Shown: one piece after another, positions 1 to 64,000 of the stretch | Numbering within the stretch: position 1 is the first letter of the stretch | Layout of the letters: every line of letters begins with the position of its first letter | NCBI GenBank assembly: GCA_950022655.1 | Contig: OX465587.1 | Coordinates: 31,499,716 to 31,563,715, forward strand | Length of the DNA stretch: 64,000 bases | DNA from: Alentia gelatinosa | Lineage: Eukaryota; Annelida; Polychaeta; Phyllodocida; Polynoidae | Direction of reading: 5' to 3' | Program-made: the position numbers and the translations under genes | Notes under the pieces: generated by a model | What the model saw: the letters and a program-made list of their open reading frames with translations, nothing else | Databases searched by the model: none | Told to the model about the DNA's origin: nothing

Positions 1-438
1 GATGTCTGGCTTACCATTTGACGATCTAAATTCGTGTCCAGTTAACTTCTAAGATTTCCTGTACACATCAATCTGCTTGGCGGTGAACATATAGGTTTTT
101 AAAGCTTATATAGGTTCCTTTGAAAAAAAAGGCTCAAGAATCAAAATATAGGTTTTCATAGGCTTTATATGTCTTAAATGTTTCACTGGGAGGCCTGTAT
201 TCTACGCTGAATGTTCTTATACATTTAAATTCAGTTATCTCGACTAAAGCTTGTTAAGTATATTGTTGCTCTATGTTATTAAAATAGTTCTAAAAGTCTT
301 CCTTTATAGAAAGTAATTATACAGGGATGAAAGCATGTACTACGAAGGGGAAAAATCTGAAATCTAAAGCAGTACAAGAAGAAGCATTGTATAAAATCAT
401 ATTGTAAGAGAATGGCTGTGAATTGACATATATTCCAT
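1..438. other. Intergenic, no gene recognised
   Basis: AT-rich sequence with no convincing coding region, repeat terminus or RNA gene. Open frames here are short and match nothing I know. Confidence 0.5.
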
Positions 439-655
439 TTACGTCTCGGTAGGCTGGTTACATCCTTTTGAGATTGACTCATTGGTTGACCTATCAGGTT
501 CTTGAAAGGTATATTAACTCAACTTTGGTCTAGTTGTAGCAGTGGGACCCTATGCCCGTTTTATAGTGCTGCCTCACTGAAGGGCTGTGCTGCAGACCAT
601 TAGCACAACACTCCGCTGGTCACATTATACTGACAACGGCAAACCAGTCGCTGTA
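439..655 (-). repeat. SINE-B copy 1
   Basis: Member of a roughly 240 bp short repeat that recurs at 1317, 2926, 3177 and 4882. The 3' end lies on the left (CTACCGAGACGTAAA read on the minus strand), and the body contains GTCAGTATAATGTGACC and a conserved TTCAGTGAGGCAGCACTAT block. No open frame is shared between copies, so it is non-coding. This copy has lost the CAAA tail seen on the others. Confidence 0.7.
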
Positions 656-837
656 ATTGGAACTAGGTTATTTGCATCCTTGAATATGTATAAAAGAATA
701 TCTGTCACCTGCTCTGAATCCGAATCTTACACTCAAAATGGAAAAAAGTATAACATCTAGTCAAAATGTACTTAACATCTAGTTATACCTATAAAGTCTA
801 TTCTAACTAAAGCGACAAATTACTATTTGAGAGATTA

Positions 838-1116
838 AGGCCTGGCGTCCACCTAATACGATAGAAATTTAGACCTACCGATATGGCACCGATACAAAAA
901 GCAAAAATCGGAGACATATCGGGAAGGTGCAGAATCGTAGACATATGTCTAGACATGCCAATCCACCACGCATTGTATTTTAATCGGTGTCTAATCGCAG
1001 AAACATGGTTAACTGCCCCGATATTAGGGGATCTTCCGACGCGATTTTGGATTTTTATCGGGAGGTGCATCGTAGACCACATCGGAGCTATATCGTAGTA
1101 GGTGGACGCCGGGCCT
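838..1116. mobile_element. Short MITE with TA (or TTA) target duplication
   Basis: The left end AGGCCTGGCGTCCACCTA is the inverse of the right end TAGGTGGACGCCGGGCCT with one mismatch, and TA (arguably TTA) flanks both sides. The 279 bp interior is rich in reiterated ATCGG / ATCGTAGAC words on both strands, which resembles subterminal binding repeats and also creates spurious open frames on both strands. No transposase is present. A TA duplication suggests Tc1/mariner-type mobilisation and TTA suggests Harbinger-type; the sequence does not decide. Confidence 0.7.
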
Positions 1117-1316
1117 TACTCTACATGAACTGTCTGAAGCAGACAACTTAAAATCCGTCCAATTTACCCCGTTTCTCAGAGTTATCGAAACCCATTCAAC
1201 TTTTTATTGTTTTCCGTTGGAAAACTGGATGCATACTCTATATCAAAGCTGGTAAACGTGGTTAAATCTAAGTATCATGTCCTTAAAGTCAGCATCTTTG
1301 GAGAGGAGTAAGTATT

Positions 1317-1371
1317 GTTTGTTTGTGTAGTATACGTCTCGGTAGGCTAGTTCCGTCCTTTTGAGACTGAC
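1317..1371 (-). repeat. SINE-B copy 2, severely 5'-truncated
   Basis: Only the CAAA tail and the terminal 40 or so bases of SINE-B are present (TTTGTGTAG then ACGTCTCGGTAGGCTAG on the plus strand). It is an example of extreme 5' truncation. Confidence 0.65.
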
Positions 1372-1472
1372 TTGAACTGGACTACTTTACATTTTGCGTT
1401 TTTTTAAGAGCCATACGCTAAGTGCTTACGCAGGATTTCTGAAAATATTGAGCCCCCACTTCCCTTCCATAT

Positions 1473-1736
1473 TTTATCCTACCCCTAATATAAAATCCCA
1501 TAGACTTAACATTGAGTTTCCGTATGCCACGCTGACTGGCATACGGAGTTTTATATACCACTAGTGGCATACAGAATTATTATCATGTAATATTACAAAA
1601 TCGAAGAGACAGGGTAAGATAAAATCAAGACCTGATTTTGGGCTCCGGACTTCACTCGGCTTCGCCTCGTGAAATCACTATGCCAAACTCCAGTCATGGC
1701 ATACGGTGGCCAAGATTAAACCTCATCCAGTTTTAC
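1473..1736. mobile_element. Non-autonomous hairpin element, copy 1 (Crypton-1-like ends)
   Basis: Begins TTTATCCTACCCCTAATA. An inverted partner (GGGTAAGATAAA) lies at about 1612-1623, followed by an imperfect palindrome whose loop region reads CTCGGCTTCGCCTCG. The same three-part layout recurs at 49227 and 54531, and at 38297-41000 with a tyrosine-recombinase gene between the two inverted ends. This copy has no coding capacity. It also contains a nested small inverted repeat around CCGTATGCC / GGCATACGG. Confidence 0.65.
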
Positions 1737-1740
1737 GATA

Positions 1741-2072
1741 GTACGCAATAGAACAAAGAAGGGACGTACGCAACATTTCCAAAATCTTTGACACCCCTTG
1801 CGTACATACTTTATGAATGGCCCTATGCAAACATATTATGGCAGTACCATGTCAATGCATACAATTATAAGGTAATTCTATGAGGTTTTCAAACATGAGT
1901 TCATAGTGTATCAACTGATTATTGGGGCGAGAGGGAATTTAAAATGGCCAACTTACGAGTGTGGAGGTTTTTACATTCATCCTGACACGAACCAAGCAAA
2001 TACGTGATCCTGATAAGTGTATTTTCAGTGGCGTTAGAATGGGGGGTGGGGCAGGATAGGCGACTGCCCCCG

Positions 2073-2103
<31 letters not shown>

Positions 2104-2914
2104 TTTTTTGCCGGCCAAAAAAAGGTCAGCAGCTTCATATTTTACTCAATCAAGTGTGAAAAAACTGTCTTGACTTTCTTGAATTATCTAAATTGTTAAC
2201 ATGCTATAATGGCCAAGCCTTGACTTACCATCACGGAAAAATGTCAAAATCTTAACTTTAGCATGTGACAATTGCTAAGCCCTTACTTTTCACCGTGGAA
2301 AAATGTCAAAGTCTGACTTTTTAGCGTGTGATGATGACCTTTCACAGATTCAAAATCCGGTGGAACAGGCCAATGTCAAAGTCTGACTTTATACCCTATA
2401 AGGAAAAGGTCAGCAATTTTTCAGTTCCCCCCCCCCCCCTTCACACTTTCAAAATGTTCTGACGCCCAATTACTCTTCATTAAAATTAGTATAACCACTA
2501 ACTACCATCTTATCGCACCCACTTTAGATACGAGGTATAAAAAATATAAGCTCTGTCTTACCCTCTGCGTGTCAAATTCAGCCTTCACGGGGAACCCCGA
2601 CACCGTACAATCCGTTCCCGCGCTAAACTCCACAGAGCAGACGACAATTAGCACGAGCGATAATAGGTGGATGTTGGCCATGTTAATGCAGGGAGATGTG
2701 AGTACGTCAGTCGCCGTCGCTGGTCACGCGCTGTGTGCGCTGTGATAGCGAACTGCCGCTATACAATCACTGAAGAGGGAAGCCGGGTGCACCGTGCCGA
2801 ATGCTACGTATATATAGCTGAACCATGTCTCATCCAGGTAGAAGAAGCTAACTGTGCTGTTCGTTATTTTGTGAATAGTAAAATGGTGAACTTCCTTTAA
2901 TTAAACACCTTAAG
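1741..2914. other. Non-coding stretch with low-complexity tracts and a local repeat
   Basis: Contains a C-homopolymer next to a CA dinucleotide run near 2070-2105, another C run near 2428-2440, and two and a half copies of a roughly 60 bp direct repeat (2223-2394) around GGAAAAATGTCAAARTCT. The longest open frame (2667-2900) has no recognisable domain and I do not call it. Confidence 0.5.
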
Positions 2915-2925
2915 CTGATGAATTG

Positions 2926-3165
2926 TTTGTTTGTTTGTGTGGTTTTACGTCTCGGTAGACTAGTTAGGTCCTTTTGAGACTGACTCATTGGTTGACCTAT
3001 CAGGTTCTTGTAAGGTATACTAACTGAACTTTGGTCTGCTCTGTTTTTATAGTGCTGCCTCACTGAAGGGTTGTGCCGCGGACCACGGACACAACACTCC
3101 ACCGGTCACATTATACTGACAACGGTAAACCAGCCGCTGCAACATACCTCGTCAGCTTACTGAAA
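2926..3165 (-). repeat. SINE-B copy 3 with perfect 11 bp target duplication
   Basis: Tail TTTGTTTGTTTGTGTGG on the left. CTGATGAATTG flanks it at 2915-2925 and 3166-3176. The body matches copies 1 and 4. Confidence 0.8.
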
Positions 3166-3176
3166 CTGATGAATTG

Positions 3177-3429
3177 TTTGTTTGTTTGTTTGTGTAGTTT
3201 TACATCTCGGTAGGCTGGTTACGTCCTTTTGAGACTCACTCATTGGTTGACCTATCTGGTTCGTGAAGGGTATATTAACTCAACTTTGGTCTACTTGTAG
3301 CAGTGAGACGCTATGCCCGTTTTATAGTGCTGCCTCACTGAAGGGCTGTGCCGCAGACCATTGACACAACACTCTGCCGGTCACATTATTCTGACAATGG
3401 CAAACCAGTCGCTGCAACATACCAATCGG
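3177..3429 (-). repeat. SINE-B copy 4
   Basis: Inserted immediately after the right-hand target duplication of copy 3, giving two SINE-B copies head to tail. It has a full tail of repeated TTTG and a complete body ending at ACATACCAAT. Confidence 0.75.
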
Positions 3430-3442
3430 GTCAGCAAGCTGA

Positions 3443-4881
3443 TTTTGTTTTGTTTTGTTTGCTTGTTTGGGTAGTTTAACGTCCAATTTGTTCAATTAGA
3501 CTTACTTTGGTTTACTTTACTCAAATTTGCATATCCTGTTGGAATAACAAGCTATGCTGCCTGGTTGATCCAAGCATCTTACTTTTCTCAATCATATCTT
3601 ATCGAAAATCTTACATTCCCTTAGGGAGTCAAGAATTTCTTTCTTCCCAGTGTTATAGAAAACACTGCGCATTGTAGTCACATTCTTCAGGAATTTCTTC
3701 CTGCTCTCTTTGGTTGCCTAACGTCCAGGGGGCTGTTTCACTGGGAGCTATAAGTCTCGCTGTTGGCAACAGTGGCAGCAAAGCGGCAGTTTACGTTTCA
3801 TTAGAAGGTGCAGTCAAGCGTGAACGGCGCATGGGACATGAGCGGCACCAACAGTGGCAGGACCCGTTTCATCAGTCAAGTGGCTCTCGCTGTTAGTGCC
3901 ACTGTGGAGCTGCTGTAAGTGAGAGGGTCGACCCTCTCGTTGGTTAGGTATATAGAATATTTTCACCCACTTCCCGTAAGAATTAAGTAACGAAATTTTT
4001 ACACGAGTATGGTATACATATAACCTATAATCTTACCCAATATATAGAAGATCGGCCACACCATCTCAAAGATATCGGCGTTGGAATTTTGTCATAGCAA
4101 ATATTGCTCTGGTGGCCAGTGTCTCTGAGGGGAGACAGAAAGAACAGCCGAAACCCCGCCGCACTACGGAGGAAGTGAAAAAGAACAGCGATCAACGCAA
4201 ACGCACAGAGGGAGTGAAAAATTCAAACGCCGATATCTTCGGAACGGCATGGCCGTTCTTCTTCACATTTGGTACAATTATAGGTTATATGTATCCCTTA
4301 CTCGTGTTAAAATTTTATTGCTAAATTCCTATGGAAAGGGGTGAAATTTCACATCATACCAGCCCGTTGACAAATAAATTTGAATGTCAAATGCGTGTGC
4401 ATAGCGAGAGCTGTGCCAAAAGTGAGAGCTAGTCCCACCTCAACAGCGAGAGCACTGATGAAATGCGAATTTGGGCTTGCCACTGTTAGTGCCACTGTTG
4501 GTGCCACTGTTGCAGTCCTACCTCTCGCTTTGACCCCCCTACTAGTGAAACGGCCCCCTGCACTAGATGTTTTACACTCAGTGGAGTGTTGCATGTCTGG
4601 CACATAGGTGCTATTTCACCTCTTAGGAGATGCCCATGTGTCAGTTTGGTGTGACCGGTCCGCAGACGGGTCAGTTTCACCTGTTCAGTTCGTGTCAGGT
4701 TGTCTTTCCTAAAGTTTTGGCTAGTAGCCACTACAATTTCTCGTAGTTTGTTGTCTCTGGTGCAGTTCCAGAGTTTCTGCCAAGTTTTATGAATGTACTC
4801 CTTGGCCATTGGTTTCAGGTCTGTATGTGGAACCGTGTGGGCTCCAACTTCTCTGTTTAATCCATTTTTGGCTGCTTGATC
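3443..4881 (-). mobile_element. I-group LINE 3' fragment (LINE-I a), split by a MITE
   Basis: Tail GTTTGTTTGGGTAGTTTAAC on the left, then minus-strand coding sequence for the LINE C-terminus in two blocks (about 3500-3725 and 4561-4880). The protein carries LTRLRTGHTKLTHGHLLRGE and MCQTCNTPLSVKHL, the CxxC-type post-RNase H domain shared with copies at 5214, 28652, 53388 and 56727. The domain comes from I-superfamily LINEs that encode RNase H after reverse transcriptase. Everything upstream of the C-terminal domain is missing (5' truncation), so the copy is dead. Confidence 0.85.
3726..4560. mobile_element. hAT-like MITE 1 (CAGGGGGCTGTTTCACT ends) inside LINE-I a
   Basis: Left end CAGGGGGCTGTTTCACTGG; the right end is the inverse of CAGGGGGCCGTTTCACTAG. 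The interior holds both arms of a shared core (an arm ending in a CACTTCCCGTAAGAATTAAG-like sequence, and its inverse near 4320). The LINE coding sequence resumes on each side, which proves insertion. No clear 8 bp duplication remains and no transposase is present. Confidence 0.75.
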
Positions 4882-5084
4882 TTGTTTGTTTGTTTGGGTG
4901 ATTTTACGTCCGGTCAACCGATACAGGTCCTTTCCAGACTTCCTCATTATTTACAATCATGCCCTTTTTATAGTGCTGCCTCACTGAAGGGCTGTGCCGC
5001 AGACCATTGACACAACACTCCGCCGGTCACATTATACTGACAACGGCAAACCAGTCGCTGCAACATACCAATCTGGTCAGTAAG
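4882..5084 (-). repeat. SINE-B copy 5
   Basis: Tail TTGTTTGTTTGTTTGGGTGA on the left, with the body from the GTGCTGCCTCACTGAAGG block to ACATACCAAT. Its 3' tail (GATTTTACGTCC) is closer to that of the I-group LINE than the other SINE-B copies are. Confidence 0.7.
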
Positions 5085-5189
5085 CTGACGAGTATGAGGC
5101 TGCTCCCTGTGATTGGCTACAGGTCAAGCCGGCTGACAGTTTTGGTCAACCTTCCGTACCGGACTGGGTTTCCAAGTGCTCCTTGGAGG

Positions 5190-5930
5190 AGCAAGGGGGC
5201 TTCTGATATACTTTTAGAACTTTTCGAAGATTTTGGCTTCCCTGAGGAACACCAGGATTTCTTTCTTATCAGTGTTTTGAAATACACTGTGCATAGACGT
5301 TGTACCTTTAAGATACTTGTCCCTAGACCTTTTTGTTGCCCGACAAGATAACATGAGATGGTTCACTGAGAGAACCATGTGGCATTGCTGGCACATAGGT
5401 TGTAATTCGCCTCGCATGAGGTGCCCATGTGTTAGCTTTGAGTGGCCTATCCGTATACGGGTCAGTCGTGTCACCTCACTTCTTGTAAGACCTGTGTTGT
5501 TTGGCTTCTTATCAATCATTGGTATGATGGTGTGGAGTTTGTTGTTTTGGGTAGAGCTCCAACGGCTCTGCCATTTCTTCTGCGTGTATTCTCTGGGCAT
5601 AGGCAGAAGGTCGGTGTGTGGAAGAGATCCCGCACCTGGTCTGAGACCGAGAGCCTTCTTAGCTGCCTGGTCTGCAGCTTCATTGCCTTCAATACCTATG
5701 TGGCTGGGTAGCCAACAGAAGATTACCTCTTTGTCTCTTTCTTTTAGTTCTGCATATGATTCTCTTATGGCTTGTATCACCGGGTTTCTTGGATCATGCT
5801 GGCACAAAGCAAGCAAGACCTGGAGTCAGAGAAGATGATGTACTGTGATGAGCCTGACACCTTCATCCATTCCAAAGCACTCATGAGAGCGTGTGCTTCA
5901 GCGGTGAAGATGCTACTTTGGGCATGTAGT
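5190..5930 (-). pseudogene. I-group LINE fragment: RNase H plus C-terminal domain (LINE-I b)
   Basis: Minus-strand frames 5214-5816 and 5777-6013 overlap out of phase. They encode an RNase H segment (IFTAEAHALMSALEWM, then IIFSDSRSCL, then FCWLPSHIGIEGNEAADQAA) followed by the LTRIRIGHSKLTHGHLMRGE / MCQQCHMVLSVNHLML domain and a stop near 5214. RNase H would remove RNA from the cDNA hybrid in an intact element. The upstream reverse transcriptase is absent; the piece is cut near 5930 by a short GC-rich stretch and then by the start of Ngaro-1. It is a diverged sister of LINE-I a, not its continuation, because both contain the full C-terminal domain. Confidence 0.85.
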
Positions 5931-5987
5931 GCCGGGCCGGGCTCAGGGCCGCCGGGCAGGCCCTCCGGGGGAGAGAGTAGTGGCATG

Positions 5988-6183
5988 TTATATAAATATA
6001 AATTATCAACCAATATCCTTCACAGGTTTATTCACTGCGGTACATCATTTGTTGTTTTGCGTCACGCATACTTTCCAGGTTACCCGGTTACCTGATGCGG
6101 TAACCGGAGGTTTCTTGGTGACGCTAATTTGGTTTAAACAACATTCCGCTCTTAACTGCTCACCTGAGCAGTCGATTTTTAAT
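5988..6183 (+). repeat. Ngaro-1 repeat A1
   Basis: 196 bp matching 9881-10076 almost perfectly, from TTATATAAATATAAATTATC to GAGCAGTCGATTTTTAAT. It is the left end of the element and the likely promoter region. Confidence 0.9.
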
Positions 6184-6217
6184 AATCTTTCTCGGAGAGA
6201 TTGATTTCTTTGCCAAT

Positions 6218-7178
6218 ATGGGCAGAAATAAGAAGAAGGCTTCTTCAGATGAAGGAATGAAGGATACACAGAAGTCCTCAGGGGTGGATGCCTCTGGGGA
6301 GAATTTGGGCAATTTTTCCCAAACTTTAGCGGAATCGAGGGCTACCACCGCGGAGATGGACGGGCAAGCCGGCGGGCAGTTGACCACAGGAGCAGCCTAC
6401 TCAGAAGGCGTAACGACCGAGTCGTTTTCTCCAGCTGGGATACAGGATGAGAGAAACTCGCGACGAGGGACGGATGACAAGTTTGGAGAATTCGATAGCG
6501 GCAATATTGAAGATGGTATCATCAAAAGAAAATTTGTCATCTAGAACTCGTTCAAGATCATCTGGGGCCAAGAATCGCCGTCGAAAAGTCGCTACCACGA
6601 GATCGACATCAAGTTCTTCTTCATCTTCCGCTAGCTCAGACGATAGCTCGCGTTCAAGGAGCAGAGACAAACGAAAGAAAAAATCTGGTAAATATGATTC
6701 CAGCAAATACTTAGAAAAAGGGGAAACAATTTTAACTTTCGAAGGTCTAACGTTAGTTAATCTGAAAATGATGAAGGAAATGTTAGAGAACGATAGAGAT
6801 ATCACTGGTATTTTGAACCATCACATTATGATTACAGAAAAAGCGAAAACGAAAGTATTTCTGAGTGAAGCGCTTGTAAAGTATGATAAATCCGTTAAGG
6901 ATCGCGCAAACAAAAAAGGTGGTGACTCCTTCAATACTATCGATCCTAGCGACATTGTCAGGTATCTCTCATATGATGGTACGCTAAACTCAAGAAACTC
7001 AAGACTAACTAAGAGTAAAGTATCACCCCAAAGTAATGCTCATACCTGTAACGCCTACAATAAAAGCGAAAGCAGTTGTACTTTCGTTAATTGTAAGTAT
7101 CGACACAATTGCAGCGTGTGCTCATCTTCAAGTCATGGCGCTTACTCCTGTCAGGGTAGGAAAACGAGTTCTAAATGA
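6218..7178 (+). pseudogene. gag: Ngaro-1 Gag (frameshifted)
   Basis: Begins at ATG 6218 (MGRNKKKASSDEG) 34 bp after A1. The first frame stops at 6544 while the continuing frame runs 6447-7178, so one frameshift lies in the overlap. The middle is a Ser/Arg-rich basic tract; the conserved part (about 6690-6990) contains DITGILNHHIMITEKAK and IDPSDIVRYLSYDG, matched in Ngaro-3 Gag by DITGLIDHISLIAEKAD and IDPSEIVRYLSYDG. The C-terminus has a Cys/His cluster (CTFVNCKYRHNCSVC). The inferred role is RNA packaging. The assignment rests on position and on the Ngaro-3 match. Confidence 0.8.
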
Positions 7179-7226
7179 AACGCAAAACATGGTAACCGTA
7201 GTGATACTTATAGCGAAACAGATACT

Positions 7227-8615
7227 TTGTATCAATGTATTAATAGTGCCCACGTGATTAACCGCATTCCTGAAGTTATAGGTCAGGTCAGGTCAGGTCA
7301 GGTCAGGTCAGGTCAGGTCACGGAGGATGTACATGATGCAGGCGTTTCGGCAGTTACCAGTTGTGAAGATAATCAAGTATCAGATGGTTTTATTCAGGGT
7401 GATATAGTGTATCAAAGTTTGGATAACTTACCTGTTTTGTATCAAAAGGTCGGTATTAATGATACTTTTGTCAGTGATCTAGTTGATCACTCTTGTTCCG
7501 ATATTCAAAATGAAAAAACCGTTACAGGTAGTAGCGGTAATTGTTTTTTCGATAATGGTTCAAAATTCGATGTTTCGTTGGTTAATGAAATAATTCCTTT
7601 TTGGAGTGTAGAGAATTTGTTAATGGGAAACGAAAGTAGTTGTTTTAATAATGTTTGCGAGTGCATTCATTATATAGGTGATCATAAGGCCCAGCTTAGG
7701 CCGTGTAGAATTTATCGATATCTCTGGGGAGAGAGTAATAGCAGTGAGCTTACGGAATTCGATAAAAATTTTGTCTGGAATGGATTCGTTAACGGTTTCA
7801 GTGTAGTTAACGAGGATTGCGATACTAGTTATCGTTGTGAAAATTATAATTCCATTCTTGATCCTCCCATTTATCGGGAAATGAGTAAAATTATCAAAGA
7901 TGAATTATCATCAGGCAAAGTAGCCTATGCTTCAGATAGACCTAAATGCGTTCATTCGCTAGGCGCGGTGATTAAATCGAACGGTAAACTTAGGCCAATA
8001 ACCGATTGTTCTTGCCCAGATAAAATTAGCATAAACAGTTTTATGAGTGATACTTATGAATCGTTTTCATACAATACTGTATATGATGCTGTAAAAGATT
8101 TACAGAGAAACGATTTTATGAGCGTTGTTGATATAAAATCCGCCTATCGATCTGTGAATATACGAGCTGATCAAACCACGTTTCAGGGTTTCTCTTGGGA
8201 CTTTGGTGAAGGTTTATCATATTTTGAAGATAAACGCCTATGTTTCGGCCTAAAATGTGCGCCTAACATATTTACCAGAGTATCGAATTTAGTTGTGGAC
8301 ATTGCACAACAGGAGGGTATTTTAGGCATTACGAATTATCTCGACGATTTTTTGGTGATAGGCTCTAGCGAAAGTAAATGTTTATCTAAATGTGACGGGT
8401 TAATCAGAATTCTTCAAAATATCGGGTTTGAAATATCGATGTCAAAAGTAACTGAACCATCGAAATGTACAGTTTTTCTGGGTATTTTAATCAATTCCGA
8501 AGATTTAACGTTGTCTTTACCAGAGGAAAAAATATTAAAACTGAAAAATGCTGTTGAACATTTAACAGAAAAATCTCACGTGACAAAGAAAGAGTTAGAA
8601 CAAATAGGGGTTTAA
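7227..8615 (+). pseudogene. pol: Ngaro-1 Pol, reverse transcriptase part
   Basis: About 460 codons, with reverse transcriptase in the second half: SNGKLRPITDCSCPDKISIN, then FMSVVDIKSAYRSV (first catalytic Asp), then LCFGLKCAPNIFTR, then NYLDDFLVIG (the catalytic DD of the YxDD box, here YLDD). This is the DIRS-order form of the motifs. The frame ends prematurely at 8613-8615 because of an extra base in a GGGG run; RNase H continues in another frame. A (GGTCA)8 microsatellite lies near the start of the frame. The upstream 200 codons have no recognised domain. Confidence 0.88.
7281..7320 (+). repeat. (GGTCA)8 pentanucleotide microsatellite inside pol
   Basis: Eight perfect units. A 5 bp unit changes reading phase with each gain or loss, so the frame across it is labile. 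Confidence 0.95.
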
Positions 8616-9283
8616 TTTCTTTCTGTTCACAGGTGGTGAGGGGGGGTAGGACATTCATTCGCAGAATCTTTGATTTGTCCTCCTCTATCCCTAGAAAAGG
8701 AAAAACTGCGATAACCCAGGAACTTCTGTATGATTTAAATTGGTGGTCTGATTTTCGCAGACTCTTTAACGGAAGAGAAATTATTCAAAAGGATTGCGAA
8801 TTTTGCCCAATTGTTTCAGATTCATCGATGCTAGGCTTTGGGGCCTGGGCAGGTCTCGATTATTTTTATGGATCCTGGGATGATATGAAATGTCCAGTAA
8901 TTGAGGATTGCCATTTTGAGTTTTCTCCAAAAATGGAAGTGATCGAGGAAAATATAAATCTGTATGAACTCTGGCCTGTATTGGTTGGTGTTAAGCGATG
9001 GGCCGATAATTACAAAAATCGCAAAATAAGTATTGTTACCGATAATATGCAAGTATTAGCGATGATTAATACAGGCCGAAGCAAAAACAAACAATGCATG
9101 AATTGGCTCAGAGAATTGTTTTGGGTGTGTTTTATTAATAATTTGAGTCTAAAAGCATCGTACATTAGGTCTGCTGATAATGTTTTGGCAGACCAACTTT
9201 CTCGTTTGGGATACAAGGGTGTATCGGAAAAAATCATAAGTACTTTAACCGAGAAAGGCATGTTTGGGTTTTGTTACAGATAA
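8616..9283 (+). pseudogene. pol: Ngaro-1 RNase H domain
   Basis: The Pol frame resumes after the frameshift (RTFIRRIFDLSSSIPRKGK). It shows the DIRS-type RNase H: VSDSSMLGFGAWAG (first Asp), then NLYELWPVLVGVKRW (Glu), then IVTDNMQVLAMIN (Asp), then IRSADNVLADQLSR (final Asp). The stop at 9283 precedes the recombinase remnant by under 50 bp. Confidence 0.85.
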
Positions 9284-9706
9284 ATTACTGGAGACTTTGT
9301 TGGAAAAACAAAAAACTGTTTTGGATAGTTGCATTTCGGAAAACACCAGGAGGTTCTTAGGTTTGATCGTATTCCTAATTCTATTTTCTGTATAATGAAA
9401 TACTTTGAGATGTATTTTAGAAGGTTTAATCCTAAGCCTAATGATTTTCTCATTCAATTACCTACTGGCAGAGTGTTTTTGCCATTAAATTATCAAAAAC
9501 TCAATAATAAACTGAAATCTCTTTCCAGAATTTGTGGTTTTGGACAAGACAAGGTGTCTTGCCACTCTCTGAGGCACGGGGGAGCGACGTTTTTAAAGGA
9601 TATCAGTGTTGATATTGGTGATATCAAGTCTCGGGTTATTGGTCCTCATCAGCAGTATATTCTTATTTGCATGAGACCCCCTCACAGTCGCTTCCTCCGA
9701 TAGAAT
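9284..9706 (+). pseudogene. Ngaro-1 tyrosine recombinase, internally deleted and frameshifted
   Basis: The first 25 or so codons (EKQKTVLDSCISENTRRF) match the start of the Ngaro-3 recombinase, then the sequence jumps to the catalytic C-terminal half, so the core-binding domain and first catalytic Arg region are deleted. The C-terminal half keeps HSLRHGGATFL (the HxxR box). After a frameshift near 9635 it keeps GYWSS and VYSYLHE, which supply the W and the probable nucleophilic Tyr in another frame. In an intact element it would join the circular DNA to the target. Confidence 0.8.
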
Positions 9707-9763
9707 GGCCTCTCAGTTTCTGAGTATCATTAATTGAACTCTGTTGTGTCTGGCGGGTTTTTG

Positions 9764-9864
9764 CCCTGTTTATTAATTATTCCGCCATCCACGTCTTCGT
9801 GTCAATTATTGTTCATATTATTCCCTACATTATTCTACCACTAATTGGTTCCATGATATTATAT
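9764..9864 (+). repeat. Ngaro-1 repeat B1
   Basis: 101 bp, nearly identical to 10169-10269. It starts CCCTGTTTATTAATTATTCC. Confidence 0.9.
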
Positions 9865-9880
9865 TACTATATAACCATGT

Positions 9881-10076
9881 TTATATAAATATAAATTATC
9901 AACCAATATCCTTCACAGGTTTATTCACTGCAGTACATCATTTGTTGTTTTGCGTCACGCATACTTTCCAGGTTACCCAGTTACCTGATGCGGTAACCGG
10001 AGGTTTCTTGGTGACGCTAATTTGGTTTAAACAACATTCCGCTCTTAACTGCTCACCTGAGCAGTCGATTTTTAAT
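9881..10076 (+). repeat. Ngaro-1 repeat A2
   Basis: 196 bp copy of A1, placed between B1 and B2 as expected for split direct repeats. Confidence 0.9.
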
Positions 10077-10168
10077 CTTACTTCGATATATAATTAGTTA
10101 TTTTAATCTTAGGCTTGTATACCTTGATGTGTAGGACTGGGGTTTGTCCCAATGTATTATTGAATAAA

Positions 10169-10269
10169 CCCTGTTTATTAATTATTCCGCCATCCACGTC
10201 TTCGTGTCAATTATTGTTCATATTATTCCATACATTATTCTACCACTAATTGGTTCTATGATATTATAT
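10169..10269 (+). repeat. Ngaro-1 repeat B2 with upstream AATAAA
   Basis: Copy of B1 forming the right end. AATAAA at 10163-10168 directly precedes it, so transcripts probably end within or just after B2. A TA dinucleotide run follows to about 10282. Confidence 0.88.
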
Positions 10270-10554
10270 ATATATATATATAAACGTGTTCAAAAGCAGA
10301 AAAAAAGGCTATATGCTGTGGTATTAGGACGAGTTTCGTCAAAAGAAAGATGGGCACGGTACTGACACATGCCACAACAGGGATTTCTATTTCTGATACA
10401 ATTATTTAAACCATAAGGCGACACATATCATGAGAACGTACGCGCAACCAATGGTACCTCGCATCGGTGTGTCGGAAACCCTGGTCTACTACATTTTCTC
10501 ATCGTAGCACTCTGACAAAATTTCGACCTCTCTGCTAAATCAAACTTATTCGAT

Positions 10555-11233
10555 CAGGGACCTGTTTCACTAGTCCTGTGACAACCCTTGTTGGTCTCTG
10601 CGACACAACAAGGGCAGGTAGCGTTTCAATACTCCTGTGACAACACAGTTCGCGACGTCACAGAGAAGACATGGGTGAACAGTGGCATGTCACGTTTCAG
10701 AACCAACTGTGATGTCACTGTTACTGCCTCTATTGTGTCACTGTTAGAGAGAGGGTCCACCCTCTCACATGGCTATACATCGGGAACAGTCCGGCCGCAC
10801 CTGTCCGGATGATTTCACCCACTTTCCTTAGAAATTAAGACATGAAACTTTATCACCAGTTAGGGAAATATATAACCAATAATCGTAACAAATATAAAGA
10901 TGATCGGCCCCTCCGATTTTCTGATATTCACGTTTTAATTTGAAACATTGAGCTAACCATTATCTGGCTGTCTTGACAGCGCCACTGTCTATATCACACT
11001 GTAGCACTCGATCGATCTGGAACCAGAGTGGCGCAGCATACAGTGTGACATACTGGCGACACCACTGCGACACTTTAACTGTCTTTGGCTGAACAGTGAC
11101 ACCAACAAGGTGAGCAACAGTGACATGGCTTCTGCAACAGGAGAATACTGGTTGCACTATTACTACCACTGTTGCCGCCCTTGTTTATGTCGCCAGTATG
11201 TCACTATCCCTTGACTAGTGAAACAGGTCCCTG
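10555..11233. mobile_element. hAT-like MITE 2 (CAGGGACCTGTTTCACTAG ends)
   Basis: Terminal inverted repeats CAGGGACCTGTTTCACTAGT at both ends. Subterminal regions are crowded with TGTGACA / TGTCACT words on both strands. One arm of the MITE core seen at 3.96, 56.3 and 63.0 kb lies near 10805-10935 (ATATATAACCAATAATCG). It is non-coding; open frames are by-products of the repeats. No duplication is visible. Confidence 0.75.
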
Positions 11234-13192
11234 ATCCACTGCTGCGACACAGTCTTCGCTTTTGACAGAAAATGCGGTTCTGTGTCGGAAGCTTGTCGCG
11301 AGGTCAGTCGGTCAGAGCCCTTGCAAGAAAATCGATGATTATCTAGCATTTTGCATGACGCACCCGTGTCGCATATTTACAAAAGAGCGGCAGATATATG
11401 TTTTGACACATATAGCATGAAAAGGTCTACGTATTTCATCCCGTGCTGACTTCTTACTGAATGGAAAGTAGACTTCAGTTTTGCCAGGCAGGTGGTCTAA
11501 ATTGCACACACTTCAACCACTGTTTGCACCATGTGACGTCCCCACGTCCCATTTCATCAGATCACTTTTAGAACTCCTATGCAAATTTCTCCTCAATTCA
11601 CAGGAAAACCTAGATCCTATAGGTATAGTGATCCGGCAACTCTATAGATATTAAATATCAGCAATGTCGGCATGATGCAGTAGCGATATGTATATAACAT
11701 GACCTCGGTGAACAGAGCTGAGGGTGTGTGGACAGGCATGGTCAAACACTCATATGCTGAAACCCAATATTGGTTCCCGGTTGTTTGACTAGGAAGTGAA
11801 TATGCTGTGTTCTCAAGGATTACATCAGGAAACCTGAAATATTCAGGGTCTGACTAAATAGGCTTTTCATTTCGTCGCACCCTGTGCTGTTTCGTTCACC
11901 ATTCACTTATGATAGGGAGCTAAGGGAGCGGTCATTAATTATGGCAGGGGGGCGCAGTTTTTGGAACACCGGATGGTAAAAAAAAGAGTTGCCCCCCCCC
12001 ATGGGAATACCCCGAAAAAGGAATGCCCTAGATGATGTGGCCTTTTTTTTTTTTTTTTATAAGGTTTTCCTTCTTTACCATAGAACAAACCCAGTTACAT
12101 TCAGTCGTTTGTCAGAATTTTGACCAAGCTCGATGACTAAGTGGTAGGGGTGTTCGCCTCTATAGTCCTGAGCGTTTATTATGAGACAAAAAACTAGTTT
12201 TTTGTAACTTAGTAGAGAAAACTAGCGCTAGCGTTGCGCATACACATCCTATGTTAAGGAATACAATACTGTTAGAAAGCTTAAAGTTAGGCCTATACGA
12301 TGGTATAAGAATTACTTACGTGGATAATTTATTTGATTTATGATCGTTGTTTGAAAACACAAAAGATGCTGCCTTCCATTTTTCACTTTTATTCTAATGA
12401 AAATCTATCGCAAAGACCTATATAAAAATCATCCTATGTTGTTGGGTATTTCAAAATGAATAAAATGATGGCCATATTGTTGGGTAATAATGGATATGAC
12501 CCGATCTAAGCAATTATGACAAATCACAAAGTTCCCAAAAGACAACAAATATGCGAGTTTTATGACGTTGTCTATTTTGGTGCCAGGTCAGTGTCAAATA
12601 ATCACAGTGTTTTCCTGCTTTCAAAGAACTTTCTAAAGGTGTGTAGTTCTTTGTCTAAATGAAACATCAGGTAGGCCTGCTGACAATGACAATTTGTTGA
12701 AGCTTACTAATAGCAATGACAAAAAAACCAGTTATACAAGGTAATGAAGTGCATTGATAATTAAGATAATCATGTGTTTTGCACTAACAAACTATCCTCT
12801 CACATGTGAATCCCTGAATCTTGGTGTTGGCAAGTGGTTTTAGTGAAAAGCACTGAAAGATTGAATGCATATGAAAAAAAACCCGTTTACCTTTGAAGAT
12901 GACAGTTGAAATAAAAGTGACCTTGACCCTGTCATGTCAAAAGTAAGTATCGAGGTGAATTCGATATTAATGTAGCCTACTTTATCTAGTTGAATAACTT
13001 ACTAAACATGCATATTAAAAACAAGTATATTTAACATTGTGACAATACTGAGGCATGCCTAAATCGAGAAAGTAGCAGAAAATGTTTACTCCTTATCATG
13101 ATAATTGGCGCCACCTTGTGTGGCTGTTGGAAATGAGATAGCAGAAGACTTTAGTAGACATAGTTTGCCACCAAGAGAAACACCTTCCCGCC
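11234..13192. other. About 2 kb with no recognised feature
   Basis: Contains C and T homopolymers near 11990-12060 but no coding region, repeat terminus or RNA gene that I can support. Confidence 0.5.
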
Positions 13193-13402
13193 ATGGACAA
13201 GTCCTGTTCTGTTTGTGGAAAAGGGGGGCATAATGCAAGAAAACATGCTGCAAAAGAGAAAAACAAATGCAGTTTTTGTGGGCACCGGGGGCACAAAGCA
13301 ATCACATGTAGAAGAAAGACTACCCTGCCTGTTAGAGCAAGAGGACTAGAGGTACCAGCAGGTTTCAATCTGCGTAGGGGAACCACAGCAGCCTTGTCAC
13401 AG
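13193..13402 (+). CDS. Orphan ORF with two zinc knuckles, possible first exon
   Basis: Starts at ATG 13193 with CCATGG context. Two CX2CX4HX4(H/C) modules follow: CSVCGKGGHNARKH and CSFCGHRGHKAITC. Such knuckles bind single-stranded nucleic acid and occur in retroelement Gag and in some host proteins. The frame runs into CACAGGTATTT, a good splice donor, near 13402, so this may be one exon of a longer gene. No partner exon is identifiable: Ngaro-2 lies downstream on the other strand. It could equally be a transposon scrap. Confidence 0.4.
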
Positions 13403-13611
13403 GTATTTTAAATGTAATTTGTAATTATATCTTTAAGGTTTATAATTCGTTTCCTGATAAAAAAGGACAGGGACCAATAATAAACTGATGTGGTTAAAGG
13501 CATATCTTACAATATAGTGGCAGAACGTTTGGTATGTGGATTTTGTAGATGTATAAAAATGATGTTTATATATTTCACTAAAAGATAACTGACTGAATGG
13601 TTGAAATTTTA

Positions 13612-14872
13612 ACCCGAAGGATAAACAGCAGTCTTGCAGGTATTCAAACCTACCATCAAACTGCCACACCAGCCCTTGATATGTGCGGTGTTCCGGTAGT
13701 ATATGCACGGAACGATATGCCGAGCGAATATCTACAACAGACATGAACGACATAGGTGCAATTGAATAAAGGATATCATCAAGTTTAGTGAATACGAAGG
13801 TATCACAAGTTGTATCCATATAATTATTTACACTAGCTGCAATAGGTCTTTTAGCGTCCGTTATAGGTCGCAACTTATCGTTGTTCTTATGGACTGCCCC
13901 CATTGCATGCACACACTGCGGTTTGTGCTCTGAAATAATCATTTTCCCTGCTTGAATATCGCTCTGCAATATATCAGTCATTTGCCCAGAAAATTCCGGT
14001 TCCAGAATAGATCTGTAATTATCACAATAGTAATCATTGTTGAATACATTGTCTATAATACGAAAACCGTGAAGGATACCATCCAATACGAATTCAACAT
14101 TATCAAGCTGGTCATTCAATGCTACACATGCATCAAAGAAAACACAAGGGTTCAACTGTAATTTGGAGCCCCTTAAAGAGTGGTCGCGTGAACAAGACCC
14201 TTCACACGGCCTGAAATAAACTGCACCGTCCCGGCCTTCAAATGTCCGCGGCGGTTTGTTGCACTGCTCACCATCAAGTCCAAGAATACCATACTTTGAA
14301 TCGGCCTTTCTATCCGCGCTATCGTCGACTTGTGCAGGCCTTTCGGTCAATTCTTTTTCTGGAACACATGAAATATCCAAATTCATTAACGAAGTGTTAC
14401 CATGAGTTAAAAGATCATTTATTTCACTATCCCCGTTCTGGCCGTTACCGCCAGAGCTTTTGATAATATCTAAACATTCATTATGTTTTTTACCACCAAC
14501 TTCATTTCGTAGTGAAGCATATTCTGTCTCGACATAAACCGGTTGGCACCCATAGCTAATATCAGATTCTCCGGGGTTAACGGGGTATTTAAACCCGGAG
14601 GAATCAACCGCAGAAAAAATTGTAAGACATTCAGCCGAACTAAAGACCGAATGAGACCGTTCTGCAGGACTCCGTCCCTCCGAAGCGGGCACCAAGCTAT
14701 TCCGACTTAATAGCCCCTCCTGCCTGACCTGAATGCCAACTGTAACATCTCTCTGGTCGTCAACCGATAAACAGTCACTCCCAGAGACTACAACCTCTCC
14801 TGTCGTTAAACGACCAACAAGCCCCAGAGGGTTTAGACTGTTTTCCTTTGACCTTCCTTGTCTTGGTATCAT
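13612..14872 (-). pseudogene. pol: Ngaro-2 Pol, 3'-truncated
   Basis: Minus-strand frame, continuing open to 13433 in unrelated sequence. Recognisable parts are HAMGAVHKNNDKLRPITDAK, then SFMSVVDIRSAYRSV (catalytic Asp), then EYLQDCCLSFGLK, where homology stops. The second catalytic block (YLDD) is missing, so no active enzyme could be made. It overlaps the Gag frame by about 100 bp (14775-14872), which may be the natural arrangement or a frameshift. Confidence 0.82.
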
Positions 14873-15902
14873 CCCTCTTATCTTTGTCTTTGGTCGGGGC
14901 TTTTAAATTCTTGTGCCCTAGGCACGAGAAAAAGGCCTCGTGGTCTCCATAACAGAAAGCAGCAACCCCCATGACTTCGGCTTTCTCTCGGACCATGGCA
15001 TCATAACGGACCATAGCCTGACTTTGATAAAAACGAGACTTGTCTATTAGGAATTGCACATGTTTAACGTAGCCAGTAACAGATAATCCTTTTTCCGCCA
15101 TAGAAGCTATAATGCTCGTGCTAGCCGATAACACATCCTCTATAACAACATTAGAACTAGTTTTCCCGAACGGGAGGTGAAGGTCTAGGTCGAATATTGT
15201 ACACTTACGCTTGCGGCATTTTTCTTTGGAATGACAACATGATGCGCTCCCCATCTGGCTTGTCCGTTCTACAATCCTCGGTTGCAGACAACCTGGAGTA
15301 TACTTTCCAGTATCCACTTTGTCTGAAGAACCTGTCCTGTTCTGTTCCTGAGTAAAAGAAGAGGGACCTTTGTCTATCCCGACTGGGGTTACTGGGTAAA
15401 ACCCTGTAGAGACATTCATGAAAGCTTCTGCTCTTTTCCCCAAATCATCCTTGTCATCTGACTTACTGCATTCTAAGGGACTTTTACTAGCTGAAACCTT
15501 CTCCTGTAATGAAGCACCTCCACTTGCTTGAGCACCTGACTTCACATCCAACTTTTGCATCAAACCAGCTAACATGTCCAAACTTCTATCAAGTTTCCTC
15601 GAATTCTCCTGAATTTGAAAAGCTAGTCTAGTTGTTTCTGATTCACCTTTCTTAACCCTAGCCGAAAGGCTGTCAATTGTCTCACTCTCAGCAGGACCAT
15701 GAGGTAGACCTGCTTTGTTACCCAAGTACAAGATGTTATCAACTTCAATAGCCTTCAAATCCAAAAACGAACCAATCTGACTACTATCCGCACCGGCCTC
15801 AGAACATTTCAGACATGCTTGTTCCCAAAACTTACAAGCAGAAGGACCCCTCAGTCTATGTTGGTTATTGCACTCCAAACAATTAACCAACTTGCGCCCC
15901 AT
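14775..15902 (-). CDS. gag: Ngaro-2 Gag
   Basis: 375 codons starting at ATG 15902 (MGRKLVNCLECNNQHRLRGP). The N-terminus has a Cys-rich stretch (CLECNNQH, CKFWEQACLKC). The centre has a predicted coiled-coil-like segment (TIDSLSARVKKGESETTRLA) and a conserved block, VQFLIDKSRFYQSQAMVRYD, equivalent to the TEKAK...YDK block of the Ngaro-1 Gag. The C-terminal basic tract ends in a Cys/His motif (CWSFNDRRGC). The frame is open, but the element is truncated, so it is a relic. Confidence 0.7.
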   Translation of the reverse strand: MGRKLVNCLECNNQHRLRGPSACKFWEQACLKCSEAGADSSQIGSFLDLKAIEVDNILYLGNKAGLPHGPAESETIDSLSARVKKGESETTRLAFQIQENSRKLDRSLDMLAGLMQKLDVKSGAQASGGASLQEKVSASKSPLECSKSDDKDDLGKRAEAFMNVSTGFYPVTPVGIDKGPSSFTQEQNRTGSSDKVDTGKYTPGCLQPRIVERTSQMGSASCCHSKEKCRKRKCTIFDLDLHLPFGKTSSNVVIEDVLSASTSIIASMAEKGLSVTGYVKHVQFLIDKSRFYQSQAMVRYDAMVREKAEVMGVAAFCYGDHEAFFSCLGHKNLKAPTKDKDKRDDTKTRKVKGKQSKPSGACWSFNDRRGCSLWE

Positions 15903-15905
15903 ACT

Positions 15906-16985
15906 TCAGTCTTCAGTCGGGGATCCGTTCTCTGCGGTGGACTGGGTGTGAGTGAGTTTTCCCCAGATTTTTCATCTTGAGGAGACCTGCTGACTGTTTC
16001 TGGTTGTCAACCTCAATGAAGAGGCCCCCAGATCTAAGCTTCTTCTGGAGACTGAGGGAAAGTTTGTTCCCGCATCCTCGTCTATGACAGAAGTGAACTG
16101 CCCATGTCTTGGTCTCAGAGAACTTGAAGCCGTTTTTGTCACTCCAAACATGAAGTCTGTCTAGAGTTTGCTGCAGTTTTCTTTCCACTGTGTGCATTAA
16201 TCTGCCCCTGTAGCAGATGACAAAGTCATCTACATAGAGGCACCAGTTGACATCCTTCTTCAGTTGTTTTGCTATGTCATTGATTTTAATGCCAAACAGG
16301 GTGACAGAGAGGACACAGCCCTGGGGTACACCCATTTCCTGGTCGACTCTCTGGGAGATTGCACTTCTGAGGCGATCATTGAATGTTCTGTTGCTCAAGA
16401 ATCTTTCAATGAACCCTGTCAATCTTCCTCTCAAACCCATTTGCTGGATATCCCTCAGGATGCGGTGCTTCCAGGTGGTGTCATATGCCTTCTCCAGATC
16501 AAAGAAGACTGCAACCACATGTTCTTTGTTGGTAAAACCCTCACGGATCCAGCTTTCCGGACAGACTAAATGGTCAGTGGTGCTGTGTCCTTTACGGAAG
16601 CCTGACTGATAGGGAGTCAACAAGTCATTGGACTCTAAGTACCATACCAGTCTGTTGTTCACCAGTCTTTCCATGGTCTTTGCCATACAGCTGGTCATAG
16701 CTATTGGCCTGTAGCTCGAGGCGGTACTGGGATCCTTCCCTGGTTTGGGGATTGGTATCACAGTCGCCTCAGACCAGGATGGTGGATAGTTGCCAGTTGT
16801 CCAAATGTTGTTGAACACCTCCAGGAGCAGGTTGAGAGCATCATCTGGAAGATGTTTTAACATTTGATAGTGTATATCGTCAGGGCCAGGGCAGGAGTCC
16901 ATTGCCTGGGAAAGGGTGTGTCTCAACTCCTCCATGGTGAAAAGCCTATTATAGGTTTCCTTGTTATTGGAGGTAAAGTCAAGTC
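15906..16985 (-). pseudogene. I-group LINE fragment: reverse transcriptase joined to an ORF1 piece (LINE-I c)
   Basis: Frame 15913-16935 encodes I-group reverse transcriptase: DSCPGPDDIHYQMLKHLP, then PIPKPGKDPSTASSYRPIAM, then QSGFRKGHSTTDHL, then FFDLEKAYDTTW (catalytic Asp), then GVPQGCVLSVTLF, then LYVDDFVICY (catalytic DD). At about 16025 the homology breaks off and continues as GGLFIEVDNQKQSAGLLKM, which resembles IFLEVNTRQQAIGLLSMEK in the ORF1 protein of the full-length copy (60606-61736). ORF1 normally precedes ORF2, so the order is reversed. The piece lacks endonuclease, RNase H and tail. Confidence 0.85.
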
Positions 16986-17160
16986 TCCTATATGTAACTA
17001 ATTATTTTAATCTTAGTTATGTATTTCTTGATGCGTAGTACCAGGGTTTGTCCCAATGTAATCTTGAATAAACCCTGTATTTCATATTTTCCGCCATACA
17101 CGCCTTTGTCTCAATTATTCTAATCACATTAGTTATCATATTACTTTATAGTTATTGTTG
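16986..17160 (+). repeat. Ngaro-type 3' terminal fragment (B-like)
   Basis: ATTTTAATCTTAG, GGTTTGTCCCAATGTA, GAATAAACCCTGTAT and TTCCGCCATACACG parallel, in order, the A2-B2 region of Ngaro-1 (10090-10200). It includes an AATAAA. No attached coding region. It is a separate, diverged element end. Confidence 0.65.
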
Positions 17161-17571
17161 TACTTATATTATATATATATATACATATATAATAATGATA
17201 TGTGCCAACAGTGGCAAAGTGTGAATATAATAAGTGTGGTGTTATAACAGTAGTGAATGAATGAGAACGAGTGGTTGGAGGTATAAACACATAACAGGGT
17301 TTATTAATATAGTATAAACCACAAGCAAAATTAAATATGTCAAGATTAAAACTTAAAACCGAATTACTCACTGGTTGACTAGCGAGAAAGTGAGCCTTGC
17401 GCAAGGAATGTGTGACGTAACTGGATGGTTACCACATGCAAAACATGTTACCGTGACGTAGCCGTTACAAGGGATTATATGAAACCAAGGGAATCACCCA
17501 GGGTACTGGAAGCAGATGGCCGTGGTCACTACAATTCATTTAGATATAACAAGTTATATTCAAATATATAT
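17161..17571. other. Spacer, possibly a decayed Ngaro A-type repeat
   Basis: Non-coding. Phrases such as CAGGGTTTATTAATATAG and CCGTGACGTAGCCG loosely echo the Ngaro-1 A repeat, but too weakly for a firm call. A TA-rich run lies at 17166-17192. Confidence 0.3.
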
Positions 17572-17808
17572 ATATTATTATATATGTCAATATATAAATA
17601 TAAATATCGAATGAAATGTGTTTTGTTATTCACCTCGGATATGCCTCACTTCCGTTGTCTAGGTTGTTGCTGTTGATAATGCGATAACTACATTGATAAT
17701 TCCTTACGCGTGGTGGTGAGCAGCTCACAACCGTTATTACCTCATTCTTCATCTGCTCACCGACCAGCTCACTTGTACTTTTCTCACTCCTGTGGGAAAT
17801 TTTTAATT
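17572..17808 (+). repeat. Ngaro-3 repeat A1
   Basis: 237 bp, colinear with 36620-36856, from ATATTATTATATATGTCAAT to TTTAATT. Confidence 0.9.
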
Positions 17809-17837
17809 TGGCGATTTCAGGACGGTTTCCTGGAAAA

Positions 17838-18217
17838 ATGGGTCGGAGGAGTAAGCCAAGAACAATGTCTCTGGACTTTTTTGACGATTCCCGGAATATT
17901 TCAGGTAAAATTGGTGAAGAATTGAGGACTTCCAGATTATAGCGTACCAAACAGGGTAGACAGCAGTCTCCCTAACCTGCCACGTCTGGGTGTTTGTCTG
18001 GTTCGGATAATCTCGACGATAGGACGATATCTAGGAGCAGTTTCCTCGAGATGTCAAGACCTATGGACCACCTGGAATCGACGATTTTTGCTGCGATTGA
18101 GTTATTTCAAGAGAAGTCTAATTCAACGAAGCAAGTGGATTCTCCCACGACGAAGCTGAAGACTGATGACGCCAAAAGTGAAGCAAGTGCTGCAAGTGCG
18201 CAGGCTGATACAGATTT
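17838..18217 (+). pseudogene. gag: Ngaro-3 Gag, N-terminal part
   Basis: ATG 17838 (MGRRSKPRTMSLDFFDD) sits 30 bp after A1, mirroring MGRNKKK in Ngaro-1. The first frame stops after 34 codons; another frame, 17994-18217 (MSGSDNLDDRTISRSSF), continues, so at least one frameshift is present. Coding homology ends at the LINE insertion near 18217 and resumes at about 25430. Confidence 0.65.
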
Positions 18218-18468
18218 TTTAATTTTTTTTAGTCGTTTATTCACTGAACATTCCACGTACATTGTCGTTCTTCCACGTCCGTGATTATGTGGGTAAAATA
18301 ACATAACGTAAACATACATTTGATGAGTATATATATGTACACAATAATGAAGTATGTTACGCTGTTAATATACATTGAAATATAAACTGTAATTGAATGG
18401 ATGAAAGACAAATAGAAATAGGACAGTTGGTATATATGTGTGAATAACCGTATATAGTCAGTCATAAC

Positions 18469-20427
18469 TTATTTTTCCATATGCTCAGTTATTTTTCGTA
18501 CCACCTCTTTTCTAAACATACTCTTACCGCTAGATAATTGAGTTTCCTTTGTAAGGGAGTTCCAAATCGTTAGACCTACGTAGATTGAGGAATTTCTGAA
18601 GCGGCTAGTTTTTGGTCGTTTAAGATTTATGGTTGCTTTTACTGATTGCCACATTTCCCTGGCATTTGGATCTTGCTCAATCGTACCTAGATCTTTATTT
18701 GTGACTAGATTGCGTATTACTCCGAGCAATAGCATCAACCATCTTGTCTGGGGTTTAACTACTTTACATAAAGCTCGTAGCTCTTCATTATGGATGAAGT
18801 GCCCATCTCTAAAAGCTCTTTTTCCTACAGCAATGCGAAGACCTCTATTTATCCCCACATCGATCTTCCTCCTTGTTTTATTAGAGGTACCTTCAAGAAG
18901 AAACGAGCAATGGTCGGCTAGTGGTAGCAAGCATGTCTTAAGGATATTCAGTGCCGTATTTACATTGAAGAATTTTCTAGTCTTTGCAAAAATTGTGGTC
19001 TTATCCTGTAACTTTTTCAATATCAGGTTAGCGTGTGAATCAAAGCTTAGCGTTTCGTCCAAGACTGCACCCAAATAGTTCATCTCACTTACTACCTCAA
19101 TATCTTTCCCATACATAGTTAATTTTCCTTTATTGATTTCCCGCAATCGTTTTTTAGAACCATGGTAGATGGCTCGAGTTTTTGAGACATTAACTGATAG
19201 CATATTTGCCGTATACCAATTTTCCAGCTTTTCTATTGATGCCTGCATATATCGTTCTGCATCGTGTACATGCTGAGCTATCGTGACCACTACCAGATCA
19301 TCAGCATACATCAAATAAAACTTTGAGTTGTCATCGTCAATAACGAGATCATTAACAAATATCAAAAATAAAAGTGGCCCCAGAATCGATCCTTGGGGGA
19401 TACCAAAACGAACAGGAAGGCTTGTTGATGCGTGTCCACCATATTCAGTATAACATTTCCTATTTGATAGATACGATTTAAACCAGTTAATCAGATTTTG
19501 GCCAATCCCAGCATCTGCCAATTTTATTAGCAGGATACGGTGGTCTACGCAATCGAACAGTTTGCGGATGTCCACATACAGGGCTATACAGATAAGATTG
19601 TCATCTAACGCTTCGCTGATGTATTTAACCAGTTTTAAAACGGCTCCACCAGTGCTGTGTTTTTTTCTGAAACCAAATTGTCTGTTGTTGAAATAATTAT
19701 TGCTTTCCAAAAAGTTATAGAGTCTACTGTGTACTACCCTTTCCAGGACCTTCCCTGGAACGGACAGTACACATACCAGCCTCCAGTTGTTTATTGACTG
19801 AGGGTCACCCTTCTTGGGCAGGGGAGATAGCCTACCCTCCTTCCATTGCTGTGGGAAAGTGTTCTCATTGATAAGCTTTCGAAGCAATGCAGTGAACAAA
19901 GATGAGTTATTTATAAGCGTTTTCTTAAGCACGGAACATTTAAGTCCCTTAATCCCTGATGATTTATACTCTTTCATTAAATTTAGTAATTTCTCGATTT
20001 CCGTAATTGGTATGTTGTCTATTTCAAATCCGGTGATGTTGCATCTAGGTGTGTTTTAATACATAATGGGGCTCTTCATTTCAAGGTTAATAGTAGTACC
20101 TATATTACAGAAGAAGTTATTGGCAAATTCAGCACATTCAGTTAATTTTAGTACATTTCCACCATCGTCTTTAAAGCATATCTCTAATTTTTCGCCCACT
20201 GGTTTAACTAAACTATTTACTTCTTTCCAGTATTTTCGGGGGTCAGTTACATGCCTTTGTAATTGCTGTGAAACATAACCTTTTTTGTCTAAATATAACT
20301 GTTTACCTATTCCTTTATGCAACTTTCTGATATTTAAAGTTTGTTCCTTTAATTCCACATTGTCTAACTGTGTTCTAATTTTAGAGAGTTCCCTAATTTT
20401 CTTCCTTTTTTCATCTAAGTCTTTCAT
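18469..20427 (-). pseudogene. CR1/L2-like reverse transcriptase with upstream linker
   Basis: The main frame 18469-19977 carries RLSPLPKKGDPQSINNWR, then FGFRKKHSTGGAVLK, then ALYVDIRKLFDCVDH (catalytic Asp), then GIPQGSILGPLLFLIFVNDL, then YLMYADDLVV (catalytic DD), then a long thumb ending HMEK and a stop. A separate frame (20056-20427) holds the linker between endonuclease and reverse transcriptase (KRKKIRELSKIRTQ), broken from both neighbours by frameshifts. In an intact element it would reverse transcribe the LINE RNA at the nicked target. Confidence 0.88.
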
Positions 20428-20526
20428 TAATTTTTCTGATAACCATGGTACTTCTGAGAATTTGTAACTTTTTAGTTTCAGGGGGGCTACTTTATCTAAA
20501 TAAGCTATGATATTTGTCGACCAATC

Positions 20527-21335
20527 CTACCATTTTACGTCTTCATGTCTTCCCGTATATAGGTTTCTAATCATCGAATCAATATCAGTTTGTTTAACAT
20601 TTTTATATGATCGGCCTTCACAGGTAGCTTTCTTATGTCGATTGCACACTTTCTTTTTAGTGGCAAATACAACGTAGTGGTCACTCAGCACTACATCCAA
20701 GACTCCTGATTTATCGATAAATTTTGCATTAGTTATAACCGTGTCAAGACTTGAGCTATTACCCATTTCTGGATGGGTTATATCGTTTATTAACCTCTTT
20801 AAATCTGCGTTGCGTAGAATTTCCATCAAGCGTTTATTCCTAGGATCCCGCCTCTGCCTGGAGTCAAGGTTAATATCTCCTAGGATCCAGATCTCTGACC
20901 CCAAGATTCTGTTATCTTGCGTAATATTTTCTATGAACTTGAATAATTTATCTGAATTATAGCCAGGAGGTCGGTATAAGTTGGCTATAGTGATAGTCTT
21001 ATGTTGCAGCCTTCGTAGTTTAATCACCATAGTTTCTAACTTGTTATCCATAGATCTCCTAAGATTTCTATGAATGGGGCCCAAGTTGCGTCGATAAAGA
21101 GGCCAATACCTCCACCTTTACCCCAGGGACGATCGTTCCTCAAGAATTTATGACCATTTATATCAATGTGTGGGGAGGGGATGTTTGGTTTTAACAATGT
21201 TTCACTAATTCCAATTATTTCGAACCCGTGCAGGTGAGTATGCACTAAATCTCTCTTCCAGAACAGACTATGAACATTGGTGTGGGATACTTTAAACCCC
21301 TTGTCACCTAGTACCTTTTTTACATCATAAATCAT
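20527..21335 (-). pseudogene. CR1/L2-like apurinic-type endonuclease (frameshifted)
   Basis: Two overlapping frames, 21036-21335 and 20527-21084. The first has HTNVHSLFWKRD (Asn region) and IIGISETLL (catalytic Glu). The second has IANLYRPPGYNSD, then EIWILGDINLD (GDxN) and LDVVLSDHYVVFA (SDH). This is the exonuclease-endonuclease-phosphatase fold that nicks target DNA in LINEs. One frameshift in the 21036-21084 overlap breaks it. Confidence 0.87.
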
Positions 21336-22376
21336 AACGTGATACTTGTGGGTTATCCCCTAAAATATGCGGGTGGCAATATCTGATAACCTGAGCCTTC
21401 ATCATCCTGTTAAGTCTTTGAAGCCGATTACTCAACACATACCAAACGATAGTCAAAAATACAGAACAAGTATGGTGCGTAACAAACAAAGTAACAGTGT
21501 ACATGGGTATTTAATGTGTTGAAGCCTACTCGTGAACAACAAGGTCGAGGAGTACAGAGGACATCCATAGTGTGATATGTTATGGGTGTCTTAGCACGCT
21601 ACGCGTAGCGAACAATGTCAGTTCCTGAGTAAGTAGGGTTACGTAGCACTACTCCGCTGGTTCTAGGGTGCGTGAGCACAGTCGATGTGGTTATTCAACT
21701 TCGTTGAAGTGTCTGTGATCATTCGACACTAGTACATCCAAGTAGATACAGATAACAAAGGGAATAATGGAAACAATCTTATATCTATTAATACATCCAT
21801 TATAGTTTTGCCAAGTCAAAAGGGCGAATATTCTGTGAGAAATTATCTCTAACTAAAGAATAAATAGAAATCGTCTTAGATCTATAAATACATCCGATAT
21901 AGTTTTGCCAAATCAAAGGGAGTGTAGCCTACGTGGTTATCGTTCAAGCCGACCAACATCCTCAATTGGCCCTGTATGGAACCAACTTTTGCATGTAGGC
22001 GCTTATGTGTTCATCTCAAAACCGAGCTACATCTTAACCTTGCCCTGTATGGAACCGGTCCCGTATGTAAGCGGTTAGATGCACAATATTTTCATGTAGG
22101 TATACAAAATTATGTACATATATGCGAGTGAGTATTTAGTCCTGTATGGAACCAAATAGGGTAAAAAATCTAATTGTGTAGCACATAGGAGTGGGCCAGT
22201 AACAGTCCTGTATGGAACCATTATGCACCCGGAATTCACATGGTAACATTTTATGTAAGTCAAGCTGGGCTACGCTCATTTGTCCATTTATATAGAACTC
22301 TGTTCGTACGTACGGCCCTGTATGGAACCGGTTGTTACAGAGACATCTACTAAGTGATGGCTAGAATCAGTGGTCA
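21336..22376 (-). other. Spacer between SGNH ORF and endonuclease, with five GGTTCCATACAGG boxes
   Basis: No coding region. The box CCTGTATGGAACC (plus strand) occurs at 21971, 22044, 22141, 22207 and 22317, always in the same orientation. A roughly 100 bp imperfect direct duplication around ATACATCC(A/G)(T/A)TATAGTTTTGCCAA lies at about 21770-21920. It may be an inter-ORF control region; function unknown. Confidence 0.6.
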
Positions 22377-23039
22377 TTACTTGTGGGCACCATTCAGCTT
22401 ATTCTTGATGATCACTTTTTCGATTTCGGACGCTATACCAACTTGAGCAGTGTTCGTCGGATGTACTCCGTCCCATAACTTATGATAGTGTGCTGGTTTG
22501 GAGCCGCCCTTATTTTTAGATTGTATCACGTGGTCCAGTCTGGGGGTCAGTAGGTTGCTGGCGATGTTTAGTCTGTCAATCTCCCTGTTAGTTTCTATGG
22601 TAGCCATGTACACCAGATGCTGATCGGTCGTCAATTCTTCATAGGGTATCCCTCTGTTGGCAAGTATTAGCGACAGGCTGTAGAGGCTGCAAAACACGAC
22701 TGAACAATGGGGAGCAATTATCTCCACCTTGGCCAGGAGGTATTGATAACTGCTTAGTAGATGGTTGACTATCGAGCCATCCCTCGTGAGTTTCGATGTG
22801 GTTATCCTCTTAGTCTTCGGGTCTTTTGAGGTGATATCATTGATCCCTCCGTTCACATATATGGTGCGAATCCCGGGGTTAGTAGTTAGGAAGCTACACA
22901 GATCCATAGTGATTCGTTCAATCGTAGCGCCCGGTAGAACTAGACAGGAGTGTAGTTCTTGGACTGAGTTTCCCAGATATGAGTCAAATCCCCGACAGCG
23001 TGAATCACCAATCACTAGCAGATATTTGTCGATCTCCAT
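22377..23039 (-). CDS. SGNH/GDSL hydrolase (esterase) ORF of the CR1/L2-like LINE
   Basis: 221 codons including stop, ATG 23039 (MEIDKYLLVIGDSRCRGFD). Block I is LVIGDSRCRG with the nucleophilic Ser, the oxyanion block is YVNGGINDIT (GxND), and block V is LWDGVHPT with the catalytic Asp and His. Esterase domains are known in ORF1 of CR1-like LINEs, where they may act on lipid or carbohydrate esters or aid RNP assembly; the substrate is unknown. The frame is intact and all catalytic residues are present. An in-frame stop lies shortly upstream, so it is either a separate ORF or was fused to the NADAR part before a frameshift. Confidence 0.88.
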   Translation of the reverse strand: MEIDKYLLVIGDSRCRGFDSYLGNSVQELHSCLVLPGATIERITMDLCSFLTTNPGIRTIYVNGGINDITSKDPKTKRITTSKLTRDGSIVNHLLSSYQYLLAKVEIIAPHCSVVFCSLYSLSLILANRGIPYEELTTDQHLVYMATIETNREIDRLNIASNLLTPRLDHVIQSKNKGGSKPAHYHKLWDGVHPTNTAQVGIASEIEKVIIKNKLNGAHK

Positions 23040-23066
23040 AGTGTCAGTTGTTGTCTCTCAGCTCCA

Positions 23067-23460
23067 TCAAGAGATGGCCAAGAATGTTCCCTTATATGCG
23101 TCGGTCTCATATACTCGGCTTTGCCGGCTGGCTCCGCCCCCCCAGAAAGGGTCCTCTGTGGATTCGATGAGCTTAAGGCCTTTGGTCTTGGACAATTCAT
23201 TTTTTATCTCAGGGTTCTGGTCAAATTTAGCGGAAAGGAGCTCTTTCATGATTTTGACTTTGTCAGCCTCCCAGCTATCTCTGTTGTTACTTTCTGATCC
23301 AGCTGCTTTGCCTGGAAGGGGTTTTCGATCTCTAGAAGCGCCATAGCCAGTTTTTCCTCCTTAAAGAAGCAGCCTTTTTCTTACACGAAAGCCTTTTCAA
23401 CCGTGTGGAAGTCGTAGTCCTTCCCTTGGAGTTTTCTTTTCAATGTGCACTGGTACATGT
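23067..23460 (-). pseudogene. NADAR (YbiA-like) domain encoded in the LINE, broken
   Basis: It begins in the C-terminal part of the ORF1 frame (PLSNMYQCTLK, then FHTVEKAF), meets a stop at about 23381, and continues as EKLAMALLEIENPFQAKQL. After one frameshift it reads SWEADKVKIMKELLSAKF, then DQNPEIKNEL, then ESTEDPFWGGGA. These match in order the hallmarks of the NADAR/YbiA fold: SNFYP-like, TVEHAFQ-like, MREVLRAKFxQNP-like and DxxWGxG-like motifs. Family members handle ADP-ribose or NAD-derived intermediates. A role in a retrotransposon is unknown. The stop and frameshift mean this copy is dead. Confidence 0.82.
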
Positions 23461-24558
23461 TTGACAGAGGACATTCTGCACCGTTAAAAAGTAGCCCCGC
23501 ATTAGAGAAAGTTGTTCCTTTCACAGGTGGGTTTTTACTTGGTGTGTTTGGAGTGGTGTGTCCCTCAGTATTTGCTATCCTTTGTAGTCGATCATTTATT
23601 GGTTCTTGTTCCATTGGTACTCTGTTTTCTTCTTCACTTTGATTTGATAGTGCTACCGGTGCCTGTGCATTTTTTGTTCCCTGTATACTTTCCTTTTGTT
23701 CGACCCCTGGAACGATGTCCCCGGTGGGTAGGGTAGCAATACTATTTGTCGTGGTGGTTTTCTTCAGGGTATCTGCCAGGCTAATGAAGCGGTTGTTGAT
23801 CACAGCTCCTTCACTCGTTATTCTGGCGTATAGGCCGCGGCGGCGTGCCTCTCTGACCTCCACCCGAAGTTTATACCGGGCTTCGCGAGTGTCCTTACCC
23901 TCCTGCCTTTCAATCCAGATAGAACTTGTGTTGGGGAACTGGCCTAGGGCCCTTTTGCAGTTGTGTATTCTCTCCGCAATTAGAGAGTCACTGAATGTAA
24001 CTAGTATCGGACGAGGTTTGTCTGAGTGTGTGTGCTGCTTACCTACGCGTTTAGCAAGGACAATGTTGCCCAGGATCAAGTAGATTTCCATCACTCTACA
24101 GATGCTGGCAATTTCTCTAATAGTATCTTCAAAATCCAGCTCTCTTACCCCAATAAAGACCAGATTATATTTCTTATCATTTAGGGGGGACATGGGTTTT
24201 GATGCGTTCTTAGTTATAATGTCAGCGTATGATGTTTGCGGCTGTGATTTTATTTGGTCTAATGTGCGTTTCATCTCTAAGTTTTCCCTTTCAACTTGGT
24301 CAACTCTTTTTTCAAAGTCTGTAACGCGGCTGTCCTGGACGTCCGCCCTTTTGTCCAGTTCCTGTTTAACCTTGTCTAATTGGGTCTGTATGCTTTTAAT
24401 GCTTTTACTGATCGTGTTTTCCAGACTTGATTCTAGCTTAGCCATGTCTGCTCTAACTATGTTAGTTGTTTTCATTTCTGTTAGCATAGCTATGACATCC
24501 TCGATATTATGGTCCCGGTCTTTCGGTGGGGTAACATTGTTTGATAGATCAGCATTAA

Positions 24559-24887
24559 CCCTTCAAGAGCCACACATCATTCACCATGTACCCATACTAC
24601 AGCAGGCACCAGACCCAATTGTGGCTTTGTATGGCCGGCTTTTGTAGTCAATATTATTAAGAGAAATTACAAATTTAATATTTTCAGTTAATCTTTATTT
24701 TTTATTAGAACTTTATGATTCTGCGATAATTTTTCAAAAAGTTACAAAGGAACAAATACAGAGTGGTTCATCAATTCCATATGTGAATGCCATATGGCAT
24801 TGTCCTGCCATGGCCAGGGGAATGCCATATGGCATTGTCCTGCCATGGCCAGGGGAATGCCATATGGCATTGCCCTGCCAGAAAGGG
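24559..24887. mobile_element. piggyBac MITE (329 bp) inside LINE ORF1
   Basis: TTAA duplication at 24555-24558 and 24888-24891. Ends are CCCTTCAAGAGCC on the left and the inverse of CCCTTTCTGGCAGGG on the right. No transposase. The right end carries nearly three copies of a 35 bp unit with the palindrome ATGCCATATGGCAT. Precise excision would leave one TTAA and keep the ORF1 frame open. Confidence 0.88.
24793..24881. repeat. Subterminal 35 bp palindromic array of the piggyBac MITE
   Basis: Units start at the palindrome GCCATATGGC, and the first two also contain the second palindrome TGCCATGGCC(A). It is probably a transposase-binding array; compare the array at 27204-27291. Confidence 0.75.
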
Positions 24888-25430
24888 TTAATAACTTCAC
24901 CTGTAAGTACTAGGCTATCATTTAATGTGGATTGTTCGAAGATTGAGGGCTGCCTGATTTTTTTGGGGCTTGATTCTCTACTAATCGGGCTCAGGGTTTC
25001 CTTATTTGGGGAAAGTAGTCGTTTAAGATTGGTGTTATCAGAGTTATTTGGGGTTTTACTTGCGATTTCATGCGTAGTGTTCTTCAGTGTCACGTTGACT
25101 TGGGTCAGCGGGGGGAACTCCTCTGTGTGCCCGTTGTTACTGCGTTGTTTCGTTGAGCCTGCATGCGTGGTGCGGCCCGCCATTGCCGTAGTACATTCCG
25201 GTTGTCCCGGCCAAACCTATATTTCACACTCCTAATCTAAATCCTGGTCAATCAGTCGTAATTTGTCTGACTTTATGATCTACAAGTGTTCATGTAAGTA
25301 TGAGCTCCCAATTTTTGTCTAAATCCGTCTGTGGTATCATATAATCCCTAGAAATCACGGAGCGTGGTCCTATGCGTGTGTGTGTGTTACATGTTACATG
25401 AATTACCTTTTCCTCAAGCAAGCCTACGAA

Positions 25431-25999
25431 GCCTACGAAAAAAGAAAACAGCAAGGAGGGTAAATATCTGTCTAAATCGTATTTAGATGAAAATGAAAAA
25501 CTAAACTCCTTGGAGTAATTAACTGTGGTTAATATGAAGATTCTCAAATTTATGATTTATGAAAATCAGGACATTACAGGCCTAATTGATCATATATCGC
25601 TAATCGCAGAAAAAGCCGATACTAGGGTTTTTACTCATGATGCTCTCTTAAAATATGATCAAGCTGTTAAAGAAAGAGTTAAGAAATCAGGGTTTGAAGA
25701 GTTTTCAAAGATTGATCCTTCTGAAATTGTCAGATACCTTTCCTATGACGGAACGATTAGTGCTAAAAAATCAAAAACACAAAGTATCGCCAAGAAATCA
25801 GATCTTACCGGGGTATGTAAGTTGTTAAACTCAGAGACGATTGATTGCCACTTTCAGAATTGTAAATATTGTCATGTTTGCAGCGATTGCAATTCAAAGT
25901 CTCATGCAGTTTATGATTGCAAATCGAGTAACGTAAAGTTTGTTTGTTTGGGTAGTTTAACATCCAATTTGTTCAATTAGACTTTAACGTAAAGTCTAG
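25431..25999 (+). pseudogene. gag: Ngaro-3 Gag, C-terminal part
   Basis: Resumes Gag homology (GKYLSKSYLDENEK, equivalent to GKYDSSKYLEKGE in Ngaro-1). A nonsense codon replaces the Gly of EGLTLVN (stop at about 25517). The rest carries DITGLIDHISLIAEKAD, IDPSEIVRYLSYDG and the Cys/His cluster CHFQNCKYCHVCSDC. It is interrupted near its end by a 45 bp LINE tail. Confidence 0.8.
25940..25984 (-). repeat. 45 bp LINE/SINE tail insertion with 11 bp target duplication
   Basis: TAACGTAAAGT flanks it at 25929-25939 and 25985-25995. The insert is only the terminal 45 bases of the CAAA-tailed retroposon family. Insert plus duplication adds 56 bp and shifts the reading frame. Confidence 0.9.
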
Positions 26000-26069
26000 T
26001 AAATGAAAGCTTCACAGCGATGCGCCAAATATAGCTTGCGGTTTAGAAAATCGTAACAATGTATCAATT

Positions 26070-27188
26070 GTGGAATGTGCGGGGTTATCTGAGTTCGCGG
26101 TTAACCACCCGTATGTAGAAAATGGCGCATCACGTAGTGAAACGGATTTAACAGTTATTTCAAGTGTTTCCCCGGAATTTAAAGGTAAATCCGGTGATAA
26201 CTCCGGTAGGTGCAAAACTGATTGTTCTTGTGATCATTATGTGGGTGGTAAAAAGAGTCAGTTTAAGCAGTGTCAATTTGCAAAATATGTTTTCTATAAA
26301 AACGAAAATTCGATTTTATCGGAGTATGATAAATGTTTCATCTTGGAGGGGGTCAACAATGGCTTCTCTATAGTAGATTCTGGTTGTGATACTACTTATA
26401 GTTGTGAAAATTATTCAAGTATTGTATCTGAAAAATTTAAATCAGAAATGGATGATACTGTTATTAACGAGTTATTATCGGAAAAGATAACTAAAGTTAA
26501 TGAAAAACCAAAATGTATTCACGCCTTAGGCACAGTTGAAAAAAGTAATGGCAAGTTAAGGCCTATAACGGATTGCTCCATGCCTAAAGACATAAGCATC
26601 AATAACTTTATGAAAACAATGTATGAGGAATTTAGATATAATTCTGTATATACGGCGGCTGATACTTTGATAGGTGGTGAATATATGTGCTTAGTTGACC
26701 TAAAATCGGCCTATAGGTCAGTAAATGTTTCCCCCACCAATGCATTTTTTCAGGGTTTTAGATGGGACCTTGATAGTGGTGAAGATTTATATGTTGACAA
26801 TCGCCTATGTTTTGGCCTCCGTTGTGCTCCTTATATCTTCAGTAGGATTTCAGATTTTTTGGTAGATTCAGCTCGTCAGGAGAATATTTACGACATTATT
26901 AATTATCTTGACGATTTTTTGATCGTTTCAGACAGTAACGAGAGTTGTTTGGCTAAAAGAAATAAATTCGTGGATTTAGTTAAATCTTTGGGTTTTGAAA
27001 TCAGCTTAAACAAATTAACTGACCCGAGTACAGAGTGTGTTTTTCTCGGAATTTCTATCAATAGTTTGGAGATGTCTTTGACTTTACCAGTGAAAAAGGT
27101 TAGAAACCTTGAAGAGGCAATATTAAAGGTTGTGGATAAGGGTTTTGTCACAAAAAGGATCTTGAGAGGATCGGGGGCCTTATGTCCT
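26070..27188 (+). pseudogene. pol: Ngaro-3 Pol, reverse transcriptase part
   Basis: Reverse transcriptase motifs: SNGKLRPITDCSMPKDISIN, then YMCLVDLKSAYRSV (catalytic Asp), then LCFGLRCAPYIFSR, then NYLDDFLIVSD (catalytic DD), then CVFLGISIN. The frame is open up to GALCPL at the piggyBac TTAA (27189-27192), after which the element's own sequence follows. The continuation is at 34917. The reverse transcriptase core itself looks intact. It is closer to Ngaro-1 than to Ngaro-2. Confidence 0.9.
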
Positions 27189-27203
27189 TTAACCCTTACA
27201 CGA

Positions 27204-27291
27204 CCGCTGCTGCATTTATGCAGCACCATAAGAAAACCGCTGCTGCATAAATGCAGCACCATGGGAGAACCGCTGCTGCATAAATGCAGCA
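27204..27291. repeat. Left subterminal array of the piggyBac, three 33 bp palindromic units
   Basis: Each unit contains TGCTGCATAAATGCAGCA (TTTAT in the first), a near-perfect palindrome. Lying about 12 bp inside the terminus, it is a probable transposase-binding array. Confidence 0.8.
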
Positions 27292-28513
27292 TTTTGATAT
27301 AACAACATGGGAGTAATTATATCTCAGCAAATAATGAATGGATTTTAAAAAGATTTTCACTTATTAAAGAAAACAATATTATTTATCGTAATTAATAGAA
27401 TCTGTAAAGAATGGTCGCCATGGTGATGTTTATACACTACTATAAATAGCGGTGAGTTCAAAAAGCGCGGCAGTCGAGTCAATCGCCACCAAGATGTCTC
27501 ACTCGGGCTCGGATTGGGAGGACATAGACGATATTCCACTAAATCAAATTCACCTTCTGGATGGTTTAGGCGAGGAATTTGATGAAGATATCGAAATTGG
27601 CAAACAGATTGATGAATTAAGTGATAACTTATTGTCAGATCAAGAAGATGACTTGGTTATCGCCGACCTGACCACTACAACCACAGAGGCTGGGCGGCGA
27701 TGGGTGCATACCAAGAAGGGGATAGAGAAGACCCATATCGTCGAAAAAAACACAGAAACTCCCGGGATTACAGAGGAAATCGATCTGGAGAAAACCAAAA
27801 CGATTTTGGACTTTATCAGACTGTTCTTATCAATGGCTTTTATCGAAAAGCTGGTGAAATACACCAATGATTACGCCCGCAAGTCAGGAGCAGCCGATAA
27901 AACGTCCAAGAAATCAGTTCGGTGGCGTCAGGTGACACCCGGCGAGATCCTGCGTTTCATCGCCGTCACTTTCCTTATGGGGATGCGCAAACCAGCTCTC
28001 TATCATTACTGGACATCTATATCAGAGTACTGTACCCCTGGAGTAAAAGCAATGATGGCAAGATCACGATTCCTAGCCATTTTAAGGTAAATTTAATCAT
28101 TTTCTAACCTCTTCAATACATACGCCTAACCCGGAAGTGCACCTGTCAGAGTGTCCTTGACCTTGAGGACACCCGCCCCTAGAATGAACCCGCCACAAAT
28201 CATTACGAAATCTTCTTTAGATTGCAAATTAAAATGTGTTTAGCATGCTTTCATATATTTAGGCTGTAAAATTAAATGGAAAACCTTTGTTTCCCACAGA
28301 TACATCCATTTTGCTGACGATTCTAACCCTGAAGAAACTGCTGAGCCGTCGACGGACACCACGGCCACCACTGCTGCAGCGCCCGCCGCGATTGCCAGAA
28401 CAGTGAGACGTGATCCAAATAAGATGATAGAATGGCTATTCGATCATGTAAATTGTCTCTTTAGGAAAGTATATACCCCCCGAACTGAATTATCAATCGA
28501 TGAAACCATGATC

Positions 28514-28882
28514 TTTTTTTGTTTGTTTGGGTAGTTTAACGTCCAATTTGTTCAATTAGACTTACTTTGGTTTACTTTACTCAAATTTGCATATCCTTTT
28601 GGGAGAAAAAGTTATGCTGACTGGCTAATCCAGGCATCTTACTTTTCTCAATCATATCTTATCGAAAATCTTACATTCCCTGAGGAAGTCAAGAATTTCT
28701 TTCTTCCCAGTGTTATGGAAAACACTGTGCATTGTTGGCGCATTCTTAAGGAATTTCTTCCTGTTCTCTTTGAAGGCCTGACAGCATAGCATGAGATGTT
28801 TTACACTCAGCAGAGTGTTGCATGTCTGGCACACAGGTGCTACTTCACCTCTTAGGAGATGCCCATGTGTCAGTTTGGTGTG
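28514..28882 (-). mobile_element. I-group LINE 3' fragment in piggyBac transposase, 9 bp target duplication
   Basis: ACCATGATC at 28505-28513 and 28883-28891. The tail TTTTTTTGTTTGTTTGGG is on the left. The minus frame encodes GHTKLTHGHLLRGEVAPVCQ and ends FLRECKIFDKI. It is 5'-truncated at 369 bp and closely related to 53251-53636. Confidence 0.92.
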
Positions 28883-29577
28883 ACCATGATCAAACACAAA
28901 GGACGGACACGCCATAGGCAGTACATGCCGAACAAACCGACTAAATGGGGGCTTAAATGCTGGGTATTAGCTGAATCTGTGTCTGGATATGTAATGCATG
29001 TATTGCCATTTTTTGGGCGTTCGGATCAATCTAAAAAAACCACCACTGAATCGGTCATTATGTCATTGTTGAAGGGAGCTAACGTCTTAGACCAAGGATT
29101 TCATATTTATATGGACAACTATTACACTGGTGTGCCTGTCTTCGAGAGGTTGGCCGCAATGAAGACATATGCTTGCGGAACCTTACGTATTAATCACCGA
29201 GAATTACCCCCCCGATTAATGAAAAAAACCCATCCTGCATTAAAAAAAGGGGGATTCTATTTTCTCCCGTTGTGGTCCTATGCTTTTAACCTTGTGGTTG
29301 GACAGAAAAATAATTCGAGTTTTGTCTACGATTCATGGATCCCTGATGTCGACTGCAAGGCGAACAATCAGAAACAAAGATGGCCGATTTGAGAAGACCG
29401 AAGTACCTTGTCCTGTTGTCATTAAAGATTATTGTTCATATATGCGCGGGGTAGATCTTGCTGATCATATGATTCAGTATTATGGATATGGGAGAAAAAG
29501 CCAGGAGTGGCCTAAAAAACTGTTCTTTTTCATTTTGGAGGTGATCAAATCAAACGCCCATGTGATCTATAATACAT

Positions 29578-30598
29578 GTACAGAGGAGGAACTACAAACA
29601 GAAATGAGAAGAATGAACACTCTACATCAGAGTATCAAATTCACATATGAGTACAGCAAGCAACAAATACACTACCTTGACACCACAGTGTATGTCAAAA
29701 ATCGCAAACTTCACACCAAGGTATATAGAAAACCCACTGACTCAGGCTTATACCTTCACCATACATCATACCATCCCCCGAGTCAGAAGAACAGTATAGC
29801 TTATAGCCAAGCACTGAGATATCGACTCATCTGCTCAGAAGAACACGAATTCGACTTAGCATGCAAATACTTATTGAAGAAACTGACACTTCGCGGACAC
29901 CCACACACCAGAGTTAAGACAGCAATCCAGCAGGCTGCACTCGTCCCACGAATCGATCTACTGAAACCAAGAAAAAGGCAGAACGAAGCAGTCATACCGT
30001 TCATCATACAACACACACCACAAAATATACGGGCAAAACATTATCTCAATATTGCCAAAACAATGATAGGCCCATCTCCCATGCTACAATGCCTAAGAAA
30101 AAGCAAAATCACCATGGCCTACAAACGCCCACCCAACCTACGAGACTTACTCACCAAGTCTGCTTTCCCCCACAAACCCACTCCAAACCAAAGCAGACCT
30201 TGCAATATCCTAAGTTGTAGACATTGCCACAATATCAAAGAAACTGACTACATAAGATCCCACAGTACAGGCAAAAAAGTCTCAGTAAAAGGAGACAACA
30301 CATGTCAAACAAAAGGCCTCATTTACTGTCTCGAATGTCCAGCCTGCGGCATGCAATACATTGGGGAAACCGGGCTATGAGCGGCCGACCGCATCGCCGG
30401 TCACAAAGGCGATGTACAAGCACGCCGACACACCGAAGTTCAGAAACACATGAAAGACCATGACATCACCTCTAAAGAATTAAAGTTCACTCTATTAGAC
30501 TCCTCACCTGACAATTCCAACATCCGTAAAAGATTGGAAGAAGCGTACATCCGCATTATGCGCACCATGCGACCAGAGGGAATAAACGGGAAACTCTA
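29578..30598 (+). pseudogene. Penelope-like reverse transcriptase C-terminus plus GIY-YIG endonuclease
   Basis: The reverse transcriptase end is recognised from IHYLDTTVYVKNRKLHTKVY, then RKPTDSGLYLHHTSYHPP and LRYRLICS. After a 150-residue linker comes a Cys-rich segment (CNILSCRHCHN) and YCLECPACGMQYIGETG, the GIY-YIG start with the upstream Cys pair typical of several Penelope lineages. A TGA (near 30378) interrupts just after GETG. Beyond it the frame still reads RIAGHKGDVQARRH and RLEEAYIRIMRTMRPEGIN, the rest of the nuclease with its Arg and Glu. The endonuclease would nick target DNA. Confidence 0.82.
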
Positions 30599-30769
30599 AC
30601 TTACGAAAAACAACGTGCAAGAGCGCTGACCTACTTCCGCGCTTAGCAACGACCCACATATAGCACGTGACGCTGACATATCCGCATCACCATGACAACG
30701 CCGCACTACACAAAACACGATCCCTGAAGTGTACTTACGAGAAGACACTTTGTTGATAAACATCGACAC

Positions 30770-31891
30770 GTGGCAGAAATCATGGCATTCTTTAGTAAAG
30801 TAACTTGTGACCTGTGCTCCTTAGCCATTGCTAACAACTGCAAAGACATTGAAGACCACTTGAAGAGTATACACAGCGGAGTAGTGCGACTAGAAGACAG
30901 TTACATCGACAACGCAGCCCGTAACCAGGCAAAAAGCAACCCTCAACATACTATCGATCTAACAAGTGACACCGATCACGACAAACATGCGCCTACAGTC
31001 ACCCACAAAGATACCTACTCAACACTGTCAAAACCTACAGTCACCCCTAAAAGTATCGACCCACAGAAAGAAACAGTCAATGGCGAAATTCAGAAATGCA
31101 GTAAATGAACTACGACAAGCGACACCAAGCATTAAACTGATAGAAGCTACACAAGACCCAAGCATCCGCAAACGCACTAATCCGACACCACCAGCCAACC
31201 CAAAAAAGAAATGCAAATACATCTTCAATGCCAAAAAACGACCACTGAGCCCAGACACGAAGAAAGCAACACCAATTGCCGATGCCATCTTCACTAAGAA
31301 GGAAAAAAAGCTATGTCAAGTATTTCCAACACCAACACCAGCATAAAAACCAAACAACTGAGTCAAGCGGAAGACAAAATGAAACAACAACTATCTAAAG
31401 ACCTTGAAACGTCATTCAGCACTGACAACAGTTCCATTCAATCAGACCCGACCTCATCCGACAGCAGTAGCGACGAAGAAACAAGAACAGCTACCAAACG
31501 TAATGAACGATCAACAATAACACCAAAGAAAACCACCGCCCGAGAGAAAATAGAAGATCTTAAAAGAAGTTCCAACTACACTGAACCATACGTGCCGACA
31601 ACAATATGAAGAAGCACCAGCCAGCACCAGACAAACTCCTCAAGTGACCACCACCGATACCTGGTACCCCGCCCAGATCACCACTCGGACAGACAGACAC
31701 ATTATAAACCAGAAAGAAGACACCATGAAAACACCTACCCAAGACAACCCCGCAGCCACGTCCCACATCAGCCCCAGGACAAACTGAGAAAGGCAACCAT
31801 GTTCAATATATATCGTATGCTGCAAGACCTAGATCATAGAGTAGCCAATGACTTCTTCAGCATCCTACAGGCGCACCGATACGCCCATCAC
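30770..31891 (+). pseudogene. Penelope-like downstream ORF with C2H2-like finger (frameshifted)
   Basis: Three frames (30770-31108, 31087-31346, 31313-31609), then a short open stretch, look like one protein broken by frameshifts. The N-terminus has CDLCSLAIANNCKDIEDH with HLKSIH, a CxxC...H...H finger. The rest is rich in Thr, Ser, Lys and Pro, with a basic patch (NPKKKCKYIF). The last piece reads RVANDFFSILQAHRYAHH. I recognise no family. Position after the endonuclease could reflect the tandem (pLTR) organisation of Penelope-like elements, in which 5' sequence reappears downstream. Confidence 0.5.
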
Positions 31892-32730
31892 TGAAACTTC
31901 ATGCTTGCATGACCTTTATTTTTTACCTGATGTATTCAAATCAAACAGTAATTAAATACCCATCACTGTATATTATAACATACTAATCTGTTTACATTCG
32001 TATTTAAATAACTATATAAATGTTAGCATTCCAGCTGTGATAATTGTTAAGAAATCTATACTAAATTAAAAATTTACAAAGTGTTAACCAACCGTACCAA
32101 TGAACAAAGGACATAATCAACAAGGAATCTATTTATAGAACCAATGTATCACTATACCAACCACTGTATAAGAATTGTCATAACAACCTTATCCATAGCA
32201 ACCAATGTAATCATAACATTATCGATCCTGAAAATGTACCTTAAGAGATGAAAGCGAGCATAAACCATACTGCCTGAAGAAGTCTCATAAATTGAGAAGA
32301 AACGTTGCAACCAAGTATCTAATTTGCCCCCCCCTATTTCGATGTACAACAACCCCCAATAAATTGTTCAACTTTAAAGATCGACTCGTCTGTTTTTTTG
32401 TGGATTTACCTTCGATTTGATCTATAATACTACGATTGATAAGAAAATAACCCTTTTCGAATTCACTCTTGGACTGGTTCAACAAATAAATAAATCTACT
32501 GATGTTTCGATTGCTCCCTCTCCTACGGTAAATAGACTCAAATCTAGATGTTTTATTCAGCTAACGAAAAGACGTGCATATTGCAAAGTATGTAGGGAGA
32601 AATGTAAAAAAAATGATAATGAACGTCGACCAACACAAACTAAATATGAATGTATTAATTGTAAAGTCGCCCTATGTGTAGATCCTTGCTTCAGGCTTTA
32701 CCATACGAGAGTCAACTATGTAGAATAATC

Positions 32731-34906
32731 TGTTTTAACATTGTGTACAGGTGCGCGTTACACATCACGTTTATCACCCTGAAATAAATACATATACATA
32801 ATAAATGATTATCTCATGTAGAAATTCACTTACCTTAATATGTTGTCTTGTCTCTTTTTTTATTTGAAGTAGATCCATCCAGGCGTTGTGGAGATATTAA
32901 TTATTTTCCAAGCGATGTCGATGTCGAACCACTGGCACTCTCTCTCCTCCATCTTGTTTTAGTGTCATTGTTCACATTTTCACAGATCCACTTCGTAAAT
33001 TTGATCTAGTCCGGCAATATAGATCCCGTGAATAATGAACTGCACAGTTAGATAGTCTAATGTCTGGGCTTTCTTCCCGTAGTATTCCCATTATCAATTT
33101 CGTAGTATTAGTATTAATAATTAATGATTTTCTACTGGGCCTCTCTGGGGTGCGAAGCAAAATATAAGTGTCACTGTCACTGGAACGCAGTAGTGAATAC
33201 GTTCAGTCTAAATCCCAATTCTAATAATTACTGGCCGATAAAACATAACAAAATATATACGGGAAGATTCCTACAAGTCCATAGATCATCTATATGTAGG
33301 TTTAGTATCATTTAAATCATCGTATTAATGCTACGGAGCCATTTGCGTAATGACCTATTTCGGCGATCGTTCCCTAGATTAACTTTAGACGTGAAGCCAT
33401 TCATATAAACAAGTGACAGTCTCTGTACATTGACACGGGCCGGCTCGACGTAGTTTCCCATTTTCTCCATAATATATTGAATGTCCATAGAAATCAATGG
33501 TATAGCCGGGTTCCTCAGGCTTTTCTTATACTCATGTTACCAGCCTATATGATTGAGATCAATTTAAATATTAACAACAGATCAGAACATGTCCACTGCC
33601 CCTACGTAAATTCTCCCAGAACTTTGTCAAGTGTCGAGCTGGAACTCAAAGAGATGGGACGCCGTAGTAGATATGTTCAGTCTAAATCTCAATTTTAACC
33701 CTTTCTGGCCAATAAAAGTTTAAAAAGTATACACGGGAAGATTCCTACAAGTCCAAAGATTATTCATATCTTGGTTTAATTTCATTTAAATTGTCATATT
33801 AATGCTATGGAGCCATTTGCGTAATGACCTATTTCGGCGATCGTTCCCTAGATTCACATTAGACTGGAGTCAATGACAGTGACAATGACAGCTCGCTCGG
33901 CCGACCCCCGATAGGTGTGAAGCAAATGTAATATTTCTGCTATAAAGATCATTTCCCCGTATAAACCACTGCCACAGACAGATTCCTCAGGGTTTTCTGA
34001 TATTAATTCAATCCAGCATCGTTGATGTCATTGGGTAGAATAGTTCATAATAGACCAAACCAGCACACTGTCGTCGTTGAAGTTGCCTCGGACGCCCATT
34101 CATATAACATGGCGCACACTGTCACAACTTGTTCTGTAACATCCGATGAATTTTGCCGTCATCTAACGTAAATCCCATATGTAACGAATGGCACCATGAG
34201 AAAGCCTGATGTCTGTTCTATTTTCTGGTAGTAATGGCGATGTTGAATATATATGATTAATATTAATAATCCGTGTTCTGCTGCTACAAATGACACACTC
34301 TCCACACCACGCGGGTTAGCATAGAGATGATGCGAAGCCTTACGCCTACTATAAGACAGTGCGCGGTAGGCGCCACCTATGAGGTTAACCGCATTTTCGT
34401 CATTTCTCCATAATATATTGATTTTGCACAAAAAACAACTCCAGAAACGTGTTCTCCATATGTTTTTATTATTATTTATGTAAAAAAACATAATGTCATC
34501 GCGATAAAAAAAAGATCCAGATCTCCATAGGCGCAGTGCTATATTGGGCCTAGCCACAGGCCTGTGACAATGTAGCAAATTGACAAAGTATCAAATTATT
34601 TCCCATACTTGGAAATATGATTAAAATTATTTTATATCAATTTTATTTATAATTAATGGTATGTAAATATAGCCTGACATCTCCTCTATTTTCCTATAGT
34701 ATTGTATAAATTAATGATTAAGCTAAATGATTTTTATTTGCAAATTACTGACACACCCCTTTGTGTTTGGCACCATTTTGCTACACTTCAGAAAAATGCC
34801 GGTTATTAACGTCTGTTTATATGTGCGACGTGGGGTAGTAGTGAGGAAGTTCTCCACGGGGGGCGCGGTGGTTAACAGAATGCGCGCCACGCTAGGTGCG
34901 GTCGTT
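32731..34906 (+). other. piggyBac 3' non-coding region with a 480 bp-spaced duplication
   Basis: About 190 bp at 33205-33395 (ACGGGAAGATTCCTACAAGT to GCGATCGTTCCCTAGATT) recurs at 33683-33870 with scattered changes. I see no coding region; minus-strand open frames here have no recognisable domain. Confidence 0.6.
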
Positions 34907-34916
34907 AAAGGGTTAA

Positions 34917-35467
34917 TAGCCAAATTGTCAGAGGCGGTCGTACCTTTAGTCGGCGTCTTTTCAACCTTAGTGCATCTATGGGCAGATACAATTCTAGGAA
35001 AATCGATGAAGAGACTCAAAAAGATTTCGAATGGTGGTTGAGGTTTTATGAAATCTTTAATTATAGATCTATTATTATAAAGGACTTGGAAAAAATCCTG
35101 TTTATTTCGGACTCGTCGATGAAGGGTTTTGGTTGCTGGGCAGGAAAAGATTTTTTCTACGGAAGTTGGGACAATAGTATCAATATCACAGGTTTGGATG
35201 ACCATATGGAATTAGCTCCCTCCGAGGCAATTGAAAATCGTAATATCAATGTATACGAGTTATGGCCGGTTTTTGTCAGTGTCAGGCGTTGGGGCCCAGC
35301 TTTGATTAATTCAAGACTTCATATTATCACCGACAAAATGCAAGTTCTTGCTATGATAAATTCAGACCGTAGTTGCAATAGTACCTTCATGGGTTGGTTA
35401 AGAGAGATTTTTTTGGTGGGGCTTCATCTACAACCTGGATTTACATGCCAGTTATATAAAATCTGAG
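34917..35467 (+). pseudogene. pol: Ngaro-3 RNase H domain
   Basis: Continues Pol across the TTAA (PLIAKLSEAVV) with a further phase change near 34980. Motifs are FISDSSMKGFGCWAG, then NVYELWPVFVSVRRW, then IITDKMQVLAMIN. After another frameshift near 35430 comes YIKSEDNVLADLLSRL in the alternative frame. Confidence 0.82.
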
Positions 35468-35576
35468 GATAATGTTCTCGCTGATTTATTGTCTCGCCTA
35501 GGATACGATGGTTATCTGAAAAAATGTTTAAGACTTCTTAAAGACATGTGTTGCTCTTCTTCTTCTAGGCCCCCCA

Positions 35577-36534
35577 ATGTCTGAGTTACTAAGGATTAAA
35601 AAGAATTTGGTCGATTCTGGTATCTCCTCCAACACTAGGAAGGTCAGGGATTTTCAATTACGCAATTATGACCAATTTTTTGTTAGATATTCGTTGATAC
35701 CTTTTCCATGTTCCGCTTCCCAAGCTGGCCTTTATGCTTTCTACCTATCCAGGTTTTTATCGCCTAGTTCAATTATCTTTCTGGTCTTTGGTATCAACAA
35801 AGGATTTTGGGTTTTGAGGATTTTTCAAACGGTTTTTCCTTGAAGTTAGTGGTAAAAGGGTTGCTCAGGAGTGCTCCGTCCGTCCAGCCTAGGTTCGATA
35901 TTTCAGTGGATATTTTGAAATCAATTTTGTCAAATCTAGATTTGTCTGTTCCTAATGATTTGTCATTTTGGTCGGCGTGTGTTTTGGGTTTTAGAAGTCT
36001 CCTTAGGAAGTCTCACTATACCAATTCTCCCCATACTCTATTGGTTTGTTTGTTTTGGTTTTGTTTGTTTTGGTAGTTTAACGTCCAATTTGTTCAATTA
36101 GACTTACTTTGGGTTTGATCGAATCTATGAGATGAATGTAGATAGAAATCCCACCCCTACACATTTACCGAGGTGAGAGTTCTTTTACTTCCCACTCCAC
36201 ATAGACATGGTATGAGAAGGATTGGCCTTTGATATAGCAGTAAATCTACCACTGCTGGGGGGTGAAGGAGAAAAGTGGCTGCAGTGGGACCCAAATTAAC
36301 AAAGTTCCGCGCTCTTTACCACTGAGCTAACTCCCCACCCACCCTGGTCGCTTTAGTTATGCTTGCGTGCAACCATATCCAGTCTGCACCACGAGGAGGC
36401 GAGGCGACCAAGAGGGTGAACATATTGGTAATTTCTGTCTACCCCAGCAGACCACTCTATTGGTCTCTGATGTTATTTTTGAGTCGGACCATTTGACTAT
36501 CAATATTTGCAGTTCCTCCTTGTAGTTGGCGGGT
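35577..36534 (+). pseudogene. Ngaro-3 tyrosine recombinase, N-terminal half, SINE-interrupted
   Basis: Frame 35577-35843 (SELLRIKKNLVDSGISSNTR) is the core-binding, SAM-like part. A frameshift near 35820 leads to 35807-36045 with FWSACVLGFRSLLRKSHY, the region of the first catalytic Arg. SINE-A interrupts at the ACTCTATTGGT duplication. A short continuation (LVSDVIFESDHLTINI) then runs to a TAG at about 36522, just before B1. The HxxR and Tyr boxes are absent, so the catalytic C-terminus was deleted. This is complementary to Ngaro-1, which lost the N-terminal half. Confidence 0.78.
36046..36453 (-). repeat. SINE-A copy 1 in Ngaro-3 recombinase, 11 bp target duplication
   Basis: ACTCTATTGGT at 36035-36045 and 36454-36464. 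Read on the minus strand it contains TTAGCTCAGTGGTAAAGAGC, an excellent tRNA-type A box, then a B-box-like GGTCCCA region. It ends in the same TTGGACGTTAAACTACC(A)AAAC tail as the LINE. A tRNA-derived SINE of about 400 bp. Confidence 0.92.
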
Positions 36535-36539
36535 TCTTG

Positions 36540-36623
36540 GCCTGTTTTGGTTAATTACTATGTAATTAATTCCGCCAACTACTGCCTTGTCTCTTTTATT
36601 ATGTAATAAGGTCAATATTATAT
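36540..36623 (+). repeat. Ngaro-3 repeat B1
   Basis: About 84 bp matching 36946-37028, starting GCCTGTTTTGGTTAATTACT. Confidence 0.88.
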
Positions 36624-36856
36624 TATTATATATGTCAATATATAAATATAAATACCGAATGAAATGTGTTTTATTATTCACCTTGGATATGCCTCACTTC
36701 TGTTGTCTAGGTTGTTGCTGTTGATTATGCGATAACTACGGTGACAATTCCTAACGCGTGACGGTGAGCAGCTAACAACCATTATTACCTCATTCTTCAT
36801 CTGCTCACCGACCAGCTCACATGTACTTTTCTCACTCCCGTGGGAAATCTTTAATT
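36620..36856 (+). repeat. Ngaro-3 repeat A2
   Basis: 237 bp copy of 17572-17808, abutting B1. Confidence 0.9.
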
Positions 36857-36945
36857 AAAATTTGGGGGGGGATTTAGCCCAACTGATTGTATTGTATTGT
36901 GGCAGGTTTATGAGTTTTATACTCTCTGTATATCAATTGAATAAA

Positions 36946-37028
36946 GCCTGTTTTGGTTAATTACTATGATATAATTCCGCCAACTACTGCCTTGTCTCTT
37001 TTATTATGTAATAAGGTCAATATTATAT
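36946..37028 (+). repeat. Ngaro-3 repeat B2 with AATAAA
   Basis: Copy of B1. AATAAA at 36940-36945 immediately precedes it, as in Ngaro-1, which suggests a conserved polyadenylation position. Confidence 0.88.
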
Positions 37029-37350
37029 ATATAAAAATCCTTTACTCGTCGATTGGTGATGATAGAATATACAAAGATAAATATATAAACAATAGAAGAT
37101 ATAGATATATATATGAATAGATACAAAGACTGTGGGTTTGGGTGTAGTTTTTTTATTAAAGACACCAAAAAAAACATGGTATCTTAAAGAGAAAAAAAAA
37201 AATTGTAGAGCCAAATGGGACTGGGTAACGCATTGGTTGCTTTACCTGTCCGGTGATGGTGCCACTATTGGACAATTAGTTCAGCGACATCCCGTTCACT
37301 CGTGGTGGTTTTATATAGAAATACAGGTTGTATCTCTTTACACATATATA
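37029..37350. other. Spacer without recognised feature
   Basis: AT-rich, with TA runs. No coding region or repeat terminus that I can support. Confidence 0.45.
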
Positions 37351-37670
37351 GTGTAGCGGCCAGGGGGAAGGAGGGTGTCTACTCCGGGGGGCAGCGCTCT
37401 AGCGGGGAGGTCCCCAGGGGTCTAGCGGGGATCTACCGGGGTTTCGGTAGATCTCGCGGGATCACGGGGACTCGCGAGGCGTGACATCGCTATATAAGTA
37501 GAGCGCTGCCGCCCCGGAGGGTCATTTGTGGTGTGCCAGCCCTTGAGCGAGGTCGCCTTTGATGTTACCTACGGAATACCTAGCATGTTCGATGTACCAG
37601 TAGGCTTATTTAAATAAACACCAGCAGCTTTGTATGTGAACTGTATTTCCTGGACTTGTCATCCTTTACA
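37351..37670 (+). repeat. Probable solo LTR, GC-rich, with TATA box and AATAAA
   Basis: Starts (G)TGTAGCGGCC and ends CATCCTTTACA, flanked by ATATA on both sides (37346-37350 and 37671-37675; weak evidence in TA-rich sequence). It has CTATATAAGTAG near 37492 followed by a GC-rich leader, and AATAAA near 37612. Base composition is sharply different from the surroundings. No internal retrovirus-like genes are adjacent, so if it is an LTR it is solo. Confidence 0.55.
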
Positions 37671-37840
37671 ATATATATATAAACATATTTCAGTCAATTC
37701 TTTTCAATGTTTTCAAATATTTTATATACAATCAAAGATATTTGTCTCTTTCAAAAGCATGATGATATCTTTCTTTGGAATAGTTTCAAACAATTACATG
37801 TGATCATCCAATGCACTTGACTTATGTAGCTAGCGTATGC

Positions 37841-38279
37841 TTACACTGGCAACCAGAGCTACAAAATATTAGCTCTGGTCGGGTTAAATCCAGATGTCGC
37901 CTTGACCCTTTGCTGGTTCCCACCTGTGTAGTACTTATACCTTTCGCCATCTGGTGAATATTGGGTGCATTAAAGGGTAAAAAATGTTTGTTATACAATG
38001 TCATAACCTTAAAGCCAATTTTCCATTATCTTTATTCCTTTCCTGTATACTATTTCATAATATTTTGAATGTAATTTGTGGTATCTTTGTCAATTTGTTA
38101 GCAATGGATATTTCATATTAAGCATATCTGCTTTTATAGTATACATAGAATACAACTCGGTTTGAGGCGAGCACAAAAGGGATACCCAGGGGATACCGTG
38201 TGTGATTTACCCCGACCAACCCCTATATCGTAGAAGGGGTTGGTTGCCAAACTAGCGTATGCTCTGGTAGCCAGTGTAA
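37841..38279. mobile_element. MITE with TTACACTGGC ends
   Basis: Left TTACACTGGCAACCAGAGC, right GCTCTGGTAGCCAGTGTAA (one mismatch when inverted). 439 bp, non-coding. No convincing target duplication. Confidence 0.6.
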
Positions 38280-38475
38280 TGTATGACATATAGTGCTTTA
38301 TCCCACCCCTAATAAAGAACTGCCATAGGCTTAACATAAGGAAATTTTATGTGGCATGCCATGACATAAAGTGTTTTTTATGCCACTAGAGTAATAACAA
38401 TATTGACCAATCAGAGCGCAGCACGTCAGTTGCGGCCGCAAATAGTTCCGGAAAAATTTTCGTCGCGAGTTCAAA

Positions 38476-40414
38476 ATGGCAAGCGACTACACAAACCTTC
38501 CCATCTCGGGAATATTTGCCGAACCACTAAACGAATTCATATGTGAGATCGCTGGGGAAGTGTTGCAAGAAGAAAAAGCAATTAGTGATGATATAACTAC
38601 CTTTGATTTGATCACAGATGACTGGAATATCGCTTTTGAAGACGAATCAGTCCTTGAAACGTCGGAAAAATCGTCTGCTTCAAACGTTTCAGTTCCAGTC
38701 AGTGTTGTACAAGAAATAGCTGAAATCGGAAGAAAAGAACTAATGAGCGATGACCAACTACATGAATTCGTTAGAAGTAAACAAAATAAAAATACGACGT
38801 TGAAAACAGACCAGGTATGTACAAATACATAAATTCATAGTAGAAAGCGAAAAAACAACAATGAAATATAGTAAATAATAATCGAAATATTAAAATGTAT
38901 AGTTTTCTTCGCATACACAAATACCAAGAACATTTCTAAATGCTATCGTAAATATATTCCAACAATGAAATGAAAATATCTAACACGTTTTTGCAGGTTA
39001 TAAGACGATTCCAGAAATTCATGAGAGAAAACTACAAAGAAGATAGAGAATTGGAGGACATCGAAGTAACAAAGTTGAATAACTACTTCGCAAACTATCT
39101 ACTATCAGCGCGGAAGCCAGACGAAAGTGAATATGAACCCGTTACACTCACATCATTCTACTGCAGCCTTGACAGGTATATATATCAATTAGTATCTTTG
39201 AAATGTTGTAAAATGAACGATAATTCAGGTCGATTCAGAGCAAATAGGAGTCACAAAACTGGTGACGCCAGCTCTCTATAGGAATATCAACTAAAGTTAC
39301 TTCGCTGAGGCATAGCTGTCACTGCTGTCACTGCTAATTTGAGTTTGTTTTTATATATTTCAGATACTTGCGCGACAAGAATTATAAATTCAGCCCGATG
39401 AAATCCGATGAGTTTTCTTCCTGTCGTAATGTTTTAGCCAGCAAAAGAAAAGAATTGAAAGAATTAGGCCTTGGTAACAAACCGAATGCTTCGCAAGCCA
39501 TATCGGAGGACGAAGAAGAACGATTCTGGGAATTGGGGTTGTTGGGAAAAACGTCTCCCCGTACAGTTCAAGAAACATTATTATTTTATTTCACAAAGGC
39601 CTTTGGTTGGCGGGGTTGTGACGAGGCGAAAAAATGTCGTTATTCTGATATCTCGTTACAGGAGGAGAATGGACAACAATACTTAGTTTGGAACGAAAGG
39701 ACAACAAAAACCAGGACGGGAACGAGAGGAAGCGACCCCCGGCAAATTGCTCCTAAGTTGTGGGCAACTTATACTGACCGTTGTCCAGTCGAACTGTATA
39801 AACTCTTTCTTTCTAAACGGCCTAAGGCCACCTGTGTTCCAGATTTTGGATTTTTTTTGACAGTGAAGCAGAAAATGACAATTGAAGATCAAATTTGGTA
39901 CATTGCATGTGAAATGGGAGTAAATTATCTCTCTAAAGTGGTTCCAAACATGGCTAAACGGGCTGGGCTACAAGGGAAATACACCAATCACTCACTAAGG
40001 AAAACCGTATGTCAGACCTTACAAAATCGTACTGTGCCGCCAAATATAATATGTCAATTAACCGGACATCGCAACGTAAATTCACTAAATCATTATTCGA
40101 CGGCCAGTAAAGAACAACATGCAATGAGTGTAATGCTTACCAGTAGAACGAAGCGTACTGCTACAGCTGCCTTAGGGGTAAATCCAGATCCAAGTGACGG
40201 CGTGTTGGAGCTCGAACCACCGCCGGCAAAAGTAAAACCGGCCGTTGGCCAACTTCCAGCCGTGCGCCAAAGTGAGTTCCAAAATGCGGTGGCCGGCATG
40301 TTCAATTCCACTAATATAACGGGAAATGTCCACATCACAATGATCTATAACGTTTCCTCCTCTAGTTCTACACAAAGCCAGGTTAATTTGAGCCCAAATA
40401 TCCTGAAAAATTAA
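38476..40414 (+). CDS. Crypton-1 tyrosine recombinase, three exons, intact
   Basis: Exons 38476-38814, 38997-39175 and 39364-40414. Donors CAG|GTATGT and CAG|GTATAT and acceptors TTGCAG and TTTCAG are all canonical, and phases join to a 522-residue protein starting MASDYTNLPISGIFAE. It has an acidic N-terminus, a core-binding region with YEPVTLTSFYCSLDR, and a catalytic domain with FGWRGCDE (Arg I), NHSLRKTVCQ (HxxR), LTGHRNVNSLNHYS (GHR and nucleophilic Tyr). GLGNKPNASQAISEDEEERF matches the DUF3504 family related to KCTD1 and ZMYM proteins. A polyadenylation signal AATAAA is at 40550. No frameshift or stop is visible. Confidence 0.88.
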
Positions 40415-40875
40415 GATTTCCTCTCCTGCTATGGTAAATCCAATGTGCGTTGTATTCAAAATAGTTGACATCTAACCTAGACTCTTGTCTAGACTACTGT
40501 CCGACTGACCCACATAGCGGTGTGGCATTGTTATAATTAAGAGTTACTGAATAAAGTCTGAATTTCTTTAAAGTTGAAATTATTTGTGTTTTAATATATA
40601 TATATCTAAGAGAAATACAGTTTAATGAATGATTTTAACATTAAAAATTAAAAATGTCCACTAAAAACATTGCGGACTATATCCTGGTTCTCTCTACGGC
40701 CAAATCACTTCCGCTAGAGTCGGAGCGCTTCCACTAGATCACTGCATGGCGCGTTCTAGCGACAGTGTAAACAATGAACCAAGATGTCCATTTACTGGAT
40801 TAAAAGAGGAACTCGGTGAGTGTTGGACAATTTCTTAATATCATAAGATCATATTTAAGGGGGTGGGATAAATAC

Positions 40876-41000
40876 GGAACCGAACTCGAGGTAGCAGGTC
40901 GGGTTTGCTACTCACTACGCTCAGCTACGCCTCGCGTAGTAATTCGCTACCTGACCGTCGTGACATAACAACCCGACCTGCTACCTCTCGTTCAGTTCCA
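40876..41000. repeat. Crypton-1 terminal palindrome
   Basis: About 125 bp able to fold into a long hairpin. The arms pair through GGTAGCAGGTCGGGTT with AACCCGACCTGCTACC, and the inner part is TACGC-rich (GCTCAGCTACGCCTCGCG). Homologous in design, not in sequence, to those in the gene-less elements. Confidence 0.8.
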
Positions 41001-41344
41001 TTTAAGCCCTCTATGGTGTATAATTATAACTGCATTTGAATCAGGCTTTTGCACTAATTTTCGCCTATATGACTTGGCTTTGATCTTAAAACAAAATGAC
41101 TTAAAATAGCTTTATGAAAGATATAATTGGTTCACATACAACTTATTTAAGCATAAAACTTGATTTTAAACAAAAATGGTGCAAATTCAGCCTACAGTGT
41201 ATCAAAATTGACAGGCATGTCGAATGTGTCTATCACAATCTCCTAGCATACAATCTGCACTTCGTTCTATGCCTGCTTTTGGCTGGTTCCCGCCTGTGTA
41301 TTTTCCTGGGCAAGTGTGCCTATCACTCTCTCTACACATTCACT
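41001..41344. other. Spacer without recognised feature
   Basis: No coding region or terminus that I can support. Confidence 0.4.
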
Positions 41345-41580
41345 CTGAAACCGCTCTCAAAACCGCCCTGTAATCGAATTAACCCTTCAGATTATGCATT
41401 AAAGGTCATCCTGATGAAGGGCTTGACAGTCCGAAGCATGTCAGTAAAATATCTCTTATATTTTTAAACCTTAAACGCCTTCCTTCAGCGGTGAACAGTT
41501 GGGCCTAGCCACGTATTGCAATGCCAAAATATGTCTTATAGCCGATCGCTGAGTTAGTGGGAATATTTCCCTCGAAACAT
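41345..41580 (+). repeat. Repeat family with CTGATGA core, copy 1
   Basis: Shares AAACCGCTC...CTGTAA...TTAACC, CATCCTGATGAAGG, and (GAGTTAGT)GGGAATATTT with copies at 55455 and 55968. CTGATGA at 41411 is followed by a short stem (GGGC...GTCC) and GAAGC. It resembles the 3' region of Penelope-like or retrozyme-like elements. Non-coding. Confidence 0.5.
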
Positions 41581-41991
41581 TTTATAAAACAATCCAAGAA
41601 TTTTGCCTTCTTTACTTTTTTAAATCTTCCTGTACCTGTGACAGCTCAGTGGGATATGCTGAGCAGTTATATTATGTACAGTAATATTCAAATTAACTCC
41701 GTTACTTTTAAGGGTCACAATCTCAATATAAGATCTGTAATACCCATGCCCTGATTAAGAACACACCTGGTCGAAATATATAGGGAACTCAAAATGTCTG
41801 AAAATTCCAATCGGGTTGTAATGTGGTTTGTGGTGAAACCCCCTTAATTTAGATTTTGATTTTAATATCTAATTGATACCTTGATAAAATCCACGTTGCG
41901 CAAATCAACAATCAGATTTACTTGATGGTTACGCTATTTACCACTAAACAATTTCAAATTTGATTAGTTTGTAGGAGATATAAAGAACAAC
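41581..41991. other. Spacer without recognised feature
   Basis: AT-rich, with no coding region or repeat terminus that I can support. Confidence 0.4.
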
Positions 41992-42001
41992 ATGCGGGAT
42001 G

Positions 42002-42058
42002 TTTTGTTTGTTTGTTTGGGTAGTTTAACGTCCAATTTGTTCAATTTGACTTTCATGG
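42002..42058 (-). repeat. 57 bp LINE/SINE tail insertion, 10 bp target duplication
   Basis: ATGCGGGATG at 41992-42001 and 42059-42068 flanks a (TTTG)n tail plus the last 40 or so bases of the retroposon. Confidence 0.85.
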
Positions 42059-42068
42059 ATGCGGGATG

Positions 42069-42489
42069 GGACAATGGGTTCGTTTGTTTGTTTTGGTAGT
42101 CTAACGTACAATATATTCCATTAGACTGATTTTGGCAAGGGTTAATGAATATCGAACTACTACTTCCGCTCTCTCGTGTAAGCTGACCTTCCCGATACCC
42201 GTTACAACGTGCCGTGGGCTGACCTGAGGGCGTCGGTAGGGGTCGCCAGGGGAAAACAACATCATGAAACCACAGCCGCGACTATATTTGGCCGTGTGAG
42301 GTGTACAGTTACTGATGTCGGGAACTCGAGGCTAAAATTAGACTGTCAAATGGATGCGGTGATCCTGTGGTGGGCCGGTATAGGCTGGTCAGGTCACGAG
42401 TGTCCCTTACCTGTGGATCCCGTGCGTGTGGTTCCGGTGGGACTACGCATCCGGTCTGCGCAGGTGTTCTGTGTCCTGACAAAATTAAA
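42069..42489. other. Spacer without recognised gene
   Basis: Contains a second degenerate tail-like stretch at about 42080-42130 (TTTGTTTGTTTTGGTAG). Otherwise nothing that I can support. Confidence 0.4.
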
Positions 42490-42912
42490 CATGAGCAAAT
42501 GTGGCCGTAGTAGACGTGCCATTCGACCCGTTGTGTATGTAGTGGACATGTGGCCGTAGTAGATGTGCCATTCGACCCATTGTGTATGTAGTGGACATGT
42601 GGACATGTGGCCGTAGTAGACGTGCCATTCGACCCGTTGTGTATGTAGTGGACATGTGGACATGTGGCCGTAGTAGACTTGCCATTTATCCCGTTGTGTA
42701 TGTAGTGGACATGTGGCCATAGTAGACGAGCCATTTGACCCGTTGTGTATGTAGTGGACATGAGGACATAGTAGACGAGCCATTTGTCCCGTTGTGTATG
42801 TATTGGACATGTGGCCGTAGTAGAAGAGCCATTCGACCCGTTGTGTATGTAGTGGACATGTGGTTGTAGTAGACATGCCATTCGACCTGCTGCGGGTGTA
42901 GTGGACATGGGC
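42490..42912. repeat. Minisatellite, about 49 bp unit
   Basis: About eight units of a 49 bp sequence around GTGGCCGTAGTAGACGTGCC followed by GACCCGTTGTGTATGTAGTG. Several units carry an extra GTGGACAT block. The long minus-strand open frames here are periodic artefacts of the array. Confidence 0.9.
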
Positions 42913-43689
42913 AGCAGGGACATCTTGTGATGAAGAGGCCAAATGTTGTTTCCATGTCTACCCACATGAGCTTACTTTTAAAGCGGTTCTCACCTCTATA
43001 TGAGATTTGCTGTCTTTTGTTTTGCCACTGCAAATATAATCATTTTTTTTACAATAGTTTTTGTTATATATCCCATTAGTAAGCTCGGATATGAAAATAG
43101 ACGTCAATAAAGATTTTGAAACATGTCGCGGTGAAACTGTGCTTATGTCAATAGTCGCTGCTTTCTGAAAAAGCCTCTTATTTTGCTAACACAATGACAA
43201 TTTTTCAAATTGCGCTTTGAATACTTATCTGAGGTAGACCACTTACACAACTGCCACTTAAGTTTTCCTTTAACAATAACGAGAAAAAGGTCTTCTCTTT
43301 TTTCTTTATAAAAGGGATGACAGTTGTAAACTGTCGGCCATATCCCGGTTGCTGCTCTTACAGTGTAGATACCGATCTAGCCACGTCCTTATTTGATCAG
43401 AAGATTTCTGGAGGACAATCTCAATATGAACACTGAGGACTCAGAGACAATGAAGTAAATTGTATTTGTAATACTTGACAATTTTTTGGATATGGATCCA
43501 AAGAGAGACTGAACTTTGACATAATATTAGGCTGTTTTCGCAAATTGCTGTTTATTCACAATTATCTGTAAAATTGTTATGTTACCACAGTTCCCACCCT
43601 TGAAAGTTGGATGGAACTTACCAGAATACAAATACCAGAAATGAATAATACAATGAACACTTCATTAGAGATTACAAATTGCTGATCGA
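42913..43689. other. Spacer without recognised feature
   Basis: No coding region, terminus or RNA gene that I can support. Confidence 0.4.
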
Positions 43690-43880
43690 AGACTTCGATG
43701 TAGACTACACTTATGAGTGTAAATACTCTTGAATTTCTGTATTCCATGTATTGTTGCCCTGATGAAGACTTGAGTAAGGTCGAAACGTTGGCTATATCTC
43801 AATACAGCAGTCTACAATTGGCGTTCAAACCGGTGGTTTTTTTTCAGTCTTGTTTTCCTGTATTCGAGTTCGTTTTTCCC
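43690..43880 (+). repeat. Penelope-like 3' tail with hammerhead-core-like sequence
   Basis: CTGATGA (43759) - a stem GACTT/AAGGTC - GAAAC (43782), followed by CGTTGGCTATATCTCAATAC. The arrangement equals the conserved half of a hammerhead ribozyme core. A matching GUH cleavage arm is not evident, so function is doubtful. The same design is seen at the end of the Penelope-like element at 32274. Confidence 0.45.
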
Positions 43881-45207
43881 CCCGCACCTTTATCAGTCTA
43901 ATTTGAAAATATACTGATACAGATTAGAATTTATCATTGAGTCGAATATTAAAGAAAATAAATATTCAATTAGACTAGTACAGGTGATAGGGAAAGATAA
44001 TGAGAACGGATACATTCAAAAATCCATGACTATTATACTCAGGAGACCTGGTCTAGTCTAATCAAACTTTCACTGCAAAGTAAACACTCAGGGGGACTAG
44101 AGTGCACGTCTAACGTGACATGAAGTGCTCCTCCGGGGTGTCTGGACGGGAGATAAAATCGAACTTGCTGCAGGATCAGTGGAGCTGGTGGTAACAGTGT
44201 GAGGTGCAGGATTAGTGCGGAGAGTCGGCTCATCATAGTGCGAGGTGTGGAGGTACGACATAGTACAATAGTAACTCATCTGACTGCTGGGTACAATCAC
44301 ATACGGAACGGTGTGGGGATGGCTGATGAACATCGGACATCCTATTGATGTGGTCTGCGTGTACGATCAACACCATATGGAGAAGGCTGACCACTGAGCA
44401 AGCCTCCAGTAGGCGCGACACCCACATCGGATCACGACCACACAGGCCTGCCTGCTGCTGCTGATCTCACTCGGTGATTATATTGTGTCTGTTTCAGTGT
44501 TTGACAATTTACGCTTAATGAGAATCAGGACATCTATATCCATGTGAAATGCAAGGAAATTAACCAGCGATTTCAGTGAAAATAGGCAAAGGAAAAAAAA
44601 AGGATACTCACGGTCAGTATACAAGAATTAATAGTTTCTATTCCGAAAGGTGATAATCGGGTGTTTTTCTTTTTAGAATATGTTTTCTTTGTATATTTGA
44701 TTGTGTATAGCCAGAGCATCTTAGGAGTGAATATATATATATATATATATTTACATACCATAAAAGGTTAGAGCTTTTAATTTTTGCAGCCTTATATTTG
44801 AGTTAATTCTTTTCAATGTTTTCAAAATCTATCCATATATTGAAAAAACTTATTCACACAATGGATCTTGAATTAACCAAAGACCTTAGCCTGCCACACG
44901 GAACTGTTTAACTCATTACACATCCGAACCACAGACAATTAAAAAGGATCTAACCAGGATAATAACAATCCTCAAACCCTACCCCTGTTTATGTATATAT
45001 GGACCCACAATTGTTATATCAACATCTTATTGTCTCTACACAAGAACCTTGTTTTTAGAAATTGATTATGAACCAAATATACCAACACTGTAATTACAAC
45101 TATGAAACGAGGACTCTCATAGCCATACCCAATCAGATATACACCAATGATGGTCGAACTAATAACATCAATAAGCAGGTTACACTAGCCCCCACCTGAA
45201 GTAATCA
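43881..45207. other. Spacer; TA microsatellite at about 44732-44750
   Basis: No gene recognised. Short open frames on either strand lack known motifs. Confidence 0.45.
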
Positions 45208-45385
45208 TTTTGTTTGTTTGTTTGTTTGGGTAGTTTAACGTCCAATTTGTTCAATTAGACTTACTTTGGTTTACTTTACTCAAATTTACATATCTTGTTG
45301 GAATAACAAGGTATGCTGCCTGGTTGATCAAGGCATCTTACTTTTTTTCAATTATATCTTATCGAAAATCATACATTCCTTTATA
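45208..45385 (-). repeat. I-group LINE 3' fragment (about 175 bp)
   Basis: Tail of repeated TTTG on the left, then TAGTTTAACGTCCAATTTG and the non-coding and C-terminal coding end matching 28514-28700. It is truncated within the last coding block. A CTGACGA...GGAAC sequence lies just beyond (45425). Confidence 0.8.
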
Positions 45386-45653
45386 CGGGGTTGAGTCTTC
45401 TCCATCAGGTCATTAAGCTTCTTTCCCTGACGAAGGCAACATCTCTGTAGCCGGAACTAGTAGGTAAATAATAGAAGCCACTCTCAACAACATATTTGGT
45501 TTCTGGTGCACCTTCCAATCATAATTCTATCTTAATATCTATTAGTTCTATATAGAAGCGGATAGGATTTCAGGTCATAAGGCCCGCGCATTATCGATAG
45601 TAGTCTAGCGATTAGTACCTAAATCAATATCCTTTCTTAATCCATAATGATTA
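45386..45653. other. Spacer with a CTGACGA / GGAAC motif
   Basis: CTGACGA (45425) - GGCAACATCTCTGTAGCC stem-loop - GGAAC. It resembles the hammerhead-core-like tails elsewhere, with one deviation (GGAAC for GAAAC). No gene. Confidence 0.35.
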
Positions 45654-45765
45654 TTTGTTTGGGTAGTTTAACGTCCAATTTGTTCAGTTAGACTTACTTT
45701 GGTTTACTTTACTAAACGTTGCATATCCTATTGGATTAACAAGGTATGCTGTCGGATTTATACAC
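45654..45765 (-). repeat. I-group LINE 3' fragment (about 110 bp)
   Basis: TTTGTTTGGGTAGTTTAACG tail followed by about 90 bp matching the LINE end (TTACTTTGGTTTACTTTACT). Confidence 0.8.
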
Positions 45766-46027
45766 CCCGTTAACGTTAACCTAATCATGTTTTACAATCA
45801 ATTAGTAATCTGATCTACTGAGGTATTTCCTTTTTAATTGGTTTATTACTATCAATATATAAGCCACATCCATTCGGTTTTACTTTAAGCGAAGTATAGG
45901 ATACTGCAGTATACAAGATTGCAATAGACCGGCTCTTTTTGTATGTATTATGAGTTAAAGAATGTGAGGAATGAAAATTAGTTTTCTTGTGGTCTTATTT
46001 GATTGATTTCTAAAAAATAATTTGTTT

Positions 46028-46088
46028 ATGATTGTTTGTTGGTGTGCTTGGGGGTATAAGGTCCAATTTGTTCAATTAGACTTATTAT
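46028..46088 (-). repeat. Degenerate LINE/SINE tail
   Basis: GTTTGTTGGTGTGCTTGGGG then AAGGTCCAATTTGTTCAATT. Only the terminal 50 or so bases are present. Confidence 0.55.
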
Positions 46089-47280
46089 TATATTAACGGC
46101 CATATACCGTATATAACATAACACAGTGACAATTTTGTGTAAATTAGCATTTTCCATACACACCATGATGCTTGCAGACCTTTGATGGCACCTGCAGCCT
46201 TTACTGGTAATCGTTTTACTAAGAAATAAGACAAAATGAAATATATAAAGCAATGATACTATTTTTAGTCGAAATAAACGAGTTTTTGATTGATATTGGT
46301 TTACCATGCTTCGGCTTTGTTCCAAAATATGACCTTCCGATTTGAAAAAAAAAAACACACACACAAAAAAATAACCCCGGATATAATGGGCTATTCAGAT
46401 AATGCACGGTTATATATGTCCTATTCCACTTAGGTATTTCACATGCTCAAATCATAGGTCTACAACCTTTTTCGTTCCATATATGCACCATATAAAAACC
46501 TGTACATTTAGGCCTTCATTGCTATGAATATACAATTGTAAATCTCAGAATTCGACTTTAGCCCTTAGATGCAACAAAACATATTTTCATGATTAGTTTC
46601 TTTGCAAAAGGAAGTCTCTGCATAAGATTATCATACAAGTTTAAACAAACACTCAGCGTATTAGATTATACGCCCTGGCACCGTGATAGAGTCCTTAGGT
46701 CAACGATCGTTGTTGTTTTATGCACGTTGAAGCACTCCTTGTAAAGCTTAGGCAAACTTCGTTTTATGAGAGGATCTCTAAACGGTACACACATAGTTTA
46801 CCCTGTAACTCCCTGGTGGTGGTACGCCTCTGTAGCCTGCATTGTATTACTGTTGTGAATTATTCATGCACTAATCAATCTGTCTTATTTCTGCACCCCA
46901 TGATCATAATCTATTGGCTGCTAATAGCGTGTCCCTATTCATAATTATCATATGGCTTTTGTTTGCGTAGGAACCCTATATTATGTTTTTCTACAGAATG
47001 GTACACGTCTATTAATTGTTTACCATCTGTTGATAAAACGATCTCTACTGATCTGTTCGATAAAATATCGACAGAAAATGAACATTGGAAATGTGATATC
47101 ACGTATGACCCTATACAAGTGAGCCTTCATTGCTCGAACTATAACATACTTTATGAGTCGGGGAACCTAGTTTGAAGTAGTTATCAGTTTCATTTTTGAC
47201 TATCAGTTTTTAGGTGTGGGTGGGTGGGGAAATTACACGAGGCCGTCATGAGTGTCTTTCATCAAGAGTTTCTTTCGTTA
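46089..47280. other. Spacer without recognised gene
   Basis: Low-complexity A/CA tract near 46345-46375. No coding region that I can support. Confidence 0.45.
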
Positions 47281-47425
47281 AGGTATCTCTGCACATGTAT
47301 ACACCACACCTCTCCACTCTCCATGCAGTATCTCTGCACATGTATACACCACACCTCTCCACTTTCCACGCAGTATCTCTGCATATGTATACACCACACC
47401 TCTCCACGCAGTATCTCTGCACATT
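47281..47425. repeat. 45 bp minisatellite, array 1
   Basis: Three units of a 45 bp sequence around CAGTATCTCTGCACATGTAT and ACACCACACCTCTCCACT. Because the unit is 15 codons long, frames stay open on both strands. Confidence 0.9.
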
Positions 47426-47773
47426 TATTACCCACCTGATACGGAGTCTCCATACTAAGCCTATGGAGATTACAGATCGCTACTGAGGAGGATACGGAGC
47501 CCCGTACCCTCCTAGGAGGATACAGATTTTTGAGATGAAAGTAGTCCAAAACATAACTTCTTAATTACGTTGAGAATTTTTCTAACGATCATATTTATTG
47601 CTTAAATCTAAAAATTAAGTGAGTAATAAATACAACATTACCATAATTTCGATCTGTGTGGTCGTATTCTCCTTGTAGTTGACGCTACGCAATACTCCTC
47701 GCTATCGCTCGGAGTATTACTACGCGTCAACTACGCGGAGAATACGGCCACTCAGATCGAAATCATGGTAATA
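47426..47773. mobile_element. Palindrome-bearing insertion splitting the 45 bp minisatellite
   Basis: The array is interrupted between GCACAT and TGTGTATGTATACACC. The insert begins TATTACCC, ends GGTAATA, and its last 136 bp (47637-47772) form a long palindrome with arms TTACCATAATTTCGATCTG and CAGATCGAAATCATGGTAA and loop CTCGCTATCGCTCGG. Non-coding. Its plan (body, then terminal palindrome with a CG-rich loop) is like the hairpin elements, but its ends differ. Confidence 0.65.
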
Positions 47774-48085
47774 TTGTGTATGTATACACCACACCTCTCC
47801 ACTCTCCACGCAGTATCTCTGCACATGTATACACCACACCTTTCCACCCTCCATGCAGTATCTCTGCACATGTATACACCACACATCTCCACTCTCCATG
47901 CAGTATCTCTGCACATGTATACACCGCACATCTCCACTCTCCAGGCAGTATCTTTGCACATGTATGTATACACCACACCTCTCCACTCTCCAGGCAGTAT
48001 CTCTGCACTTGTATACACCACACATCTCCACTCTCCACGCAGTATCTCTGGACATGTACACACTGCATATCTCCATTCCGTATCT
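47774..48085. repeat. 45 bp minisatellite, array 2
   Basis: Six to seven units of the same 45 bp repeat as array 1, same orientation. The apparent 100-150 residue proteins on both strands are period artefacts. Confidence 0.92.
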
Positions 48086-48428
48086 CTGTATATCAGAATT
48101 TGTGGCCTCACATACTTTTACTAACCACAATCTAACGCCTAATCTGTGATAATCTGTCAACGACTGGATTTGAATGTATTAGGGGAAGTGAAAAACCACA
48201 TGGCGGCAGATAAGAGCATAGAGAATGAGGTAAATGAGTCCGGCGACTGATCTATCTCGACATAAGCTCAGTGAATGGGATATTATCACCTCTCGCTTAT
48301 CAGACCGAGTAATAACATGTTATATACTGTAAATGCAGCTTCCGATCCGAACATTAACTCTGTATTTGGTCGTGTCAGCTATTCCTCTGCCATTATAGCT
48401 AGTCTAAGATAAATGCCTGATTAAGAGT

Positions 48429-49200
48429 TTGTTTCGGTAGTTTAACGTCCAATTTGTTCAATTAGACTTACTTTAATTTAACATGTTGTTTCTTCATTTC
48501 CGTCTATAACTCTTTGATGTCTCTGGTAACAGCATTCTTTGGATCATACTGTCCAATGTCTTGTAGACAAGATTTAGAGATTGAGAAGACCATAAAGTTC
48601 TTGTGGTGTGGCATTTTTATCCAAGTCAAGGCATATAATATAGTATTGGCCTAAGTCGAGAAGATGCTGCTTTTGTAATGGAGGGCTTTCTTCAGGTCAC
48701 TGTATGGGAAGTGGACTCCAAATCCAACAAAGTTATTCTATTTTGAGCCATCGTGTACACCGGTACATGGTCTTTGAAATTTTTCCTCAGGGTCTGGTAT
48801 TCCCTGAGGAAGACAGTTTCACAGGTGTCACCCTTCTTGATATTGCCAGGTCAAAAAGGATCTAGGGGGTTCTGTGATCTCATGGAGGGTTGACAGGCGA
48901 CCCCTCAGCTCCTGTTCTCTTCATTGGGATGCCTGCTTCTCAGTACTGAGCTGTACTCTGACCAGGAAGGGTGATATGGCATTTCGGTTTTCTTTATACA
49001 TTTGGTGATTTTCTTTGAAAAGGCACAGTCGTAGGCCTTGGTTCTGGACAGGTTCTTACCTGTCCAGGTACGATTTTGCTTCTGACTCATACACAACTGA
49101 TCCATAGTCTAGGCGTGATTGGATATACATCTTTACAGAGTCAGCAGTTTTTCACAGTCTGTTACCCAGTCGGGTTTGCCTATCTGCACTTTCAAATAAA
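48429..49200 (-). pseudogene. Decayed I-group LINE fragment: reverse transcriptase thumb to RNase H
   Basis: Tail GTTTGTTTCGGTAGTTTAAC on the left. Minus-strand reading, with many stops and phase changes, gives IQSRLDYGSVVYESEA (post-YxDD thumb region of I-group reverse transcriptase), LSTEKQASQ, then VGFGVHFP and FMVFSISKSCLQDIGQYDP (RNase H). The C-terminal CxxC domain is missing between RNase H and tail, so it is an internal deletion or a different subfamily. Older than the other LINE copies. Confidence 0.7.
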
Positions 49201-49226
49201 TTCAATATGAAGAAAAAATACTTTAC

Positions 49227-49531
49227 TTTATCCTACCCCTAATATAAAATCCCATAGGCTTAACATTGGGTTCCCGTATGCCACGCTGACTGGCATACAG
49301 AGTTTTATATGCCACTAGTGGCATACAGCATTATTATCACATAATATTCCAAAATCAAGAAGATGGGGTAGGATAAAATCAAAACCTGATTCGTTTTAAT
49401 CTTGGCCACTGCATTCCACTCCTGAAGTTTTGGCTCCGGACTTCACTCGGCTTCGCCTCATGAAGTCACTTTGCCAAACTCCAGTCGTGGAATACGGTGG
49501 CCAAGATTAAACCTCATCCAGTTTTACGATA
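49227..49531. mobile_element. Non-autonomous hairpin element, copy 2
   Basis: TTTATCCTACCCCTAATATA at the start, GGGGTAGGATAAA at 49365-49377, then a palindrome with arms TTTTAATCTTGGCCACTG and CGGTGGCCAAGATTAAA and loop CTCGGCTTCGCCTCATG. It is about 85-90 percent similar by eye to the copy at 1473. Non-coding. Confidence 0.7.
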
Positions 49532-50075
49532 ATATACCTACTGCCGTAAGTGACGTAAATACTACACGCTGCTGTCCACCATGTACGGCACAGCCGTGCA
49601 GTAAGTTAGGGTTCACTGCACGGTCGCAACGGACATGATTACGACGTCAATATCTAAAACTGGCCGACATGGACGTCGATTCGATAACGCTTAAGGAATC
49701 GTTATCGTTAAAATTAATGACAGCAGTAAGTGGAGCGAAATACAAATTGTAGACCTGAAATGTTGAAACAGCGAATAAAAAACAAATGACTTGATATAAA
49801 TGGGTGAACTCATGACTTAGAAGCTGTTCTACGAAGCACCGTCATCGCGAAAGCTAGCCTGTCGAAATGTAAACATAAAGTCAGAAACGCTAATAACCAC
49901 CAATATTTAATAGAAAACCACTTAAAATCAATGATAATAATTGATAAATAATATTATGGTAATTATAAATGGATAAAAAAAACAATTTGATAATTTTCAA
50001 TTTTTACAAAAATAAGGCCGAAATAAGCGACCAAGTCGTTCGAAGAAAAGCGCGTCGTGTTGTCGTCTGTTTGCA
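49532..50075 (+). other. Upstream region of Crypton-2
   Basis: No coding region. A perfect 9 bp inverted repeat CCGTGCAGT...ACTGCACGG lies at 49594-49623. It presumably holds the promoter and 5' end of Crypton-2, but no end can be fixed. Confidence 0.4.
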
Positions 50076-51941
50076 ATGGCTACGGAGGGCGACTAATTGG
50101 ATTTGGAGGCAGAACTAATTTATCAAGAAGAAATCCATCGCACGGGCGAATATATATCAGATATAGCGAATAATTCGAAATCTCAGAACGAGTTGGAAGA
50201 TTTTATCAACAGTAAAAGAAGCAAGGAGACAATAAAGAAAACAACTTGCGATGTACGGCATTTCAGCGAATGGATATCCAAGGAGAAAAATGAAAGGAGG
50301 AAAATCGAAAAGATAGACGCCACTACGTTAAATCTACTTCTGGGTTCGTTTTTTATACACGTTACTCGCAAAGACGGAAGCGAATACGAACCTGACTCGC
50401 TATTTAGCAGCATAAAGAGATATTTGGAGACAAATGGCTAAGAAAAAAACATAAGTACGGCCTCTGAATTCCGCACTACCCGGCAGGTGAGAAGCAGCAG
50501 AAAGAAGGACTTAAAATCGAAAGGAATGGGCAATAGACCAAATAAGGTTGGTGATCGATTGGATATTGTTGATGAAAAATTTACAAAAAATATCTGTAGA
50601 TTAATAAATTATTTAGAAATATTTATATATATAAATGAAAAAAACATTAAGAGAAATATTAGAAAATTTACGATGGTAAAAGGAAATTGAAAATAAAATT
50701 AATAAATATAGGTATTTCTTGTCTTAAAATAAGGGTATAAAGTAAAAAAGAAATAAAAAAAATGCATTTATAATGAAGAGGAAGACAATTTATTTAATAA
50801 TATCAGAAATATTATATTTTTCAGTGCGATGCGTTAACTACTGAGGAGGAAGAGCGAATCTGGGATAGCGGGGCATTCGCGATTGATGACCCTACAGGGC
50901 TGAGGAACTCGCTATGGTATTTGACGTCGAAAAGTTTTGGATTACGAGGACGGCACGAGTCGCGACAGCTGCTATGGGGAGATATAGCAATCACGAAAGA
51001 CATGAACAACGACGAAGTCGCCACCTTCAGAGAAAGAGTGACCAAAACTCGTCAGGGTGACGGTACGAGTTCGCGAGCGTTCGTCCCAAAGATGTGGGAA
51101 AACAAGATCAACCCAGACAGATGCCCTCTGCGACGGCTGCAGATTAACGAGTCACATTGGCCTTTGGATACGCTTCACGAAAACGCGCCATTTCATTTGT
51201 GCGTAAATCACAAAAGATCGAGCTCCAACAACTGCTGGTATGCCCGAATGGCAATGGGCCAAAATGAATTGTCTAAAAGTCGCCACTGCAACAGCTGGGA
51301 TTACCGGAAAAAAATCAGCAACCACAGCATCCGTAAAACTACATGCACAAATTTGGTTCACGCAGGTGTCCCCCCGACAATCATCGCACAATTAAGCGGC
51401 CACAAAAACATTCAATCTATCGCCGCATACACGACAGCATCAGAAAATCAGCAGCGACAGATGTTCTCAATACTCAACGAGGGTAGATCGAGGTTTGGCT
51501 TACCTGGAGCAGGTCCTGCGACAGCTGCAGTACGGGAGGTGAGAATAAATCCAACGCCGATCATCAACTTAAATCCATGTTTTGTGTAGAAATAATAATA
51601 ATTCGGGTATATTTATAACACAGTGATCCTAAGGTTGAAGTAACTCCTCCTATGTGCAGGCTTGTAGATTATTGACGTTGATCCAACGCAGAACATCGAC
51701 TTAAATCTGCAGATTGAGTTGACGCTGACAGTCCTTGTAATTTTGTATAATTATCACAGGTTCCAGAGATTGAGAGTGTAGGAATGCAGACTGGAGCCGT
51801 TTCTGTGAGTTTGTTTGTTTGGGTAGTTTAACGTCCAATTTGTTCAATTAGACTGTGAGTGCGGCCGCAGTGGGAATGACTTGTGCAGTGAGCAGCGTAG
51901 ATGATGTCCCCCCCTCAGCGAAACGGCCGAAAGTGCAGTGA
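50076..51941 (+). pseudogene. Crypton-2 tyrosine recombinase gene, decayed
   Basis: ATG 50076 (MATEGD) is followed at once by a TAA (50094). A second in-frame TAA (50439) falls after SSIKRYLETNG. Exon 1 runs to 50546 (AAG|GTTGGT) and exon 2 from 50825 (TTTTTCAG|T). The catalytic domain is complete: FGLRGRHESRQLLWGDI (Arg I), NHSIRKTTC (HxxR), LSGHKNIQSIAAYTT (GHK and Tyr). A probable third exon starts at 51760 after a donor at 51538 and ends at TGA 51939 with a basic SAKRPKVQ tail, interrupted by a 42 bp LINE tail. Same DUF3504-type family as Crypton-1, but clearly diverged. Confidence 0.82.
51811..51852 (-). repeat. 42 bp LINE/SINE tail insertion in Crypton-2 exon 3
   Basis: CTGTGAGT at 51803-51810 and 51853-51860 flanks just (TTTG)n plus GGGTAGTTTAACGTCC and the next 18 bases. 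Total gain of 50 bp shifts the frame. Confidence 0.9.
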
Positions 51942-52601
51942 AATGAAAGAGTTTTGTGAAGATTTGGAGAACGAGATGGTGCTGGAAGTGGTACCAAGTA
52001 GTCCCCCCCTTCAACTAAAACTGCAGAGACATCCCTTCGTCAGGTCCAAAATGTCACGAATTCTCTTACACAGAGCGACATTATCAGAGGAATTTTGTCG
52101 GGGGCCACTATATAAGGAGGGACCTTCAACTTTATCATTAAGATGTAGGTTAGATGTGTATATTTATCGAAACGTGCGACATAGTTTTGAAGGTAGTGGT
52201 TTGAAAATTTTAATGGTCGCTGAAATTGCAATGTAATAAAAGATTGAATTCTGTTTAAATCCTGTGTTGTCTTCATTAATTAAGTTTACCAGCGTTATCT
52301 ATAGACATTAACGATCAAAATGAAAGTATCATTGATGGTTAGATTGTTAAATAACTTACCTTATTAGAAAAAGATCGTGAAGATAAATCCATTAGGTCCG
52401 AGTCGTTTCCCGCCCGACTGCGCAATAGTGTCACTGGGTCAGTCGCGCCAGCAAGAAAGTTTAAAAACGATCTCCAAACAGATGTTCGGTACGATAGGTT
52501 AACATAGTAAATGGTAGGAGAATGAGTTGCGGAGTTGGCGTTAACATAGTTTCGCATTCTGCTATATGAGCAGTGTATAACGCTAAGAATATGGTTCGGA
52601 G
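51942..52601 (+). other. Crypton-2 3' region and spacer
   Basis: AATAAA at about 52235 (CAATGTAATAAAAGATTG) is a likely polyadenylation signal for the Crypton-2 transcript. Otherwise no feature; the right end of the element is not identified. Confidence 0.45.
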
Positions 52602-52974
52602 AGTTTGTTTGTGGGTTTGATTTAACGTCCAGTTAACCATTGAAGGTTCTCACCAGACTTTCTCAAGGTTCTTTTACACCACAAGGGTGGTGATCGAATC
52701 TATGAAATGAATTTAGGAAGAAATCCCACCCCTACACATTTACCGAGGTGAGAGTTCTTTTACTTCCCATACCACATAGACATGGTATGAGAAGGATTGG
52801 CCTTTGATATAGCAGTAAATCTACCACTGCTGGGGGGTGTAGGAGAAAAGTGGCTGCAGTGGGACCCGAATCAACAAAGTCCCTTGCGTGCAAGCATATC
52901 CGGTCTGCACCACGAGGAGGCGAGGCGACCAAGAGGGTGAACAGATTGGTAATTTCTGTCCACCCCAGCAGACC
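52602..52974 (-). repeat. SINE-A copy 2, internally deleted
   Basis: Tail TTTGTTTGTGGGTTTGATTT on the left, and the body to CACCCCAGCAGACC. It lacks the A-box segment (jump from AACAAAGTCCC to TTGCGTGCAAGC). Confidence 0.85.
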
Positions 52975-53121
52975 CCAAAGTGTCATAGGCCCCAATGCAC
53001 CTGATACACTGTTGTATCCACCTCATCTTGGAGTAGATAAATACAATTCTGAAGCCTGCATTTAGAACTCAATAGCCCGTGAATACATGTGGGATATGAA
53101 AGCATCTAGCACATTCCTTGT

Positions 53122-54103
53122 TGGTTGGTTGATTTGATTTAACGTCTGGTTAACCATTGCAGGTTCTCACCAGACTTTATCAAGGTTCTTTTACACCACA
53201 AGGGTAGTGATTGAATCTATGAAATGAATTTAGGTGGAAACCTCACACCTTGTTTGTTTGTTTGTTTGTTTGGGTAGTCCAATTTGTTCAATTAGACTTA
53301 CTTTGGTTTTCTTTACTCAAATTTGCATATCCTGTTGGAATAACAAGCTATGCTGCCTGGTTAATCCAGGCATCTTACTTTTCTCAATCATATCTTATCG
53401 AAAATCTTACATTCCCTGAGGAAGTCAAGAATTTCTTTCTTGCCAGTGTTATGGAAAACACTGCGCATTATTGTCGCATTCTCCAGGAATTTCTTCCTGC
53501 TCCCTTTGGTGGCCTGACAATGTAGCATGAGATGTTTAACACTCAGCGTAGTGTTGCATGTCTGGCACACAGGTGCTACTTCACCTCTTAGGAGGTGCCC
53601 ATGTGTCAGTTTGATGTGACCGGTCCGCAGACGGGTACCTCACACCTAAATAGTTACTGAGGTGAGAGTTCTTTTACTTCCCACACCACATAGACATGGT
53701 ATAAGAAGGATTGGCTTTTGATATAGCAGTAAATATACCACTGCTGGGGGTGAAGGATAAAAGTGGCTGCAGTGGGACCTGAATCAACAAAGTCTGACAA
53801 CCTTGATATTACAAGTCCAGTGCTCTTTACCACTGAGCTAACTCCCCACCCCAGTCACTTTTGTTATGCATGCATGCAAGCATATCCGGTCTGCACTACG
53901 AGAAGATGAGGCGACCAAGAGGGCAAACAGAATGTGTTTTTGGACGTGGCGTATTGTAGAGATGTCCAGTGCCCACCGCTGTTGCTGACAGATTATTAAT
54001 TTTTTCTACAAACCTAAATCGCCCACACCCACCCCCGGGAATGAGGTTAGTCTGGAAAAAGTTTTACCAAGATTATTAATTGCTGTCCACCCCAGCAGAC
54101 CAC
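53122..54103 (-). repeat. SINE-A copy 3, split by a LINE fragment, 11 bp target duplication
   Basis: ACATTCCTTGT at 53111-53121 and 54104-54114. The A box (GAGCTAACTCCCC on the plus strand) is at about 53836. A second small insertion near 53940-54080, with a repeated AGATTATTAATT, sits close to the 5' end. Confidence 0.85.
53251..53636 (-). mobile_element. I-group LINE 3' fragment nested in SINE-A copy 3, 11 bp target duplication
   Basis: ACCTCACACCT at 53240-53250 and 53637-53647. 386 bp, encoding MCQTCNTTLSVKHLMLHCQA and ending FLRECKIFDKI on the minus strand. Near twin of 28514-28882, so a young subfamily. Confidence 0.92.
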
Positions 54104-54114
54104 ACATTCCTTGT

Positions 54115-54530
54115 GACACCTGAGTTGTAACGATTTAACAGTCACACCTGTGTTGTGTAACGTCAGTTGTCATATCCTATTTCTCATGTCTCATATGTTA
54201 CACCCTACTTGCTACTCATACATGCTTTGTTAGGTGTGCACAGATCACTGGGTGTCTACCTGACATCACAAGCTCTACCGCCCTTAGAATGCAGGTGAAT
54301 ACATCACGCTGTGCTGAAAGTTTTATATTTCTCACACGATGTGGTCCCATTCACGTCTGTTGGCAGGGAATGAAAGGTGCTTATATTCAAAGGAATGAAT
54401 AGTTTATAGTAGCGATGTGCACCACGTTAAGTATCAGACATATATTTTTAATTTTGTACTGCAAACCAAATGAATGACATTGATGACAAGCCCAATATTT
54501 GATGAAGTATTCAGTGCATATATATTGACC
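54115..54530. other. Spacer without recognised feature
   Basis: No coding region or terminus that I can support. Confidence 0.4.
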
Positions 54531-54838
54531 TTTATCCTACCCCTAATAAAAAACTCCATAGGCTTAACATTGGGTCACTGTATTCGGTCTGGAGTTCAGA
54601 AAAACGAAAAATATCGCTCTAGTGGGATACACTTGACAAATGACGTCATTTGTTATTCTAGAAGTAATTTAGATGGGCAGGGTAGGATAAATACTAAACC
54701 AAACTCAAGTTAGTCATGTTATTCTTCATTGCACTCCGGCAAGATCCCGTATTACTGCTCTCGGCTTCGCCTCGTGCAGTAATACGCGATCTTGCCATCG
54801 TGCAATAAACAACAACACAACTAACTCTTGTTTGCTTT
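54531..54838. mobile_element. Non-autonomous hairpin element, copy 3
   Basis: TTTATCCTACCCCTAATAAA at the start, AGGGTAGGATAAA at about 54680-54691, then a palindrome with arms AAACCAAACTCAAGTTAGT and ACTAACTCTTGTTTG and loop CTCTCGGCTTCGCCTCGTG. The palindrome stem sequence differs from copies 1 and 2, while the ends and loop are alike. Confidence 0.68.
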
Positions 54839-54867
54839 CTGCATAGTATGTCTACAAATAGTGCAGT

Positions 54868-55335
54868 GTTTTCGTGTAATGTCCAATTTGTTCAATTAGA
54901 CTTACCTTGAAACACTTTGATACACATAACTAACAGTTTACCCGCAACAGCCCATTGACCCTGAACTGACATCTGGGTTTGCCCGAATCTATGAGATGAA
55001 ATTAAGTAGAAATCTTATCTCTACACATTTACTGAGATGAGAGTTCTTTTACTTTCCACACTACATGGATATGGTATGAGAAGGATTGGCCTTTGATATA
55101 GCAGTAAATCTACCACTGCTGGTGTGAGGGAGAAAAGTGGCTGCAGTGGGACTCAAATCAACAAAATCTGCCAACCTTGCAAGTACAAGTCCAGTGCTCT
55201 TTACCACTGAGCTAACACTCCCCAACCCAGTCCCTCATTCATGCTTGCGTGCAAGCATATGCGGTCTGCACCAAGAGGAGGCATGACGATGAAGAGGATG
55301 AACAGATTGGTAATTTTTGTCCACCCCAGAAAACC
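54868..55335 (-). repeat. SINE-A copy 4
   Basis: 3' part at 54868-54905 (GTCCAATTTGTTCAATTAG) with degraded tail; body 54975-55335 with A box near 55205 (GAGCTAACACTCCCC, one insertion). Older than copies 1-3. Confidence 0.8.
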
Positions 55336-55454
55336 AGGGGGTAAGCCCTCTTCACCTAGTAATTTTGTCCATTGCAGTCATTCAAGCCGATCACTCGTCA
55401 AAAACGCTATAGGTTAAAATGCGCTATTTAAAAAAAAAGAAGTTTTTAATTTAA
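55336..55454. other. Short spacer
   Basis: Poly-A rich (55430-55460), no gene. Confidence 0.35.
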
Positions 55455-55560
55455 AAAAAGCCGCTCCTGAAACTGCTCTGTAAATGATATAACCACCTCT
55501 GATCAAGCAATGCAGCACACCCTGATGAAGGATTGAAATTTAGGTTTCTCTACCCAAGTT
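55455..55560 (+). repeat. CTGATGA repeat family, copy 2
   Basis: GCTCCTGAAACTGCTCTGTA to CCTGATGAAGG, matching 55968-56140 for about 80 bp. Confidence 0.55.
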
Positions 55561-55967
55561 CCCAGTGCGCCAATACACCAGATGACGCCACCAACTCATC
55601 ATGGGATAGCAACCAAGCCTAAGGACGTTAACAACCAAGACAATCATCCCGATACTGACAATATTGCTTCAAATAGATGCCCAAATACCCATTGTGGACT
55701 TTAATAATAAAACCTTTATTTGGCATAAGAATAATTCTGTCTCTGAACCTCCAAAAGGAGAAATTCCGATTGTTAACTCAGAGACAGTCTTTCAATAGGA
55801 AATTCTTTTTGTTGATGATCATTATTTTATTGATGACAATTTTATCAACCAATGCAATGAAATACAGAATGATTAATCATGAATACTAAACTAAAAGCTT
55901 AATATCAAGAATATCCTTTTATCTGTACACCATGGTGACCACTGTTACCTAGTTACTAATCAAAAAC
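55561..55967. other. Spacer without recognised gene
   Basis: No coding region that I can support. Confidence 0.4.
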
Positions 55968-56140
55968 CGCTCCTGAAACTGCTCTGTAAATGATATAACC
56001 ACCTCTGATGAAGCAATAAAGCACTGATGATGACGGACTGAAATAGTCTGAAATATGTAAATAATGTCTCATAATTATTTTGTTACTTAAGAATGGATCC
56101 TGCCCATCGCCGAGTTAGTAGGAATATTTTCCTTCTCATC
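55968..56140 (+). repeat. CTGATGA repeat family, copy 3
   Basis: Same start as copy 2, then CTGATGA (56024) - GGACTGAAATAGTCT stem - GAAAT, and a tail GCCGAGTTAGTAGGAATATT like copy 1. Confidence 0.55.
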
Positions 56141-56726
56141 TAATCTAAACAAAATTTAAAGAAACTTGTACTGAATGTTTATTAAACCAGTTGTCAATGA
56201 AAAGGTTGGAGTGGTGTTTGGTTGTGGTTCACTTCTCCAATAACGCCTCAACCCGAAGTGACTCGCCGCTAAAAATGTCCTGTGCTTCCCATAAGAATTA
56301 AGCAATGGAATTTTAATACGGGTAAGGGATACACATAACCTATAATTGTACCAAATATGAAGAAGATCGGACTCAACGTTCCGAAGATATCGGCGTTTGA
56401 ATTTGAAACATCGGGCTATCAATCGGATATCGTAGATGCAGTCTCCTAGCAGATCTTTCGCGGTATAGCACACGGAATCTCTGCTGGGAGAGTGAAGTAA
56501 GCGCAGTCGATGTCAAGGTCGCCGCATAAATTAGATCAAGTGATGGTAGGGATACACTGGCCACCAGAGCAGTATTTGCTAGTTTGGTTTGGTTTGGTTT
56601 GGTTGATTTTACGTCCAGTCAGTTTAGAATTTCTCTTCCCAGACTTTACAATGGCTTAAAAACTTTTCTTCTTTTCCCTATTTCTCAGATAGGGTTGTGT
56701 GCCTGGATGTCCAGGCCTCGGGTTAC

Positions 56727-57395
56727 TTATATCTGTTCAAATATCTTGGATTCTCTTAGGAATTCAAGAAGCTCTTTTCTACCAGTGCTGTGGAAGGCAC
56801 TGCGAATTGATGTTGTATTCTTCAGGAAATTTTCCCGGTTCTTCTTTGTTACCTGACAATGGAGCATCAGATGTTCAATGCTCAGATGTGTTTGGCATTT
56901 CTGGCACATGGGTGCTAATTCACCTTTTAGAAGGTGTACATGTGTCAGTTTGGTGTGACCGGTCTGCAGACGGGTCAGTTTCACCTGTTTGGATCTTGTC
57001 AGGTTCTCTTTTCTGAAATTATGGTTGATGGACTGTACAATATTCCTCAGTTTATTATCTCTGGCATTGTTCCAGATGTTCTGCCAGCATTTTTGCAAAT
57101 GCTCTTTAGTCATTGGTTTCAGATCTGTATGAGGAATTGCTTGGGCTCAATATTGTCTGCCCAGTGCTTCCTTGGCTGCCTGGTCTGCAGCTTCATTGCC
57201 TTCAATTCCGATATGGCTTGGTAGCCAGCAGAAGACTACCTCCTTGCCCTGTTCTCTCTTCAAGTCTGTGTACGATTGTCTTATGTTTCTTATGATGGGA
57301 TTTCCTGGATTGTGCTGGCCCATGGCCTGCAGACAGGACTTTGAATCAGAGAAGATTATGAACTTTTCATATTTTGACACCTTCATCCATGACAA
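56727..57395 (-). pseudogene. LINE-I full ORF2: RNase H end and C-terminal domain
   Basis: Frame 57147-57395 has IIFSDSKSCLQAMGQHNP and FCWLPSHIGIEGNEAADQAA. A frameshift near 57140 leads to 56727-57113 with LTRLQTGHTKLTHVHLLKGE and MCQKCQTHLSIEHLMLHCQ, ending FLRESKIFEQI. The N-terminal RNase H segment is lost at the MITE fragment. Confidence 0.88.
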
Positions 57396-57402
57396 GGAAT
57401 GC

Positions 57403-57562
57403 AGGGCCTTGTTTTTTAGTCACGACAATCGTTATTGGCGACATCGTCGATGCGGCAGTGTGCTAGAGAGCTACGATCGTAGAACCAACGACAAATGGCG
57501 TGGGGCTACGACACATAGAGAGCTTAAATGAGTGCTATAGTCCCGACAATCGGTGCGCACCC
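57403..57562. mobile_element. hAT-like MITE fragment (left end only) in LINE ORF2
   Basis: CAGGGCCTTGTTTTTTAGTC followed by ACGACA words, matching the left 160 bp of 62767-63550. The right end is missing and flanking LINE sequence is deleted. Confidence 0.8.
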
Positions 57563-58519
57563 AACCGAAAATGTGACTGGATGTATGTATTGTACAGTCT
57601 TAGGAGGATCTCTGTGTCAGATCCCCAGTTAGTGTTACTCAACACTTTCAGAAGGTTCATAGCCTTTTGGCATTTTCGTCTTAGGTATTCAACATGTGGT
57701 TTGAATAACAGTATTCTGTCAAACACCAGTCCAAGGAATTTAACTTCCTTTTGGACTGTCAGTTCCTTGTTCTGGAGGTAGAGTGCTGGTTTTTCCTTGC
57801 ATCCTCGCCTGCGACAGAAATGAACTGCACATGTCTTTGTCTCTGAGAATTTGAATCCGTTCTGGTCACTCCAGATTTGCAGTCTATTGAGTGTTTGCTG
57901 TAGTCTTCTTTCAACAACCGGCATGTGTTTGCCCTTGTAGCAGATGACAAAATCATCCACATAAAAACAGCAGTTAACATCCTGATGTAGTTGTTGTGCT
58001 ATGTCATTGATCTTGATGCCAAAAAGTGTGACAGAAAGGACGCAGCCTTGAGGTACACCCATTTCCTGATCTACTCTCTCTGACAATGCAGATCCCAGAC
58101 GGACATTGAATGTCCTGTTGACAAGAAAGCATTCTATGAACTTTGCAAGTCTTCCTCTCAGACCCATTCGGTGGATATCTTGGAGGATGCCATGTTTCCA
58201 TGTGGTGTCGTAGGCCTTTTCCAAATCAAAAAAGACCCCAACAACATGTTCTTTATCGGCAAATCCGTCTCGGACCCAGCTTTCCAAACGCACTAGGTGG
58301 TCTGTTGTGCTGCGTGCCTTGCGGAAGCCAGACTGGTAGGGAGTCAACAAATCATTGGACTCTAGGTACCATACTAGTCGGTTATTTACCACTCTTTTCA
58401 TGGTCTTAGCCATACAACTGGTCATAGCTATTGGTCTGTAGCTGGAGGCAATACTGGGATCTTTTCCTGGTTTGGGAATTGGTATCACAGTTGCCTCAGA
58501 CTAGGATGGTGGGTAGTGT
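57563..58519 (-). pseudogene. LINE-I full ORF2: reverse transcriptase
   Basis: PIPKPGKDPSIASSYRPIAM, QSGFRKARSTTDHLVR, FFDLEKAYDTTW (catalytic Asp), GVPQGCVLSVTLF, FYVDDFVICYKG (catalytic DD), VKFLGLVFDRILLFKPHV and thumb to LYNTYIQ. An in-frame stop near 58515 and another near 58500 separate it from the upstream part. About as long as in LINE-I c and very similar to it. Confidence 0.9.
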
Positions 58520-59541
58520 CAAGTTTCCCAGATGCTGTTATATAACTCCAGAAGTATTTCCAAAGTCTGCTCCGGTAGGTGCTTCAGCATCTGGTAATGG
58601 ATGTCATCGGGGCCGGGACAAGAGTCCCTTGATTGATTGAGGGCATGTCTTAACTCTTCCATAGTGAAAAGCCAGTTATAGGTTTCTCTGTTGGTGGAAA
58701 GGAAGTCAAATCTCTTTCTCTCCATCCCATCTTTGTGCTCAAGGAATGCTCTGGAGCAATTTGTTCCCGATGACACTTGGCTGAAGTGGTTAGCAAGGGT
58801 GTTTGAGATATCTTCATTCGTCTCTAGTATGTCGTCTCCAATCCTAAGGTGGTGGACTGTAGAAGGAGGTCTTCCCTTGAGTTTCCTCACTTCCTGCCAC
58901 ACTTTCCGCATGGGAACTGAACTTGAGAGGGAGCTGACATACTTATGAAAAGATTCTCTTTTTTCTGTTTTGTAGGTTACTTTTGTTTTTGCCCGAGTTT
59001 GTAGGTACTTGTGCATATTATCAGCATTCATGTTATTGGTGAATTTTCGCAAGGCTTTCCTGCGCTCCTTCCTGGCTTCACGGCATTTCTTATTAAACCA
59101 GGGGCAGGGCTTTCTTTTGTTGATTTGGGAAGTTTTCCCAATGCACATAGCACTCACTTCCCTTAGGGTATTAGTGAAGTTCTCTGCAGGGTCCGCTTCC
59201 CTTTCCTGTATGAGTTTCCAAGGTAGAAATGAAGTCTCACAAAGGTCCTGGAATTGCTCCCAGTCAGCTTTATGGATTTTCCATTTGGGTGGACTTACTT
59301 GGTTATAATTCTTTTCTGTCATGAGGATGATGGGATAGTGGTCACTACCACAAAGGTCATTGTGTACCATTCAATCATAGTCAGCAAACAATGCTGAATT
59401 GGTCAATGTGAGGTCAATTGATGTATATGTACCTGAAGAAGGGTGGTGGTAGGTTGAAGTTTTATCATTAAAGAGGCACAAAGCTTCGCGGTCAATGAGT
59501 CTCTCCACCATTCTACCCTTTCCGTCTGTTGTTTTACATCC
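58520..59541 (-). pseudogene. LINE-I full ORF2: endonuclease C-terminus and linker
   Basis: After the SINE the frame reads MVERLIDREALCLFND, then SSGTYTSIDLTLTNSALF, a stop near 59371, then CGSDHYPIILM (SDH of the endonuclease). A linker follows with a basic CREARKERRKALRKF and the thumb-like DSCPGPDDIHYQMLKHLP at the start of reverse transcriptase. Confidence 0.87.
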
Positions 59542-59553
59542 CCATACTGTGCT

Positions 59554-59988
59554 TTGGGTTTGTGGGTTTGTGGGTTTGATTTAACGTCCAGTTAACCATT
59601 GAAGGTTCTCACCAGACTTTCTCAAGGTTCTTTGACACCACAAGGGTGGTGATCGAATCTATGAAATGAATTTAGAAAGAAATCCCACCCCTACACATTT
59701 ACCGAGGTGAGAGTTCTTTTACTTCCCACACCACATAGACATGGTATGAGAAGGATTGGCCTTTGATATAGCAGTAAATCTACCACTGCTGGGGGGGTGT
59801 AGGAGAAAAGTGGCTGCAGTGGGACCCGAATCAACAAAGTCCCTTGCTCTTTACCACTGAGCTAACTCCCCACCCACCCGGGTCGCTTTATTATGCTTGC
59901 GTGCAAGCATATCCAGTCTGCACCACGAGGAGGCGAGGCGACCAAGAGGATGAACAGATTGGCAATTTCTGTCCACCCCAGCAGACCA
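59554..59988 (-). repeat. SINE-A copy 5 in LINE endonuclease, 12 bp target duplication
   Basis: CCATACTGTGCT at 59542-59553 and 59989-60000. Tail GGGTTTGTGGGTTTGTGGG, A box GAGCTAACTCCCC (plus) at about 59857, 435 bp. It is the most complete copy. Confidence 0.93.
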
Positions 59989-60000
59989 CCATACTGTGCT

Positions 60001-60411
60001 GTGTGCATTGAAATCACCCATCAGCATAAATGGGGATTGGAGTTGAGCTGTGAGGTCTGTGAGATCTTTCAATGTAACTCTCTGGTTTGGTGGCAAATAC
60101 AGAGAACACAAGGTGACTGGACTTCCTATCGTGACACGGGCAGCCACAGCCTGCAGATGTGTAACTAGCTGTATTTGCCTCTGTGGGTGTTGGGGTTTCA
60201 CCAACAATGCCACCCCTCCAGATGGTGAATCTGTAGCAGGGATTTTGGAATAGGCATTGTAACCCTTTAAGTTGATCTTGTCTGCTTTGAGTGTTTTCAG
60301 TTCTTGCAGGGATATAGCAACTGGGTTAAAATCCCTGCAGAGTAGTTGCAGAGATTCCAAGTTTGCTATGAACCCCCTAAGGTTCCATTGGATAATTTTA
60401 AGAGGAGCCAT
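60001..60411 (-). pseudogene. LINE-I full ORF2: endonuclease N-terminus
   Basis: ATG 60411 (MAPLKIIQWNLRGFIANLES): IIQWNLRG (Asn), then AISLQELKT (catalytic Glu), then SPSGGVALLVK, then VTLCSLYLPPNQ, then FMLMGDFNAHSTVW (GDFNAH). The family nicks the target strand for reverse transcription. The frame is open until the SINE at 59988. Confidence 0.9.
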
Positions 60412-60605
60412 GTTGGTCCTTGATACTTTCGACTTTGCTTTTTGAAGTCCTAGTTTGGACTGGGCTCTCTCTATTTAATCTTTTTTTTCATTTGCTTCAG
60501 TTGAGTTGGCTGGGAGTCACTGACTTTAGGGCTACAACCAGCTGTTTTATGTTTCGGATTTGTCCCACTCCCAGAATTGGTGTTTTGTCTGGGGTTGGAC
60601 AGTTT

Positions 60606-61736
60606 TTAGGACCTGGGGGAAGGTATATGTGATGGAGTAGATGTTTCCTTACTTCCACTGCTTAACTTCTGCCTTCCAGTATTAGTGCTGGAAAGCAGGG
60701 CCTTTTGTGGTGGCTGAGACTTAGCAGCAACATCTGCCTGCAATCCGGCGTGGCCAGGTACGTTTTGCTGAGACCCTGATGGTGTGGGTTCAGCATTTAT
60801 GGGCTTCAATTGCCCCTTTCCTTGTGGACAGAGTCCATTACCATCTGTTTGGCAACTGGCGTCCCTCTTACCCCTGACTACAGCTGCATAGCTCTTTGGG
60901 AGGGAAGGTGCTTTTGCCATCTTTACAATTTTCCTAGCCTCGGTGAAGGAGATGTTTCTTTCGGAACGAATGGTTTGAATCTCCCTCTCTTCGAGGTAGG
61001 TTTGGCATTTTCTTGCGAATGCAGTGTGTGCGCCCTTGCAGTTGCTACAAGAGGGGGCATTCCTGCATTCCCCGTCATTATGGGCATCTTTGCCACATCT
61101 TGCACAGATGGCCTTTCGGGAACATTTCTTTCCCGTGTGGCCATACCTTTGGCATTTGAAACACCGCATTGGTAGTGCGATGTAACTTTCAACTTTGACA
61201 ATTTCATACCCACAATGTATAGTTTTAGGGGGGGTTGGGCGATCAAAGGACAGCACATAAGTTGCTGTCTCAATGTATTTTCCCCCTCTGTGGGTCTTCA
61301 TTTGGTGGACATGTGTCACACCCTCTTTCTCTAGTTCTTGGGTGATTTCCTCTACTGGAGTGCCCATAAGGTCTCTCCAGCGGATCACCCCTTTGGAGGA
61401 GTTCAGCGATCTATGTGCTGATACCTTTATTTCAGTTCCTCCCAGTTTTTCCATAGACAGCAGACCTATCGCCTGCTGCCTAGTGTTCACCTCAAGGAAT
61501 ATTTTTCCTGTGTTGGCTTTACTGATTTTCTTCACCTTTCCTATCTTTCCGATTTCTCTTCCAATGAGGAAAGGTGAAGTTCTGGCCAGATTACCTTCCT
61601 TGGCTTCCATTACCAAGAACCTTGGCCAATTATGATCGTTATACAGAATGTCCATTTCGTTCCGGGGTCCGTTTCCATTTATTTTGTCCTGTTTTTGTGT
61701 TTTTTGATTTGTAGTGGTAGCTCCGCTGGCGTACAC
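60606..61736 (-). CDS. LINE-I full ORF1 (Gag-like, three zinc knuckles)
   Basis: 376 codons, ATG 61736 (MYASGATTTNQKTQKQDK). The N-terminal half has an RRM-like fold signature (KANTGKIFLEVNTRQQAIGL, then VHQMKTHRGGKYIE). Three tandem knuckles follow at about residues 190-240: CFKCQRYGHTGKKC, CARCGKDAHNDGEC, CSNCKGAHTAFARKC. The C-terminal third is low-complexity Ser/Pro/Gln. The role is binding LINE RNA in the RNP. No stop or frameshift is visible, in contrast to ORF2. It ends about 195 bp before the ORF2 ATG. Confidence 0.9.
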   Translation of the reverse strand: MYASGATTTNQKTQKQDKINGNGPRNEMDILYNDHNWPRFLVMEAKEGNLARTSPFLIGREIGKIGKVKKISKANTGKIFLEVNTRQQAIGLLSMEKLGGTEIKVSAHRSLNSSKGVIRWRDLMGTPVEEITQELEKEGVTHVHQMKTHRGGKYIETATYVLSFDRPTPPKTIHCGYEIVKVESYIALPMRCFKCQRYGHTGKKCSRKAICARCGKDAHNDGECRNAPSCSNCKGAHTAFARKCQTYLEEREIQTIRSERNISFTEARKIVKMAKAPSLPKSYAAVVRGKRDASCQTDGNGLCPQGKGQLKPINAEPTPSGSQQNVPGHAGLQADVAAKSQPPQKALLSSTNTGRQKLSSGSKETSTPSHIPSPRS

Positions 61737-62330
61737 CCACCAACCGGGGAATGCTGATGGGTTTGGTGAGGAGTAAGCGATTTTTAGGGCTTATTTTCTC
61801 GCCCCTTCCCCAGTCCAGGGGTGAGCAGCGCTGATTCCTAAATAGGACCTGCTCAGTTACTCAGGGGGTTCATACTGCTAGGGTTTCACAGTATGCCGGT
61901 AACCCTGGATGACCGAAGTCCACTGTTACTCCTCGTTTTCAGTGAACAACGACCTATAATCCCCCAAGCCTGCGTGTGCGGTTGAGCACTAGCACCTGAC
62001 AGCACAACCATACCCGATGCTTCCATGCTTTCCCCGTCGCCACGACTTGTGTCTGCGGCCGTTGGGGTGTCATTGAGTGACCTTCATCCGACCATTGTCC
62101 TCCTAGATGACAGCTAGGCCCCTGCCATCTATAGACCCTGGGTGCAGACATCCCAGGTTGCCTGTTGACTGTTGGGGTGTCAGTGAGTGACCTTCATCCA
62201 GTCTTGACCGTTGGGAATGTGGCATCATGCTTGGCAGCATGATGCGATACATTCCTCTTCCGCTCATGGATACAGGCGATCCACTGCCATTTGGTCCGCG
62301 GCTGTTTAAACAGCTAGTCTCCTAGACAGA
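61737..62330 (-). promoter_or_regulatory. LINE-I full 5' UTR with a 110 bp-spaced direct repeat
   Basis: Non-coding leader. GTTGGGGTGTCA(T/G)TGAGTGAC followed by CTTCATCC occurs at 62061 and 62171, in the manner of promoter monomers of some LINEs. The internal promoter is inferred. Confidence 0.5.
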
Positions 62331-62460
62331 ATTCAAACGCCAATATCGGTGCGGCCGATTTTCTTCATATTTGGTACGATTATAGGTCATACCTTACTCG
62401 TGTCAAAATTTCATCGCTTAATTCCAACGGGAAGTGAAGTTGCACATTCAGAGTGGTCTT

Positions 62461-62766
62461 AAACATACGGCATCATCCATTCCATTCCCACCAGACGTTT
62501 AAAGGTAGGGTAGAAATCTATGTTATGCCTTGATCGTGGTGTGTCCAAATCGGATTAGTAATGACTGGCAAATATCTTCATGTTTTTGAGGTATATAGGA
62601 ACATAGTTTGTTTTGGTAGTTTAACGTCCAATTAACAGTATACCTGTGTATGTTATTTTCCAGATCCTCACTTGTTTCCCTCGATGTTTAAAACTATCTC
62701 TAAAGAACTTATTCTAAACATCCAGGTAAACGGGTTCAGAATCCGGAAAATTACTGCACAGGAATA
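62461..62766. other. Spacer with a short tail-like stretch
   Basis: TTTGTTTTGGTAGTTTAACG at about 62609-62628 is a degenerate LINE/SINE tail. No gene. Confidence 0.45.
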
Positions 62767-63550
62767 CTGGGCCCTGTTTTTTAGTCACGACATTCGTAAG
62801 TTACGACACATATTTGCTGCCAGTGTGCTAGAGAGCTATGATCTTAGGCTGGCTGCGACACTTGCTGTGGTTACGACACTTAGGGAGGTAAAAGGTGTGC
62901 TATAGTCACGACAGTCGGTGGCCAATGGAGCGGAAACTGTAGCCCAAATTGTCGTAGCTCCAAGACAACCATGGACATGTCGTACCGAATGCGCAACTTC
63001 ACTTCCCATGGGAATTAAGTGATGAAATTTTAACACGAGTAAGGCATACATATAACCTATAATCGTACCAAATATGAAGGACATCGCCCGCACAGTTTCG
63101 AAGATATAGGCGTTTGAACATTGTCATAGCAAATACTGCTCTGGTGGCCAGTGTCCTGCCGGCCTACGGAGGGAGTGAAAAAGAACAGTGACCAATGCAA
63201 ACTCACGGAGGGATTGAAAAATTAAAACCCCGATATCTTCGGAACGATACAGCCGTTTGTCTTCATATTTGGAACGATTATAGGTTATATGTATCTCTTA
63301 CTCGTATCAAAATTTCATGGCTTAATTCCGTCGGGAAGTGAAAAAATCTGCTATATACGCACAGTGATGTGTCATAGAACCTAAGACAGTTCTATACTTG
63401 AGACACTTTTAGCGGCGATCGTCCGTGCCGCACTACGACACTGTCTATAGGACGCCGGCCATCTTTTGTCGTTCGAAAAGGTTGTACATCGGCTGTGCGA
63501 TCGTAGGCCTGCGACACTCACAAATGTCGTGACTAAAAAACAGGGCCCTG
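62767..63550. mobile_element. hAT-like MITE 3 (GGGCCCTGTTTTTTAGTC ends)
   Basis: Left GGCCCTGTTTTTTAGTCACG, right its exact inverse (CGTGACTAAAAAACAGGGCC), extended by ACA. CTG on both flanks could be a 3 bp duplication or part of the repeat (CAGGGCCCTG). Subterminal words CACGACA / TACGACA recur on both sides. The interior holds the two-armed core at 62998-63342. Non-coding. Confidence 0.8.
62998..63342. repeat. MITE core: 345 bp inverted repeat with arms of about 120 bp
   Basis: Arms begin TTCACTTCCC and share GGAATTAAG, ATACATATAACCTATAATCG and CGAAGATAT. Equivalent arms are in the MITEs at 3726, 10555 (one arm) and 56200. Confidence 0.8.
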
Positions 63551-63737
63551 TTTCTCTATATTACCAACTCTCTAACTCAATTCAGTATAAGGCCAAATTT
63601 CAGCAGCAAAGATTAATGTAAGGCATTGCCACCGGGTGTCTCAGTACCAGACAATCAGTCCTTATTGTCCACAATTCCTGTATCTATGGAAATTAAAAAG
63701 GTTTTTTTTGGGGGGGGGAGGTGTTCCAGACATAATT

Positions 63738-63785
63738 GTTTGTTTAGATAGTTAAACGTGCAATTTGTTCAATTAGACTTTCCCA
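63738..63785 (-). repeat. LINE/SINE tail insertion, short
   Basis: TTGTTTGTTTAGATAGTTAA then GCAATTTGTTCAATTAGAC. Flanks CAGACATA and CAGGCATA are probably a mutated target duplication. Confidence 0.6.
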
Positions 63786-63807
63786 CAGGCATACATTCAA
63801 GTTCCTG

Positions 63808-64000
63808 ATGAAGTTCAATACATGTTGTAACAACAATAACTATTGGAAATTAAAAAGAAATTGGAGAGAAGACGAAACCAACCGAGCAATAGTTAATTTA
63901 AGTGATAAAATTTTAACTAATCCCCAGAAAAACTTACTAGTCCGAGGATTATCATTTGTACCAACACCCTGCCGACCACCACACATAGACACAATCAAAG
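63808..64000 (+). CDS. Penelope-like reverse transcriptase, N-terminus, runs off the window
   Basis: Open from ATG 63808 to the edge: NWREDETNRAIVNLSDKILT, then LLVRGLSFVPTPCRPPHI. The VNLS...L...GLSFVPTP signature opens the reverse transcriptase of Penelope-like elements. 64 codons are visible and the rest lies outside. Orientation is plus, like every other Penelope-like piece here. Confidence 0.7.
   Translation, partial: MKFNTCCNNNNYWKLKRNWREDETNRAIVNLSDKILTNPQKNLLVRGLSFVPTPCRPPHIDTIK

Follow-up and report, generated by a model that had tools for sequence, protein, structure and literature searches.

A Crypton of Alentia gelatinosa with defined ends and a palindromic target, probably inserted by one crossover at a cassette-like attachment site

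The window, a stretch of 64,000 nucleotides from the annelid Alentia gelatinosa, contains a complete transposable element with a tyrosine recombinase (YR) gene and three gene-less elements. The genome under study comprises 1.23 Gb in 101 contigs, and all counts given here were taken from this one genome. The features of the window are as follows, in window coordinates.

38298..41005, + strand: complete YR-bearing Crypton element, 2,708 bp, with junctions common to end-to-end copies
38298..38309, + strand: left terminal box TTATCCCACCCC, R'-like, from 53 aligned left ends
38476..38814, + strand: YR exon 1
38997..39175, + strand: YR exon 2
39364..40414, + strand: YR exon 3, with catalytic residues R256, K288, H382, R385, H408 and Y417
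40861..40871, + strand: right subterminal box GGGTGGGATAA, R''-like
40876..40999, + strand: terminal palindrome with 52-nt arms that covary in relatives
41000..41005, + strand: terminal hexamer ATTTAA, followed by the host join
1474..1740, + strand: gene-less element of M type, right palindrome partly deleted
49228..49531, + strand: gene-less element of M type, 304 bp; each of the 40 scored copies spans 1-304 exactly
54532..54845, + strand: gene-less element with ends like those of the L065 YR family; probable 3' end

The original prediction proposed that a start motif and its inverse flank a complete three-exon YR gene and that a long palindrome follows the right inverse. Both proposals were borne out: the gene is intact, with a predicted product of 522 aa, and lies between the boxes at 38298 and 40861, and the palindrome has 52-nt arms. 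The inverted repeat is asymmetric, the left copy being terminal and the right copy subterminal. The Pfam domains PF12012 (DUF3504) and PF00589 (Phage_integrase) were found in the YR protein, and the other ORFs of at least 60 aa that overlap the element are all of 115 aa or fewer. Judged by these ORF sizes and its length of 2.7 kb, the element appears, unlike DIRS and Ngaro elements, to be without a reverse transcriptase ORF. The DUF3504 domain and the animal host point to an intact tyrosine-recombinase element of CryptonA type. That Cryptons are generally described as lacking inverted ends, as the prediction also stated, agrees with the survey of Kojima and Jurka (2011; PMC3212892), whose account of animal Cryptons reports no terminal repeats. 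The repeats of the present element thus differ from a reported observation, not from a requirement of the class.

An 18-base start sequence was found exactly at 1473, 38297, 49227 and 54531 (+ strand), and these four matches in the 64-kb window compare with a mean of 0.14 in shuffled windows, none of 100 shuffles reaching four. Right inverse boxes lie at 1612 (one mismatch), 40861, 49366 and 54680. The three gene-less elements therefore have the start and inverse ascribed to them. The palindrome was found in two, with arms of 65 nt (49228) and 70 nt (54532); no matching pair was present for the 1474 element among the five listed, part of one arm having been lost. Although gene-less relatives of the autonomous-looking Crypton do exist, those in the window are not the derivatives that had been supposed. 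At both ends, the highest scores of the 1474 and 49228 elements are with the L066-L076 YR family and those of the 54532 element with L065, so descent from the 38298-41005 element was rejected. Its closest gene-less relatives (L026-L031) lie elsewhere in the genome and are 77-83% identical at the right end. In the search with the 49228-49531 element, 40 of 2,261 first-look candidates, which are not confirmed copies, were scored, the window copy included. At G000:C2:2657695-2658335, M copies without a gene directly follow one another head to tail; the second match begins at query base 8 and the third at base 1.

Two further observations concern the window itself. A second, broken DUF3504-type YR gene lies at 50097-51589, 570 bp downstream of the gene-less element at 49228-49531; its pieces are 33-34% identical to the first, it has an in-frame stop after the likely start, and no enclosing ends were found around it. 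A short unrelated dispersed repeat occurs at 54874-54900 and 12 more times in the window, the copies sharing 20-27 nt with at least 89% identity.

A DNA search of the genome with the window element, in which 40 of 3,519 candidates were scored, found eight rows that run end to end, one of them the window copy; the seven others were 84-97% identical. By their junctions, the element begins with TTATCC and ends with ATTTAA. The T before TTATCC, which had been counted as part of the element, is absent in 3 of 10 copies and is therefore host sequence. The ends proposed originally were thus upheld by shared junctions and empty sites, after slight movement: the approximate bounds were shifted to 38298-41005, 1474-1740 and 49228-49531, all placed from copies and empty sites, and to 54532-54845, where the 3' end was set solely by resemblance to L065 and by the GTAT directly after it.

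Searching the genome with the protein yielded 107 stretches that match, 83 of 1,530 candidates having been scored, and the 30 best-scoring rows, 13 or so of which belong to the window's own family, were examined as YR loci. A left end together with a right box and its scored hairpin was present at 23 of the 30, counting L073, which is ambiguous in that its left and right boxes differ in type. A left end was seen at L049, L060 and L077, and a right box at L058 and L070; no ends of their own were found at L059 and L075. Three further divergent loci were selected from the protein table, blind to their ends, and both ends were found in L081 and L083 and the left end only in L082. Families whose YR is as little as about 50% identical in aa to that of the window element therefore have the same kind of ends, and the recombinase lies between such ends at many loci rather than only once, the outcome that would have told against the original reading. 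The divergent copy at L081 870-2594 matches query residues 24-492 in a single reading frame, lacks the two introns seen in the window gene, and has ends of the TTATCTCACCCC/GGGGTGAGATAA type. The start motif was found in no stretch of viral_contigs and in three stretches of bacterial genome contigs, and among the 80 pattern stretches given by a YR search of viral_contigs there was no relative.

All six catalytic residues are kept in 25 of the 30 loci, window copy included. Values of dN/dS were calculated by the Nei-Gojobori method against the window copy, and four divergent copies gave 0.16 (L013, dS 0.56), 0.21 (L017, dS 0.48), 0.14 (L018, dS 0.56) and 0.11 (L021, dS 1.0). Values of 0.11-0.21 imply that the gene was kept working between families while the elements spread; the alignments of L013, L018 and L021 contain stops, so these are dead copies from lineages that once worked. 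Close copies gave 0.15-0.51 (the 0.51 of L024 being based on 155 codons, and L023 being saturated), and some other pairs were higher (0.41, 0.56, 0.88 and 1.23) on few changes. These ratios indicate purifying selection on the YR gene. For 289 residues of exon 3, an AlphaFold model (mean pLDDT 80) matched the structures of QRICH1 (9hjt, rank 1), Cre, XerH and the integron integrase IntI (2a3v, rank 38), with TM-scores of about 0.4-0.57. Eighteen database proteins were found at 26-44% identity, and the two named ones are KIAA1958-like proteins of Pecten and Mytilus.

Empty sites were sought by joining the host flanks of filled sites, and empty paralogues at 70-88% identity were obtained for four: L014 (empty paralogue in L028), L027 (in L023 and at window 37842-37889), L029 (in L007 and L045) and L032 (in L023, with one gap 4 nt from the join). 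No target-site duplication was present at any of the four when compared with the empty paralogues, and insertion was precise; a model with target-site duplication was dropped on these comparisons.

Near-duplicates and tandem cases (3 of 68 left and 2 of 53 right flanks) were removed, leaving 65 left and 51 right flanks. On the left, positions -10 to -7 read R in 53, T in 35, A in 31 and H in 62; on the right, positions +1 to +4 read D in 50, T in 43, A in 40 and Y in 47. The target is thus RTAH-N6-DTAY, in which the arms are reverse complements across a 6-nt spacer and the element is joined at one spacer edge. The symmetry score was 1.35 at spacer 6 and no more than 0.02 at all other spacers between 0 and 18, and none of 20,000 column permutations reached it. 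The peak at 6 recurred in gene-bearing (24) and gene-less (25) subsets of the same material, where 66 and 61 of 5,000 permutations, respectively, reached the score, a modest result for each subset alone. Ten further copies, fetched after the target weights had been saved, all start with TTATCC and end with ACGATA; their targets averaged +3.6, as against -5.2 at random window positions (0 of 20,000 draws), and one of the ten scored below zero. The 3' flank of the 38298-41005 element, GCCC, is an exception to DTAY. A wider consensus (G at -12, C at +6) looked promising at first but is not claimed, the support for C at +6 having fallen when more flanks were included (chi 5.2). A YR dimer would be expected to use a palindromic target, and two arms around a 6-nt spacer are what a tyrosine-recombinase core site should show.

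Exchange of both strands across mismatched spacers, followed by random resolution, would leave the element's terminal hexamer on the left in about half of the insertions. The hexamer was found, within one mismatch, in 0 of 65 left flanks (chance 3.3%), tandem neighbours having been removed beforehand by longer matches. This count is unbiased on the left only, because right ends were found via the terminal sequence. In a duplex junction, the element's left arm (for example GTTCC) is a poor fit to RTAH. Exact head-to-tail junctions were found at L005, L026 (two), L063 and L035, and among the M copies on C2 mentioned above. Such neighbours would fit insertion at an existing attachment site, and tandem copies are also described for Helitrons (PMC7492417). 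At L035 (G000:C6:60012500-60013900), two elements stand head to head with their left boxes 6 nt apart, and the arrangement GGGGTGGGATAA-AGGCCC-TTATCTCACC is a full two-arm site with a 6-nt spacer.

The hairpin was examined in an alignment of twelve full-length right ends of 38, representing three end types. It has 53 pairs, 33 of which have changes on both sides, and 94% of cells are paired, as against 32-43% in slid controls; these counts are of sequences, not of events. On four of five measures none of 500 shuffles was as good, and on the fifth, further pair types, the alignment was not above shuffles (349 of 500 did as well). These changes show the hairpin to be maintained by compensation. 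In 42 of the 52 elements that were typed, left and right box correspond at two variable positions, as against about 31 expected from the frequencies, a figure worked out by hand; in L083 the boxes are a different yet matching pair, TTATCTCATACC/GGTATGAGATAA. When hairpin and 5' box were joined as in a circle, they folded into one hairpin (z -16.8; -11.3 in a second family), which indicates that a folded form is possible.

A constrained recombinase inside the ends, together with a two-arm core site with a 6-nt spacer, leads us to take the recombinase as what moves the elements. The element is probably an autonomous CryptonA-type transposon whose YR inserts it by one crossover at a cassette-like attachment site, related YRs moving the gene-less elements. 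The attachment site would be the 3' hairpin end joined to the 5' box, R''(GGGTRGGATAA)-hairpin-N6|R'(TTATCCYACCC), and the YR would join the element, probably as an excised circle, to the loose palindromic target RTAH-N6-DTAY, immediately 5' of DTAY and without target duplication. Related YR families would in the same manner move short gene-less elements that have their ends. The substrate is perhaps a folded single strand, and copies may be gained through replication of the strand left behind; we infer these two steps and the circle, whereas the insertion signature was observed.

A more conventional YR reaction is a less probable account, though one to be reckoned with: a double-stranded circle would undergo two strand exchanges with the target, and the hairpin would serve replication start, silencing or transcription end. 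This is the model proposed in print for fungal Cryptons (PMC3212892), and a palindromic target with a 6-nt spacer suits any YR. However, the single crossover edge (0/65) would call for extra assumptions, such as strand-biased repair, and the covarying hairpin and boxes would likewise need them. It is scarcely credible that the YR gene belongs to the host, as QRICH1 and KCTD1 do, and sits among repeats by coincidence. DUF3504 genes have been domesticated (PMC3212892) and QRICH1 is the top structural match, but the dispersed copies share sharp common ends and the catalytic residues are conserved in most of the loci.

It is also very unlikely that these are Helentron or HINE elements which acquired a YR gene and depend on a Rep/helicase for movement. 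The asymmetric inverted repeat, subterminal right copy and 3' hairpin are the layout described for Helentrons and HINEs, and a 5' T, insertion beside T, lack of duplication and tandem copies are also among the traits given for them (PMC4067079, PMC8969392, PMC7492417). Against this, PF14214 matched the genome at a single place (of 3 candidates), G000:C7:36821000-36829999 (L078); this sole Helitron Rep match has broken frames and PIF1-like pieces beside it, and the search used models only, by which a Rep outside Pfam could be missed. No paired ends of the Crypton kind were found in the 9 kb around this match, where box-like hits (two mismatches or fewer) are scattered and none is followed by CCATAG. 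A PF05970 (PIF1) profile search of the genome gave nine stretches at five places. Many divergent YR families have these ends together with constrained genes, and the palindromic target is that of a YR dimer. Helentron capture was rejected as the main reading after the Rep and PIF1 searches and a check of the gene inside the ends. Insertion by the element's own recombinase, through one crossover, is the reading preferred here.

With this element, animal Cryptons gain defined ends, a target rule and non-autonomous families. In the literature searched, mostly open-access and with Repbase outside its scope, nothing was found that joins Cryptons with such ends. The element shares with CryptonA (PMC3212892) an animal host, a single DUF3504-type YR gene, gene-less relatives and no reverse transcriptase ORF seen; it differs in its left box, subterminal inverse, covarying hairpin and palindromic target, the animal Cryptons of that account being without terminal repeats.

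The original prediction remarked on no target-site signature and on no likeness to HINE or Helentron ends or to integron cassettes. By their ends alone, the present elements would be called Helentron or HINE by a curator: non-autonomous Helentrons, HINEs and type-2 Helitrons are described with asymmetric inverted repeats, a 3' palindrome, no duplication, insertion beside T and many short copies, some in tandem (PMC4067079, PMC7492417, PMC8969392). They differ in that the present gene is a tyrosine recombinase and not a Rep/helicase, and the present target a two-arm palindrome; no autonomous Rep/helicase partner with these ends was found in the genome searched. Helitron/HINE-like elements of oysters are reported as abundant and not linkable to an autonomous one (PMC7492417), and none was detected in a further account (PMC7992393). 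A candidate partner is thus offered for orphan HINE-like repeats such as these, which might possibly share the ends.

In integron cassettes, R' stands at the 5' edge and R'' with an imperfect palindrome at the 3' edge, structure is kept more than sequence, and there is a single crossover edge, with head-to-tail neighbours, according to the attC features set out in PMC2727003. The present element agrees with these in box order, crossover edge and structural covariation. The present element differs in carrying its own recombinase, in having no attI platform, in its dispersed targets and animal host, and in that recombination of a folded strand is here only presumed. We tentatively suggest, at somewhat less than even chance, that animal Cryptons move like integron cassettes, one folded hairpin strand being recombined and the other replicated, and that orphan HINE/Helentron-like elements are partly YR-moved. 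If the folded-strand step is true, the integron mechanism has a widely multiplied animal counterpart (2,261 first-look candidates for one gene-less family); and if integron-like movement is true, tyrosine recombinases and not a Rep/helicase would move part of the orphan HINE/Helentron-like elements, which are numerous in molluscs and have no autonomous partner known there. The SE elements of Vibrio (PMC9345347) are described with YR proteins, imperfect inverted end motifs, a 6-bp crossover region and strand bias, as here; they differ in being bacterial, of 7.1 kb and with four shared coding sequences, and for SE-6945 no inverted-repeat motif is reported as detected in attB, attL or attR. These SE elements are described as forming strand-biased circles while leaving no empty donor site, which serves as a precedent for the multiplication proposed here (PMC9345347).
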